A DNA stretch of 64,000 nucleotides. Source: Polytrichum commune. Taxonomy: Eukaryota; Streptophyta; Polytrichopsida; Polytrichales; Polytrichaceae. Shown here piece by piece: positions 1-64,000 of this stretch. Both the position numbers and the translations under genes were made by a program. The notes beneath the pieces are model-generated. The model did not search any database. It was not told where the DNA came from and saw only the letters and a program-made list of their open reading frames with translations. Every line of letters begins with the position of its first letter. Positions within the stretch are counted from its first letter, which is position 1. The stretch is from positions 19,207,501-19,271,500 of the forward strand of contig OX485805.1 in NCBI GenBank assembly GCA_950295325.1. The letters run 5' to 3'.

Positions 1-142
1 ATGTGGTGTTCATGGGTTGGGTGGGGAGGGGTCACCTCGACCCTTAAGTATGCAATGCGCGAGGAGCCTTGATGCATGAGCTTGATAAACTTAAGAGCCC
101 TACAACTAATGATGTGATTGTCGATTTCTATTCACCTCGTGG

Positions 143-705
143 CACGGGTAGGTCACTTAGTGCATTTTAAAAACGACGTGCGGCATAATATAGAGAGGAT
201 TAAAATCATTTGAAATAAAAATTATAAAGGAATTCCAAATAATGAAGGGGCCATTAAATGTAGACAATCCCATTATAAGTAAGTTAGATGGACATAAAAT
301 GTGGGCCATTATTTTTTTGTAAAATTAATATAGGGGCTGAACATAAGGATCCTAGAAGGTATGTTTAGTATGTTTGCTATGGTCTCCTATGTGTTTTCTT
401 CATAACTTTGTTTGCAATGATATTATTGTTTGCACCCTTCTTTGTTTCCATGGTTTCCCTTAACACTCGTCAATGCGTTAGGAAGTAGATTAGCTTTTAT
501 TACTTAAAAGGAATATAGAGTACAAAAAATTACAGTGACTTGGACAATATAAGTAATGGAAGGGTGCAAACAAATGGGCCATTTTTGAAATTTAAGTAAT
601 TATAGGGAGGCCTTAATTCAGCCCTTGAAGGTAAATAGCCCCAAAACAAAAAAAAACCCCAGCCGCACGTGGTGCACAAAAATGCCTTAGAGTGACCTAC
701 CCGTG
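143..705. mobile_element. hAT-like non-autonomous element, 563 bp
   Basis: Terminal inverted repeats CACGGGTAGGTCAC and GTGACCTACCCGTG, imperfectly continued inward (CTTAGTGCATTTT opposite AAAATGCCTTAGA), delimit the element. A perfect 8-bp duplication CCTCGTGG flanks it at 135-142 and 706-713. The 8-bp TSD with a TIR starting CA and G at position 5 fits the hAT superfamily. No transposase reading frame is present, so it would depend on an autonomous relative. Confidence 0.75.
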
Positions 706-713
706 CCTCGTGG

Positions 714-2040
714 CCGTTTGTGGATTTCAAGTACCCCGAGGGGCTTTTGGTTGGTGATGAGCATGAACCTAGCATTGATTGAAATACAAGACCTGAAGAT
801 GAATTTCAATGGGTGACAACAGTATAATCTTGTATCATGATACCTCCTGCCACACCGACCTTGTTATGGCCATGCATCCTCGCGTGGATCAAGGATGGGA
901 GTGCTTACAAGTGGCATATGTTGTAATCCTTGGGGAGCCGAAGGCATGCTGATCATTGGCTCTTATGGTCATATGGTCAACCCAAATTGCTTGTTGCCTC
1001 ACATGATGGAAACACATTGTTGTCCTTCATGCATAGCCCTGCTACAAACAAATTGGCTTAGGATGGGGAATGTCTCTGAATTTTGAGTACAATATCACCA
1101 ACGGTGAACTGCCCACAAAACATGACAATCCTCATGATTATAATTGGTAGGCATGATAGTATGTCAAGGAACTATGAGGTTATCCGATGAATCTCAACCA
1201 CATCACAGGAGTAGTGTATGAGTTTTACCTTGGTCGTACACGTAAAGCATATGGTGAGAGAGCAATTTGTATCAAATCACAGGCCCACACCCCCAAGGTT
1301 ACATTTATGACTTTATAACTAGGACATGATAGAAGTGATAGATTAGGTGGAGACGAGATTGAGAGGAGGGCAATTATCATGATGGTGTTTGTTGGCAACT
1401 AGTCTCATCAGCAAAGAGCATGCTTTGATATGATTAGGAATGAGAATGAGATATGGTTGGATGTGGAAATGAATTTGGCTAGCTGTCAAAGTCGATTGCC
1501 TCATAATCTAACGGCTATAGGCTATGAATTTATATGATTATTTAAGGGTGTTGCAAGAATCAAAGCAAACCTTTGTGTGTTCTATGACAATGAAGAACAT
1601 GAATTAAGTGAATCTCGATTACAATCAAGAAATGATATATGAGATAAAGTGAAGGAACAAATCCCTTGAGCAATGTAATTTGAATGACGATTGATGGCAT
1701 TAAATGATTGTTTAATTAAGGAAGAAAATACTAACCCCAATAGGATGAAAATCCATTGGAAGACTATTGCCAATATACGAAAAGACTATTACGAAAGCGT
1801 TTGAGCTTCACGATGGAATTAGAAGGCATGAAATTAGAGTGATAGAAGTCGTAAGATAGGACAGACTCACATACATGCACAAGAAACCTAAGAGTGGAAA
1901 ATAAGCCTAAGGAAGAAGAAATAAAGAAGGAAATGACCCAATGCATTTACCCACACTAAATATAAAATATAATAATAGGCATTTTATAATAATAGGCATG
2001 TTCAACCTCATGCCAAGCTTGTTGTTGTGGGACACCATTG
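714..2040. other. No recognisable gene
   Basis: Short frames only, with frequent stops on both strands. No conserved motif, RNA gene or delimited repeat was recognised. Confidence 0.5.
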
Positions 2041-2420
2041 GAATTTTTTTTGGAGGTTGTCGATTGGTCCATGCAGCCAATGTGGCCAATGTGGCCATTG
2101 ACTACCATATCGACTACAACTCGTAGTCGATCTAGATAAGGTGACTACTCCTAGAAGTTGTCATGGCAATCAACTTTCATATCGATTGCTAGATGAAATA
2201 GACTTGACAATTGACTATCCTATTGACTATAACGAGAAATCAAAAAGTCTAGATCGATTGCCATGTTGACTGCATAGATCAACTACACTAAGTCGACTGC
2301 AAATTACTAAGTTGAATGCTCACCATTAGTTGACAACACTAGGTTGACTACCAACAAACAATCGTAGTAATTGATTTTCCTATGTCGAGTGCTAAGTAGC
2401 AGGTGACTGGGTAATTGACA
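2041..2420. repeat. Degenerate array rich in GTCGACT/ATTGACTA motifs
   Basis: Variants of GTCGACTGC, ATTGACTATC and GTTGACTACC recur about every 20-30 bases, with one local duplication (AATGTGGCC twice). Unit boundaries are blurred, so this is an old decayed short tandem array. No reading frame is maintained. Confidence 0.35.
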
Positions 2421-4492
2421 TGGATTGATTGATAAGTAGAAGTTGTTTGCTTTGGTCGATTGCCACTTTGAAGTTGGCAAAATGTCTCCTCCATTTTGAT
2501 TGTTGCATGCAACAAATATATACAGTATTATTATTACATGATGGTTGAATGAAGTTGAATGATAGGGAATGACGGGCCAACAAGGTTCCAATAGGGTGTT
2601 TTCATGGCTTACCAAAAAGCAAAGGCATTCGAATGTGGGATTAACTAGTCCTATGGGGTTGGAACCAAACATAACCCCCCGTTTGGAAGGTAGCAAACAT
2701 GTTTGTTGAATTGTCCCTGCCCAAGGAGGAGCTTCCAAGGCCTTAGGTTCATCCACTAAGAGTGGAAAGCCAATGGTGAAATATGCGGAAGTTATAACAA
2801 AAGGGATCTATGATACCATGATAGACTAATATGTGTGCAACAATGAGTACGTTCAAATGAAACTTTATTTGGAACATGCCAAAAGAACAAGTGGCCAACA
2901 TAATGAAGAAGTTGATTGAGGTTGCCATTGAATATGCAATGGATGGACCCAAATTTACCGAGGGTCCTTTGACTTTTGGGTGATTAATAAGGCCCAAAAT
3001 GGAGATTCAACCTCAAGCGATTGGTTGATAATGCCCTCCAAAGCGGGTGAGGTGGTGACCCCTTGAGCGGCAAAGATGAGGGTTGTGCTTACGTGGTGGT
3101 AATCCCATGCCAAAAAATATTCCAAAATGGCTAGCAAGACAATTTTTTGGAAGAAACATAAATTGGAGAAGTGGGTAAGGGTGTCATACTTGTGCCAATT
3201 AATGTGGATTCCCAATATAGCAAAGATGCTTGTCTTGGAGAGCAAGGAAAAAATGGGGGTATGGGGAAATTTCAAGGTAGAGATTGAGGGTGACAAATGT
3301 TGTCTTCAAGTATTACATGGGCCCAAAAAACTCCAAAGATCGGAGGTATGCAGAAAGCTCAAATCCAATCTAGTGCAAAGGCATGCGTTTTAAAGAATTT
3401 GCATCTTGCCTACATGAAATTTTGGTTGATCAATAGTGAGGCCAATGTGGGCTACACACTATGGTGGAATGGGGGAACTCTACGAGAAATGTATATTTGA
3501 GATAGACCCCATCGACCAATTGCCAACTTCATGTTAATTGGTCCAACCAAAGGGCAACAGTGGGACCAAGTTCAAAGGTTCCAGATGACGAGGGTAAAGT
3601 TGTCTTGGACTTTGATATGGTCATGTCGGAATTGCACAATATAGATGTGCAACACAACAATCTTTTCATAGACAACATTATGCTCCACTGGGAGTTGGAC
3701 AAAAACTTAATGATTGGAGTGTGCAATTAGGGGTGCGCATCGCACATGGGTGAACATGTTGAATCACCATGGCTTGTGGAAACCAAAGATGTCAAAAGAA
3801 AACTGAAGAGCTACGTAGTATGATTTAGTATATAAATCCTCCCCATGTGGTGTCCACAATCTATGTGAGATATGTATACATGAGTGATAAAACCATGGTA
3901 GTCCTCTTGTATGTATTTGTCCGTATCTTTTGTTTAACTTCAAATTGCATTTTGTTGTTGTTGGAGGAGATGGTACTATGTTTCGCTGTCTAAGTTTTCT
4001 TAGTTCAATACAACTCCAAAAAAAATTCTTATTAGCACAATCAAGGTCCAAACATCTGTCTAGAACACATTTTCTCTTCAAACCTCCTCACTTCTTGAAA
4101 ATGCATCTTCAAATTCGTTCATGTGGAGATTATGATTTGTCCAGCTATGTACATGTGTTCAATTGAGTTGAAGATATGTTGGTGGGTGGTCATGGTTACT
4201 CCTCCCGTGCTTTCTAAATTCATACCGCCAAAATTTTGCATCTTCGGCAACTTCCACGTGCTTCCAAACTCTTTCTTGGAGCAAAATCACCTTGACTTTG
4301 TAGCCTCACATGATGTAGTTGCCAAAGCCTCATAGTTTCATGGATTCATGAACTTCCTTTCATGTGGGATCCATTTTTAGGTAGACGAATAAGAGAATCT
4401 ACAACTACCTGTATTTGCTTCCTTTGCTCTAACCCTAGTGCTTAGAAACACCACTCAGCTTTGCTACCATGTTGGTATTCAAAGAGCTTATA
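2421..4492. other. No recognisable gene
   Basis: AT-rich sequence with small frames up to about 150 codons on the minus strand (2307-2756). None carries a recognisable domain, and none could be extended by splicing into one. It may be decayed retrotransposon sequence. Confidence 0.4.
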
Positions 4493-5015
4493 ATGCCCCC
4501 TTCCCACCTGACTTTAGTTAAGACCCAAAGTATTTCCTAAAAACCGGGTAAAGCTCCCTCGGTTATAGCGGAGGCATCCGACCATCCCAATGCACCTACA
4601 AGAACTTGCTCCGGAGATTTCCAAGTAGGTTTTAGTTAAGTAGCTTTCACACATGTTCATTGTTTAATCTACCAAGCAATGAATGTTGGGTAGTTTTTGT
4701 CCCATCCCCAAATGCCTTACTACTCACCTATCTTACCATCGGTTTTTGGTAATGGGGCTCCTCGTGCCCTCATAGCTAAGACTAAAAAGCAACCAATCAC
4801 AAGGGTGGGAGGCGACACTTTTAAAGCTCCTATATTCTTGCCTCATGTTTAGGTACCGATGGGAGGATCGGTGGTTGAGGCTTAAAACCTCCACTTTTAA
4901 GCCATGCCACATCACTTGCCAACGAGGCTTGGCACTAGATAATATCGATGGTGTGAAGGCCGGTTTGTTAGAACCAACTTTTAGTCTTAGCTAAAGTCAG
5001 GTGGGAAGGGGGCAT
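4493..5015 (+). mobile_element. Non-autonomous TIR element, 523 bp (copy 1)
   Basis: The TIRs ATGCCCCCTTCCCACCTGAC (left) and GTCAGGTGGGAAGGGGGCAT (right) are perfect and extend inward through CTTTAG/CTAAAG. TA flanks each end and is compatible with a TA target duplication. The inner sequence is shared with 48431-48932 at high identity over about 500 bp, which shows a mobile family. No coding capacity is seen. Confidence 0.7.
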
Positions 5016-5531
5016 TAGTGCTCTATAGAACGTCTTGGTATTAAGAGTGTGTGAGAGGAGAGAAATCTCATAATTATAGAACATTTGTACATGATACCAG
5101 AATCTAAGTGAATCTTAAGATTGGAAATCTTAGGCTGGAAGTGAAGGGTTGAGTCTCAAGTTGATGGATGAAGACATGTAGGAGTTGGATGTAACCAATA
5201 TTACGTACATTAGATGAAACCCTAGGTGTTTGTTGCTAGTTAACATGTTTTACTACGAACATGGTTGGCTAGGTTGCTTGTAAAAATAGCAAAAATGGCT
5301 CATGAGCCTTTCCTAGAGTGTTTAAGATATGCATTGAGATGTAGTGATAGTCTTGGGTAGAATTATACTGCAAGTGTTTAACATTAGAAGTTAACCTGAT
5401 CCCTTCAATATGACATAAACATAATGGCAAGTAGGCATAACTAAGACGACTAACTACATTCAAAGCACATGTATATGAACACATTGTGAAAACCATGAGT
5501 TGAAAATGAGGCACATTTTGGGTTGGAATAT

Positions 5532-5760
5532 ATAGAATATAACCGGTGGTTAGTTGCAGATGAACCGGTTGAGTTTCAGAAATAACTGGTTGAAGTTGGA
5601 GACTTCAGCAGAATTACGGAGCATTTTAGAGGAATCTAATATAGAATATAACCGGTGGTTAGTTGCAGATGAACCGGCTGAGTTTGAGAAATAACCGGTT
5701 GAAGATGGGGACTTCAGGAGACTTATGGATCATTTAAAGGAATCTACAAAAGAATATACC
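5532..5760 (+). repeat. 109-bp tandem duplication with AACCGGTT motifs
   Basis: ATAGAATATAACCGGTGGTT begins at 5532 and again at 5641. The two units are colinear and are followed by a partial third unit. Each holds two or three (T)AACCGGT(T) boxes. A diverged relative lies at 7010-7175, where TAACCGGTTGAG recurs. It could be the enhancer region of a decayed LTR, but no LTR ends were found. Confidence 0.6.
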
Positions 5761-6769
5761 TTAAATGAATACAGCATAACCGGAAGATGTCAACATGTAG
5801 CCGGTTGGATTTAGAATCACTAGGTAGGATCTTGACCAACTATGCCCAAAAACTTCCCGGGCACTGCCTTGGGACACACAAATCTCTTGCTTTTACTCTA
5901 CAATATTGTATATTGTGCTTTGCTGCAAGTGAGACAAGAAAACGGTAGAACCGTGAGGCTCTGTCCTTTCTTATGAAAGACTACAAGTGTAGTTGTATGC
6001 TTTGCTCATGCTAGTCCATGACTATTTACTATACCTATAACAAACTATAACCAATCATATTTTTTCAATACATTTTAGGGAACAACTATAGTAAACTAGA
6101 TGTATATAACTATAGTTAACTACATTTTTTGGCAGTTCAAATCGTGAACAACTATAGTTACGAAAGGCAACTAGTTAACTAATAGATGAAGTAGTTGGTT
6201 AGTTGTCCAAGGTATGCAAACTTTCATCATATACCTTAGATAAACTGGACCAAAAATAATAGGAACATGTAACGTCCAAGTGTGAACGCAAAGTGGTTAG
6301 GAATTTTGCTCTTGAAACATAAAACTTGATGCATAGTCTCCGTCCTACAGACAGAGCCAAAAAAAAGAAAAAAGAAGCAATTCTCAATTCTAAGGCCTAT
6401 ATGATCCAAGACTCTCAACTCTCCGACCTGTGGTCTCAACTAGAGCTTGAAGATAGATAGATAGATAAAAACTCCGATCCTTTAATTATAAAGGATCGGC
6501 GTGAATAGAGTGTCTGTTCGTCTTGGCAAAGAACTATTGCCTCTAGAGCTTGGAATTATTTAGACAGCCCAGAAAGCCTGAGATGTCTATGCCATAATAA
6601 CATAGCAACATTTTTCTTTGAGAAATCATCCCCAAAGGTGAGAATATGCTTACTTTCCATTTTAAAAACGACTGGCATTGGACAACATAGGTCTGAGTGG
6701 ATCAATTGAAGTGAGTCGAGTTGTGGATATTGTCATGTATTTTGTGGTGGACCAAGTATTTAATCACAA

Positions 6770-6985
6770 TTGTCAAACTAGTTAGGGAGACCTATATACC
6801 ATTTAATGAGCACGAGAATGTTCACTTTGATGAGAAATAAGGTACTTATAGGAGCTCCACAAAACATGAGGATAGCGGCTACAGCCTTGATTTGGATTTG
6901 CTAACTGTCTCATACTAATCGTGTGTTTCCATATCCTAAGAGAAGCCGGCTAGTCGGGGGACAAAAAGCAACCATTTAAGACCCA
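6770..6985 (+). repeat. Dispersed repeat family, tail segment
   Basis: The order GTTAGGGAGACC, TTAATGAGCA, GAGCTCCA, CATACTAATCG, TCCTAAGAGAAG, TAGTCGG and AAGACCCAT is shared with 9300-9540. Parts are shared with 39260-39480, 44630-44740 and 52370-52560. The identity of the family is unknown. Confidence 0.5.
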
Positions 6986-7177
6986 TATAACTTTAACATG
7001 GAGAATCCGATTGTTAGTTACATATGAACCAGTTGAGATTTGGACAATAAACTGGTTGAAGGTCCAGACTTCAAAAAAAAACCCCATCTTTCTAGAGGAA
7101 TCTATGGAATATACCTCAAATTCGTAAAGAAAAACCGAGAGATGTCAACAGGTAACCGGTTGAGCTTGAAAACACTA

Positions 7178-7395
7178 CACAAAATATGATATTTAGTGTG
7201 ACTTATTGTTTGGAGTTACATGTTCCTACATCTTTTTAAATTTTAATGTACTTTTTTACCAAGCAAAGATGTTAATGTTCTATAGTGTGCAAACAACCAA
7301 TTCGACCATGGTTGATAAAAAATGAGATGCACAGTAGACAGTTATAGCATTGCGTAATTCCAAATAGTAAGTCACACTAAATATCATATTTTGTG
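7178..7395 (+). mobile_element. Stowaway/mariner-like MITE, 218 bp, TA target site
   Basis: Ends CACAAAATATGATATTTAGT and its complement form a TIR of about 40 bp, continuing GTGACTTATTGTTTGGA opposite TCCAAATAGTAAGTCAC. TA is duplicated at 7176-7177 and 7396-7397. The related repeat at 5700-5860 has the unoccupied site (CACTAGGTAGGATCTTGACC against CACTA-element-TAGCTAGGATCTTGACC). A full relative lies at 38666-38888. There is no coding capacity. Confidence 0.8.
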
Positions 7396-7454
7396 TAGCT
7401 AGGATCTTGACCGATTATGCCCAAATCCTCTCTGGAAACTGGTGTACCAACTTA

Positions 7455-7966
7455 GGGCCACTTCACACACGAGACTGAGAGCCCGTGCCCATTACACTTC
7501 AAGCACTCTCATTGGTGGAAAAGGCGGAGCCGGTCCAAGTTCGAGCTTCACACTACACTTGAGGGACCCACGGAGTATGTGAATGCAAGGTGATGGATGT
7601 AAAGTCTACATGGATTCCTACATGGCATCCAATGGATCATGTTTCCTGGTCACTTGCACTATTTTCAAAAACCATCTTTTGGAGGTAGGCGCAACACAAA
7701 ACCATTGGGAGACCATGGTACTCCGAACACTCACGACCGTTGATTTATCCTATTTTATCATGCGTGAGAACCCGCATGGATAGAAATTCATTGAAATAAC
7801 AAGCATTTGGTTGAGGACCCGGTCACATATGACTTCCCACTACACTTGAGGGTCCGTGACCACACTACATCATTTTGGAGGTAAGTTGGGACGGCCTTTG
7901 AACACTTTCTTTTGGGCTCTCTCAATTTCATTATCACGGCTCTTTGGCTCGTGTGTGAACTGGCCC
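7455..7966 (+). mobile_element. PIF/Harbinger-like (Tourist) element, 512 bp, copy 1
   Basis: TIR GGGCCACTTCACACACGAG opposite CTCGTGTGTGAACTGGCCC, flanked by TTA at 7452-7454 and 7967-7969. A 3-bp TTA/TAA duplication is the Harbinger signature. It carries inner direct blocks (CTTCACACTACACTTGAGGG and CTTCCCACTACACTTGAGGG). Short open frames inside are shared among copies but encode no known domain. Confidence 0.8.
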
Positions 7967-8267
7967 TTAATGATGAGATGCCTCAAAGATTATAGGGTTA
8001 AAACAAATATACATTAAAATTAAAAAAATTAAATTAAAATGGTAGATATTTTAGTGGATTTTTATGCATCCTCCTCATCCTGTAGAAATCGAATCCCCCC
8101 TCTTTGTTGCATGTGTAGTGGCAATTATATATGCCTTTTGCATATTGTTCTTTAAAGTGCCGTGCCTCAAAAGGTCCCGTCTCCTCTCATGCCTACCGCA
8201 AATGTGGGAGCAAGTGGTGAAGTTGGAATACTTGGATTGGCGGCCCTTCTTGTCGCCAAACTCACAT

Positions 8268-9300
8268 AAACTAGCCTTATCTCGACACCCCCTCGCCCCC
8301 CCCCCCCCCTCCACGTCAAGGGATGGGAGAACAAAACATAACCTCATGCACACAACCCTTATTCGGTTACTTATTTTATTGAAACACCTAAAGTCGAGTG
8401 GTATGTGGTTTGGTGTGCTTCCAAGAACGGTTACCGAAAATACGTGTAGAGTATATGCACCCATAACCGATCATTTAAGAGATTTTGCGCCAGTTCTAAA
8501 GAAGTATAAGGTGGTGTAAGTTTTTCGTGTGTAGGGAGATAGAAATCAATTGGATTGCAATTTTGTTTGGGTAATTTTATTCCTTGATATAAAAAGTATT
8601 GTGAATGTTTGAAGCCGAAAGTTGGGCTGAACATATCACCGGTATCTAGAGTCTGCCATAACTGCTCATTTGAGTTGCTCATTCGTCCTCACTTTAGCAC
8701 TCAAAACTAGGACATGCGTCATGTCATTATTGGTTCCGGCTTGATCGAAATTCCAATACCATGTAGAATGTTGATGGGGTCCTCATTGGGAATAGGTGCC
8801 TTTACTTTATTTAAAAGAAATTGGATTGTGTGCTATATATATATATAAACCATTGACAATATAATAAATGAGTCTATCTCCCCCTTTATTTACTTTGTGG
8901 TACGTCAAGGGATGGGAGAACAACACACAATGTGCACAACCCCTATTTGGTTACTTACCTTATTCGTATACATATAGTTGAGTGGTTTGTGGTTTGGTGT
9001 GGCTCCAAGAACGGTGACCACAAAGACACGTGTTCAAAAGATAGTAGACTATGTGCTCAAAATGTGATAACCGTTAATTATGTAACAAACTAGCCCTGTC
9101 TCCCCATAATTTATTTCAGTTTGTCAAGGGATGAGAGAACCACACATGTTACACACAACCTTTATCTGGTTTCTTATCTTATTGAAACACCTATAGTTGA
9201 GTGGTATGCGGTTTGGTGTGGCTACAAGAACAGTTACCAAAAAGACATGTGTTCAAAAAAAACATTGGACTATGTGCTTAAACTATGATAACCAATTCAT
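8268..9300 (+). repeat. Three local copies of a dispersed repeat head segment
   Basis: Units near 8268-8490, 8868-9085 and 9089-9300 share GTCAAGGGATGGGAGAAC, GGTTACTTA.CTTATT, GAGTGGTATGTGGTTTGGTG and CAAGAACGGTTACC, then GTGTTCAAAA and TGTGATAACC. The first unit contains a C-run (8290-8309). The same words recur singly at 39150-39240, 44500-44640, 46803-46920 and 63025-63150, so this is a dispersed family with a local triplication. The family is unidentified. Confidence 0.6.
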
Positions 9301-9540
9301 ACTCAACAATCAGTATCATTGGGGAGGGGAATATATGACCATCTAATAAACATGAGAGTCTTCGCTTCAATAATGAATAAGATGTTCATATGAGCTCCAA
9401 GAATTATGAAGAAAGTGGTTGTAGACATGATTTGACTATGCTAGCCATCTTGTACTAATCGCGTTATTCGTATCCTAGGAGAAGTGGGTTAGTCGGAAAA
9501 TGTCACCGTTTAGGACCCATCTACCTTACAAGGTGCTCTC
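9300..9540 (+). repeat. Dispersed repeat family, tail segment
   Basis: Colinear with 6770-6985 (GAGCTCCA, ACTAATCG, TCCTAGGAGAAG, TAGTCGG, GACCCATCTACC). It directly follows the third head unit, so head plus tail probably form one repeat of about 450 bp. Confidence 0.5.
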
Positions 9541-9722
9541 CTCTAGAATGAATCACCAAAACCAAAGACCATAAGTGATCAACATAATTAATACAAATTC
9601 AAAGTTTGAGTAAAGTTATAAATTAGAACCTCTACAAAATTCCATGTGTCACCTTCAAATATTATAAATTCGGTACCAATGTGTTGAACTTGTTGTTCAC
9701 TTATGGTTATTTAGAGTGCTTA

Positions 9723-10229
9723 GGGCCACTTCACACACGAGACTGAGGGCCCATGACCATTACACTTCAAGCACTCTCATCGGTGGAAAAAGGCAAAGCC
9801 GGTCCAAGTTCGCTTCACACTACTCTTGAGGGACCAACGGAGTATGTGAATGCAAAATGGATGTAAAGTCTACATGGATTCCTACATGGCATTTGAATGG
9901 ATCATGTATTCATGGTCACTTGGACTATTTTCAAAAACCACCTCTTGGAGGTAGGCCTAACACAAAACCATTGGGAGACCATGGCACTCCAAATGCTCAC
10001 AACTGTTGATTTACTCTAATTTATCATGTGTGAGGACCCACATGAATAAAAAATCAGTGAAATATCGTTTGGTTGAGGGCCCGGTCACATATGACTTCAC
10101 ACTACACTTGAGGGTCCGTGACCACACTACATGATTTTGGAGGCCTGTGTTGGGATGGCCTTTGCACACTTTCTTTTGGGCTCTCACAACTTCATGGTCA
10201 CGGCTCTTGGCTCGTGTGTGAAGTGGTCC
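9723..10229 (+). mobile_element. PIF/Harbinger-like element, 507 bp, copy 2
   Basis: Nearly colinear with 7455-7966. The TIR is GGGCCACTTCACACACGAG opposite CTCGTGTGTGAAGTGGTCC, with TTA duplicated at 9720-9722 and 10230-10232. Confidence 0.8.
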
Positions 10230-10955
10230 TTAGAGTTTTCTCATGAGAAGTGAACCAGAGATGTGTTTATTGAGGATGCGTGACAATTTGTATAGATTGC
10301 GAACGATTATTGAAATCATAATATTTTTATATGTGTTGTGATATTGAATCCATATTTTACACCGTCGCTTAAAAAGAGGAAGTGAAAATAAAGTGGCATG
10401 TGACTATGGTGATGAGATATATGTTATTTTATGACTTCAAATATCCCCTTAATTTAGCATAAATCTATCCAAGCTCCAGATGGAATGATGAACATGTTCA
10501 ATGGGTTAATTTTAGATAATTACACAATCGACCCATGGAAGGTGAATTAATGAAGATGGGAGTGGTTTTATTAGAGAAGTCGGTTTTGAGCATTTTTAAC
10601 ACACGCACATATCCACTTCTACATGTTTACCTTCTTTAAAACTATCCCATAAATCCTTAGAGAGCAAAAGTTCTATAGGGTGCTACATCATTGGAAAGAT
10701 GAATACGTATGAAACCAAACTCATTCTTCGTTCTTAGCATGCATCTTTTCCTTCCTCTCTTACTACACTAAACTCTCATCTTTGTGTATGTCACAATAAT
10801 CAATGTGACCCACTCTAATTGTCCAGTCAAAATGGTCATAATGTGGGCCCAAGTTTGTAAGTCCTCCCTGAAGTCTTCTTGGAAACTTTTGACCAACACC
10901 TTAATTACACACAATAAATAGTCACCTTACATCAAAAGTAGCATAAAATAAAGTA

Positions 10956-11336
10956 CACTAAACAATATATTTAGTGTCATTTTGTATACAATGTCATTGT
11001 GGTAGCTTTCCTATGACACATCTTATGAATAAGTTACAAGTACTCTCATCCCAACCTACTTTTAGTTCATCCAAATGCCAGTTATTGAGCAAATTTTGGT
11101 ATATTTTGCATCCGAACACTTTTGTAACGAAATGTTGTCATGGATGATTGAAATTAGGATAAATTTTTTACTTAGCAAGTGATAGAAATAGCAACGTTGT
11201 AAATTTACAATGCCTAACAAATGACAATTATTGTTAGGTTTGCATTTGGTGTTGGTGACTATACACGCACAGTTGCAATTAGTATTGAGAAAGACAAATA
11301 AAATTGGTGACATTAAATACACTATTTAGTTTAGTG
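10956..11336 (-). mobile_element. TA-target MITE, about 380-bp subfamily
   Basis: Left end CACTAAACAATATATTTAGT preceded by TA. The right end is TTTAGTG with the flanking TA mutated to AC. The interior, read on the minus strand, matches 22851-23223 (for example ATCCATGACAACATTTCGTTAC and TGGATGAACTA). Confidence 0.6.
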
Positions 11337-12160
11337 ACCCATATCAAGTTCCTAATATGACAACACTAATTTCACATTAGATATATGGTGTGGGTTGAAA
11401 ATTAATGTGGTCCATACATGACCTGCATTGTAAGAATTTAGTGTGGGTTCCAAAGATTCAATGTGGCCAAGCTCGACTCCGAGACAAGCAACATTGTTAT
11501 ATTATTGTTATAATGGGGTTCATATTATTAACATTATTCAGCTGCATGGTTGTGTTACATTCTATATTTAGCAGCTAACATGGGCCTCCATTATTTTCCT
11601 CCATGGGAAGAAACTTAGAAAATAAGAAGAAATTGATGGTGCTACGAATAATGAATAGTGTTGGTACGAAGAATAAGAATATTGTGAATAATGTCGGTAT
11701 TTTCAATGATAGTGTTGTTATGAATAGTATTTTGAAGGAATAATATTGTGATGAATAGTGATTTTTGCGAATAATCCCAGATAGAAGAGTGATTCCTGTG
11801 CATAGTGCCAGGAGTATAACTTCACCCATGTTTCCAAGCTCAACCCAAATTTATGAATAGGAAACAAATATTCTTACTTTGTTTTGGGGTCCACAGAATA
11901 TATATATAATTGACATATACCATGGTCATGCAATTGACCCACATGGTTGAATAATGTTATAACATGCAACTACCGATTGATTATAATTATCAAAGCAATG
12001 TCCATGAGGAACAATTACTTTCAAAGGCCACAGCCCACAAGCAATGTAAATCTTAGTAAGGGTGCAAGCACAATATAGTGGACAACTATTGATCCAAAAC
12101 TATATGTTCACTTGGAATTTTGTGAAGAATAATGTCATAATTATTTTTTATTTAAACAAA

Positions 12161-12191
<31 letters not shown>

Positions 12192-14260
12192 TTCACAAAG
12201 CCAAATAATTATTGTTGAGAAAAAATATTCAAAAAAAGTACACACATTTATAGAAGATGGTGCAAGTAGGTGATATTGAACAAGTAGTTGTCTAATTTTT
12301 TTTAAATTTGATAAATTGAATAAAATTGATGATTTACTATATTTATTGCATTGAATTGATGCCCTCAATTCTATAATGAATTCAAGGAATATGACAAAAT
12401 AATCCAAGTCTAAAACATTGAAGGTCATGAAATTTACATCCAAAACAAGATTCAACCATTTGCTTTGAGCATTGCTTTTACTAATAAGTTTTGAGGACCT
12501 CATATTTATATACTACATTTTGAGCACTTAACACAACACTAGAGGCCACCATGCAAAAATAACCAATTTAATCAATATTTGCTACTACTTTTAGGTGTTT
12601 GACCAAAACAATTATTGTTTCCAAATACCAAAGCATTTGTTTGTGTCCACTTTAGCATGATTAACAGAAGTCAACACTTGAACTATAACCCCAACTTTCC
12701 TTGTCTCCTAGGCCATCATTGGCCATTGTCGTTTTTATTTATTTATTTACAGCGCCCGAATCTTCCACCCTCAACTATTCTATGTACAATGAAAGACAAT
12801 GTAATGGCAGTGGTGGTGAGGCCGTTCCCCACCGTTCTTGCCTAACAAGCAAAACAAGTCTCTAAAGAGAGAGATAGAGACGACGCCAACCACTAGTGTT
12901 GGCGTGAATGAGGGATGCTTCACCTGGATCTTAGTTGCGAGCTCATCTTTGAACCCATAATGGGTTCATTGAGGGACAATTGCTATTGCCTCCTATCTGA
13001 GGTGGTCCCTACAGTGGCAAATGAAAGGGGTATTGTAGGTCCAGTTGGGAGGGGGGGAGATTATAGGTTTTGTTTGTCAATGTTGTGTATCCCAAGGGTG
13101 GATGTTACGAGGGCATGTAGTCTTGGCTCATTGCAACATGTTGGGTTTGATTCCTAAGGGTGATTCCTAAGGGTTTGTCTATCCCTTTATATGAGCTATA
13201 TGAGTGGGTTTGGGCAACATTTTGTAGGGTGCATTCTTGGGATTTTATCTTTTGTATTTGGTTTAGGTGGGAAGTAGTGGTGGCTGATTGTTTTCCAATC
13301 GTCGTTTGTTGAGCATGAATGGTGTGAGGTATTGGATAGTTGTTAGGTGGATTTGTTGGATGCATGTGTGTATGGGCATTAGAGGTATGTAGAATTGTTT
13401 AGAGGATTGATAATGTTATTTTTGTGTATGCCTTCTCGGGTGCCTACTTATGAGGGTAATGAGTGCTACATACCATTTGGCCTCTTCTATTGTGCCCACC
13501 AAAGGTTGGTATTTAAGTTCTTTCCATTGGGTTGTAGGGGTGGGATCGCGATCTTTTTAGAATGTTAATTGAATGAGTCGCAGGCTCGAGTTTTGAATAG
13601 TGTAGTGTGTGATTTTGGGAGGCACTGGTGATGCCAAGGAATTCAGGTCCAAGTTTCCAAAGGAAAAAGGCCAAATGTGACAAAAAAAAGACAAAAAAAG
13701 GTGGAAAGCTAGGGGAACTATAAGTGCAAATAGTGGGTATGGTGGGAATTCCTGAAGGAGGTGATAGGCATGAAGCCACATGACATGGGTGGAGAGCATG
13801 GTGATAGGTCATAGAGGGCTTATGAACATGGGCATACATGCATGTGGTGCATATGCACAAATATGGGGACATGTGACTGCATGAGTGTATGGGTTGGGTT
13901 GATCCCACATGCAACAGATTGGGACGGCAAGGGTTAAACTAGTAGTCTTACATAAATTAACATCTTGCCACATTAAGGAGCACCAATGTTTATAACTATG
14001 AAGACAATTCTAACACTTATATAAGGTTGTGGGTGTGTAAAGTAGACGGGTGTTAAGCCAATACCCTTAGCAAAATGTGTGGCAAAATGGCCTTGAATAT
14101 GCAAGGGCTGCAAGCAAACACACCCTTGCTAACTGTAGAAATTCTTGTGTTGCTAAGGAGTGATGTCTTGAACAACTCAATATGCTATTCTTGGGGTATT
14201 CTTGGTACCCAATGAGGCTATGGATATCATCTTGACCTATTCTCGCCCTCATGTCAAAGA
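11337..14260. other. No recognisable gene; one AC microsatellite
   Basis: AT-rich and stop-rich on both strands. An AC dinucleotide run of 13 units sits at 12161-12187. The minus-strand frame 13513-13914 is Cys/His/Pro-rich but has no known domain and probably arises by chance. Confidence 0.4.
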
Positions 14261-14283
14261 GATTAGTAGTGGCAACGAGAATA

Positions 14284-14502
14284 AATAAATAAATAACTAA
14301 CTAATGTCGGGCAATCCGACATGAATTTGAGTTCGCTGGCCTTACCCTACTTAAGAATCCTCTTGGTGCATGCTGGGTGGGCTCTTGGCTTCCTTCTTAT
14401 CTAGCTCGTTTTTCCCCCGTCAAATAGAGAGAAGATTTCACAGCATGAATCGAACCGCCAACCACTCCATTCAGAAATGAATATCACCCAATAGTTTAGG
14501 GA
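14284..14502 (-). mobile_element. Candidate SINE, flanked by 23-bp target-site duplications
   Basis: A 219-bp insertion lies between direct repeats 14261-14283 and 14503-14525. These match at 21 of 23 positions (core TTAGTAGTGGCAA). Read on the minus strand it begins TCCCTAAACTATTGGGTG, has a B-box-like GGTTCGATTCA about 40-60 bases in, and ends in an ATTT-type tail (TTAGTTATTTATTTATTT) directly against the duplication. A long TSD, internal pol III box and simple A/T tail are SINE hallmarks. An A-box is not clear. It has no resemblance to the nearby tRNA-Val-like sequence beyond the B-box. Confidence 0.5.
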
Positions 14503-14746
14503 GGTTAGTAGTGGCAATGAGAATATGTGACTCTTGTCATAGTCCGTTGCTTTATTCTTTGACGAATAGGTTGCTTTGTAAATTCTTTGTCTCATGTCTC
14601 CAACTCCTCACTCCTTGGCATGGCCTTGATGTATGTGAGGTGTTGTGGTTGCACTTGTTACTTCTCGGCATTTGAATTTTCATTTGCACCTTTTTTTTCA
14701 TATATAATAAAAAGGGTAGTGTAATTACAATACATGTGGATTATGG

Positions 14747-14820
14747 TGTCTGATCCCGGGTTCAAATCGGGGACCTTTAGTGTGTAAGACTAGCATGATG
14801 ACCAACTAGACCAACCAAAC
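14747..14820 (-). tRNA. tRNA-Val-like sequence, anticodon TAC, probably a decayed copy
   Basis: The minus strand folds as a 74-nt tRNA. The acceptor arms GTTTGGT (14820-14814) and ATCAGAC (14754-14748) pair over all 7 positions, counting two G-U pairs. The D-loop is AGTTGGTC. The anticodon loop CTTACAC gives TAC (Val) and sits in a CTAGT/ACTAA stem with one mismatch. The T-arm is CCCGA-TTTGAAC-CCGGG. Compared with the plant tRNA-Val(CAC) consensus as I remember it, about ten positions differ. Many are C-to-T or G-to-A, including the invariant TTC of the T-loop (now TTT) and the first anticodon base. This suggests a methylation-decayed pseudogene or the head of a SINE rather than a working tRNA. 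T- and A-rich sequence follows its 3' end. Confidence 0.6.
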
Positions 14821-14870
14821 TTAGACAAACTCAAAGAAGCCTACATTGTTTTCAAGCTACATAGACAAAA

Positions 14871-14902
14871 GAAGAAGAAGAAGAAGAAGAAGAAGAAGAA
14901 GA
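14871..14902 (+). repeat. GAA microsatellite
   Basis: About ten GAA triplets without interruption. Confidence 0.9.
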
Positions 14903-16240
14903 CTTTATTAGTTTACAATATTTATGTAAAATCATGTGGCATCATCCTTTGGGTTCTTGGATTCGGCACATTGGATTGATGGCATATGTTGGGAACTTTT
15001 ACATTGGAAGCAAACCTAAGATAGAAAGTGGGATGCCTACCTATACAGTTAAAATGGTTTCTTGAGTAGGTGTAAGTCTTACTTTACTTTCTTGACCAAG
15101 TTCGGGATGTACAAATGTTTTGCGGGATTGACAATGTCAAAATGTTAACATGCGAAAATGATGAGATGGGCTTTGTGAATGGATTCCTTTCCTAGCAAAT
15201 GGAAAAGTTTTGGTAGGCTACGGTCGCCTAGACTCACCCTCTGCTTGTCGGCAATTCTAAAGTTTCCAACTCACACTTGAGCTCCTTGGGCTGGTAGATA
15301 AGGTAGGTGAATGCATGGCATCAATACGAAATATCCACAATGGTATCAAAGAATCTACTTGGCTCATATCAAAATTGTAAAAGCAAAAAGATATTGCTAC
15401 TTGATGGGTATCATATAATGAGAGAATCTTTCTATACCCGAGTTCCTAGTTGGGTCAAACACCATATGGCTAATACCATATTGATACTAGGGCATTATTA
15501 CGCAGACACACATTTCCATCATGTCCATCTAGACCAATTTTAGGGTCTTTGAAACTAATTATGGTACCAAAACAACTTCAAAAACAAATCTTGAGACTGC
15601 AAAATCATTTCAACACCTTAAAATGGAGGTGACCAACCTTTGAATGTTGTGTCAATGTTGGATTAGTATTGAAAATATTGAACTATGAAAGGAAATTAGT
15701 TGTTGACTCGGTTCCACGGTGATTCAACTCATAAAACCCACCTTTTTAAGTGCTGCAAATATAAAATATAGAAACAAAACATAGAATCTACAACCCTATG
15801 TTTGGTAGGCAAGGATTCAATGTTGTAATCGGACATGATTGAATCAAAGTTCATGTACGAATTTGGAGGTCTGTGAGACCATTTTGCTTAATAATTGAGA
15901 GGTATTGCCAATATGCAATGATTCCCTTTTGTAGTAAGAGCGACCTATGTTGTCAACTAGAAAAGAGTTATTCCAATAATTGCTGGCTTTCCATGTTTTT
16001 TTTATTCAAAAAAAAAAGTAGGGCCGCTTGTTCACCATCTCACCGATGACTTATAAAATTCCTTAATGTCTCTATACCCATTCCCATTGTCAAGATTTGA
16101 TGGGGTTTGCCACTCTCCATATAATAGGTAGGCAATAACTTGCCCTCCGTACCAAAAGACACAATAAAACACTATGGGAATTAAGAAAACTTATAGTGTC
16201 ATCAAAAAAATCAAGATGTTATATTCTCATGAATGCATGA
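14903..16240. other. No recognisable gene
   Basis: Small frames only. The 3' part leads into the LINE fragment, but no reverse transcriptase motif could be read in any frame. Confidence 0.4.
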
Positions 16241-16711
16241 ACATTCAATAATGACCCCCCAGAAAACACGGTCCCTTCATGGTTATTACCATGTGTATGT
16301 GGCCAACAAAGATGCCATTGCAATGCCAGATTCAAACCAGATCTTTTATGTGTGAAAGGACTACCATATCAGTCCTCACCCCCAATAGAACCTAATGACA
16401 ACCTAACAATACAATTCATTGAATTTACATACTGTAACGATAGAATACCGGATGAAACTATAAACCGTAAAATAGAAAAATATAAACCATTAATGGACAA
16501 TATTGCCAACAAAGGTTGGAAAATAGACCCACTAATTGTCATCACTGCAGGCGCTAGGGCTGCCACACATATCCCCTCTATGGATAGCATTGAAACAACA
16601 TTTAAAACCCCTAAGCAGAGCATCAAGAACACATTTGAGGCAATTAATGTCATCGCTATACAATATGCTATGTCCATAATTCTGCACAAAAGAAGGATAG
16701 AAAATAACTAG
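16241..16711 (+). pseudogene. C-terminal fragment of a non-LTR (LINE) retrotransposon polyprotein
   Basis: An open frame follows a stop at 16238 and runs to TAG at 16709-16711. It has no ATG and reads like the C-terminal tail of a LINE ORF2 after the reverse transcriptase. It contains a Cys/His cluster (WLLPCVCGQQRCHCNARFKP, residues about 12-31) and LLCVKGLPYQS, then a restriction-like or post-RT domain: IQFIEFTYCNDR, KYKPLMDNIANKGWKIDPL, IVITAGARAATHIPSM. The pattern of a Cys/His knuckle followed by IEFTY, KY..L and GW..PLIVI..GARA is characteristic of such tails. No reverse transcriptase catalytic motif was recognised upstream, so this is a 5'-truncated relic, as LINE insertions usually are. 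The 3' side is AT-rich without a clear poly(A) tail. Confidence 0.6.
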
Positions 16712-16938
16712 CCAATACCACTTAACACACAACTACCATAAGAACTCCCAAAACACTAGCCAACCAATAAATAAAAGATATCACAATAAACTAATGGAAG
16801 GCCCATGACTCAACATCCACCCCACAAAGTTATAACCTTTGCCCCTACAAGCCCTACAACTGCACCAACACATGGCCAACTTGGTCACCCCAGTTTCTAT
16901 AGTGCCCACCCCGAGAGGGGTTAGTAATCCTGCACCAC

Positions 16939-16967
16939 TGATATTATGTCCAGTGGACATAATATCA
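16939..16967. repeat. Perfect 29-bp palindrome
   Basis: Two 14-bp arms (TGATATTATGTCCA and its reverse complement) surround a single G. No larger symmetric element could be built around it. Confidence 0.85.
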
Positions 16968-17408
16968 AGGGTGGGTCGAACGGGCATTTCAATCATGTTG
17001 ATCCCATCAGGGGTCATCGTTTCTTCTCTCTAGGCAATCACAAAATATGATTTGTATGGACTTCATTGTTTCACATGGAAACGTAGCATGCATTGGTTCA
17101 AAAACTCTAGAAGTTGATCATTTAGATAACCATCTACACTCATCATAGGAGTTCCTCTAAGAAGCTTGTATTGGATTTTCCTTGGAATCAATGAATCCGA
17201 TATATAGGTATGATGAATGCCATACCATACCATTGCTCAGTCTTATGCCCCCTCACCATTAGGCAAGATAACAACACAACTAACGGTTGGGAATGAAGAT
17301 ATTGGGATTCTTGAAAATGATGGTGGTTTAAACCCTAGTGTTGCGGCAAGGTCCCCATGGAACATGGCATCTCGTTTCTTCAAAATGAGTGAGGGAGCAT
17401 GAGACTTA

Positions 17409-18618
17409 GGGGCGGTTTACACTATGGACCATGAAGTTGGACCAGGGCTCTGCAAGGCAGCTGATTGGTTCTTGAAGTTGTCCCGGGACAACTTCGGTTT
17501 ACACTAAGGAAAAAATGGCAGAGGGACCACGAAGGTTGAGGTCCCCAAAATATAATTTTTAAGGCCTAATAAATGCACTGACATGGTCCAACGGGTTTTT
17601 CGTTGAGAGAGGCAAGAGAGGTGGTCTGGTAGGAAAAGGCAAGGGCCCATGTCAGAGAAATGCCATTTCACGAATGCTTTAATGAATCTACCTTTCATGT
17701 GCCTTAATTATATTATAGCCCATGAGACACACCAGCACTACCTTGCCCTACCCTTTAAACCCGCTTACACGTGTTTCATCAAACAACGCGGGACATCTAA
17801 AACTCAAGAATTCAAGTGCAGATTTGTTTTTTTGGTCTACCAGCTGCAATGTTTGGAATTTGGAGGCGTGTAATATACCATTGGAAAGGTCTTGAAAATA
17901 CCTTTCCAACGGTATATTACATGCTCCAAAATGTTTAAAACATACAGTTGAAAAAGAAATAAGAAAATACATAGTCGTTTAGTGACTGTAGATCAGGGTG
18001 GTCAAAAGAAGCGCAATGGGAAATCTTCTAACATTAATTATCAAAGAATTGAAATTTAGTGTTGAGGAAGGTTGGGTGGTAACAACATCAAATATAATCA
18101 AACACTAAATATCCTATTTAGTGTAGTGAAACACAAGGTACATGTCACATGTAAATTACATGTCACATGTACAATTGCATCGCTCATTTTTTTTTTGTAA
18201 AAATTGTTGTGAGAAGATTTGCAAGCCACATCTTCGACACATTTAACAAAAAGTGAAGACAGTTGAAGCCCAAGAGATGACAAGAGAATGATCAAACTTT
18301 AAGGTGAAAAGAAGAAAAAACTAATTGACAAGATAAGTGAAGGCATGTGTAGGCAAGTGAAGGCAAATTGAAGTCAACAAAATGCTCAAACTTCATTTTC
18401 CCCCAAAACTGCCCTTTTTGGGCTTATATTAAAAAAAATCAGCACATCCACTTCTTGCCGCATGGTCATTCTTCATGGTCCACATTCGGTTTACACCTAG
18501 TGAAGGGCCCATGAACCATGAAAACTAATATTTTAGTAACTCGGACCATGGAAGTCGTCCCACGCAAAATAGACCTCTTACGTGGGACGACTTCATGGTC
18601 CATAGGGTAAACCGCCCC
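17409..18618 (+). mobile_element. PIF/Harbinger-like non-autonomous element, 1210 bp
   Basis: TIR GGGGCGGTTTACACTATGGA opposite TCCATAGGGTAAACCGCCCC, continuing inward as CCATGAAGTTG/CGACTTCATGG. TTA is duplicated at 17406-17408 and 18619-18621. A second GGTTTACAC block recurs at both ends (near 17492 and 18488). The interior carries a strong hairpin (17859-17930), the end of a TA-target MITE (18101-18123) and a CATGT-rich near-palindrome (18138-18172). No transposase frame is present. Confidence 0.75.
17859..17930. repeat. 72-bp hairpin with 31-32-bp arms
   Basis: The left arm includes GTAATATACCATTGGAAAGG and the right arm its complement with one base change. Both arms extend outward to TTTGGAG/CTCCAAA, with a 9-nt loop. 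Pairing is about 28 of 31. It lies inside the 1210-bp element, so it is best read as transposon-borne foldback. Confidence 0.8.
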
Positions 18619-18621
18619 TTA

Positions 18622-20703
18622 GCAACGTCTGACATCACACAAACATAAATTATTTCAATTGTTCTACAACTCACTCTTTGCGGGGGGAGGGGGGGGGGGA
18701 TACTCTTCAATATAATCGAAATAAGAAGTCTTCAATGTGTAGATCCATATGTTTGAGGACTATAGATGACACTTCATGCTCTAAGTCTACTTGAAATGGA
18801 TAATCCTCTTATTTGGTACAAATATTGAGATTTGGATAGGAAGGATGACATGTTGAGACTATGGCAGGCTAACCTACTCTTTACCGAAATGATAAGTGGT
18901 GAAAGGCTATGTTGTCGAAGAATGTTACGAAGGACATGGAATGTGATAATAAGGGTCAAGAGAAAAAAGTTGGACCCAAGAAATATACAACAAGGTCCAT
19001 GTCCAAGATATGGGAAAATGAAATGGCAATAATGTGGAATTTCTTTCCTGCCAAAGCTCAATGTTTTCCACTAAAGAAAATATTTCTCCTAGCAACAAAA
19101 TCAATAAAAAAATAAAAAATCTCTAAGCATGGGTTCAATCCTAGTCCAGTAGTAAGGTCCATTTACCCCGAAAGGCCAAGAAACTCCTATGATCTAGGCG
19201 ACTACCTCTGCGGATGGCAGTACCATATCAATGTAAAATAATAAATTTAGAATCTTCTAATTTGAGATGCGTGGCAGATGGAATTTTATGTGAACAATCG
19301 TAATTGTCATTACAAAAATGCCATGCATAGGATTGGGTGTAGCATTAGAAGTTCCTATTTTCTAATTAGGATAGACTTTTCAAGGCGAATTTGAGGACAA
19401 TTTGTTGAAGGGTGTTTTGGACCCCAAGTTTCTTGGCCCATCCGGACCCTACTGTAAGCCCGCCCTAAGCTGAGTCATTAAGTGCCCTCAAGCTAACTAG
19501 AGGTTTCCAACAATGACTTGCCCTCCTACCGTCCTCTTGGTTAGTTAGTGAAGCAACCTCATTTTTCCAACACCTAGATGAACAAGGATTTGACACTTGG
19601 CACAAAACGACAACCACTTGGAAGGCATCATGAAATCTATCACAATGGGAACCCACGACATCCCAACATTACTAAAAGTCACATTTGATGCTCTCTAGCA
19701 AGCCTTTCTAGTTAAAGTGTGGAAATTTTCCCACCTCGCGGAAAAGAAATGAAATTACCTTCACATCAAGGACGTTTTCAACTATGAATGTAAATCATAC
19801 TCGAAGCAACCATTGCCACCACCCCAATGCAGAATCGTTGTTACTTACCATACCTCAAATCATGGGCCTGCCATTGAAATTGGTAGGTGGTCCACTATCT
19901 CAATCCCTAGATATAGAAGATCATGCCACTTTTTTCTCTTACAATGTCGTGGAAAACGAAGCACATTTTGTGATGGAGCGTCCCCTCTTGTTCCTTTCCC
20001 TATTGCAAAATGTAGTACTAGATAACCTCAAGTCCTTCTTCCAAATTGGATCATCAAGTTGATATTGGCCTTGATCTCATTCACAACACTGCACTCCCTT
20101 ACTCTAGGAAAGTAACCTCTTTGTCATCATCTTGATATAAGTTTAGTCCCATAAGCCTTCTCGTAACATCATTTAGTGGCCACTATTTGTTCACAATCTA
20201 AACCTACATGGGTACTAACAACTCATTGTTCAATGTTCAATAGCTACCATATTATTAATCATTTCCGGACACACTACATTGTTGGGTCCATTGCTCAAAA
20301 AATTACATGCCTTCCTTTTTGTCCAATTGGCCATTATTTGAAGATTATTTATACCGTTCCTCACACAAAGACTAGCAACTGGCCCACACGAGTGGGAGGG
20401 TTTCCATATTGATAGGAAGAATTGTCTTGTATGCACTAGGAAAACCACAATATATTACGTCCAGCAAGGTTATCATGACTAGGATGTAACATTGTATTGA
20501 TAGCAGTACATTTTCAATAGAGATGCACTTTCCCTATCAAGAGGGACTCCTCCTATTGCCCATGACTAGTGAATGGGTCCTAGTGTGGGCATTGTAATAA
20601 CGTTGTTTACGACTACATGGAATGCATCAATCGGTCAAGAATTTCAACCCCATACAAGGTTATTTGAGGCAATGGTTGGTTTGGTGGACACGATGAATAA
20701 ACA
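18622..20703. other. No recognisable gene
   Basis: Frames are short and unrelated to known proteins. A G-run lies at 18679-18699. Nothing else was delimited. Confidence 0.4.
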
Positions 20704-20735
20704 AGAAAGAAAGAAAGAAAGAAAGGGGGGGGGGG
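20704..20735 (+). repeat. GAAA microsatellite followed by G-run
   Basis: About five GAAA units followed by ten G. It interrupts an otherwise open 205-codon frame (20573-21190), which also holds a second G-run near 21032-21044, so that frame is not taken as a gene. Confidence 0.85.
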
Positions 20736-21195
20736 AAACCTACAGTTGGAAGTCTCTGGAGGCCGAGTGTCTTGTCCAAGAGTTTGAGGTTGCCCACGAA
20801 ACTCAACCTCCAGAGAACTCCCCTAGCAAAAAGTATTGCCATGTCATGTCTCCTCCATGCTTGAAGTTCTTCACCGGAGAAATCTCTGTGGAAGTGTCAA
20901 CCCCGGCCGGTGAAGAACCCATTTCATGGCCACTCATGTTGCTCCGTTCCCCTAACACTCTTCCTTGGTGCACTTTTTCACCAAATCCAAAACAAGCCCT
21001 AAACCGACCCTCAGATTGTGCAAATGTACGAGGGGGGGGGGGGGGCAGACCGCAACCAAAGAACATAATGTTCCGTTGGCTTCCCGGACTTCAAAACCAA
21101 CTCCATTTTTATCAGTACCATGACAACTGGCGGAACGAAACTACCGCAGAGGCAAGAAGTCTTTCATGTTGGGAACTGAGAAACAATTGACCCTT

Positions 21196-21390
21196 GTGCC
21201 CGGGTCACACCAACATTTCCGTCCGGTTCCAGCCGTGAACATGCTAACTTAGAGAAAGAAAAACGTGGAGGAATACATGCTAGCCCCCCCCCCCCCCCCC
21301 CCCCCACCACCACCACCACCACTTTTCACACTATTCCAACCGCCCGCCCGAGATGCCCACGGATGGTGCGAATCGCTTCTTTCTATAGTG
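21196..21390 (+). repeat. Degenerate member of the GATCACACC family with C-run and CAC repeat
   Basis: CCGGGTCACACCAACATTTCCGTCC to GCCCACGGATGGTGCGAA matches 22043-22197 and 54842-54993 in order. A C-run (21284-21305) and a CAC microsatellite (21305-21322) have expanded inside it. The right TIR is not recognisable. Confidence 0.5.
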
Positions 21391-22042
21391 GCCGGTGGGC
21401 TCGGGCATTCAATATAGTGAGCTTATTTTAATGGGATTCCTTTGTTGCCTGTGGGGTTGGGCCCGGGAATGGCCAAGATTGTGGGGTCCAATGGGCTTGC
21501 TTGTAAAGGCAGCCCAAGGGTGGCTGCTGCTGTGCCTGCCTCCACTTTTCCCTCCCAGGCATTTGGAGCCAAAACAATTTGCTGCCCGCCCGCCCGGGAA
21601 GCGAGGGCATTAATATCGCATACGAGCGTACCTCTCATGCAGTGTTCGAGATCGAAGTCTTCAATGTCCTTCGAACGTGACATGGCCCTTCACAATATAC
21701 CTCTCTCAAAACAACCTTTCAAAACGCAATCCTGAATTGAAAATGAAGATGTCACTTGAAGTTCTCGATATAGTCTGCATGCCATAAGAATCAACAAGTT
21801 TAGGGTAAGAAGTGTCACTATGAGAAGTGGAGTTAGATGGTTGATTCTTGATTCTTCACATTGTACTGAAAACATGTGCCATATAATTCATGCCCGAGTT
21901 TGATATGAGTTTTGTATTTCATTTCTGTATTATTGGATTGGCGTCTTGGATTTGAACCAACTCGTTAAGTGAACAACTGAAATTTGAGGGCCCTTCAAAA
22001 TGAAACTCATATGAGGGCTTCAATCTTGAAACATTGCTCTCA

Positions 22043-22197
22043 TGCCCTGATCACACCAGACTTTCCGTCCGGTTCCTACCGTGAAACTGTTGGCGATTAT
22101 GATAAAAAAAAAAACAGATGTTGTCCCACCGCTTTTCATAGTATTGCAGCCGGAGATGCCGACAGATGGTGTTTTGAACTAGCGAGTGTGATCAACC
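22043..22197 (+). mobile_element. Small TIR element, GATCACACC family
   Basis: Begins TGCCCTGATCACACCAGAC and ends GCGAGTGTGATCAACCCG. The interior TTTCCGTCCGGTTCC.ACCGTGAA..TGTTGG.GATTATG is shared with 54842-54993. A target duplication was not clear. Confidence 0.55.
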
Positions 22198-22273
22198 CGT
22201 CGTCCATCCGACATAAAAACTTGACCCCTAATAGGTTTGTGGCCGATTCATTGCAACATAACTTCAAACCACG

Positions 22274-22650
22274 CCCCGGGCTAGATCACATCTTCATTTG
22301 GTGGGGCCGCGCCCTGCCCCCTCCCATGTCTTCTTCATAGCCTGGTCTTCTTCACAACCTGGTCTTCCTGCCCGCACCTGCGTGGGAACTCTTCCTCTTT
22401 GGGGACCAATGTGACAATACCTAGTCACTTAAGCCATTAAGCGCCTTTGGCATGTGAAGGGACTCCATCGATTAACTTGGGAATAAAGAAAGAGATGTCA
22501 CCTTGAATATTTGTAATTTTGACCGGGTATCGTCACAGTGGTTCCCAATGAGGAGGAGTTCTCGCGCAAGTGCGGGCAAGAAGACCGGGCAGTGAAAGAG
22601 GCATGAGAAGGGCGGGGCCCAGCGGAATGAAGATGTGATCTAGCCCGGGG
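22274..22650. mobile_element. Foldback element with arms of about 120 bp
   Basis: CCCCGGGCTAGATCACATCT at the left is the reverse complement of the right end AGATGTGATCTAGCCCGGGG. Pairing continues inward through TGGGGCCGCGCCCT, GGTCTTCTT, CCTGCCCGCACCTGCGTGGG opposite TCTCGCGCAAGTGCGGGCAAG. Total length is about 377 bp with a loop of about 130 bp. It is more GC-rich than its neighbours. No target duplication could be fixed. Confidence 0.6.
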
Positions 22651-22850
22651 CTCAAATCACTAATCCATGGTTTTTTCTTAAAGCAAATTTTGGTGTTGAA
22701 GGATTTTTTTGTCTTGGGGAAAGAACTTAAACTGACTCTGAAGTGAACTTCGAAGCGTTGCGCTCAAGATTTTTATTTATTTATTATTAATTTATGAGAC
22801 AGAAGGTCGACATGCCAATGCCAAAGCATAGGAGGTGGAAAGATTATGTA

Positions 22851-23223
22851 TTTAGTGTCACCAACTCATATGCCTTGCTCGATACTAATTTTGAGCCGCA
22901 TGTGAAGTGTCACCAACACTAAATGTCAACATGGCATTATGTGCCATTCCTTTATTCTTAAAAAATTTGGGCATTCATAGATGAACAGTGTTGCAAATTA
23001 TTGTCACTTACTATGTGGGTTTCCCATCCAAATTCCAATCATCCATGACAATATTTCGTTACTGAAATGTTAGAATGCATAATATACCCAAACTAAAAGT
23101 GGATGAACTAACAAAAAGTCGGGGTGACAGTACTCGTAAACTTCTTCCAAAGAAGTGTCATTAGGAAAGTTATCAGAACGACCTAAAACATCATAATCAT
23201 CACACGAAATACAATATTTAGTG
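22851..23223 (+). mobile_element. TA-target MITE, about 380-bp subfamily, left end clipped
   Basis: Starts TATTTAGTGTCACCAACTCA (outer half of the TIR missing) and ends ACAATATTTAGTG before TA at 23224-23225. The interior matches 10956-11336 in reverse and 25558-25910 directly (CATATGCCTTGCTCGATACTAA). Confidence 0.6.
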
Positions 23224-23233
23224 TACCTACATA

Positions 23234-23698
23234 CACTCTAAACTCCGTATTATCACATCCGTGTCAACCAAAGTGCACGTGATATTACAGAGTTTTGTAG
23301 TGTTAACATGGATGCGTGATACTATAGAATTAGTGCGGCATGTGACACTATGGAATAACACACAATGCAACATTTTAATGATGTGGTGTGGTCCACTCCA
23401 CTTGGCCTTCCCGGACGATGTGGCATATGCATGCACCAATATTCAACAAGCGGCATAAGAAAAAAAGAAAAGAAAAAAAGAATAAGAAGGTGGCACTCCA
23501 CATGTTGACACATGATGCAATGCGAGGGTGTGGGTTGATTTCTTTGGTGGTTTTCGTTAATGACAACATTCGTGATATAAGGGAGAGAAACATGACAATA
23601 AGGAGTGAGATTTGAACTACGAACATTCATTCTCTAAGGTTTCGGGATATTAGAGAGTGGGTGACATTATGGGGGTTGATATTACGGAGTTTAGGGTG
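23234..23698 (+). mobile_element. TA-target TIR element, 465 bp
   Basis: TIR CACTCTAAACTCCGT opposite ACGGAGTTTAGGGTG. TA is duplicated at 23232-23233 and 23699-23700. Relatives lie at about 56990-57317 (partial) and, inverted, from 63730 to the window edge. It contains an A/G-rich tract (23459-23490). Confidence 0.7.
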
Positions 23699-23700
23699 TA

Positions 23701-25025
23701 CATACATTAGTGCCAGCTCACTTGCCAGCTCACTTCAGTCGGAGTCCCACCAGTTGTGCGCATCAATACCTAAAGCTAAGAATGGCTTCCTCACCTGCCA
23801 CATTGATGAAGGCCCTTATAAGGAGGCACTTATAAACTCATGTTTTCAAAGGCTTTCTTGTTGCCATTCATCGCTCTCCTCCAGCCCATCAAAAAGGGGG
23901 CAATGACACTTGCATTCACTCGAAAGTGGCCCCCTTGCACCAAATGCATGAGATTCGTCGACGACAAAAATAAGGTGGAAATGTTCATATCCAAGTAGAC
24001 CATACTAATACTACTACATGGCCGTCTCTTTGCAAAGAAAGAGGTTGTGATTGAGAGATTATGATACCTAGTTGACAACCACTTGTTGAAAAGTGAGTGG
24101 TTAAGTCTAAGTGCTCCCCGTAAACGGATAGAGAGCCTTACAGTCAAAGGAGAAGCATGTTCCTCTGATACACGGTTTCACGGAACGCGACCAAGGAACT
24201 CTGTAATGATATGGAGTTATCGATATGTTAGGATGGTTTTCAGGCAAATAATGATTCATAGGTTCAAAGGTCTTATCACCTTGTGATACTCGCCAAATAT
24301 TGATATTTGATTGATGGTAATGAAAGAAAGGTACAACAAAATTTTAAAAATATCTAAAAATTAAACGTGTGCCACAGTGAGGGGGCTAGATACCCACCTC
24401 TTTGAGTTCGGGCCCCTCATCATCAACAACAAAGTGAAACCACATGTAAGTATATTAATAGGATGCATTTAAAAAAAATCCAGTTTGACACAGGTTTTAG
24501 CATCAAGAGCCATTAATTAGTCTACCATGGCTGATGTAAGGATGATATGTATAAACTTGTTTGTGATACGATTCATGCCCAAGGTAATTTGCATGCGTCA
24601 CAATGGGCAACCTATGCTTGAAGGCAACCAATGCGTGCATATCCTAGTTACTAACTCTCAGACACTTGAGAGTAGTAGGCTCCCAGGATCACCAATGTTG
24701 GACCGGTAATAATGCCTTTTCTTAAATCACTCAATTGTCTACAACAAGAACTTTATATGAGTTTCCAAAGATACTTTTGTTTTCAATACCATTCAAGTCT
24801 ATATACCATGCAAACTCCTTGAAACCTAGGTAACTCCACCTCGGTGTCAATAGGGTTTGAAATGATATCGATCCAATTTAAAAAATTCGATTCTCCCACC
24901 TCGAGTCTACCCACCAAACACCAATACTTGATCAACACTACAATTTTGATATCACAAGAAAGTCCTTTGATACTATTATCATATGATGTTGATTTCATGA
25001 ATTGACATACCGGTCCAACCCTTGT
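23701..25025. other. No recognisable gene
   Basis: Short frames without recognisable domains on either strand. Confidence 0.4.
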
Positions 25026-25057
<32 letters not shown>

Positions 25058-25058
25058 A
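25026..25058 (+). repeat. AAC microsatellite
   Basis: About eleven AAC triplets. Confidence 0.9.
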
Positions 25059-25216
25059 TGTGGGAAGGGGGGTTTAAATGGAAGGGGTAAAAGTGAAGGG
25101 TTAGGGTCATTACCGGTGTCAGCAGGTGGATAAGCATGGAGTCGAGATCGCATCATGGGCTGTAAGGCATGAAACCGACACACATACCCCACGAAGGACA
25201 TGCTTGATTTCGACAC

Positions 25217-25910
25217 AATCCTTATCTCTCACTCGTACACTATATACCCGTCGTAGAAGAAGAGGACGCCCCCCCCCCCCCTATCTCATCTTCACTACAC
25301 TAGATATCGTATTTGGTGTCGCCCATTTCATATGTTGTCTTGCTCAATACTAGTTGTTGCAAAACCGCCCACACTAATTGTGAACCTAACATTGTTTGTT
25401 GTACCTTGTGAAACAAAGTTGGGCCTTATAGGTTTACCATGTTTATGACTATCGTCCCTTACTAAGTGGGGTTTCATCTAAATCCAAATCCTTATCTCTC
25501 ACTCCCACACTATATACCCGTAGAATAAGTGGACTCCCTCCTATCTCATCTTCACTACACTAGATATCGTATTTGGTGTCGCCCATTTCATATGTTGCCT
25601 TGCTCAATACTAATTGTTGCAAAACCGCCCACACTAATTGTGAACCTAACATTGTTTGTTATTCCTTATGAAACAAAGTTGGGCCTTATAGGTTAACCGT
25701 ATTTATGATTATCGTCCCTTACTAAGTGGGGTTTCATCCAAATTCAAATCATTAATGACAAAATGCTAGAATGCAGATTATACCAAAAAATGGATGAAGT
25801 AGAAGTAAGTTGAGATGACGAGTTTTGTAATTAAGATTAATCATAAGTGCCACTAAAAAGTTGCCACGATGGCATGAATTACCATATGGCATTAAATGCA
25901 GTGTTTAGTG
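25217..25910 (+). mobile_element. TA-target MITE with 270-bp tandem duplication of its left end
   Basis: A 270-bp segment starting AATCCTTATCTCTCACTC at 25217 is repeated from 25487. It includes flank plus the left TIR (TA-CACTAGATATCGTATTTGG at 25298 and 25558). Only the second unit runs on to a right end (GTGTTTAGTG at 25910). The interior equals the subfamily at 22851-23223. A C-run (25269-25281) distinguishes the first unit. Confidence 0.65.
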
Positions 25911-26644
25911 TCATGTTTTGAATGATTGTTTTCTCCAACTAGCCCCACTTCTCATTAGATATGAACACAAGATTAGTACGAGATGGTTAGTAGTTCCAAG
26001 TAGAGGTTATAGTCACTTCCTTTGTGATTTTTGGAGCTTGTGTGAATTTCTTATTTATTCTCAAAATAAAGGTATTCATGCTCATTAAGTGGTCATACAG
26101 TACAAGTCCCCTTTGCTCTCACCCGAATTAAGTTGACTAGTGAGTCTAGAATGGTTATCATGTTTTGAGCATGTTGTCCAGTTCCTTTGAAACGCATGTT
26201 TTTGGGGGTATTTGTTCTTGAAGCCGCACCTAACCACGTATGAGTCAAATGTAGGTGTTAGATCAACATAAGCATATGAATTGGGCACATATGCTTAGAC
26301 GTGTGTTATTTGGATATTTTTTTCTCTACACTCACTTCTTGTATGATATGATAAAGGCAATTACTGTGAGATAACTAGCAAATCCCATGGTGCCCATAGC
26401 CATTTGCCTCATACTTCTTAGAGCTCATATGAATATCTTATCAATTCCAATGGCTATGTGAAGTTTACACTAAGGTAGGCATGTGGTATTCCGCTAGGTT
26501 TTCTTCTTCTCCGATTCCTATTGATCAAGTTTAGGTTCTCGAAATGGTTGTTGCAATAGCAAAATATTTGACAAAACATCAACAAGAACCAAATTGTAAA
26601 TCGGATAGCTCACGTTTTTGTGATTGTTAAATGGAAGTGCATAG

Positions 26645-27386
26645 AAGTTGTCGATCCCTTAACTTACTACTGTTATCCCTCTTTAGTATGACACGTTTGG
26701 GAAACACAAAAAGTCATATGATCGAGGTGTCTTCTTCTCATTACTATGACAAATGGCGTAAAGTTGTCGTATTATCGAGGGAATATGAAAACATAAGTAA
26801 TATGAGCTTAAAATATACATACAAGGAGCTCAAGAAATATATAGATGGTATGAAATAATAACTTATAACTCTAAATATATACAAATATTCTCAAGAACTC
26901 TTGAAATAGGAGTCCAAAGATCTATGGTCTTGCCTACCCAAGTTAGCAACTATCATCTTATCTAAATTCCCTACTAACTTTTAAAAACTATTAATTTCAT
27001 CAACACCAAAATATAAAGAATTCTCTAATAAGAAACTAGACAACAATGATGCATGATGTTTAGCAACATACTAGGCAGGAGGCCACTCTAACCTTACTCA
27101 TGTCCATTATGCACTAGTAACCCTAATTCTCATTAAGTTTCCAATGGTAAGTGAAGATCCCAACTAGTTCCCAAGTGAAAATGGATGTATTTTAGATGTA
27201 CACACACATAGCATTAACTACCTCTTTAATACGATGGAATGGAGATTCTAAATGTCGCATTATCGAATGCCGTAGTCGTATAAAAGAGGGAGTTTTGAAC
27301 TTAAAAGTATGGTCGCGCAAAAATGTGTCATAATATAGAGGGTGTCGTATAAATAAACGAATGTCGTTTTAACGAGGTTTAGACTG
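26645..27386. mobile_element. Possible pogo/Tigger-like remnant
   Basis: The right end, read inward on the minus strand, starts CAGTCTAAACCTCGTTAAAA with repeated ACGACA blocks and is flanked by TA. This matches the general form of pogo-type ends. A diverged left counterpart (CGATCCCTTAACTT, TTATCCCTC, GTATGACACGTTT) lies near 26650-26700. No transposase is present. Confidence 0.35.
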
Positions 27387-29394
27387 TATATATATATATA
27401 TATATCTCCACCCAATTGTGTTCACTATTGATTGTGGAGTAGTTAATTATATTTGGGGGTGTAGTCCTTTTTTTTGGGGGGGGGGGGGTTTGTCTCTATC
27501 GTGCTTTTTCTTTGATCCTCACTTAATCACACGCCAATCAACTATAGGTGCCTAATTAAGAGAAATAACTAATTAACAACTACATACCTTAAGGTGTGCG
27601 GGTGGTATCAAATTAGTCGTTTTGGGTTTCCATATTCTAGTGATCATATTCATGTCTTGAAATTTGTGGTGCATTAGTTGAAATCTACAATGAAACATCA
27701 ACAAAAATTTGATCTCCCCTTGTTTATTTATGATTATTAAAAGTTCATGTATGTCAATTCCTTGAACGAGTACACCCCCCCCAATTGCGTTGACCAATGA
27801 CTATTCAATATAAAAGTGGTTAATAAAATTGGAATATGTAGTCCAATTTCCCTTGAACATGTGTCTCTATGTTGTACGTGCTTAGATCCACACTTAACCA
27901 CTCACATTCCAATGTAGGCATGCGATTATGAAAAATAATTGAATAACACCCGCATACCTTAAAACCATTCACTAAGCCCTTCCCATTCCAAAGTTCCAAA
28001 ATATAAGTATAATCCACATAGATTGTAGTCTTAATGTACTATTCATCACCCAAATTAACACTTTGAACTATACAAACTTTTGTTTCTAGTTTTAGGATGT
28101 TCTATTTTGGACCATGTTTGTTGGAGAACATTCAACCTCGTGTGTATTGATGAAACCAACTACGCCATACAACTCACTTAGTGTGGCTCCCAATATTCAT
28201 CATCGACACACGTGGAATGGAGCCACACTATTGTTGCTATAGAATAAGTCACATATGCCACTCATATTTTACATGGCATACCAACTTTGGGCCAATTCCA
28301 ATGCCACATTAACTAAGATAATACAATCTATCCTTCAACTGTTGTGGATTCATCACTAGCATAAAACTTGGTCCCAAACAACATGGTTTTGAATAACATG
28401 TTTGTAAATTGATAGCACACCAATCAGCTCGGAGGAGTCGAAGTTGGACATATTGGACCACACCCTCTACTAACCTAAACATGTGATTTTGTGTGGGCCA
28501 TACAATTCATCATGGACCTACATTAATGGTCTTGCAATCACCAGATGACTATCAGGGAGAGGGTGTCACATGACAGTGGGTACTATATGACAAGTCATGA
28601 AGACTACCGTAATTAACATGGCACACTGATTTTGCTTCCAATTCAAATAAGTTGTTTAGTGTAGTGAATCTACGTACACCCCTTATATAGAATGGTTGTG
28701 CCCATTGCACAAGCATGTTGTTTGGAGCCGTGTTGTTCCGGACCTTGTTTTCGACAAATCAAGTCAGTGCATGGTTGAAGAAATCAAGTCAACCACTAAT
28801 CGGGGCAAATATCATCCATGGATTCGTCCATAAAATATGGCAATGGTCATGCTCATTTATATTCCTCGTGAATAAGATACATCCGCATAGGAGACTTTTT
28901 GATGATGTCATCCAAACATTTCTATTCGCACAATAATTCACTATTAGCACAAGGGTTGGGCACATGGCCCAACTTTTGTGCCCCGAAACTACTTTCAGGG
29001 GTTGGGGAGGCAGGGCAACCGTGCTAATGGCTATACAACACAACAAAAAAGTTACTACAACCAAGGCAAGCCGCTACGTAGGCTACAAAAGGCAATAAAA
29101 GTGTAGCCTGCATGTTACCCCAACACAATAAACACATGACATGTATTTTACCCGATAGAAACAACATGTGTGTTTTTCTCGTAATTCTTTAATGTAACGT
29201 TCATATCTGTACTTTTTAGTGTTGCGACCCAGGTCCTCCAAAGACTGTCCAGGGCATGCCCAACCCAAGAGTCTTATTTGCATCCAGGCCCTACCTCAAC
29301 AAAGCACATCCTAAGATGAGCGTTTATTGTATTAATTTGGGTATTGGAAAGAAAGAAGTATTGCATGACCAAAAGATTCAATACTTTCATCGAT
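27387..29394. other. No recognisable gene; TA run, G-run and a hairpin
   Basis: A TA run lies at 27387-27404 and a G-run at 27476-27488. A hairpin at 28951-28982 has arms GCACAAGGGTTGGGC and GCCCAACTTTTGTGC with one mismatch. A solo MITE end (TTGTTTAGTG-TA) lies at 28652-28663. No gene was identified. Confidence 0.45.
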
Positions 29395-29830
29395 GGATTT
29401 CCGTGCAATGCAACGTTGATGTGAACCTATTCCAGTCCAGGTAGGATGATGACCAATGATATATGGCCACGTCATTGACCTCATGGCCATAGTGTTCTCA
29501 TCCATGATCAAGGAAATTCATCCATTCCTTCCTGTCCAGACATTCCAGTCAAGTTGGTGGTGCGGGCCTGCGGGAGCTAGGTGCAGTTGGAAGGTCCAGG
29601 GAGGATATTAAATAAAGAATAACCACGTCATGGACGACCATAATTTTTCATCTATGAACACATCCATATACTTCATCCATGGGTGCATTCCCATCCACGA
29701 GTTTCTGTTCAAAATGGTGTGTGAGGGGTGATGCTGCCGGCCTGTGGGAGGTAAGTGCAGTTGGAGGGGTGTCCAGGTAGGATGTGAAAGGCGACGACGA
29801 ATAGGGTTTAACCACGTCATCGCTTGAATT
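29395..29830 (+). promoter_or_regulatory. Three diverged direct repeats carrying CCACGTCA, upstream of ACR
   Basis: GTCCAGGTAGGATG, GTCCAGGGAGGATA and GTCCAGGTAGGATG blocks are each followed by CCACGTCA (29467-29474, 29623-29630, 29812-29819). Units two and three also share CGGCCTGCGGGAG.TAGGTGCAGTTGGA. ACGTCA/CACGTCA is a core recognised by plant bZIP factors. A role in ACR transcription is inferred only from position, more than 4 kb before the ATG. Confidence 0.4.
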
Positions 29831-30265
29831 GGGAGGGCGGAATCTAGGAAGACAGGGCGAAGCTACTAGGGAGACCTTGTTGTGCGCTGGCCCACCGGTT
29901 CTCTGCCAACCTCCTCCTTTTTTTGTTCAGATTCTGTTTTGTTTTTGTATAGTTTGTCTCCGCAGAAGCTTTTTGGGGCGAGCTGCACTGTGCGTGTAGG
30001 TGCCCGGCTGTGTGGCCAACATGAGGCACGGCGCTCCGCTTCGGGGATCCGTCGACGGAGCTGGTGGCGGTTCCTGAACGAGGAACATGTCCATCGGTTC
30101 CTGTGGCTACAGGCTCGCTTTCTTCTTTCTTTCTTTTTCTCTCCCTGCGATCTCTCGCTTTAGCGTTCTCCCTTCTCTTGCAGCGGAGGTTCGTCGCTGC
30201 GCAACGCTTTGGCGATATCAAGAAGTACGCACTGTCTTTACACTTTGCAGTCAATAAAGTTGGGA

Positions 30266-31030
30266 GTTTATTTGGCTTGTTATGGAATTTTCTAGGCTCA
30301 CGCATTTGTTCTTCACTCTCTGCTATTGTCGCGAAAATTCTTGTTCCCGAGACGTTGTGGTGAAATCTACTACTCCATGTCGGGTATGTGATGCTTTTAG
30401 TGAATTTAAGCACACCGTCTGTGAACTTGGAGTATAAAGTTTGAGATTATTTGCTTCTATTGTCGTGGAAATTCTTGCTCCTAGACGTTGTGGTGATACT
30501 TTTTACTCGCTGTGAATGAACGCACTTGACGCTTTTAGTGAGACTACGCACACTGTCTGTGAACTTGCAGTATAAAGTTTGAGATCATTTGCTTCTATTG
30601 CCGCGGAAATTCTTGTTCCGAGACGTTGTGGTCATACTTACTACTCAGTGTGAATGAACGCACGTGACACATTTACTGAGACTACGCACACTGTCTGTGA
30701 ACGTGCGGTGTAAATGTTGAGATCATTTGGCTTGTTTTGGAATTTCTAGACTCACGCATTCGTTTTATCTTCGCTCTCTTCTATGGCCGCGGAAATTCTT
30801 GTTACCGAGACTTTGTGGTGATGCTTACTACCCGCTGCCAATGAAGCACGTGACGCTTTTAGTGAGCCTACGCACACTCTCTATGAATATGTGGTATCAA
30901 GTTTGAGATCGTTTGGCTTGTTCTTAAAAGTTCCTGATGCATCCGGTCTATATTTTCTCTTATACTGCTGGAGAGGAAGGTTTTGTTCCGAATAGTTGTT
31001 CTGGTGATGCTTACTACAGGCTCTCTCTAT
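30266..31030 (+). repeat. Degenerate tandem array in the ACR upstream region
   Basis: At least five units start near 30321, 30454, 30591, 30778 and 30962. They share GGAAATTCTTGTTCCGAGAC, GTTGTGGTGATGCTTACTAC, GAATGAACGCACGTGACGC and TAGTGAGACTACGCACACTG. Some also share GGCTTGTT.TGGAATTTCTAG. Units one and two end in TATAAAGTTTGAGAT (TATAAAG at 30433-30439 and 30571-30577), which has decayed to TGTAAAT and TATCAAG in units three and four. No frame is kept open. Confidence 0.7.
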
Positions 31031-34000
31031 TAAGGAACGTAAGTGACGGTTTGAGTTTATTTGTTTTGTGGTTGAATATCTAGAAATTTCTGTTCGATCG
31101 TTCTACTTTGGTTGCGTCAGTGGCTTGAGTTCTGTAGTTTTCCCAGTTCTTCCCGCCGCCGTCAGGTCACAGACGGCAATGACCACAAGAGGGAGTCTGA
31201 GAATTGAACACTCAGCTTACTTTTAAGTAGCATAAATTCTGCAGTTATTATTTAACCTCCCTCATCTCCTACATTTGACATAGGATCAGTTTGAGGAGAA
31301 TTTCGGGCGTCTCTACTTTGTTGTTTTATCAATAGCCCGCACAGATTCTGGTAACGATCTGCGCGTTAATAACGAATTTCTTAAACTTTATTTTCTCCTT
31401 TTAATGGCTTTTTCCGCTCACTTGTTCTTATCAGATACCAGGGTACCTTCAACTACCACTACTTGTTCTTGTGTACTTGTTCTCGTGTCCTCCGTCTCTC
31501 TACCTTGATTTTGTCACGCCCTTCGTTTGCGTTGCTACTTTTTAAACTGGTAGTCAATTGCAACAGGTTTAAAGCCTTGGATTCAAGAACCGTGTCTTGT
31601 AAGTTCGTGCTGGTGGTTTTCCTTGTCCAATGCCCTGTGTCTACCTATCTGTCTTCTTCACGCAATATTATCCTCACCTAGAAGGCCCTGCAAGTTCATG
31701 GGCTGTTGTACCCCATCCAACTAGTATTACCTTCACTCCTTTCAAATCCTATCCTGAACTCGAGTTCTCCGTATTAAGTGCGTATTACACGTCTCCAAAC
31801 AATGATTTCCCGACAGTCTTCTTACTCGTTTCTGTTGCCTTTTCACCTAGTTCTTGGTGTTTTTCCTCGCTAATGGTCCTTTCTTCGTTGAATCCTATTC
31901 CTTCTTTGATGTATCAGCGTCTTTGAACAGCACAGATTTTAGTTCGACGTTCGACGTTCGACCTTCACTTTCATTCTCGGGGTATCATACGGTTAACTCC
32001 ACTCCTTGCCTGTCATCAAGGTGCGGGTTCGTACCTTGAAGCATTTTTTAGACCGCATTGGAGTTGTCTGCCTCTGCATGTCAACAGTGGTACCATCTAA
32101 CTCTGTCCTGGATACTGGACAGTGGTGATGCACTTCAGGCCCTTGTGTTTCTCCTTGTGCAGGGAGCTCTCTTTGTGTAGCACGGTTCTTGCGATCAAGG
32201 ATCGTCATCTTAGACCAGGGCACAGCTGTTAACAGCCAGAAAGTAACGGACTCGCATGCTTAGGTCCTCGTGCCAATCTGTACATTGTGACTGGCAAAAT
32301 GCAAGCAGTACGGAGCTGAGTTTGTTTTGGTGGAGTTCTTGCCTATATTGTGAAATGCGTTCGTCCCCTAGAAGCCTACCATGAAATTGTCGTCCGCGGC
32401 CTCAACGTCTAATAGATCTTGCTAAAAAATGAATGCTTTTATTTTTCTCCTCAGTCATAGCTATTGAAGTTGTCTATATATCATTTCAAAAAGTTTATTA
32501 TGAAATTGAGTACATGGTTGTTCTACATACCTCATGAAAGTGCTCACATCTCAAGAGAGAGTTTGACGGTTTGATACTTCAAGATCATATAATGCTTGTA
32601 ATTCTCCACCAATCATATCAAGTTTTTCATCAAAATAATGAGACTTTTTGATTGTGATGAGTTTTAAAACCAAATCACTACTAATTCCCTTAAAAAAAAC
32701 CCCGAAAATAGCTGTGTGAATTCAACCATATGGATATGCTCTTTTGATGGTGCCTCTCAACTTTTCCTTGTAATAGATCTTACGACTTCTTATTTTATAG
32801 GACATCTTAGAAAATACTTTACCCCTCATGTCCTCGTAGGCCTTAGGGGTTAAGGGACGTGAAAAGCTATTATCTTGTTCGCGGTCACCATTTTTCATGT
32901 CCTACCACTACAAAACACATATGAGATATTATGTCCTGGTTACAAAGAGAAAGTGTATCATGAAGGCTAAATGTTGCCTAAGGACACCGCTCCATGTGCT
33001 AGAGTTGGTCTGGCTTAGTTACACTATTCACAATTACATGGCTAGCGCTTCATTTTGGAAGTTCTCCCTCAATCTTTTGGATAAGGATGACTTTTCTTGG
33101 GGTCTCCCTCTCCTTGACGTCTCTTTGTTTTAGTATTCCTGCATTACTAGGAAGATGATTGAAAATCTTATCCACAATGCTAGGATTTTAGTTCTTCCAT
33201 GGTGGTAGAATTTGGCATCATGAGTCTCTCCGAGGATTGATCACAATTTTTTCTGGGAGCCTACAAGCATTGCATTTATTGGTTACACTGCATATGAGTC
33301 CTAGACAACCCTCCTGTTCAATGAAAGAAATATGCAAATCTACCCCGATTTGTAGAATTTCAAAAATTTCAGTGACGCAGGATGTGTTGCCCAGGGCTCA
33401 TATGCTAGTTAAGTTTTAACTGTCGTATTTGAGAAGGAGTTTCTTTATGTAGGGGCATTTCATAGTCGAGCACATCCTGCTTTTGCACGCCAGGTGAAAA
33501 TCCAAGTGTCTTGGAAGATTTGTACCTGGTTGAAGCAATTATTTTTCCTTTTTAATTGTTATGGTGATAGCGTGTCATTTGCGAGACAAACTTGCTGCTA
33601 TTCTCTTTATCATCAAAACACCCATGTTAGAATTATTCTGTCATGTGATTTCTTACTTGCATTGGTGTCTTAGAAGGCGAGACAGAAAGTCATTATCATG
33701 GGAGTCCCGAGGCCGCTTCAGAGCAATTGCTTGATCATGGTTTTCATGTTTGATTAAGATAATAAATTTTTTGAGTTTCTCACTGTAGATCTGTCAGAAA
33801 ATATGTCCTTTGAGAGCCTAAAGCACACATGTTTTGTGTGCCGAAAATAAGTAAATGGCAGGTATTTTATACGATTTTAGGATATTTAGGGCACGGCTTG
33901 AAACATTGGAAACTGGATGGTGACAAACAAATTCCCCACAAACTTCATTTCTTATCTTCTTTAGTGTGCCCTTTAAAAATTAATTTTTTTCATTAGATTT

Positions 34001-34182
34001 ATCTAGATTCTGAGCCGAGTCGTTGAATATAAATATGTCCACCAAGTTATGCCTGAATAATAGACTTTCGGTGGGTTTCTGGAGACTTCGCCCGTCATTG
34101 CTATGTGGGATAGAAAATCGAAATTGAGATAAATCATCTAATGGAAGATTCTTGTGGGTTTTGGATGGCAGGTCTTGTTATT
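31031..34182 (+). other. Non-coding leader or intron region before ACR
   Basis: No frame of this 3.1-kb stretch shows a recognisable protein. 31100-32250 is pyrimidine-rich and shows possible splice sites (TCCTTGTGCAG near 32162). A candidate acceptor (GGATGGCAG) ends 12 bp before the ACR ATG. It may hold 5' UTR exons and introns, but transcript data would be needed to place them. Confidence 0.4.
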
Positions 34183-37100
34183 ATGTGGGGTTCATCGATG
34201 ACTCCTAACAATGTACCACTGATGACTCCCAGCAAGAGCTGGCCTTACTTTGACCCTGAGTACGACACTATGAGCTCTCTCATAGATCCCCCTGAGTAAG
34301 TATATCTGTGGTTTCTCTTTCAGTTGGAGCACCTCTTCAAATGAAATACAACTTGAATTTTAGAATGGAATGGTCAATGTCATGTTCAAGTTAGTTCAAT
34401 TGCTTGCTCTCATCTGTGCAGGGTCGTGATTGACAATGATTCAGACAAAGACGCCACACTTGTAAAGGTATATTTCTCATCAATCCTTATTGTTTTCTAA
34501 GGATTATATATGCCCTATTGTTCAATTTTCAGACTGCACTCTGCCTGTCAGTGCTTTTCTCCTGACTGAGAATTTCAAGCCTTGATTTTCCTATCCTTAA
34601 CTTGCGGCGCAATAGCATAATGGCATTTATTATGTTGAGGGCCGAGGATTTTGAGTACTTCGTGGGCTCTTTTACATTCAATGTTGATAATGGATTTCAG
34701 CCTGATCACACATAAATCTTGAATATTGCGAGGACCAGTTTTGGAGTGTTAATTATGGTTCATTCTCAAGAAAAGGAGACAACAAAACTTAACTCATATC
34801 AGGAGGCTCTCAGTAATGAGCCAATTTATGAAATAGTTGCGCTGACTCTTGCCAGGTGGATAGAGTGATACCTGGTAATTGTAGAGGTCGTTAGAGCTCA
34901 AAAGACAAAGCGATTTCTCCTTTGTGCTGCGAGCTTAAAGACAATGAAGGGATGTCTGTCGATAGGCCTCCGTTACACATACAGCCCGGTGTGCTGTTGG
35001 TGCAATGGTGCACCAATTCTGCAAAGTTCTGCATGAGAGCTGTCCGAAATGATTTCTTTGGTCTTACCTTGATCTGTCTATTCATCATCTGAAAATATGA
35101 ATAACAAAGTCAAGCTCAAAAGATATCAGTAATGGCAGATTTATCATAATACCAAAAAACGAATGAAAGAAGCAACGTGATTGCATGGAGCTGAAATGCA
35201 TGGATGTACAAATTTCAGAGGATCTCTGCCAAATCTGGGTTTGACATACATTCTTATATATCCAGGTCAGCAGTCAGAACAAGCATGGCACTCTGCTTGA
35301 GGTAGTGCAAGAACTAACGGGCATGGAATTAACAATCTCGAAGGCGTACATAACGTGCGATGGTGGATGGTTTATCGATGGTGAGCTACCATTACTCTTC
35401 CTCAATCATCATTTATTAATCATTATGTTGCTGTTAAAGATCAGCACAATAAACCAATCGAAGACCCACATCCTATAGTTCCTGTCCTCATGCATTATTT
35501 CCTGCGCAGTTTTCCATGTGACGGACGAACAGGGACAGAAGATCTGCGATGAGAAACTCATTGGAAACATCCAGAAGGTTAGCACTGGTTTCAATGTTTT
35601 TTTCCATTCGCTACATGGACACCAAGAATGTGGTTGTACAGTTGCAACATCATTACATATCCTGATGACTCTGAAATCTGTCTATGCAGGCACTTACCAT
35701 GCAGAAGAAAAGATGTTCAGCTGAGTTTCAGAGGTGTCCAGGGCGATGTGTGAACACACAATCCATCGCAGAGCACACAGCCATAGAGCTCACTGGAATG
35801 GACAGGCCCGGTTTACTCTCAGAGGTTTCGGCTGTCTTGACCGAGATGAACTGTCGAGTGAATGCTGCAGAAGTATGGACCCATAAACGACGAGTGGCAT
35901 GTGTTGTTTATGTAACAGATGAGGACACCTTTGGGCCTATCGAAAATGTCAGAAAACTCGAGAGGGTAAAAGAGAAGCTTTTACCTATAATGCAGGGCTA
36001 TGATCACGAAGAACTTGCTCGATCAGACATAGCAGCGGGCTTCATACACCTGGAGAGGCGTCTGCATCAGCTTATGCTTGCCGACGAAGACTACGACTTA
36101 CCGGAGCAGCAAAGTACACCCGCTAACAAGAATGGAAAGGAAAAGCCACAGATTACAGTCCAGATCGGAAGCGAAAGGAACTACTCGGTGATCAATGTGA
36201 AGTGTCCAGATAGACCAAAGCTACTTTTTGATACAGTATGCACTTTGACGGATCTGAAGTACGTGGTGTTTCATGCCACCATCGACTCCTCTGGACCCTA
36301 TGCCCTTCAGGTGCTTTCCCTGGCTTTCTCCTCTCTGACAAGTCTCTTACCAAGTCACTATATACGCCATAAGATTCCCGAAGCGTGTCTACTGTTGCCT
36401 ACTTTGGCAGTTTCTATACATCCTATGTACACCTGTTAAAGAATTGCGCAATTTTTAATAGCTCAATTCTGCAACGCTTGATTTCTTGACTAGAATGAGC
36501 GTTCGTTGAGAAACTCGTCAGACCATGATGTGAAACTGCAGGAATATCATATCCGCCAAATGGATGGCCACACTCTTGATGCTGAGGCGAAGCAAAAAGT
36601 TAAGAAGTGTTTAGAGGCAGCTATTCAGCGCAGAACCTCTGAGGTGAACCGAGTTCTGGCCTATTTTGATCTTACTAGATCCATTGTGTAGGCTTGTAAC
36701 TTTGTGTACGTAATGTGATCAGTATTACATGGTGTGCGGGGTTAGGTCATCGATGGACTCCCTGTAATTTCTGGGTCTGAATATGTTTGAACATCCTCAA
36801 CGTGCACTTCAAACGACGGTTCCATACTGGCACTGAGTTCCTGTGTCTTGAATTTTTCAGGGTTTGAGACTAGAGCTCTGCACAAGTGACAGAGTGGGGC
36901 TCCTGACTGATGTGACGCGAATATTTCGAGAGAATGGCTTGTCTGTTACTAGAGCTGACGTTTCGACACAAGGTGATAAGGCTGTCAACATTTTCTACGT
37001 GACTGACACATATGGCCGTCCTGTGGACATGAAGACAGTGGAAGCCATTCGTCAAAACAATCCACTCCTTGGAGTGAAAGTGGTGACCGCGGCCTCCGGA

Positions 37101-37211
37101 ACTTCTTCTTGTGACGAAGAAGTTGCTTCACGGTTCTCCAAATTCATGCGTTCTTCTGAGCGCTTCCTCCAAGGTTTGACCGCTGGTTGGAGAGCTTCCA
37201 CAGTTGTGTGA
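34183..37211 (+). CDS. ACR: ACT domain repeat (ACR) protein, four ACT domains, 7 exons
   Basis: Exons 34183-34295, 34422-34467, 35266-35380, 35510-35577, 35690-36310, 36542-36643 and 36861-37211 (TGA) join in phase with GT-AG borders into a 471-residue protein, the usual length for plant ACR proteins. The N-terminus carries the family signature WPYFDPEYD (about residues 20-28), then VVIDND. ACT1 spans about 40-114 (CDGGWFIDVFHVTD), ACT2 about 142-217 (IELTGMDRPGLLSEV), ACT3 about 279-335 (VKCPDRPKLLFDTV, closed by YHIRQMDG from exon 6) and ACT4 about 356-430 (LELCTSDRVGLLTDVTRIF). ACT domains bind amino acids. Plant ACRs have no catalytic domain and are thought to act as amino-acid sensors or regulators, by resemblance to the uridylyltransferase GlnD. 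The ATG is chosen because it opens the conserved N-terminus. A possible 3' splice site (ggatggcag, ending 34171) just upstream suggests a 5' UTR intron. The specific ACR number cannot be assigned. Confidence 0.93.
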
Positions 37212-38665
37212 TTTGCTGAATACTCCCCCATCACCATTTGCGGATATTAAATACTCGACCACCCCTCGTAGTTTGGTCAGCATATCATTACGTCAACTTA
37301 ATCCCCCAAGAGCCCTTGTAATGGGCATACTGAACCTCTTCGTGCCCACTGAGATCCGGTGTTCAATCAAGCACAGGAGGCCTATAGTGCGTCAACTGCG
37401 AAAGTTGCGGGTAAGTTGGCAGAACAGCCACGGTGTTAACCTCTGGGTTAAGAGGGCTGAATCTGCCAACCTCCGGCAACAAGATGTCAGCGGTGACGCA
37501 CCTATGGCACAACCGGTCAGAGGGCGAGCTGCATTCTACTGCGGTACATGTATCCCCTCTAGGCTTACACACAGATCAACTCTCAACACGAAAGCAGGAT
37601 GATATTCACCAGGGTTTGATCATACCAACGTAGCAGGAACAGGCTCGATGCTGGTAAAAGGACCGGCCGTTTACCTTCACATCCGACTGTTTCCAGAGAG
37701 ATTGAGAAACGGAGAACAGACACCTGAATCTGCAAAGACAGGATCCCTACACGATTTGCAACGAGGATCAACTTTTTCCACGCCTCAGCAGGTATATGTG
37801 GTTCTATCCCATACGACCAGGGATGGATTTGTATATTATGGTAAGGGCACGTTTACATTCCGGAGACAATCCTATCTTGGTGTCCAGGTGGAAAAGTGGC
37901 GTTGAGCTTGTCAGCATCTGTCAAACAAAATCTCCAAGAAGTTTACCGAATGACTGTTGAGCGTTTGTCTGTTACTAGGTTATTACATGACATTCTCACT
38001 ATGGGCACTTAGCAGAAACACACTTAAAATGGCACTTGCCTCTCACCCTCGAAGGGCTTGTAAATATTGGATAGATGTATCCTTGAACTCAAACTCAGCG
38101 TTCTGTACAAGTTTTGCCTACATTCTTTCTTCTGTCTAAATAGGTTTGGCAGACTTTAAGTCGCATGTAGACTGTGTACTTCTTTTCACGGTCCTGAACT
38201 AAGAAGATTGTGAGATGATATAAGAGAAGATCAGTGGCCTGTGGTGGATTCGGAGAGAGGGATTTATCGCATACCACCGTACCTCTCATCCATCAAACAT
38301 AAAATCTTGGACGAATCATTTGAGATCTTCAATCCTCCGATGATTTGATCTCAAATGACTTGCACTAGACTAATTCGGGGTCCTTAATCCTAATTCCGGT
38401 TATCAAATTAATGAAAAATAATAACCACCGGGCTGCATGCTACTCTTCTTTGCGATAACTCCTCCCGTCCGCTGGAATCATTTCTAATTTATCTTCTGAT
38501 CCATTTCATCAACATCGCTCTAGATTCAAAAACGTCCTTGGAAGTCCTCTGGCTGCTTTGGAAGCTCCAATCCACCTTTTGTGTATAAATATGGGATAGA
38601 AACAGTGTATGTACAAACCTATATGATATCTTAAACATAATTAGCTAGCGGTGTCTGCCAAGCTA
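37212..38665. other. ACR downstream region, no gene recognised
   Basis: Contains the presumed 3' UTR. The open frame 37204-37602 and others lack known domains. A short inverted repeat (ATTTGAGATC/GATCTCAAAT) lies at 38319-38357. Confidence 0.4.
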
Positions 38666-38888
38666 CACCAAATATGATATGTAGTGTGACTTACTATTTG
38701 AATTTGAATTTATACGGCGTCATATCTTTTTAGTATTGAATTAAGTTTTTACCAAGTAAAGTTGTCGATGTTCTATAATGTCCAAACCACCAATTTAACA
38801 TTTGTTGGTAAAATATGAGGTGTATAGTAAATAGATATAGCATTGCATAATTTCAAATAGTAAGTCACACTAAATATCAAATTTAGTG
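38666..38888 (+). mobile_element. Second copy of the 218-bp TA-target MITE
   Basis: It is colinear with 7178-7395 over its whole length. Shared blocks include TTTTTACCAAG, ATGTTCTATA.TGT, AAACCACCAATTT and ATAGCATTGCATAATT. It has the same TIR (CACCAAATATGATATGTAGT opposite CACTAAATATCAAATTTAGTG) and flanking TA at 38664-38665 and 38889-38890. Confidence 0.75.
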
Positions 38889-38914
38889 TAGTGGCGACTC
38901 TGGAAGTCTCGTAA

Positions 38915-38954
38915 TCTCTCTCTCTCTCTCTCCCTCTCTCTCTCTCTCCCTCTC
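38915..38954 (+). repeat. CT microsatellite
   Basis: About 20 CT units with two CCC interruptions. It lies 26 bp after the MITE at 38666-38888. Confidence 0.9.
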
Positions 38955-39129
38955 ATACAAGAGGTTGAATAGCCAACACCAAATGCATTAAGAACCAAGG
39001 AAGATGTGTCCACTTTCGGGGGAGGTGCAACCCCTCATGAACGGACTCATGTAGCCATGACCCAAAACAACACGTTTGACCACTTTCAATAAATTATAGT
39101 AGAAAATTGCATTAAGAGCAATTATAGAT

Positions 39130-39480
39130 AACTTGTGTGGTTCACAAGCCTAATTCAATTACTCATCTTAATAAGTCACCGATGGATGTGTGGTTAGTGT
39201 GGATCTAAGAACACATGTTTATTAGATACACGCTCAAAACGTGTTAAGCATTCTAAGTTAGAAGTCAACACGATTAGGGAGACCTGTATGATCAATTAAT
39301 GAGGGAGTCCTCATTTTAATGACAAAGCAATTCACAAACTTCGGAAATATTAAGGAAATTGGCAATAGCCACAATTTTTAGTAGCTAATCACCTTCATGT
39401 TGGGTAGGAATCCTTTGCAAACTATCTTGCACTTGTTGCATGTTTCATATTCCTTTGAGAAGTGGGTGCAAAGCTAAAGG
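39130..39480 (+). repeat. Dispersed repeat family copy
   Basis: Head words (TGTGGTTAGTGTGGATCTAAGAACA) and tail words (GATTAGGGAGACCTGTATGA, TTTGAGAAGTGGG) occur in the same order as in 8868-9540, at lower similarity. Confidence 0.4.
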
Positions 39481-39697
39481 TATCCTCTATGAACACCAAA
39501 GTTTGCAACTTTTTTAATAACTAAAGCACACACAATTATTAATTCAAAACCACCAACAATACACTCAAAAAAAGTCCATGCACTACTGAACACCGACACA
39601 CAAACCATATGATACCTAAAGACATCATCAACATTCAAAAGACAACCAAAGGATTAGAAAGAAGAACGACGGCAATGACCATCACTCAGATGGCAAT

Positions 39698-40287
39698 CCC
39701 GGGTACGCAACTCCCATATTATACGCAGGGGGCATCGTACTTAAAACGGCTTAGAGGACGGCTTTTGTAAAAAATATATCAAATTATATCAAATTAAAAT
39801 GATCAAAAAGTTGCGTGAAGACCAAATTAAATAAAATGAGATGAAAAAAAAGTTGGGTAAAGACCAAATTAAATAAAATGAGATGAAAAAAAAGTTGGGT
39901 GAAGACCAAATTAAATAAATGAGATGAAAAAAAAGTTGGGTTGCATATTTATTAAGCCTCCCATTAAAATTATAAGCCACGAATAGTTGCCTCCCATTAA
40001 AATTATAACTCATTCACAATGTTAAAATTTTATTAAAAAGTCCAAAAAGTTGGGTAGTTTGACCTATGGTACTTGTATTAAAAAAAATCATATAATTAGG
40101 TTTTTAATGCAATTATATGCTTCAAAATATATTCATTTCCTATATATAATTACATTTTTGGATTCCTTGTTAGAAGGGCTACAAGGGTTTCCTACATTAA
40201 AACAAATTGTATCACTCAATATTGGACTAAAACGCAGTATAAGTGATTATAATCAGGACCATATAATACGGGAGTTGCGTACCCGGG
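39698..40287. mobile_element. TIR element, 590 bp, 8-bp target duplication
   Basis: TIR CCCGGGTACGCAACTCCCAT opposite ATACGGGAGTTGCGTACCCGGG with one mismatch over the first 26 bp. ATGGCAAT is duplicated perfectly at 39690-39697 and 40288-40295. An 8-bp duplication fits hAT or, less well, Mutator. The interior is very AT-rich and holds a 42-bp tandem array. Confidence 0.75.
39791..39945 (+). repeat. 42-bp tandem array, about 3.5 units
   Basis: The unit holds AAATTAAATAAAATGAGATG, an A-run and AGTTGGGTGAAGACC. Starts are at 39824, 39866 and 39908, with a partial unit before. A related GCCTCCCATTAAAATTATA block is duplicated just downstream (39956 and 39990). Confidence 0.8.
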
Positions 40288-40295
40288 ATGGCAAT

Positions 40296-41385
40296 TAAAG
40301 GTGAAATTAAGCATATCAAAACTTCACGAGCTAAGACTTTTGTTGACATGTTTGTTGGCATACATCATCGTAACACAACATGCACACTCCCATCCAAAAA
40401 AATTGCTTCACAAACAAATACAAGGAATTGGGATAAGTTTTTGGACTTGTTTGTGACAAAATGGGTTCAAGCAAGTAGTGTTCAACCTCCAAACTGTACA
40501 TGGTTTGATGTGGAAAGAGGTGGTCCCAAAAGTTTCACCCAACTCTCAAAATATGTTCCAATACGTGACAAGCTAACATGCTCTTAGTAGAACGTTTTCT
40601 CAAAGAAGGATCAAACCCATGGTTTTGTTCCTCTTTGAGGGACGTTATGGATGACTCTATTCACTTTCAAATGCACATGGGTTAGGGTAATATATGCTTC
40701 AAAGGTACATTAAATCTTTATGTTCTCGATGAGAACATGCATATTTTTTTCTCACGGGCCAAACTGCACGACACGGAGCAAGGACTTATCAAATACAAGC
40801 GTATCTCTCATTCATCCAACATGGAAACGTCGAAGTAGTATGCAATGCACAATTACTTTTTTGTTTATGTGATTTGATGCTAAAATTAGCCTCAAAAACC
40901 TTGAATTACTCTAGATGAAGTCATTTTGAGACGAATCGCCCACAAACCTATATGACTTATGATACTTATGGTCTATATGGCACTTTTTTGGGGTCAAGTC
41001 GATGTGCTCATATGAAACCAATTCCCTCTTGGCCACAATGCTGGTAGGGTAAGTTAAGTTAATGTGTTTGGGTTTCTTCAAGAGTTCAACTCTTACAAAA
41101 AAAAATTGACACAAATGCAAACAATTTGTATTGTGACCTCATAGGAGTTAGTGGGAAATATGACTTGAACCTTATTCCACAATTCAACCCTCACCTCTTT
41201 ATTCCCTCCCTTGTTGGATAGCCGAAAAGCACTCTATAAAATTGGATGAGATATGGATGAACATATATGTGTTGAAGCAACATTCATTGATGGATGTGGA
41301 TGACTGGCAGTGGACGAAGTTTCTGCATAAACGTCTTCGTCAACGAACGGACTTAGTGTGGTCGTCCGCGGGTCGAAGGGTCCTG
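40296..41385. other. No recognisable gene
   Basis: A 99-codon frame (40288-40587) has no known domain and overlaps the transposon edge. Nothing else was delimited. Confidence 0.4.
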
Positions 41386-41432
41386 TTAGGGTTTGAAATG
41401 AGGATACAGCCCCCGAGAGGCTCAAACCCTAA
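41386..41432 (+). promoter_or_regulatory. Inverted telo-box pair in the RPL17 promoter
   Basis: TTAGGGTTT (41386-41394) and AAACCCTAA (41424-41432) face each other 29 bp apart, ending 68 bp before the RPL17 ATG. A pyrimidine-rich tract (CTCTATCTCTCTTT) lies between. Telo-boxes are common in plant promoters of ribosomal protein genes. Confidence 0.65.
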
Positions 41433-41500
41433 CTCTTTCTAGTGTTGTTAGCGCGGCTCTCCGTCGCTCTATCTCTCTTTGCACCTCCGCCCCTTTAGCG

Positions 41501-42808
41501 ATGGTGAAGTACGCGAGGGAGCCCGATAATCCGACCAAGGGTAAGCTTTCTTCTTTGGATTCTTCTTCCTCCTTTGCGCCAGCCGAATGAATATGCTTGC
41601 TCATCGCATATGGGAAGCATACGGAGCCCACGTATGATAAGACGATGGAATAGCTTCTGTGAGGAGGGCCTGAATTTTTTCAACCAGTCTAACGTTTTTC
41701 AAATTTTGTATCTTTGCAGCCTGCAAGGCCAGGGGTTCGGACCTTCGTGTGCACTTCAAGGTATGCAGTCTTTGCATTAGTGTTTTGAGGATTTAACTTG
41801 TCCAGTATTTGTTTTCTTACTGAATCATTTCATCGTATCGATGCCGCGTTCGATTGGATGTAGATTTACAAACTGTCGGTGGTTAGTATCTTGTGTGTCT
41901 GAGAATTGGGGTTGTCTTTCAGAACACTCGGGAAACAGCGCAGGCAATCAAGGGGCTTACGCTTGTAAAGGCCAAGCGTTATCTTGAGGATGTTCTTGCC
42001 CACAAGCAAGCTATTCCTTTCCGCCGGTTTTGCGGTGGAGTTGGGCGAACTGCCCAAGCCAAGTCACGTCACTCTAATGGCCAGGGGCGTTGGCCAGTGA
42101 AGTCAGCAACCTTTTTGCTGGGTTTACTGAAGAATGCAGAGAGCAATGCTGAGGTATACGTCCATGTATTTTTTCTACACTAGAACGTAGAAGGGTGCAT
42201 TATTACTCGTATCTTGAGTTCTCTCCGTCGTACTCTATGTAGTACGGATGATCTGGTTCTTACACTTCACATGCAACACATACAGGTGAAGGGTTTGGAC
42301 GTAGACACTCTAACGATTTCTCACATTCAAGTGAACCAAGCCCAAAGGCAGCGCCGTCGTACTTACAGGGCCCATGGACGTATCAACCGTAAGTTTATGA
42401 ATATGCTGTTTCTGAGACCTGTTTGCTGAACTGTAAAGCAAGCTATACCTAGTTCCGACATTTGTAACGATTCTTCTTGTAGTTCCCTGTCGGCAATCAA
42501 ATAACATCTGAGAAATTATGGTGTGCAGCATATATGTCTTCTCCCTGCCACATTGAGCTGACCCTCTCCGAGAAGGAGGTGCCAGTGAAAAAGGAGGTAA
42601 GTCGTTCGGCCGGTTCATAATTGTGACGTGTTACTTGTTGATTTGGATCTCTTTTAAATGCTGGTCATTGGCAATTATCACTTAGTTTCCTTTCCTGTCC
42701 GTCTAATATGTAATCTGATTGCATTTTATTTTACAGGAGGAAGAGATTGCACCAAGGAAGCCACGCAAGCAGCAGGCACGTCTCAGAAGTGGTGCTACTT
42801 CGGCTTGA
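41501..42808 (+). CDS. RPL17: 60S ribosomal protein L17 (uL22), 6 exons
   Basis: Exons 41501-41540, 41720-41760, 41923-42153, 42286-42388, 42529-42596 and 42737-42808 (TGA) join in phase with GT-AG introns of 132-179 bp into 184 residues, normal for eukaryotic L17. It begins [13 protein letters not shown] and continues [18 protein letters not shown]. The uL22 core (residues about 28-104) has [25 protein letters not shown] and [13 protein letters not shown], followed by [17 protein letters not shown]. The C-terminal half holds [20 protein letters not shown], the loop that lines the exit tunnel, and [11 protein letters not shown]. The tail is basic. It is a component of the large cytosolic ribosomal subunit. 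Paired telo-box motifs and a pyrimidine-rich start region lie 70-115 bp upstream, as is common for plant ribosomal protein promoters. No lesion is seen in any exon, so the gene appears functional. Confidence 0.96.
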
Positions 42809-45229
42809 TGAGTAGATTTGAAACGCTTTTAATGCCATTAAGATGCTTCATTGTAACTTTGGCAGCGGTGCAATATATTCATGCGTTTGTTATGTGATCT
42901 ATCATGTGTCATGCTTCTTTGATTCCCACTAGTATTGGTCTTTGAAATTGGTTTTGCGGCCAGTGAGGACTAAACAAGAACTTACCTACATTGCCTGAAC
43001 CTTGATGTAAAAATCTTCAATATATCTGAGGCCGTAAATTAAACTGCTTGCTGTATTTGGTTAGTACAGATGTGATGGTCGGTTGACCATGGGACACAAT
43101 GTGTTGGATTTGTGTGAATTGAGGGGTTTGGCAAATGCGGATTGAGAAAAAGTGAGGGCACAGGAATAGCTAGCAATTGCAATCGTGTCTTTTGATAACT
43201 TTGCTTGACATGATCATCCCATAGCTATGTTCCAAGAGGTCTTGATATGTAGTTATCACGTCCATAATTTGTATGTTACATAATCATCTGTACTCTGTTT
43301 GTTTTTCATGCTGATTTAGACAACGCACATAGGAGCTACCTGTTTCATGCGCGTTAGACCTAGTTCTTCCGTAATCGCAGAAGTATATTTGGATGTTGAG
43401 TGGGGAAGTTGTTAAAAGCCCTTTTACTCAATTGATGCCCACTCAATGAAATGATTTGCCGGGTACACAGAAGGACGAATTATACGGGAGCACGTGTATT
43501 TCTTTAAGGAATAGGCACATATGCACTTCATTGAACCTTAATGAACTGCCTGGTTTTCAATCCAGATTGCGTTGATATCCTATCTTGCAATATGCAACAA
43601 TAGCAATTTGCGTGTAAACCATGAACGTGGGCTGACGTGCAATATCATACCCGAACGTAACTACACTGATTATCACAATTACTGTAGGCGGGCTAATAAG
43701 TAGTGAAGGAGATGCTATATTTCTTTACGCTATGAAATTAGTGCCACCGAAAGATCTGGGAAGCACATTTTTCCTCGGCACTGTTCATAGCCGCAATGTT
43801 CACTAGAAGGACTGGCACTTTTCATCCTAGCACTATACCCTGATAAGTATATGTTTGCAAATAAATGTTTTGATCACTCCACAAGCACCTTAGAACGTGC
43901 ACTTTTCTTCTTAAAATGTATGATAAAAGGGCATATATTTGTAAATTTAATATCATTCAGTAAAAATCCCAGCCCTCACTAAATTTGAGATTTGGCAAAA
44001 TAATGCATGTTGCGGGAATTGGGATAAACAATGCAAGTTAGTAGGCTTAGATAACTCCATGACAGCTCTATTGTAAACACTGGTTCCAGCTAAATAAGTA
44101 TCAAACAAACGTCAAAAATGATGCAAATGCACTTGGAAACCAGGTTGAACAAAGTTTAAAACAAGTGAGAAACGTTGCCAAGTGCTTAAAATTCCCACTA
44201 GCTATGTGTCCTCTTGACCCCTAAAGTATGGTTTGGGACAAGTTAGCTTCATAGCTAGCTTATCTTGTACATTAAAGAGACAAGAGGGCAGTGTTATATT
44301 CAGGATATTCATGGCATTCAACTTCCCTGGTGAATCGGAAACAGCAGGAAAGGGATAGAAAACCTGATGGTTTTCTTTGATTCTTTCCCCTAACATGCTG
44401 CTGCCTTCATTTCGCAAAATATGGTACTTGTTTCTATCATGCTTTTTGAAGTACTGTTTCAGATGACACAGTGCTCTAAGATATGGTGGCATTACTCAGT
44501 TACTTATCTAAATCAGACACCGAGTTACTTATCTAAATCAATATTTGAGTGGCATGTGGACCTATGAACAGTCATCAAAAAGTAATGGTTCAAAAGAGAT
44601 TAGCCTACGTGCTTAGATTTTGATAACAATTCTAGGCTCCAAAGTCAAAATAATTAGGCACATCTATATGACCATTTGATAAGACATCCATGCCAGCTCC
44701 AAAAGTAATGAGGAAAGTAGCTACAGGCCCAATCTGGAATTGGCAATGAGATGTGGGTGCAGAGCTATTAAGTGCGAACTGCTCATCTTATCTACTCCAT
44801 CTTACAGTTCTAGTCAAGATATAATTTCTCACAATCTCATGAATGAAAATGAAATTGATTCTCACATGTCATCTTCTACAAAGCCTACAAAGTCTTGTAT
44901 AGAGTGTACATTGAAAAAGATGAGATAAAGAATCTTCATTCAATCTTTCTTTTTCTTCTTTCTCTTTTTTTGTGTTGTTATCGACCTTACTAGTACATGG
45001 ACACCCACCACATTGCTCGCTTAGCATATTGCGACACTTGGATAGACTGCCATGGAAGCACAGAAACGGGAGAAATCTCTCAAGGGTTTTGAGGGTGTAC
45101 GTGATTAGTGTTGTGCTCACTGTCTTGTATGCATGTTTACCTCACAAGCTTCATATTGAATTGAAAAATGGAGATACAGGTATTGAGCAGAAAATCTTGG
45201 ATTGTATAAAAAAATTTACGACTAACATT
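42809..45229. other. RPL17 to RPS13 interval, no gene recognised
   Basis: The two genes converge, so this interval contains both 3' UTRs. A dispersed-repeat copy lies at about 44500-44740 (AGTTACTTATCTAAATCA, GAGTGGCATGTGGACC, GTGCTTAGATTTTGATAACA). No conserved frame was found. Confidence 0.45.
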
Positions 45230-46628
45230 CTACTTTCCAGGAGCCTTCTTCTTTCCGGCGATTGTGATCTTCTTGCCCCTCCTTGTCCTAGCATTGCACT
45301 TGGTGTGTTGTCCTCTGCATGGAAGGCCTTGAATGTGGCGTTTCCCTCTGTAACATTGAATATCTTTCAATCGCTTGATGGCCATGGTGTTGAATCGCCT
45401 CTGCACAATGTGTAAGAACATGTCAATAGAGCACACTGGAATGAATAAGAAGACCTAAACTAAGGTACAGGGTGCCAAAACCATCACCACACCCAAAACC
45501 AACACCCTAAAATCCTGCACTACATATCCATATCGATTTTGAGAATGTCCAGCACTTAGCATCACATCAGGTTCCCGTGTTAATTTCGAGCCATCTACCA
45601 TAAGAATTTAACCCTTATAACTTTTGCAGACGATATTCAGATAAAGCATTCTTTGGTGCGTTGTCATGCCCTTTCCATTGCTCACGAGAAACATCTACAA
45701 CTTCATCAATCTATAAATTAGTGGTATTCGCACCCTCCAACATAGTTTTGAAAATTCAATAACCACAAAACCCTAACACGTTCGAAAGAAGGTACTCAGA
45801 ACCCAAGGAAAAGAAACCTTTAGGGCAGATGGACAGAGTGGCTTACAAGGTCTCCCTCAATCATGTACTTGGAGACTTCGTCACGAAGTGTGGTGAGCTC
45901 CTCCTCACTCAGCTCTTTGGCGAACTTGTTGTCAATGCCAACATCAAGCAGTATCTGCCTGGCTGTGGTGCTGCCAACTCCGTGAATGTAAGTCAATGCA
46001 ATCTCAACACGCTTGGCATTGGGAATTTCCACTCCTCCAACACGAGCGCTTCGAATGTTTAGCCCCTTGTAAGCAGTGCCACCGCTCTGTACAACCGCCA
46101 TCAAACCCTGATTAGCGCAATTCCATGACCACTCTCATCCCCACACATCCGCCTTGGCCCTCATCCCTCCCTCCCTCCTCTCATTCCCAACCCTCACTCT
46201 GGAATATACACAGTAAGCGTCTCAATCCTCTGAACATTAGATGTGGCAGAATTCCTCCAACCAGCCCTCATCCTGGCAAAACCAGACCAAGCTTCTCCCA
46301 TCCTCTGGACATTAGAGGTGACAAAATCTCTCATTCCCAACCCACACACCCCGCACAAACGCATCACTCTTCTCCGTCATCTGGACCCTGGAGCTGAATT
46401 TTTTTGTCATTCCCAACCCTCACCCCCGCAGTAACACACAAAACTCCTCGGTTCTCTGCACATTACGACTGTTTCCTTTGACGTGAAGTGAGCTGAATAT
46501 GGAAATTGAGAGTTTTCTGAGGGATAAGTTACCTGGAAAGCTCCGGTGGAGACACGGCGGGCGGGACCTGAAGAGAGGGGAGTCAAGGTGAGGGCGGAGA
46601 GAGCGTGCGCGAGCGATGAGGCCGCCAT
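45230..46628 (-). CDS. RPS13: 30S ribosomal protein S13, chloroplastic (nuclear gene, 3 exons)
   Basis: On the minus strand, exons 46628-46533, 46107-45847 and 45400-45230 (TAG) join in phase 0 with GT-AG borders into 175 residues. Exon 1 encodes a 32-residue Ser/Ala/Thr-rich, acid-free leader ([15 protein letters not shown]...) typical of a plastid transit peptide. Mature S13 begins near [20 protein letters not shown] and has [32 protein letters not shown], then from exon 3 [34 protein letters not shown] and the basic tail AGKKKAPGK. The RHxxGLPxRGQ motif is diagnostic of bacterial-type uS13. The ATG at 46628 is preferred over an upstream GTG in the same frame because it has good context and opens the transit peptide. 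The protein sits in the head of the plastid small subunit and contacts initiator tRNA. A mitochondrial copy is the alternative, but similarity to plastid S13 ([13 protein letters not shown]) is stronger. Confidence 0.93.
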
Positions 46629-46802
46629 AGCTGGAGTCCCTCTCTGCAACAACAGCAACACTGAAGAAAAGCTTCTCCTCCCTTGTCTCCCCTTTGTTCG
46701 TGGCCCCGCTCTGGATAAGGCTCCGTACCCGGCTGCTCACATACCCGGGCGACACATACCCTTAACCGGAAGGTTCTCCTCTTACCCGGACACCTGAGGT
46801 AG

Positions 46803-47120
46803 TGGTTCGGTGATATCAAAAACCAAACATCATAAAGACACGTGTTTAAATGTGATTGGACTACGTCTCAAAATACTAATAACTACTCTACACTCAATTG
46901 TGAACACGATTGAGAGGGCTTTGCATCTAGTTAAGAAACCAACCAATGTGCACTTCGGATAATCACAAATATAAAAGGGGTGGTCTGGTTTTAAGTCCGT
47001 TTTTTTGCATATGTTTGATCGTAGATTTGCTAATGCAACACAAGTTTTGTTGTGTCAATCCAATCTACAGAAGCTGGAGAACATGCAAAATGAATCAAAT
47101 AACACCCAAATACTTATGTC
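46803..47120 (+). repeat. Dispersed repeat copy, about 320 bp
   Basis: Colinear with 63025-63362: GATTGGACTACGTCT, AATAACTAC, GTGAACACGATTG, ATGTGCACTTC, GTAGATTTGCTAATGCA, GGAGAACATG and AATAACACCCA. It starts at the upstream edge of the RPS13 gene and ends in a C-run (47136-47146). Confidence 0.6.
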
Positions 47121-48430
47121 CCACTCTCTCCCTTGCCCCCCCCCCCTCCCACATACACACACACTTATGTTAACTATCATGAATTTGCGAGAACAAATTC
47201 ATGGAGAACAAAGTGAACATGCGAGAGAAGCATTGAGCTTGGCGAAGGAGAAAACTAGGAAGGTTTCGAAACAAAGATGAACTTCCTATCTCAGGGAGGT
47301 CACTAGCAAAAATCGTAGAAACAACGTGCGATAAAAAATAAGGTGTAATATAATCATTGTAGATAAATTTTCCAAAAAATGTACGCATAATATAAGGGAT
47401 TTTTAAATAATAAAACATGTTTACATGTAAAATACCATCACATATAATGGCCTTTTTTATCTGGTCAATACATGTAAAATAGCGTGGGAATAATTACTAG
47501 GGTAGGGTTTGTGCTAGTGGAGAAAAGAGGTAATTTTCTGTTTAAAAAGCTTCGATGGATGACTTCTCATACTACCTGGCTTTAACGCTACTATCACTAT
47601 ATTCGTTAATTTGGGACTTTTTTGGCATTTTGAGACAGTTACAAATATAAGAACATGGATAAAATCACTCAAATATTGGAGAATGTTGTAAGATGCAAAT
47701 ACTTTGAAGCGGGTGTTCATATCAAGAACCCCATTAAAAACTCATATCAAGATGGTTTAGGTAGGATGACCCAAACATTAGACCATGTTGTTGTGATCCA
47801 TATACTAATTTGAGACAAGAGAAAGTCTCAAATTAAAGAATATAGTGATTACTGAACCAACATATCCAATGTGGAGTTAATGTTCTTTACCTATGGGAGG
47901 GAAAATTCCAGCATGCATAAGTAAAATAAGGTATTTTAATCCCCTCAAAAATTGTAATTATTGATAGGGTGTATTAAAATACAAGAATTTACCTTAATTT
48001 TGAAAAATACCATACCTTATAATATTTTTGCAAGGTAGATAGTCCCCTGAGAAATAAGTCCTAAGCGCAGGGGTATGTATTAATATAAGAGGGAGTGACC
48101 TCCCCGAGGTTCCCCTCTCCCGGGGAACAAAAGGGAACACATATGAGGCCAAAGGAACACAACTAAGCCATTATGAAACTCTCTCATAATGAAGTGGGCC
48201 GTAGATGCGAAGTGGGTCTCCATAAACCCTCGACCCATTTTTTTGCCTTCGGCCCACTTTTTCCCTCCAAAACGCCGCCATGTCACCCGCCACGCAAGCT
48301 TTAGGAGAAGTGGGGCGACTCTCAATATAAAGCCCTTGGGCCCATATTAGAGCCCACTTGGGCAATCTAAGCACTCTCATTGGTTGATCCCTAGGGTTTG
48401 GAAATGGGCCCTAATATAAAGTGGCCCTAA
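47121..48430. other. No recognisable gene
   Basis: AT-rich, with short frames only. Near 48330-48430 the sequence is rich in GGGCCCAT and CCCTAATATAAAG, which resemble element ends, but no matching TIR pair was found. Confidence 0.35.
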
Positions 48431-48932
48431 TAAGACCCAAAGTATTTCCTAAAAACCGGGTAAAGCTCCCTTGGTTATAGCAGAGGCATCCGCCTATCCC
48501 AATGCACCTACAAGAACTTGCTCCGGAGATTTTCAAGTAGGTTTCAGTTAAGTAGCTTTTGCACATGTTCATTGTTTAATCTACCAAGCAATGAATGTTG
48601 GGTGGTTTTTGTCCCATCCCCAAATGCCTTACTAGTCATCTACCTTACCATCAGTTTTTGTTAATGAAGCTCCCTGTGCCCTCATAGCTAAGACTAAAAA
48701 GCAACCAATCACAAGGGCAGGAGGCAACACTTTTAAAGCTCCTATATTCTTGCCCCATGTTTAGGTACCGATGGGAGGGTCGGTGCTTGAGGCTTAAAAC
48801 CTCCACTGTTAAGCCATGCCACGTCATTTGCCAATTAGGCTCGACATTGGATAATGTCGATGTCGATGGTGTGAAGGCCGGGTTGTTAGAACCAACTTTT
48901 AGTCTGAGCTAAGTCAGGTGGGAAGGGGGCAT
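48431..48932 (+). mobile_element. Copy 2 of the 523-bp TIR element, left TIR lost
   Basis: From TAAGACCCAAAGTATTTCC onward it matches 4519-5015 nearly base for base and ends with the same right TIR (GTCAGGTGGGAAGGGGGCAT) and TA. The first 26 bp, including the left TIR, are missing. The copy abuts TAAAGTGGCCCTAA, which resembles the end of another element. It keeps CCGATGGGAGGGTCGG and most interior blocks of copy 1, plus a 6-bp insertion (GATGTCGATG for GATG). Confidence 0.7.
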
Positions 48933-48943
48933 TAGAATTGGTG

Positions 48944-48965
48944 ACACTAAATATTATATTTAGTG
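48944..48965 (+). mobile_element. Solo end of a TA-target MITE
   Basis: ACACTAAATATTATATTTAG followed by TG and TA. No partner end was found nearby. It abuts the truncated 48431-48932 element. Confidence 0.45.
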
Positions 48966-49850
48966 TAGCAGTCGGTTCTCCCTTTTTCATTGCGGCAAAA
49001 TAATCAAGATATCATCGAGGAAGGCTCTAAACCCTAACCCTAATCCTAGTATAAAATTCACACAGGGGCAAGTGTTGCTCTCATTTTCCACTCCCATTTT
49101 CCCGAGTAATGGAAGAGGGTGCAGGAGTTGGCTTTCTCATGCGCCCAGCGCCATAGCCTGAATAGAACAGCGACCAGGAGCCAGTTGTAGTGGAGAGTGC
49201 AGTGAGGCCAGTTGTGTCTAGAGAGTACTTTGTCAGAAAGGGGGTTTGTCGCAATGTTCATTGGAGTGTAAAGAAAAGTAGGTTTACAATGTTCCTTCAT
49301 GTGTTGGTGTCTCGTAATGTTCTGATACAGGACTCTCCAGGGTGTGTGATGTGATGTTTTTGTGTCGATTTACTGGGACTAACCACTCGTTCGAATGCCC
49401 TTGGAAAGGGAGAGGAGGTCGCGTGGCAGAGTTTCTCTAGGTTGTTTGTGGAGCAGTCCTTTTTATTTCAATAATCGATTTGTAGTTTTAATCAGATTAT
49501 GTGCTGGAGCTGCTGCTAAACGGCTGTAGCGGAAGTGAGATTGAAAGGCCTGTGATGTAATCTACTGTTTGCTACATTTTGGATGGCCTAGGTCAGCTGA
49601 CAAGAAACTACCACCAAGATCTGAGGCCTTTCATACTTCTCAGCATATGTGAATGCAATGCCTAATATAAAGACACTTACTCGGAAACTATGTAGATTTA
49701 GTGTTATTTTTCTTGGGTTCTGAAATTTTTAGGTGGACTTGCCGCTGTAGTAGGTGAACTTTAGGTTTTCACTCGATGTCTCACAAACATTATTCACGAA
49801 TACTCCATCCATAGTGTCACTAAATCTCCACCAAGTCTTCTACCATGAAA
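48966..49850. other. No recognisable gene; telomere-like motif
   Basis: AAACCCTAACCCTAATCC at 49029-49046 is a short interstitial telomere-like or telo-box motif. The GC-richer stretch 49060-49600 reads like an untranslated leader, but no downstream coding exon was found. Confidence 0.35.
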
Positions 49851-50110
49851 CATCCATCGAGTGTGCTGCAATTAAACCTTCACGAAGATTGCTGGCACTA
49901 AATGTGTAACAAGATTGCTACCACTTGATGTCCAGCAAGATTGCTACCACTTGATGTCCATCAAGATTGCTGCCACTAAATGCCCATCAAGATTGCTGCC
50001 ACTAAATGTCCATCAAGATTGCTGCTACTACTAAACCTCCATCAAGATTGTTGCCACTACTAAACTTCCATCAAGAGAGCTGCCACTAAACCTCCATCAA
50101 CAGTCTCCAC
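49851..50110 (+). repeat. 26-27-bp minisatellite, about nine units
   Basis: The unit is built on CCATCAAGATTGCTGCCACT plus AAATGT. Edge units vary (ACGAAG, CAGCAAG, CTACTAAAC insertions), while central units are near-identical. The 26-bp period does not keep a frame. Confidence 0.85.
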
Positions 50111-52369
50111 CAAAACTCTGACACATCGACATTGCTTCACACTCTTCTTCATTCAAGGTTGTACATCAAGAAAAGGTTGACGAAGCTGGCCTACATTCTT
50201 ACGCAGGCACCTGCCACCAACATTGAATTCCGCAAAGCAGTATGACTGCACAACAAAAACTTAAGGTCCACGAAAAATCAAAAGAACAACCGACCTTGAC
50301 ACATCAAACGAAACAAATTGCCCACATCACCACCGTTATTTCCGACCCATTATTTAATTTGGACGATATAGTAACATGGACAACAACATAACATGAAATG
50401 CAAAACATGTAGAAATCAATGGACATATATTGTAGAAATTCAGTAAGCAACTATGTTTGTAAGACTACCAATACAAACTTCTCGACTAATTCTTACCACA
50501 CATGATTGAAACCATGATAAAATCATATAAACTCCCCAACCAAATACAACCACTGAGCGCATTTGATATTTGACTACAGTGGAGACATTCATAACCACCA
50601 TAGCCCTCAAAAGACTACATTGGCTATGGGCCATACATTCAAATTACCAAACTGACTTTCTTTCTACATCTTTCACTTGCGACCACGAAAAATTGTGACA
50701 AAGTTATTTCATTCTTGAACGAAAAAATAGCTCTCTTATCAAGAAAGAAACCCAGAATAATACTCCCCGTTAATCAACACCATGGCATGCACCCCACAAT
50801 CACAAACTTGAGGATAAAACTCATCGAATCTCCCACACTGTTTATACCCATCTCCCATCACAAGTGCAATCCCACTAAATTGATACAACTCCCCCACATC
50901 AAAAGGACATTGTTTTTGGATCACAAGAACAAACACTATTATCACAATGAAGTGGAGCATGATAGGCACACCACATTGATCACCAAACCATAACCAAATA
51001 CACTAGGCTACAATGGAAACAAAAAAAGACCACCACAACAACACATCCATTGTGATCTTAATCCACATATAATTGAACCCCTCAAAAAACTAGACTTTAC
51101 ATAACACAAAGCCATACAAAGTCAAGCAACCATCCCACTTAATGCATTTAGATATATACCACCTTGGCATAAATGACCCACATATTACAACCCAATAGAT
51201 ATCACACTAACAACAATTGTATGCATACATAGCCAAGAATCCTCAATAACTAGCCATACATTTGTACTACAACTAGAACAAACCCTACAAGCTGGCACCC
51301 CAAACTAACCGTCAATCCATGTGGAGTAAATGTCATCTCAAACAAATGGTCAAAACACACCAAAACTACCATGCCATCAAAAACCGTGAATGTATACCTT
51401 GAACCCTCCCTTTGATAGTGCAATAACTCCACCTCATACACTCTAGGATGATGTGGGAACAAATAGAGTGGACCACATCAAAACTCCTTAGCAATATTTG
51501 CCCATATACATTTATGCCATATTGACACCTTAGAAACGGCATCATGTGTTGCATGTCTTGGCATGTTCTAGAAATTGATAAAGATGCAATCGTGACAAGT
51601 GGCATAGTGAGGTGTACATGAATGACGAAGGTTGGTGCTGCACTACATATGTACAAGATATTCACATTGATTGACTTCATAATCATCGAATGATGGACAC
51701 AAAAGTATCTCATGCCAAGTGGGTTGTGGTAAGCACACCTACTTGGACCCTTCAAACATAGTATTGGTTTTGGGTGTGCCTATCATAGCTTTGTGCGGTG
51801 TTTGTTTGGTTGAGGATCCAAGAACAAACACCAAGAACACACACGTTAAAAATAGATGGCATGCATGTTCATAAAATTGGTAATTGTTTGAGGTTTAACA
51901 ATCAACCAAAAAAGGTGGGGGCTGGAGGATGCCTACAAATGATTTTGTACACATTCTTATGCTAGAAGGAAGACACTCTATAGACCATTAGATTCACAAG
52001 AAAAGTTCCTCTTGAATGGCACATATCTCATGATCAAGTGACATATGCATATTCTCCAAGAGAATTGGAAAGTGGTTAACATCAAAAAATGTTATTTTGT
52101 GGGAGAAATTAATATATAATGACATTTTGAAAACTCTCATATGAGATGCATTTAATTTTTTTCTAATAGAGTTGTACTTTCATCCAATTAAACGAGGAAA
52201 TCAAAAATCAAAAATTAGAAAAATTAAAATGTTGTAACTTAAACTTCAAGGCCCCTACACCTTCCATTTGTAAGCCGAGATCAAATTAATCCTTTCATAT
52301 ACACTTTATGACATCTTTAGTTTTGACCTAATTCTTCATGCATGGAAGAGTTAAGAAGGAAAGGAATCT
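50111..52369. other. No recognisable gene
   Basis: AC-rich on the plus strand (50250-51400). A minus-strand frame of 129 codons (51366-51755) has no known domain. Confidence 0.4.
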
Positions 52370-52560
52370 TAACTTTCATATTAATTAAAATGTTTATATG
52401 AGTTCCAAAAACTGCGAGGAAAATGGCTTTGACATCAATCAAGATGTGATAAGGATCTTGTGCCTTGCTAGAGCTCGAGCTCATCACATGCCTCACATCC
52501 TCGAAGAAATCGACTAATTGGGAAAAATAACCATTCGAGACCCATCTACCTAAATGTGAT
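52370..52560 (+). repeat. Dispersed repeat family, tail segment
   Basis: GTTTATATGAGTTCCAAAAACTG, GGCTTTGACATCAATCAAG, ATCCTCGAAGAA, CTAATTGGGAAAA and GAGACCCATCTACC follow the order of 9370-9535. Confidence 0.45.
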
Positions 52561-54841
52561 GCACAATGATGAGTACTTTGGTGTCATATGACACATACAA
52601 CAAAAATGTCTATAACATGCATTGGTTGACTTCCCAAGGTACTCTATTGTGTAGAAGGCAACACCTATTTTTAGTCCATACTAGATGCAACTCATTGGTT
52701 TTGGGAATCAAAAATATAGTGCTCATTTTCAATTCATGTGGTTCACACTAATTTAGAAACAAGCATGGATGTTTCAAGAATCAATATACTCCACACTATT
52801 CACAACCTACTCCCTTTCTATATTCCGAAAGCCTCATTATATTTTACATGGTATGAGCCTCTAGAATATGAGATTAATGGTTAATGATGCACTCTAAAGT
52901 CCACAACATTACCAACACTAAAAGAAAACGTGTTCAAATCAACCCTACAATGTAGCCGTTTGGTGTAAAATTTGGTTGTAGTGGAGTTGGCCAAGGGAAA
53001 CACTCGGTGAATGGGCAATGTCGTTTGTTTTGGTGGCCTCGAGTGTTTTGTGGGTGACCACCACCTGTTTGGGTGGTGCATACCATTCACCAAACATATA
53101 TTGGTTAAGGGTGGATTCTCTAAGTGCCACAGTGCAACCCTCCAACCCAAATTGGGTAATGGTTAGGATTTCAAGTGCGTGGCAGGGTGGCATTGGGGTG
53201 TGTGCTTTACCACATGGTCACAATATCAAGGTTAGCCTAGCCATTGATGAATCCATGTTTGCCACATTGGTTGTCTGGTTGGCATTGAGGGTGACATTGG
53301 TTGTCCATGAGGGGGTGACATCGAGGGTGGCCACCGTGTAAGGGTACGTCGGTATGGAGTTCGTATGGGTTGCGCCTGGGTGTTTGATGGGTGGGAGCAT
53401 GGGGGTTGGGTGGGTAATGCGAGGTGTTGGGTGGCTATTGGTCTGTTCGGTGCAGTCAGGTGTTGCTAGGGGTAATGTATATTGGGTGTTGGGTATACGT
53501 TGGTGTTCAGTGAGTGGTGGTTGTCGCAAGTGAAACTTGAATCATCTCAATGCACAAGATGACCTCCATTTTGAAGATCTTCAAGACCGCATCAATGATA
53601 GTGTTGGAATCACTAGTTTTGAAATCGACATGGGACTCAAACATCCTACTTTGTGATTGAGGACACATTATACCAAGGAAAAATGAAAATTTGAGATCCA
53701 GATTCTTCGAGGAAGAAGGATGCATGGGCTTAACATGAGTGGAGTGGGAGTTGCCTAATAATCAAGACCCACCTCTAAGCTCCATCATAGGGAGTAGCTG
53801 GCCGGTGAGATCCACTATGAGCCGTGGATGGAGCCCATCCTCCCATCCAAGGGTTGCTATGATGTGACAACGATTAGTGAATGTGCTATATGATATTGAG
53901 ACTGTGTTATGTGGGAGTTGTTAACACAGAGCATACCTACAAACATGATGACCCTACAATTTTCCAAATTTGCAGATATGGTATTGTGAAGACTTTTGAT
54001 CCGAAGATTGAAGCCGCTTTGCCATGTGGTGATGACAATCACCACATGGAGGCATTCACTAAAATGTGTCTGTTCTGTGTGGCATGATCACACCTCCCAA
54101 AACTGGACAAGATTAATCTACAAGCAAGGTGACACATTTATCACCAACAATTGACATCAAATTCTGTGTAGAGGGATGAGCTGCTCTCATGTGACAACAA
54201 TCACAAACATACCGTTGTTGCGCACTCAGCTGGTAGGTGCATACTTCACTCATATCGCTTTCTAGAGCCTTTGGTTTAATGAATCGCAGCGGGAAACTGA
54301 TGAAAACCGAGCAAACCTGCTTGACCGAAGCCCAATGATGTGAAATCATTGCAAATTAAGTTCAGCCAGCCGAACGCGCTGAGCAAGTGGGCGTTGGGGC
54401 GGGAGTATATATGAAGTCAGTGAAGGCTCCATCCAAAAAGTCTCGGACAATCGGGAGAACATATTGTAACGAACGGCACTAATGTCTAATGTTGCCAAAA
54501 CCCTAAACGCGCGGAAGTTGGACATATGTATGATGAACTACGACGATCGTTTGAGACGTTTCAACGAAACGTTAACACACTAACATTGAATGTCAAGTGT
54601 AAAAAATTCATGCCTTCGCAGCAAATGACACTGCATGACATGTTCATACAATAAAGTATGAACCGTGGGTTTTGTCAAAAAAATTACACACTTAACCGGG
54701 GTGCGTACTTAATCGGGAGATTATTGTGTGTGTGTGTGTGTTATGTGGGAGCTGTCAACAGGAGAGACCTACAAGGATGATAAACGTCTGAATTAAACTG
54801 TAGCCCCACAACTTGTTAATTGTGGTACCAACTCACTCTCA
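52561..54841. other. No recognisable gene; one TG run next to the right end
   Basis: 53000-53520 is G/T-rich with GGGTG and GTTGGGTG words. A TG run lies at 54727-54741. Frames of up to 107 codons lack known domains. Confidence 0.4.
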
Positions 54842-54993
54842 TGCCCCGATCACACCAAACTTCTCCGTCCAGTTTTAGCCGTGAAATTGTTGGGGATTAT
54901 GTTGAGAAATAGATGTTGGCCCACCACTTTTCACATTATTAAAGCTGGAGACGCCGACGGATGGTGCCAGAAGTGGTTGGTGTGATCAACCCC
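54842..54993 (+). mobile_element. Small TIR element, GATCACACC family
   Basis: TIR TGCCCCGATCACACCAAACT opposite AGTGGTTGGTGTGATCAACC. Colinear with 22043-22197 and 21196-21390, including GGAGACGCCGACGGATGGTG. It has no coding capacity. Confidence 0.6.
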
Positions 54994-55440
54994 TCATAGA
55001 CTTCAACAATGTATCCATTTTGAGCCATATATATCATGTCTGGTTCTCCAAGAAACAACCAGGTTTGGTTCACCTCTGTTTGGTGTGTGCAGCTCTCCTG
55101 CTTTGAACTGCCACATATCACATCAGAAAATAATGTTTAGCTAACTTCAAACTTTGACAAATGTCCATTATTGGTAATTTTATATAAAAATCCCGTGCAT
55201 AAAGAAGTGCAAGTTTATCCTTGTTAGCATCATGTCATTGACAACACTTAGGTCGGTAACCAAAGAACAAAAGATTACGAATCAAATAAGTGGTCGAGAG
55301 ATCGATGTGGTACATAATCAAGTAAATCACAAGCAAGTGGAGGAAGCAACAAATATCATATTTGAATTTATCAAAAGAGCAACAAATTTGATCATTGCAT
55401 AATATCAAAGTATTATGGGGATATACTCGAGGATGTCTAA

Positions 55441-55927
55441 GGGCCACTTCACACAGGAGCCAAGATCCGTGACCATGAAATTGTGAGAGCCCGAAAGAAA
55501 GTCTCCGAAGGCTGTCCCAACACATGTAGTGTGGTCACGGACCCTCAAGTGTATTGTGAAGTCATATGTGACCGGGCCCTTAACCAAATGCTATTTCAAT
55601 GAATTTCTATTCATGCGGGTCCTCACACATGATGTGATAGAATAAATCAACGGTCGTGAGCATACGAAGTGTCATGGTCTCCTGGTTTTGTGTTAGGCAT
55701 AACTCCAAGAGATGGTTTTTGAAAATAGTCCAAGAGACTATGAAACATGATCCATTTGATGCCATGTAGGAATCCACGTAGACTTTACATCCATCTTGCA
55801 TTCACACACTCTGTTGGTCCCTCAAGCGTGGTGTGAAGCGAACTTCGACCGGCTCCGCCCCCTCCACCAATGAGAGTGCTTGAAGTGTAATGGTCACGGG
55901 CCCTCAGTCTTGTGTGTGAAGTGGCCC
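55441..55927 (-). mobile_element. PIF/Harbinger-like element, 487 bp, copy 3, inverted
   Basis: Reverse-complement copy of the elements at 7455 and 9723. The TIR is GGGCCACTTCACACAGGAGC opposite CTTGTGTGTGAAGTGGCCC, with TAA duplicated at 55438-55440 and 55928-55930. It keeps the CACGGACCCTCAAGTGT block. Confidence 0.8.
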
Positions 55928-56989
55928 TAAATTCAAAGTGCTTAGCACTGGCAGAATGTGCAAGTCTGCATTTATCCATTGAGCTCCATTTGGGATGACC
56001 AATGAAGGCCTCCTTTGAGAAGTTAGGAAGATGATGCATGCTTTGAACGCCTTCTTAGTGATAATTCTTGTTCCTCACCATCTATAGAGCTATATATTGT
56101 TGAAACTACAACGTTTATTAGTGTTACACATAAACATGAGCTCCTGGTATTAAAGGAGACTCATCCTCATGGGATAGATGGTCCCACTGTATGCAACCAA
56201 GGAGCTATGTGAATGTTATGTCCGACTGACAATCAAGGACAAACGACTAGTTTTTCAGATTATGCTCTAGCTTGGTTTCTTTTCAATAGTAGTCAAATGG
56301 GTGAAAAACCGTTTGATTGCTAACCAAATCATCATCCTAATAGTGCATTTTATTCACGAGAAATGCATTTGATATCTAAGTTGACATAACAACCTCTTGC
56401 ATTTAAAAGGGTGGTTTACACTACAAAGGTGGGTGTGATTGTGGCTAAACACCACATTCAACCATAAGAACAAGTCCTCACTCATTCACACATGTACTAG
56501 ACAGTCTTATTAGTGTGGCGGAATATTAGCATGGAATTAATTAGGGTGGGCTACACTAATTTTGTAGTGACGGTGGATATAATGTGGGTCTAAGACATTT
56601 GGGTCTTCCTGTAAGTCTTCATCATGAAGACTTTCATGAAGACCAACACATCAAACATTAGTTAATTACTTGACGAAAGTAGCACAAAATCAATAATCTT
56701 GCACATTAATTTTCTAGCCAAAAAAATAAAATTAATGTGGCCCATGTTAATTTTCTATGAGAAACTAATTAAACAAGGGTTGGAAAATGATGCGGCCCAC
56801 ATTAATTCTCATTATGAGAATCGCATGGATTCTTAAAAGAAATAATTATGGCCTAAATATAGGACTATTTACTGTAGTTTGTGAAATGTTATGGTTATCA
56901 AATGATGGTTGAGTCAATGTTTTGAATTGCAACCTTACCACCACCACCACTTTGTCCATTGTAATCTCTAACTTTGTAATATGACACTT
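55928..56989. other. No recognisable gene
   Basis: Short frames only. There are local direct words (ATTAATTTTCTA twice near 56706-56757) but no delimited element. Confidence 0.4.
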
Positions 56990-57317
56990 GTTGCAACCAA
57001 AATGCACCTGATTCATGTAGTGTTAACATGAATGCATGATAAAAATGAATTAGTACATGTAGCATGTGACATTATGAAATAACACAAAGTCAACAGTGCA
57101 AGAATGACAATACTTCCAATGATGACAACGTGATGCGTGCGAGCAAGCATGTGGTTTGAACCCTCTGATGATATATTTCAATATCAGAACCTGTGATATA
57201 TGGGAGGGAAAGTTGACAATAAGTGGTGAGGTTTACACTAAGAACATCCGTTCCGTTCTGTTCCCTAGGGTTTGGGGATATGAGAGGAGGAGTGACATTA
57301 GGGGGGTTGACATTGCG
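56990..57317 (+). mobile_element. Partial copy of the 465-bp TA-target element
   Basis: GTAGTGTTAACATGAATGCATGAT to TGACATTGCGGAGT is colinear with 23300-23690. Both outer TIRs are eroded. Confidence 0.5.
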
Positions 57318-57579
57318 GAGTGTTATTAGAATGGGGTGGGTTAGGAGGCCCAAAAGCTGCCAGCAGGATGGATGAATGTCGCCAGGTGGTCAGTGTCATC
57401 CACTCCGAGGCTGAAAGAGAAGTGCCAAGTGTGAGCCAAATGGCGAGCATGAGGAAGGTGGCTGGCCTCCTTCCCTTCCTTTCCTTTCCTTGCATTGCGC
57501 AGCCACCCCGCTAGTCAGGCTCTTCAACCATTTTGTGTTTCGCCACAAATCATCACCACTGGGGCTATGTTTCGACAAC

Positions 57580-59260
57580 AGAAATTTTCGGTAAGCTCTC
57601 CCAATCGGTCTTAGAGAAGCTTGACGCTGTGAATTGCTGGAGCTTGTAGTGAGTTAGGTCCCTAGCTTCACTGGAGTTCCTGGAGGTGAGATTGCTCTAG
57701 TCGCCGTACAGGACCAGGGGCATTGCATTGGTTTAGTTGAGAAGCAGCAATTGCAACGTCTAAGCGATAAGAAAGCAGTGGGAAACCGCTGTGGCGGTGA
57801 TTCGGCGACAGAAGCGTTTCGTGATTTCTCCCGATTAAGCTGATAGAAGCTTTCGGCTGCGCGTTACTGGGGTTTGTAGTAGGCTATGTCCGTAGTTTCT
57901 CTGGATGTTATGGAGCTCTGAAGCGTGTAGGCTTTTGAAATTCGAGGTCTCCGAGCACTTAGAGAAAGGCGAGCTTGCATTAGTTGACGTAGAGGACCAT
58001 AGCATTGCACTGTCGGTTCACTTAAGAAGCAGGGCTTGCAATGCGTAGGCAACAGGAAATTACTGTGGTTGTGTGACGGCAACAGAATTGTGTGCTAGTT
58101 TCTCCCGATTGAGTTGAGAGTGGCTTCAGGTTGGGCGCTACTGGAGCTTGTAGTAAGTTATTACTGAAGATTCTGTGGATTTTCTGGAGCTCTGAAGCGT
58201 TTAGTCTTCGAATTTCGTGCTCTCTGAGCACTTGCAGGAAGATGAGCTTGCACTTATGTACGTAGGGGGCCATCGCACTGCTTTCGTTCGCTTAAGAATG
58301 AGGTCTGTAAAAAACGTGTTAGGCGATAATCCAGACGTGTTAGGCGATAGGAAGCATTTGGAGGAGCAAGGAACTCGTGCGAGGAACAGGAAGGATTGTT
58401 CTGAGAATTTCGATATGGTGGAAAATAGGAGGAGGAAAAATAGTCTGTTAAAGAAACTGATCATGTAGACGATGTTATGCGACTTCATTGCATATTCAGC
58501 GCTTCCTCTCCTTTCCGTGCCTCCGCCATTTAACAATTTCCCGTGGCATTATTGTCGCTGTTTCTTGGCAAGAGCAGATTTCGTTAAGCTCTCGCAAGGT
58601 TAGAGGGGGGTTACAGGAGCTGGAGTTGTGCCGAAGTCGTGCACAGCCAGCTCTTGCTATATGTCACTAGTTTGCGTGGTTTTCTGTAGCTCTTAAGCGA
58701 TTAGATATCGATTTTGGTGGGCATTGGAATGTGAGCTTGCGATAGCTGGCGTAGGCGATTGTCGCACTGGATTGAAGGTCTCAAGAAACAGGAGTGGACG
58801 GTTTAGGCGATAGGGAAAATCTGAACAAGAAGTTGGAATTATTGACATAGAGAACTTTGGTAGGGGTGGAATAGAAGCAAGAGAAATTAGTTTAAATCGA
58901 ATTTGATCGTCTACACGCTGTACTGCACTATAATTTTCAGCGCTTTCCTTTCTTTCCTTTTCTTCGCCATCAAACACGTTCCTTCGATAGCGCTGTGCTT
59001 TCCGTATTTGCAAGAGAATGCTAACCAAAGGTCAAAGCAGATTGAGAAATCGTAGTGACCATCGCATTGCAGTGAGTTCGTTCTTCAAGAAAGAGGAATG
59101 CAATGTTTAGCCGAGAGGACATCTTTGAATTACAAAAGAGCTCCTCCGAGGATTCGAAAGAACTTTCATAGGGGTGGGGTTTTAGAAGGAGATTTATCTT
59201 AGAAAGAATTACCCCTCTGTAATGCGCTTTCCTTGCACATGTAGGATGCATGATTCCATA
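57580..59260 (+). repeat. Degenerate tandem-repeat leader upstream of ALDH21
   Basis: Units of about 250-280 bp start near 57590, 57825, 58096 and 58565, with a partial unit at 59035. Shared blocks in order are TTTCTCCCGATTAAGCTGA, TACTGGAGCTTGTAGT, TGGAGCTCTGAAGCGTTTAG, GAGCTTGCATTAG..GACGTAGAGGACCAT, GCATTGCACTG, TTAAGAAGCAGG, TGCAATG and TTAGGCGATAGG. Later units add TTCAGCGCTTTCC and TTCTTCGCCAT. No frame stays open, so it is non-coding. It ends about 540 bp before the ALDH21 ATG and shares no sequence with the ACR array. Confidence 0.7.
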
Positions 59261-59798
59261 TCTACGAATCTTGGCGATGTATTGCTTGAGAACAAATACT
59301 TCAGATAATCTACTTTGATTCGAGTAATTTGTGTTATACCTCTATCAATTCCTGACCTCAGCTTTCATCCGCAAGATTCGATGGATCCATCTGATGAGAT
59401 CCAAACTAGTCTTTTTGATGGTTTTCGTACAAGCCACCAAGGGGTAATCAAGAATTGTTTAGCGTTTTTTGAATATGTTTCGTATCAACACACGAATGAA
59501 AATCACTCAGTTATTGTATGTCTCACTTGCACATGCAGTTGATAGATTAAAGGCAGTTGCAGACATTGACCTATACTCACTCACATGCGAAGTTGCCCAA
59601 CTCTCTCGTTAGTATGTGCAAGGGACTAGTCACACCTCCATTGCCTTTGTACTGACGAGAATTTTTTGTTTCGATGAATGATTGTTTGCATCAGTGAACG
59701 TTTGCGTGGAAGGGCGTTCGGTTCGAGTTTCGGCTTCATCATTCAAGTCTATAAGGATCTGCAATTTTCTCATTCACAAACAAATTTTTTGTTTGAAG

Positions 59799-62700
59799 AT
59801 GGCGATTGAGGATGTTTTGCAGAAGGTGAGGGAGAGCACCCAAGATCCCACAAAGAAGTATCACATGTTTATAGCCAACAAGCCTGTGTCAGGGAATCGC
59901 AAGTATCTAGAAGTCACCAACAAATACACAGGAGAAGTTGGTATGATTCTACGCCTCTTCTTAGTAAATCCCACAAGAGTTGACACGCTTGTTTCACTTC
60001 TGCTAAGAATGTGTTACTGCAGCAGTATGTTGGTATGTGTTCCCGTAGTCAATGCATTTTCAATTTCGGGCTTGAGATTTATTCGTGCATTGTTATCCCT
60101 CACAATCATTTGAAGGAGATGATCGAGATGAGTGACATGGATGCCTAGTTTAAACCATTTGAAATTTGTTGTATTACTGTTGTCTGCAATGAGAATCCAG
60201 GTCAGCAACTACAAGAAGACTGAGGTTTCTGGCTTTCAAACAAATGCTCACATAATTGTGTGTGAAATATTGGTATTACAGCTGCAAAGGTGCAGTTGGC
60301 AACACACAAAGACATTGATGAGGCAATCAATGCAGCTGTTAAAGCAACCCCAGCCATGGCTGCAATGGCGTCCTATGAACGCAAAGCTGTGCTTGAGAAG
60401 GTTTGTGCCTGTGCTACCACGTGCAGCATATCATGTAGCATTCTTTCAAATTTAAAGTGTGCAATTAGAACTCTTGTAAATAGATTATGGAAAAGTGATG
60501 AAATGGTAATTGCGGATCAGGTGGTGGCTGAGTTGAGGAGGCGATCGGAGGAGATTGCCCACACACTAACTTTGGAGTCTGGGAAACCCATTAAAGACGC
60601 AAAAGGCGAAGTTGCACGCTCAATTGACACATTCCAAGCTGCGGCAGAGGAAAGTGTTCGTATCTATGGAGAGCACATGCCCCTTGATATTTCCGCACGA
60701 AACAAGGGCCTTCAGGTACTTAATAGTCAAATCTCGCGATGTAATGCATTCATGGGAGGATGGGAATCTGCGATCATTGGAACCGTTTCTTGTTACTACA
60801 TGAATTTTGCGATTTATCGATTCATAGCTCTTCTTATTATGTTATCATGTGGCCCGAGCCATGGGTATAACTTTATGTTTTGGATCCCAATCAAGTGGTG
60901 GCATCTCACGATCGAGTAGAGGAGCATACTATGGAAATGATTCAATGAAGATGGTAAGAGAAATTTGAAGACAAACACTATCGAAATTTCTGGCTAGAGT
61001 AATCTTTAAGTTGTTTGATTTAAAAAATTTCCATAAAGACAAGTGACACAATTTCCACTGCCAGTCGTGGCTGTGATAGTCTGAAACTGTTGCACACGAT
61101 TTTATTCTAGATTCTTTTGTAGTGGTAAAGTACGAGTTCAGGGTAGACAATCGAACTGTGTCATTTAATAGCCAAGAAAGAGGAAAGTTCAGAAGTGGTG
61201 ATCGAACCTTGATTATTACTTTGAACTTGTTGCTACAAGCTTCATAAATGAAACCGTGTGGTGGTTTGCAGAACAAATTATTGACTGTACTATGTTTGTT
61301 GATGAATAATAGGGAATCGTAAGGAAGTTCCCAATTGGCCCAGTGTCAATGGTTAGCCCATGGAATTTTCCTCTCAACCTGGTGGCACACAAGGTCGCGC
61401 CAGCAATTGCTGTGGGATGCCCCTTTGTGTTGAAACCAAGCAGCAGGACACCCCTGTCGGCCCTTATATTGGGAGAGATTCTGCAAGGCTGTGATTTGCC
61501 AGAGGGTGCATTCTCAATCCTTCCTGTGTCACGGGAGGATGCTGACATGTTTACGACTGATGAGAGGTTCAAGCTCTTGACATTCACTGGCTCGGGTGTT
61601 GCTGGGTGGGGCATGAAAGCCCGAGCTGGTAAGAAAAAGGTACGAGGACATTTTCACGTCAAGGAAGAAAAGAGACTTTAAAGTTTTTGCTGTGGCTGTA
61701 GTGGTTATAGTAAGAACCTCAGTCTGCGATATGGTGAGATGGGTGATGGAAATTGCATCAAATTTCCAATGACGTTGAAAACATCGAGTTAAGGGATAAG
61801 TTTCTTCAAGTTATATTCCTCGAAGCATTTTGATATTTGAATGGACGGTGAGTACGGATGAATCTGGAAATGTTGTTAGCACTAATACTATTTGGATACT
61901 ACTGACTGAACCGGGTGTCCTGATGTTGATCCATTTTGAACCACGTCACACATGTTTTAGTTTTGACTAGGTTGTTGACGCTTCTATTCTGTCCTGGATG
62001 TATTGTGAATAGGTGGTGATGGAGTTGGGTGGAAATGCACCATGCATCGTGGAAGATTTGGTTCCAGATTTGGACTACACAGTTCAAAGGTTGATCAATG
62101 GTGGGTTCTACCAGGGTGGTCAATCGTGCATCCACATGCAACGTCTTTATGTCCATGAGCGCCTTTACAAAGAGGTATTGTGCTGGACTTGATTCTGTAG
62201 TGGCGAAACATACATGTGACAACGGGTTTAATTGATGGTTAGACTAGGCGATGCTCTCAGAAATTCCTAACATTGGCATCAAAGACATTCTTCCATTTTT
62301 TATAATGATAGTAGCAGTTTCAGAAACAATTCCCTCTTCCTTACATTCATGCTGGAGGGTGTGCTTCATATGAGGATTCAACAATCAACAATCAACCTGA
62401 AGTGGAGATGATAATATCTTTGGCCATGTCTCCAGAATCCATTGCACCAAACCTATTTGGTCCACAGATTGTCATGTTTATAGCAAAGATCTGGCTTTCC
62501 ACATGTGCCCGAGTGCTGATGCTGGGAATTTTAAGTTTGATGACATGAGATTGGATTCCTATTGATAGCACTTCATGCATGGGACAGGTTAAGGACGCTT
62601 TTCTCGCTGCCGTGAAGAAGCTCAAGATGGGCAATCCATTTGAGGAGGATACATATCTTGGGCCAATGATCTCTGAGTCGGCTGCCAAGGGTATCGAGGA

Positions 62701-64000
62701 GTGGGTGAAAGAGGCAGTCGAGAAAGGTGGAAAGCTCCTCACAGGTGGAAGCTGCAAAGGTGCATTTATGCAGCCAACAGTGCTTGAAGATGTACCTATG
62801 GAAGCCAATGCTCGGAAGGAGGAAATCTTTGGACCCGTTGTACTTTTGTACAAATACAAGTAAGTGCCACTCTTGTCAAAGCACAAAACTAAAGTTTTCC
62901 AAGTACATTTGTCCCACAATATTTAGTACCCTGTATGGCTTTTCATTGACAAAGAGGGTCTCTCTCGGTTCCATAAGGTAGACGGGTCTTAAGTGGCTCG
63001 TTTTTTTAATCAGACCCCTAGATTTGATCGTTACTTGGTTCGATGAGGATCAAAGAGCAAACATCATATAAAAACACATGTTTTAATGAGGATTGGACTA
63101 CGTCTTCAAATATCAATAACTACTTCACTCTCAATAGTGAACACGATTGGGAGGACCCATGTATCCAGTTAAGAAATCAACAAACATGCACTTCCGATAA
63201 CCATAAGTAAATCAGGGGAGGTTTGATTTTCAACCCGGTTTTTGGCAGACGTTTCATCGCAGATTTGCTAGTGCAGCACGAGTGTCATTGTGTAAATCTA
63301 ATCGGTAGAAGTTGGAGAACATGAAAATGAAAAACGAACCAAATAACACCCACATACCTTACATGGACATTGCAAAGCTCTGACTATGTGAAATGCTACT
63401 CCTCTGTGTGATGCCAGGACCTTCAAGGAGGCTGTCGAGGAGTGCAACAATACTCACTATGGCTTGCAATCGGGTGTTTTCACTAGTGACTTGAACAAAG
63501 CCTTCTATGCATTCGAACATATGGAGGTCAGTCACTCGTCCTTCCACCAATCTGCTCGAAATATTCTCAAAACACATAGCTTTTTCCAACTCTTGTCAAA
63601 ACACTCTCGAGCCACACTGATTACCCCAAATAGCGCGTGTTACTATCTGGAGTTACGCAGTGCATTAGCGTCCTAATCAGGAGTTCTATGTTTAATAACA
63701 AAAGGTCAACAGGTTGTTCGGACATTATACACCCTAAACTCCGTGATATTCACCCCCCCAATGTCACACACTCTCTAATATCCCGACACCCTAAGGGAAT
63801 GGATGTTCGTAGTTCAAATCTCACTCCCTATTGTCACACTTCTCTCCCTTATGTCACGAAATTTGTCTTTAATCCAAACCACCCAAGAAGTCAACCCACA
63901 CCCTCACATTGCGCCATGTGTCAACATGTGGAGTGTCTTCTTCTTCTTCTTCTTCTTATGCCACTTGTTGAATGTTGGTGCATGCGTCCGCCACATTGCC
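59799..64000 (+). CDS. ALDH21: Aldehyde dehydrogenase, ALDH21-type (3' end outside window)
   Basis: Exons 59799-59940, 60282-60400, 60521-60715, 61313-61639, 62013-62174, 62588-62859 and 63418-63526 join in phase into 442 residues. Families of this kind are near 500 residues, so the last 50-60 residues lie in one or more exons beyond base 64000. ALDH landmarks are all present: SPWNFPLN with catalytic Asn170; FTGSG at 243-247 in the cofactor-binding fold; VVMELGGN with general base Glu265; GGQSCI with nucleophile Cys300; EEIFGPVV at 393-400. No transit peptide is visible ([17 protein letters not shown]), so it is probably cytosolic. PWNFPLN and GGQSC separate it from NADP-GAPDH (ALDH11). [17 protein letters not shown] and the overall sequence recall ALDH21 of mosses and lycophytes, described as NADP-dependent succinic semialdehyde dehydrogenase linked to desiccation tolerance. 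The subfamily call is from memory of the family. Intron 6 carries a dispersed repeat. Confidence 0.82.
63025..63362 (+). repeat. Dispersed repeat copy inside ALDH21 intron 6
   Basis: Colinear with 46803-47120. The copy lies in the same strand sense as the gene, between exons 62588-62859 and 63418-63526. It ends about 55 bp before the acceptor at 63416-63417. Confidence 0.65.
63730..64000 (-). mobile_element. 465-bp TA-target element, inverted, cut by window edge
   Basis: Begins TA-CACCCTAAACTCCGTGATAT and follows the reverse complement of 23698 downward (TCTCTAATATCCCGACACC, GTAGTTCAAATCTCACTCC). A CTT run lies at 63937-63957. It lies in the intron after the last visible ALDH21 exon. Confidence 0.65.

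Follow-up and report, generated by a model that had tools for sequence, protein, structure and literature searches.

The DNA in front of the ALDH21 gene of the moss Polytrichum commune is repetitive and non-coding, which raises the question of what the repeat is and whether it belongs to the gene that follows. The 64,000-nucleotide stretch analyzed here (the window) is C3:19207501-19271500 of a 408 Mb genome, nearly all bases of which lie in seven large contigs (42-78 Mb). From its ATG, the gene occupies 59799-63600 of the plus strand (end approximate), with a first coding exon at 59799-59940. The best solved relative of its product is the ALDH21 structure 5mz5, whose 572 bits leave the other aldehyde dehydrogenases far behind (the next entry scores 363), and the assignment to the ALDH21 type in an earlier note on this DNA is confirmed. 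A single ALDH21 locus is present in the genome. ALDH21, which encodes a stress enzyme in mosses, has been transferred to crops for tolerance (e.g., PMC10053822); a literature search for a published moss ALDH21 leader or promoter returned nothing usable on 5′ structure. Elsewhere in the window, 49547-49628 matches the snoRNA SNORD24, after which 8-11 copies of a 26-bp unit stand in tandem (49818-50100), and an exon for ribosomal protein S13, probably of the organelle type and nucleus-encoded, lies on the minus strand at 45820-46134.

A self-comparison of 57-60 kb, proposed beforehand in the earlier note, gave a ladder of off-diagonals and thus significant tandem similarity. The strongest match pairs 57684-58036 with 57967-58306 (71%, E 4e-52), and further matches reach 59210. 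Five diverged units occupy 57464-59243, with main local alignments ∼62%-71% alike. Each of the ten unit pairs scores above all 200 dinucleotide-preserving shuffles, by a narrow margin for U1-U5 and U3-U5, and a profile built from the units places copies at 57467-57781, 57784-58059, 58059-58491, 58493-58930, and 58973-59236, with no other significant copy in the window. Tandem Repeats Finder did not report the array. The claim of at least four units and a partial fifth is thereby borne out. As had been stated, the array ends ∼540 bp before the ALDH21 ATG, but it starts ∼115 bp earlier than was thought.

All five units lie on the plus strand and share an order of blocks that is complete only in U4: a pyrimidine-rich block E, then A, B, C (which contains the GGCGATAGG piece), and D. 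U1 (57464-57784) has a pyrimidine-rich block at 57462-57496, an A block at 57555-57685 with GTAAGC at 57591, and a C block, and is without ∼53 bp of the middle block. U2 (57785-58061) consists of A, B, and C and is without the last blocks. U3 (58062-58492) has A, B, C, and D, with a TTAGGCGATA piece duplicated inside C. In U4 (58493-58932), block E (58502-58524) precedes A to D, and the partial U5 (58933-59243) has block E (58940-58971), remnants of A and B, and then C and D. The blocks therefore do recur in order, but the units are unequal, with U1, U2, and U5 incomplete. Nor does each unit end in TTAGGCGATAGG, as had been proposed: the exact string is restricted to U3 and U4. As a genome-wide motif it is near chance, with eight occurrences against five for the reversed control. 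Three pyrimidine tracts are present in the array, the first being that at 57462-57496; tracts of this kind occur near plant transcription starts.

In a multiple alignment, the units differ by 29%-50%, with many indels in addition. A coding repeat or pseudogene was considered and rejected: substitutions fall 27/34/25 over the three phases, with no excess at third codon positions, the indels are 1, 3, 11, 1, 2, and 1 and so mostly out of frame, and a Pfam search gave no match. The description of an old, diverged, non-coding array before ALDH21 therefore holds. The same cannot be said of the suggestion that it forms a long structured 5′ leader. A riboswitch-like or IRES-like RNA would suit the position before the ATG, but the array does not fold beyond its shuffles (z-scores −0.85 and −1.63), the consensus fold of the units amounts to only −1.4 kcal/mol and loses many of its pairs in some of them, and no Rfam family was matched. 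Such a leader is very improbable.

The array had also been described as locus-specific, and this proved incorrect. With the full array region as a genome query, itself was the only match. The unit consensus, in contrast, found one other locus, C2:6732537 (73%, E 3e-14), on another chromosome. The gene 3′ of this copy is FAM91 (Pfam FAM91_N and FAM91_C), with its ATG at position 5285 of the extracted locus L048. One copy, oriented as at ALDH21, aligns there to positions 50-466 of the 467-position unit profile (E 1.2e-32, with the 10-kb locus as the search space). The homology at FAM91 begins ∼1.3 kb before the ATG, with a left edge at L048 ∼3940; close to this edge, the block E piece 58954-58996 matches L048 3949-3991 weakly (E 0.004). 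Beyond the array, a single-copy tail at 59269-59394 of the plus strand continues the collinearity with DNA upstream of FAM91, in stretches of 34 bp (88%) and 68 bp (71%). The 88% part is 59269-59302, and the homology runs on to 59394, ending ∼405 bp before the ALDH21 ATG and ∼330 bp before that of FAM91. A collinear segment in the same orientation thus stands before the ATG of both genes. Whole-genome-duplication synteny of the two loci was unsupported, since 24 kb around FAM91 matched only dispersed repeats and the segment. The FAM91 region also contains a 94-aa open frame, for which neither a family nor a relative was found. Dispersed-repeat pieces also flank ALDH21 on both sides (56966-57095, 57180-57301, and 63772-63873), and the same repeats occur near FAM91 on C2.

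Two dispersed places are what an old transposable element that landed before both genes might leave behind, and two of the dispersed-repeat pieces (57180-57301 and 56966-57095) flank the array on its upstream side. Scatter of the repeat through the genome as a transposon, which the earlier note had named as evidence against its proposal, was not seen: the best-conserved 29-mer, from the stretch after the array, occurs at exactly two places in 408 Mb with ≤3 mismatches (none for the reversed control). At ∼70% identity, DNA searches of the genome lack sensitivity: the known ALDH21 copy was missed by a 471-bp query taken from the FAM91 locus, so further copies may exist. However, 0 of 15 random 8-kb pieces contained a related copy, both known copies are sense-oriented directly before a gene, and their CpG is raised rather than depleted. 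An element remnant is an improbable source. A copia-type retroelement locus (L050 1047-1618, in the region of C4:30427404) carries two pieces of the FAM91 upstream region, of 118 bp at 94% and 44 bp at 86%. This is likely host sequence picked up by the element from upstream of FAM91; if it was taken from RNA, the FAM91 segment would be transcribed.

The composition of the segment bears on its nature. The observed/expected CpG ratio is 0.88 in the ALDH21 array versus 0.36 upstream of it. Random pieces average 0.50 (SD 0.14), and the array value is reached by 1.8% of random 1.8-kb pieces. At the left edge of the FAM91 homology the ratio changes from 0.51 to 0.98, and at ALDH21, where the homology begins, from about 0.4 to 0.6-1.3. 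Raised CpG together with sense orientation before a gene favors a gene 5′ end over a methylated transposon. Moreover, the skews of the array (G>C, T>A) share their sign with those of ALDH21's own introns.

As an array, the repeat is not very unusual. A diverged direct repeat (E < 1e-6, within 4 kb) was present in 13 of the 15 random 8-kb pieces, and six contained an array, defined as a stretch of ≥400 bp with three or more local copies. Degenerate local arrays are therefore ordinary in this genome, and it is the CpG-rich setting that sets the ALDH21 array apart, arrays within the random pieces having ratios of 0.33-0.77. A second and stronger diverged, non-coding tandem array in the window (30230-31056, ∼134/268-bp period) lies where the window is richest in CpG (ratio ∼1.0), 3′ of a pyrimidine-rich tract; the exons at 35.7-37.2 kb, downstream of it and on the same strand, encode an ACT domain. 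It resembles the ALDH21 array in being non-coding, in following a pyrimidine-rich tract, in its high CpG, and in its place 5′ of same-strand exons, but differs in period and is unrelated in sequence.

These base rates lend weight to the view that the ALDH21 array is a neutral passenger: a tandem duplication of long standing, in gene-flanking DNA that tolerates such changes, with no function of its own, transcribed or not. The extent of divergence between units, with its many indels, fits this view, as does the absence of coding, folding, and motif signals alike. Against it are the persistence of the segment despite divergence and the raised CpG in two gene 5′ regions. Neutrality is hard to tell apart from the reading preferred below and is a serious possibility, somewhat short of an even chance; it overlaps the other readings, and the likelihoods assigned here do not sum to one.

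A candidate splice donor in U1, TCG GTAAGC (57588-57596, plus strand, cut before GTAAGC), stands where the FAM91 copy has GCG GTAAGT, the top-scoring donor of the FAM91 upstream region. The corresponding place reads GTGATT in U2, CTAGTT in U3, and TTAAGC in U4. A donor confined to U1 within the array is expected if the A block ends a first exon and the first copy alone still serves. The pattern is suggestive of a first-exon end and is not put more strongly because the U1 site scores moderately, seventh of 148 GT sites (58599 and 57686 score higher), on an approximate matrix. The intron-enhancement motif TTNGATYTG is not enriched in the array, with one match (≤1 mismatch) against a random mean of 2.45.

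Alternatively, the array could be an untranscribed, multiplied regulatory segment, a promoter or enhancer, with ALDH21 transcription starting near the ATG. A TATA-like TATAAG lies at 59750-59755 of the plus strand, ∼49 bp 5′ of the ATG, where it would mark a rival proximal start; raised CpG extends over 59600-59799 as well, and short blocks like GGCGATAGG are somewhat better kept than the remainder of the units (74% versus 59%). A start set by this site would, however, leave a leader of just ∼20 nt, FAM91 has no TATA-like site in its upstream region, and an intron accounts better for the strand skews and the donor-like site. A multimerised promoter, as the earlier note had envisaged, is thus possible from the sequence, but a purely upstream role for the array appears rather unlikely.

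The reading that best accommodates the data, to which a probability of about one half is given, is that the array is a tandemly expanded, CpG-rich gene-5′-end segment common to FAM91 and ALDH21, forming a promoter edge together with a long leader intron. The ancestral segment would have comprised a pyrimidine-rich edge, a short non-coding exon with a GTAAG donor at its end, and a few hundred bases from the start of the leader intron. Duplication of this segment would have placed copies before two unrelated genes, FAM91 and ALDH21, followed by tandem growth to five units at ALDH21 only, most likely by unequal exchange, with U1-U3 the youngest. The first unit alone would have kept the donor-like site, while the inner copies, as intron or plain upstream DNA, decayed. 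ALDH21 transcription would then start near the pyrimidine tract, at ∼57.46-57.58 kb, and the first exon would be spliced from ∼57591 to an acceptor immediately 5′ of the ATG, so that the array leaves with a long leader intron. Like 5′ introns elsewhere among plants, mosses included, this intron may raise or tune ALDH21 expression.

The relationships among the units agree in part with such a history. In a tree, U1-U3 form a clade (97%-98% support), with U4, U5, and the FAM91 copy outside it, and the last expansions therefore took place at ALDH21 after the loci had parted. The pairing of U5 with the FAM91 copy is weak (63%-79%) and allows an array older than the inter-locus copy, a point against the proposed order of events; judged from the tree, the first tandem step could have come either before or after the copying between loci. 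Two further points count against the preferred reading: a proximal start could be marked by the TATA-like sequence at 59750, and a donor of 6 bp could persist by chance where identity is ∼73%. An active role for the array, in addition, has against it the lack of TTNGATYTG enrichment and the high base rates of arrays.

Enhancing 5′ introns are recorded in plants, including a moss (reviews PMC6374622 and PMC2682935), the Physcomitrella actin 5′ introns cited there being an example. The ALDH21 array is like these introns in its probable place between the likely start region and the ATG, in its donor-like GTAAG, and in a T- and G-rich sense strand. Unlike them, it is a fivefold diverged repeat in which TTNGATYTG is not enriched. 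The segment shared by FAM91 and ALDH21 also resembles a promoter or leader duplication between unrelated genes, having the same orientation and a similar distance to the ATG, but it is old (30%-50% different) and tandemly expanded at one locus. Literature searches yielded no description of a shared tandem leader.

A broader generalization, that leader introns and promoter edges in this genome are often old diverged tandem units and that leader modules move between unrelated genes, is speculative and probably goes too far. If it were true, the arrays before ALDH21 and the ACT-domain gene would both stem from a single process generating dosage-like expression elements. For ALDH21 itself, the 5′ region offers a natural test of whether expression is tuned by the number of leader or promoter copies, and the homology to FAM91 indicates that seemingly locus-specific non-coding repeats can conceal a duplicated gene 5′ end.
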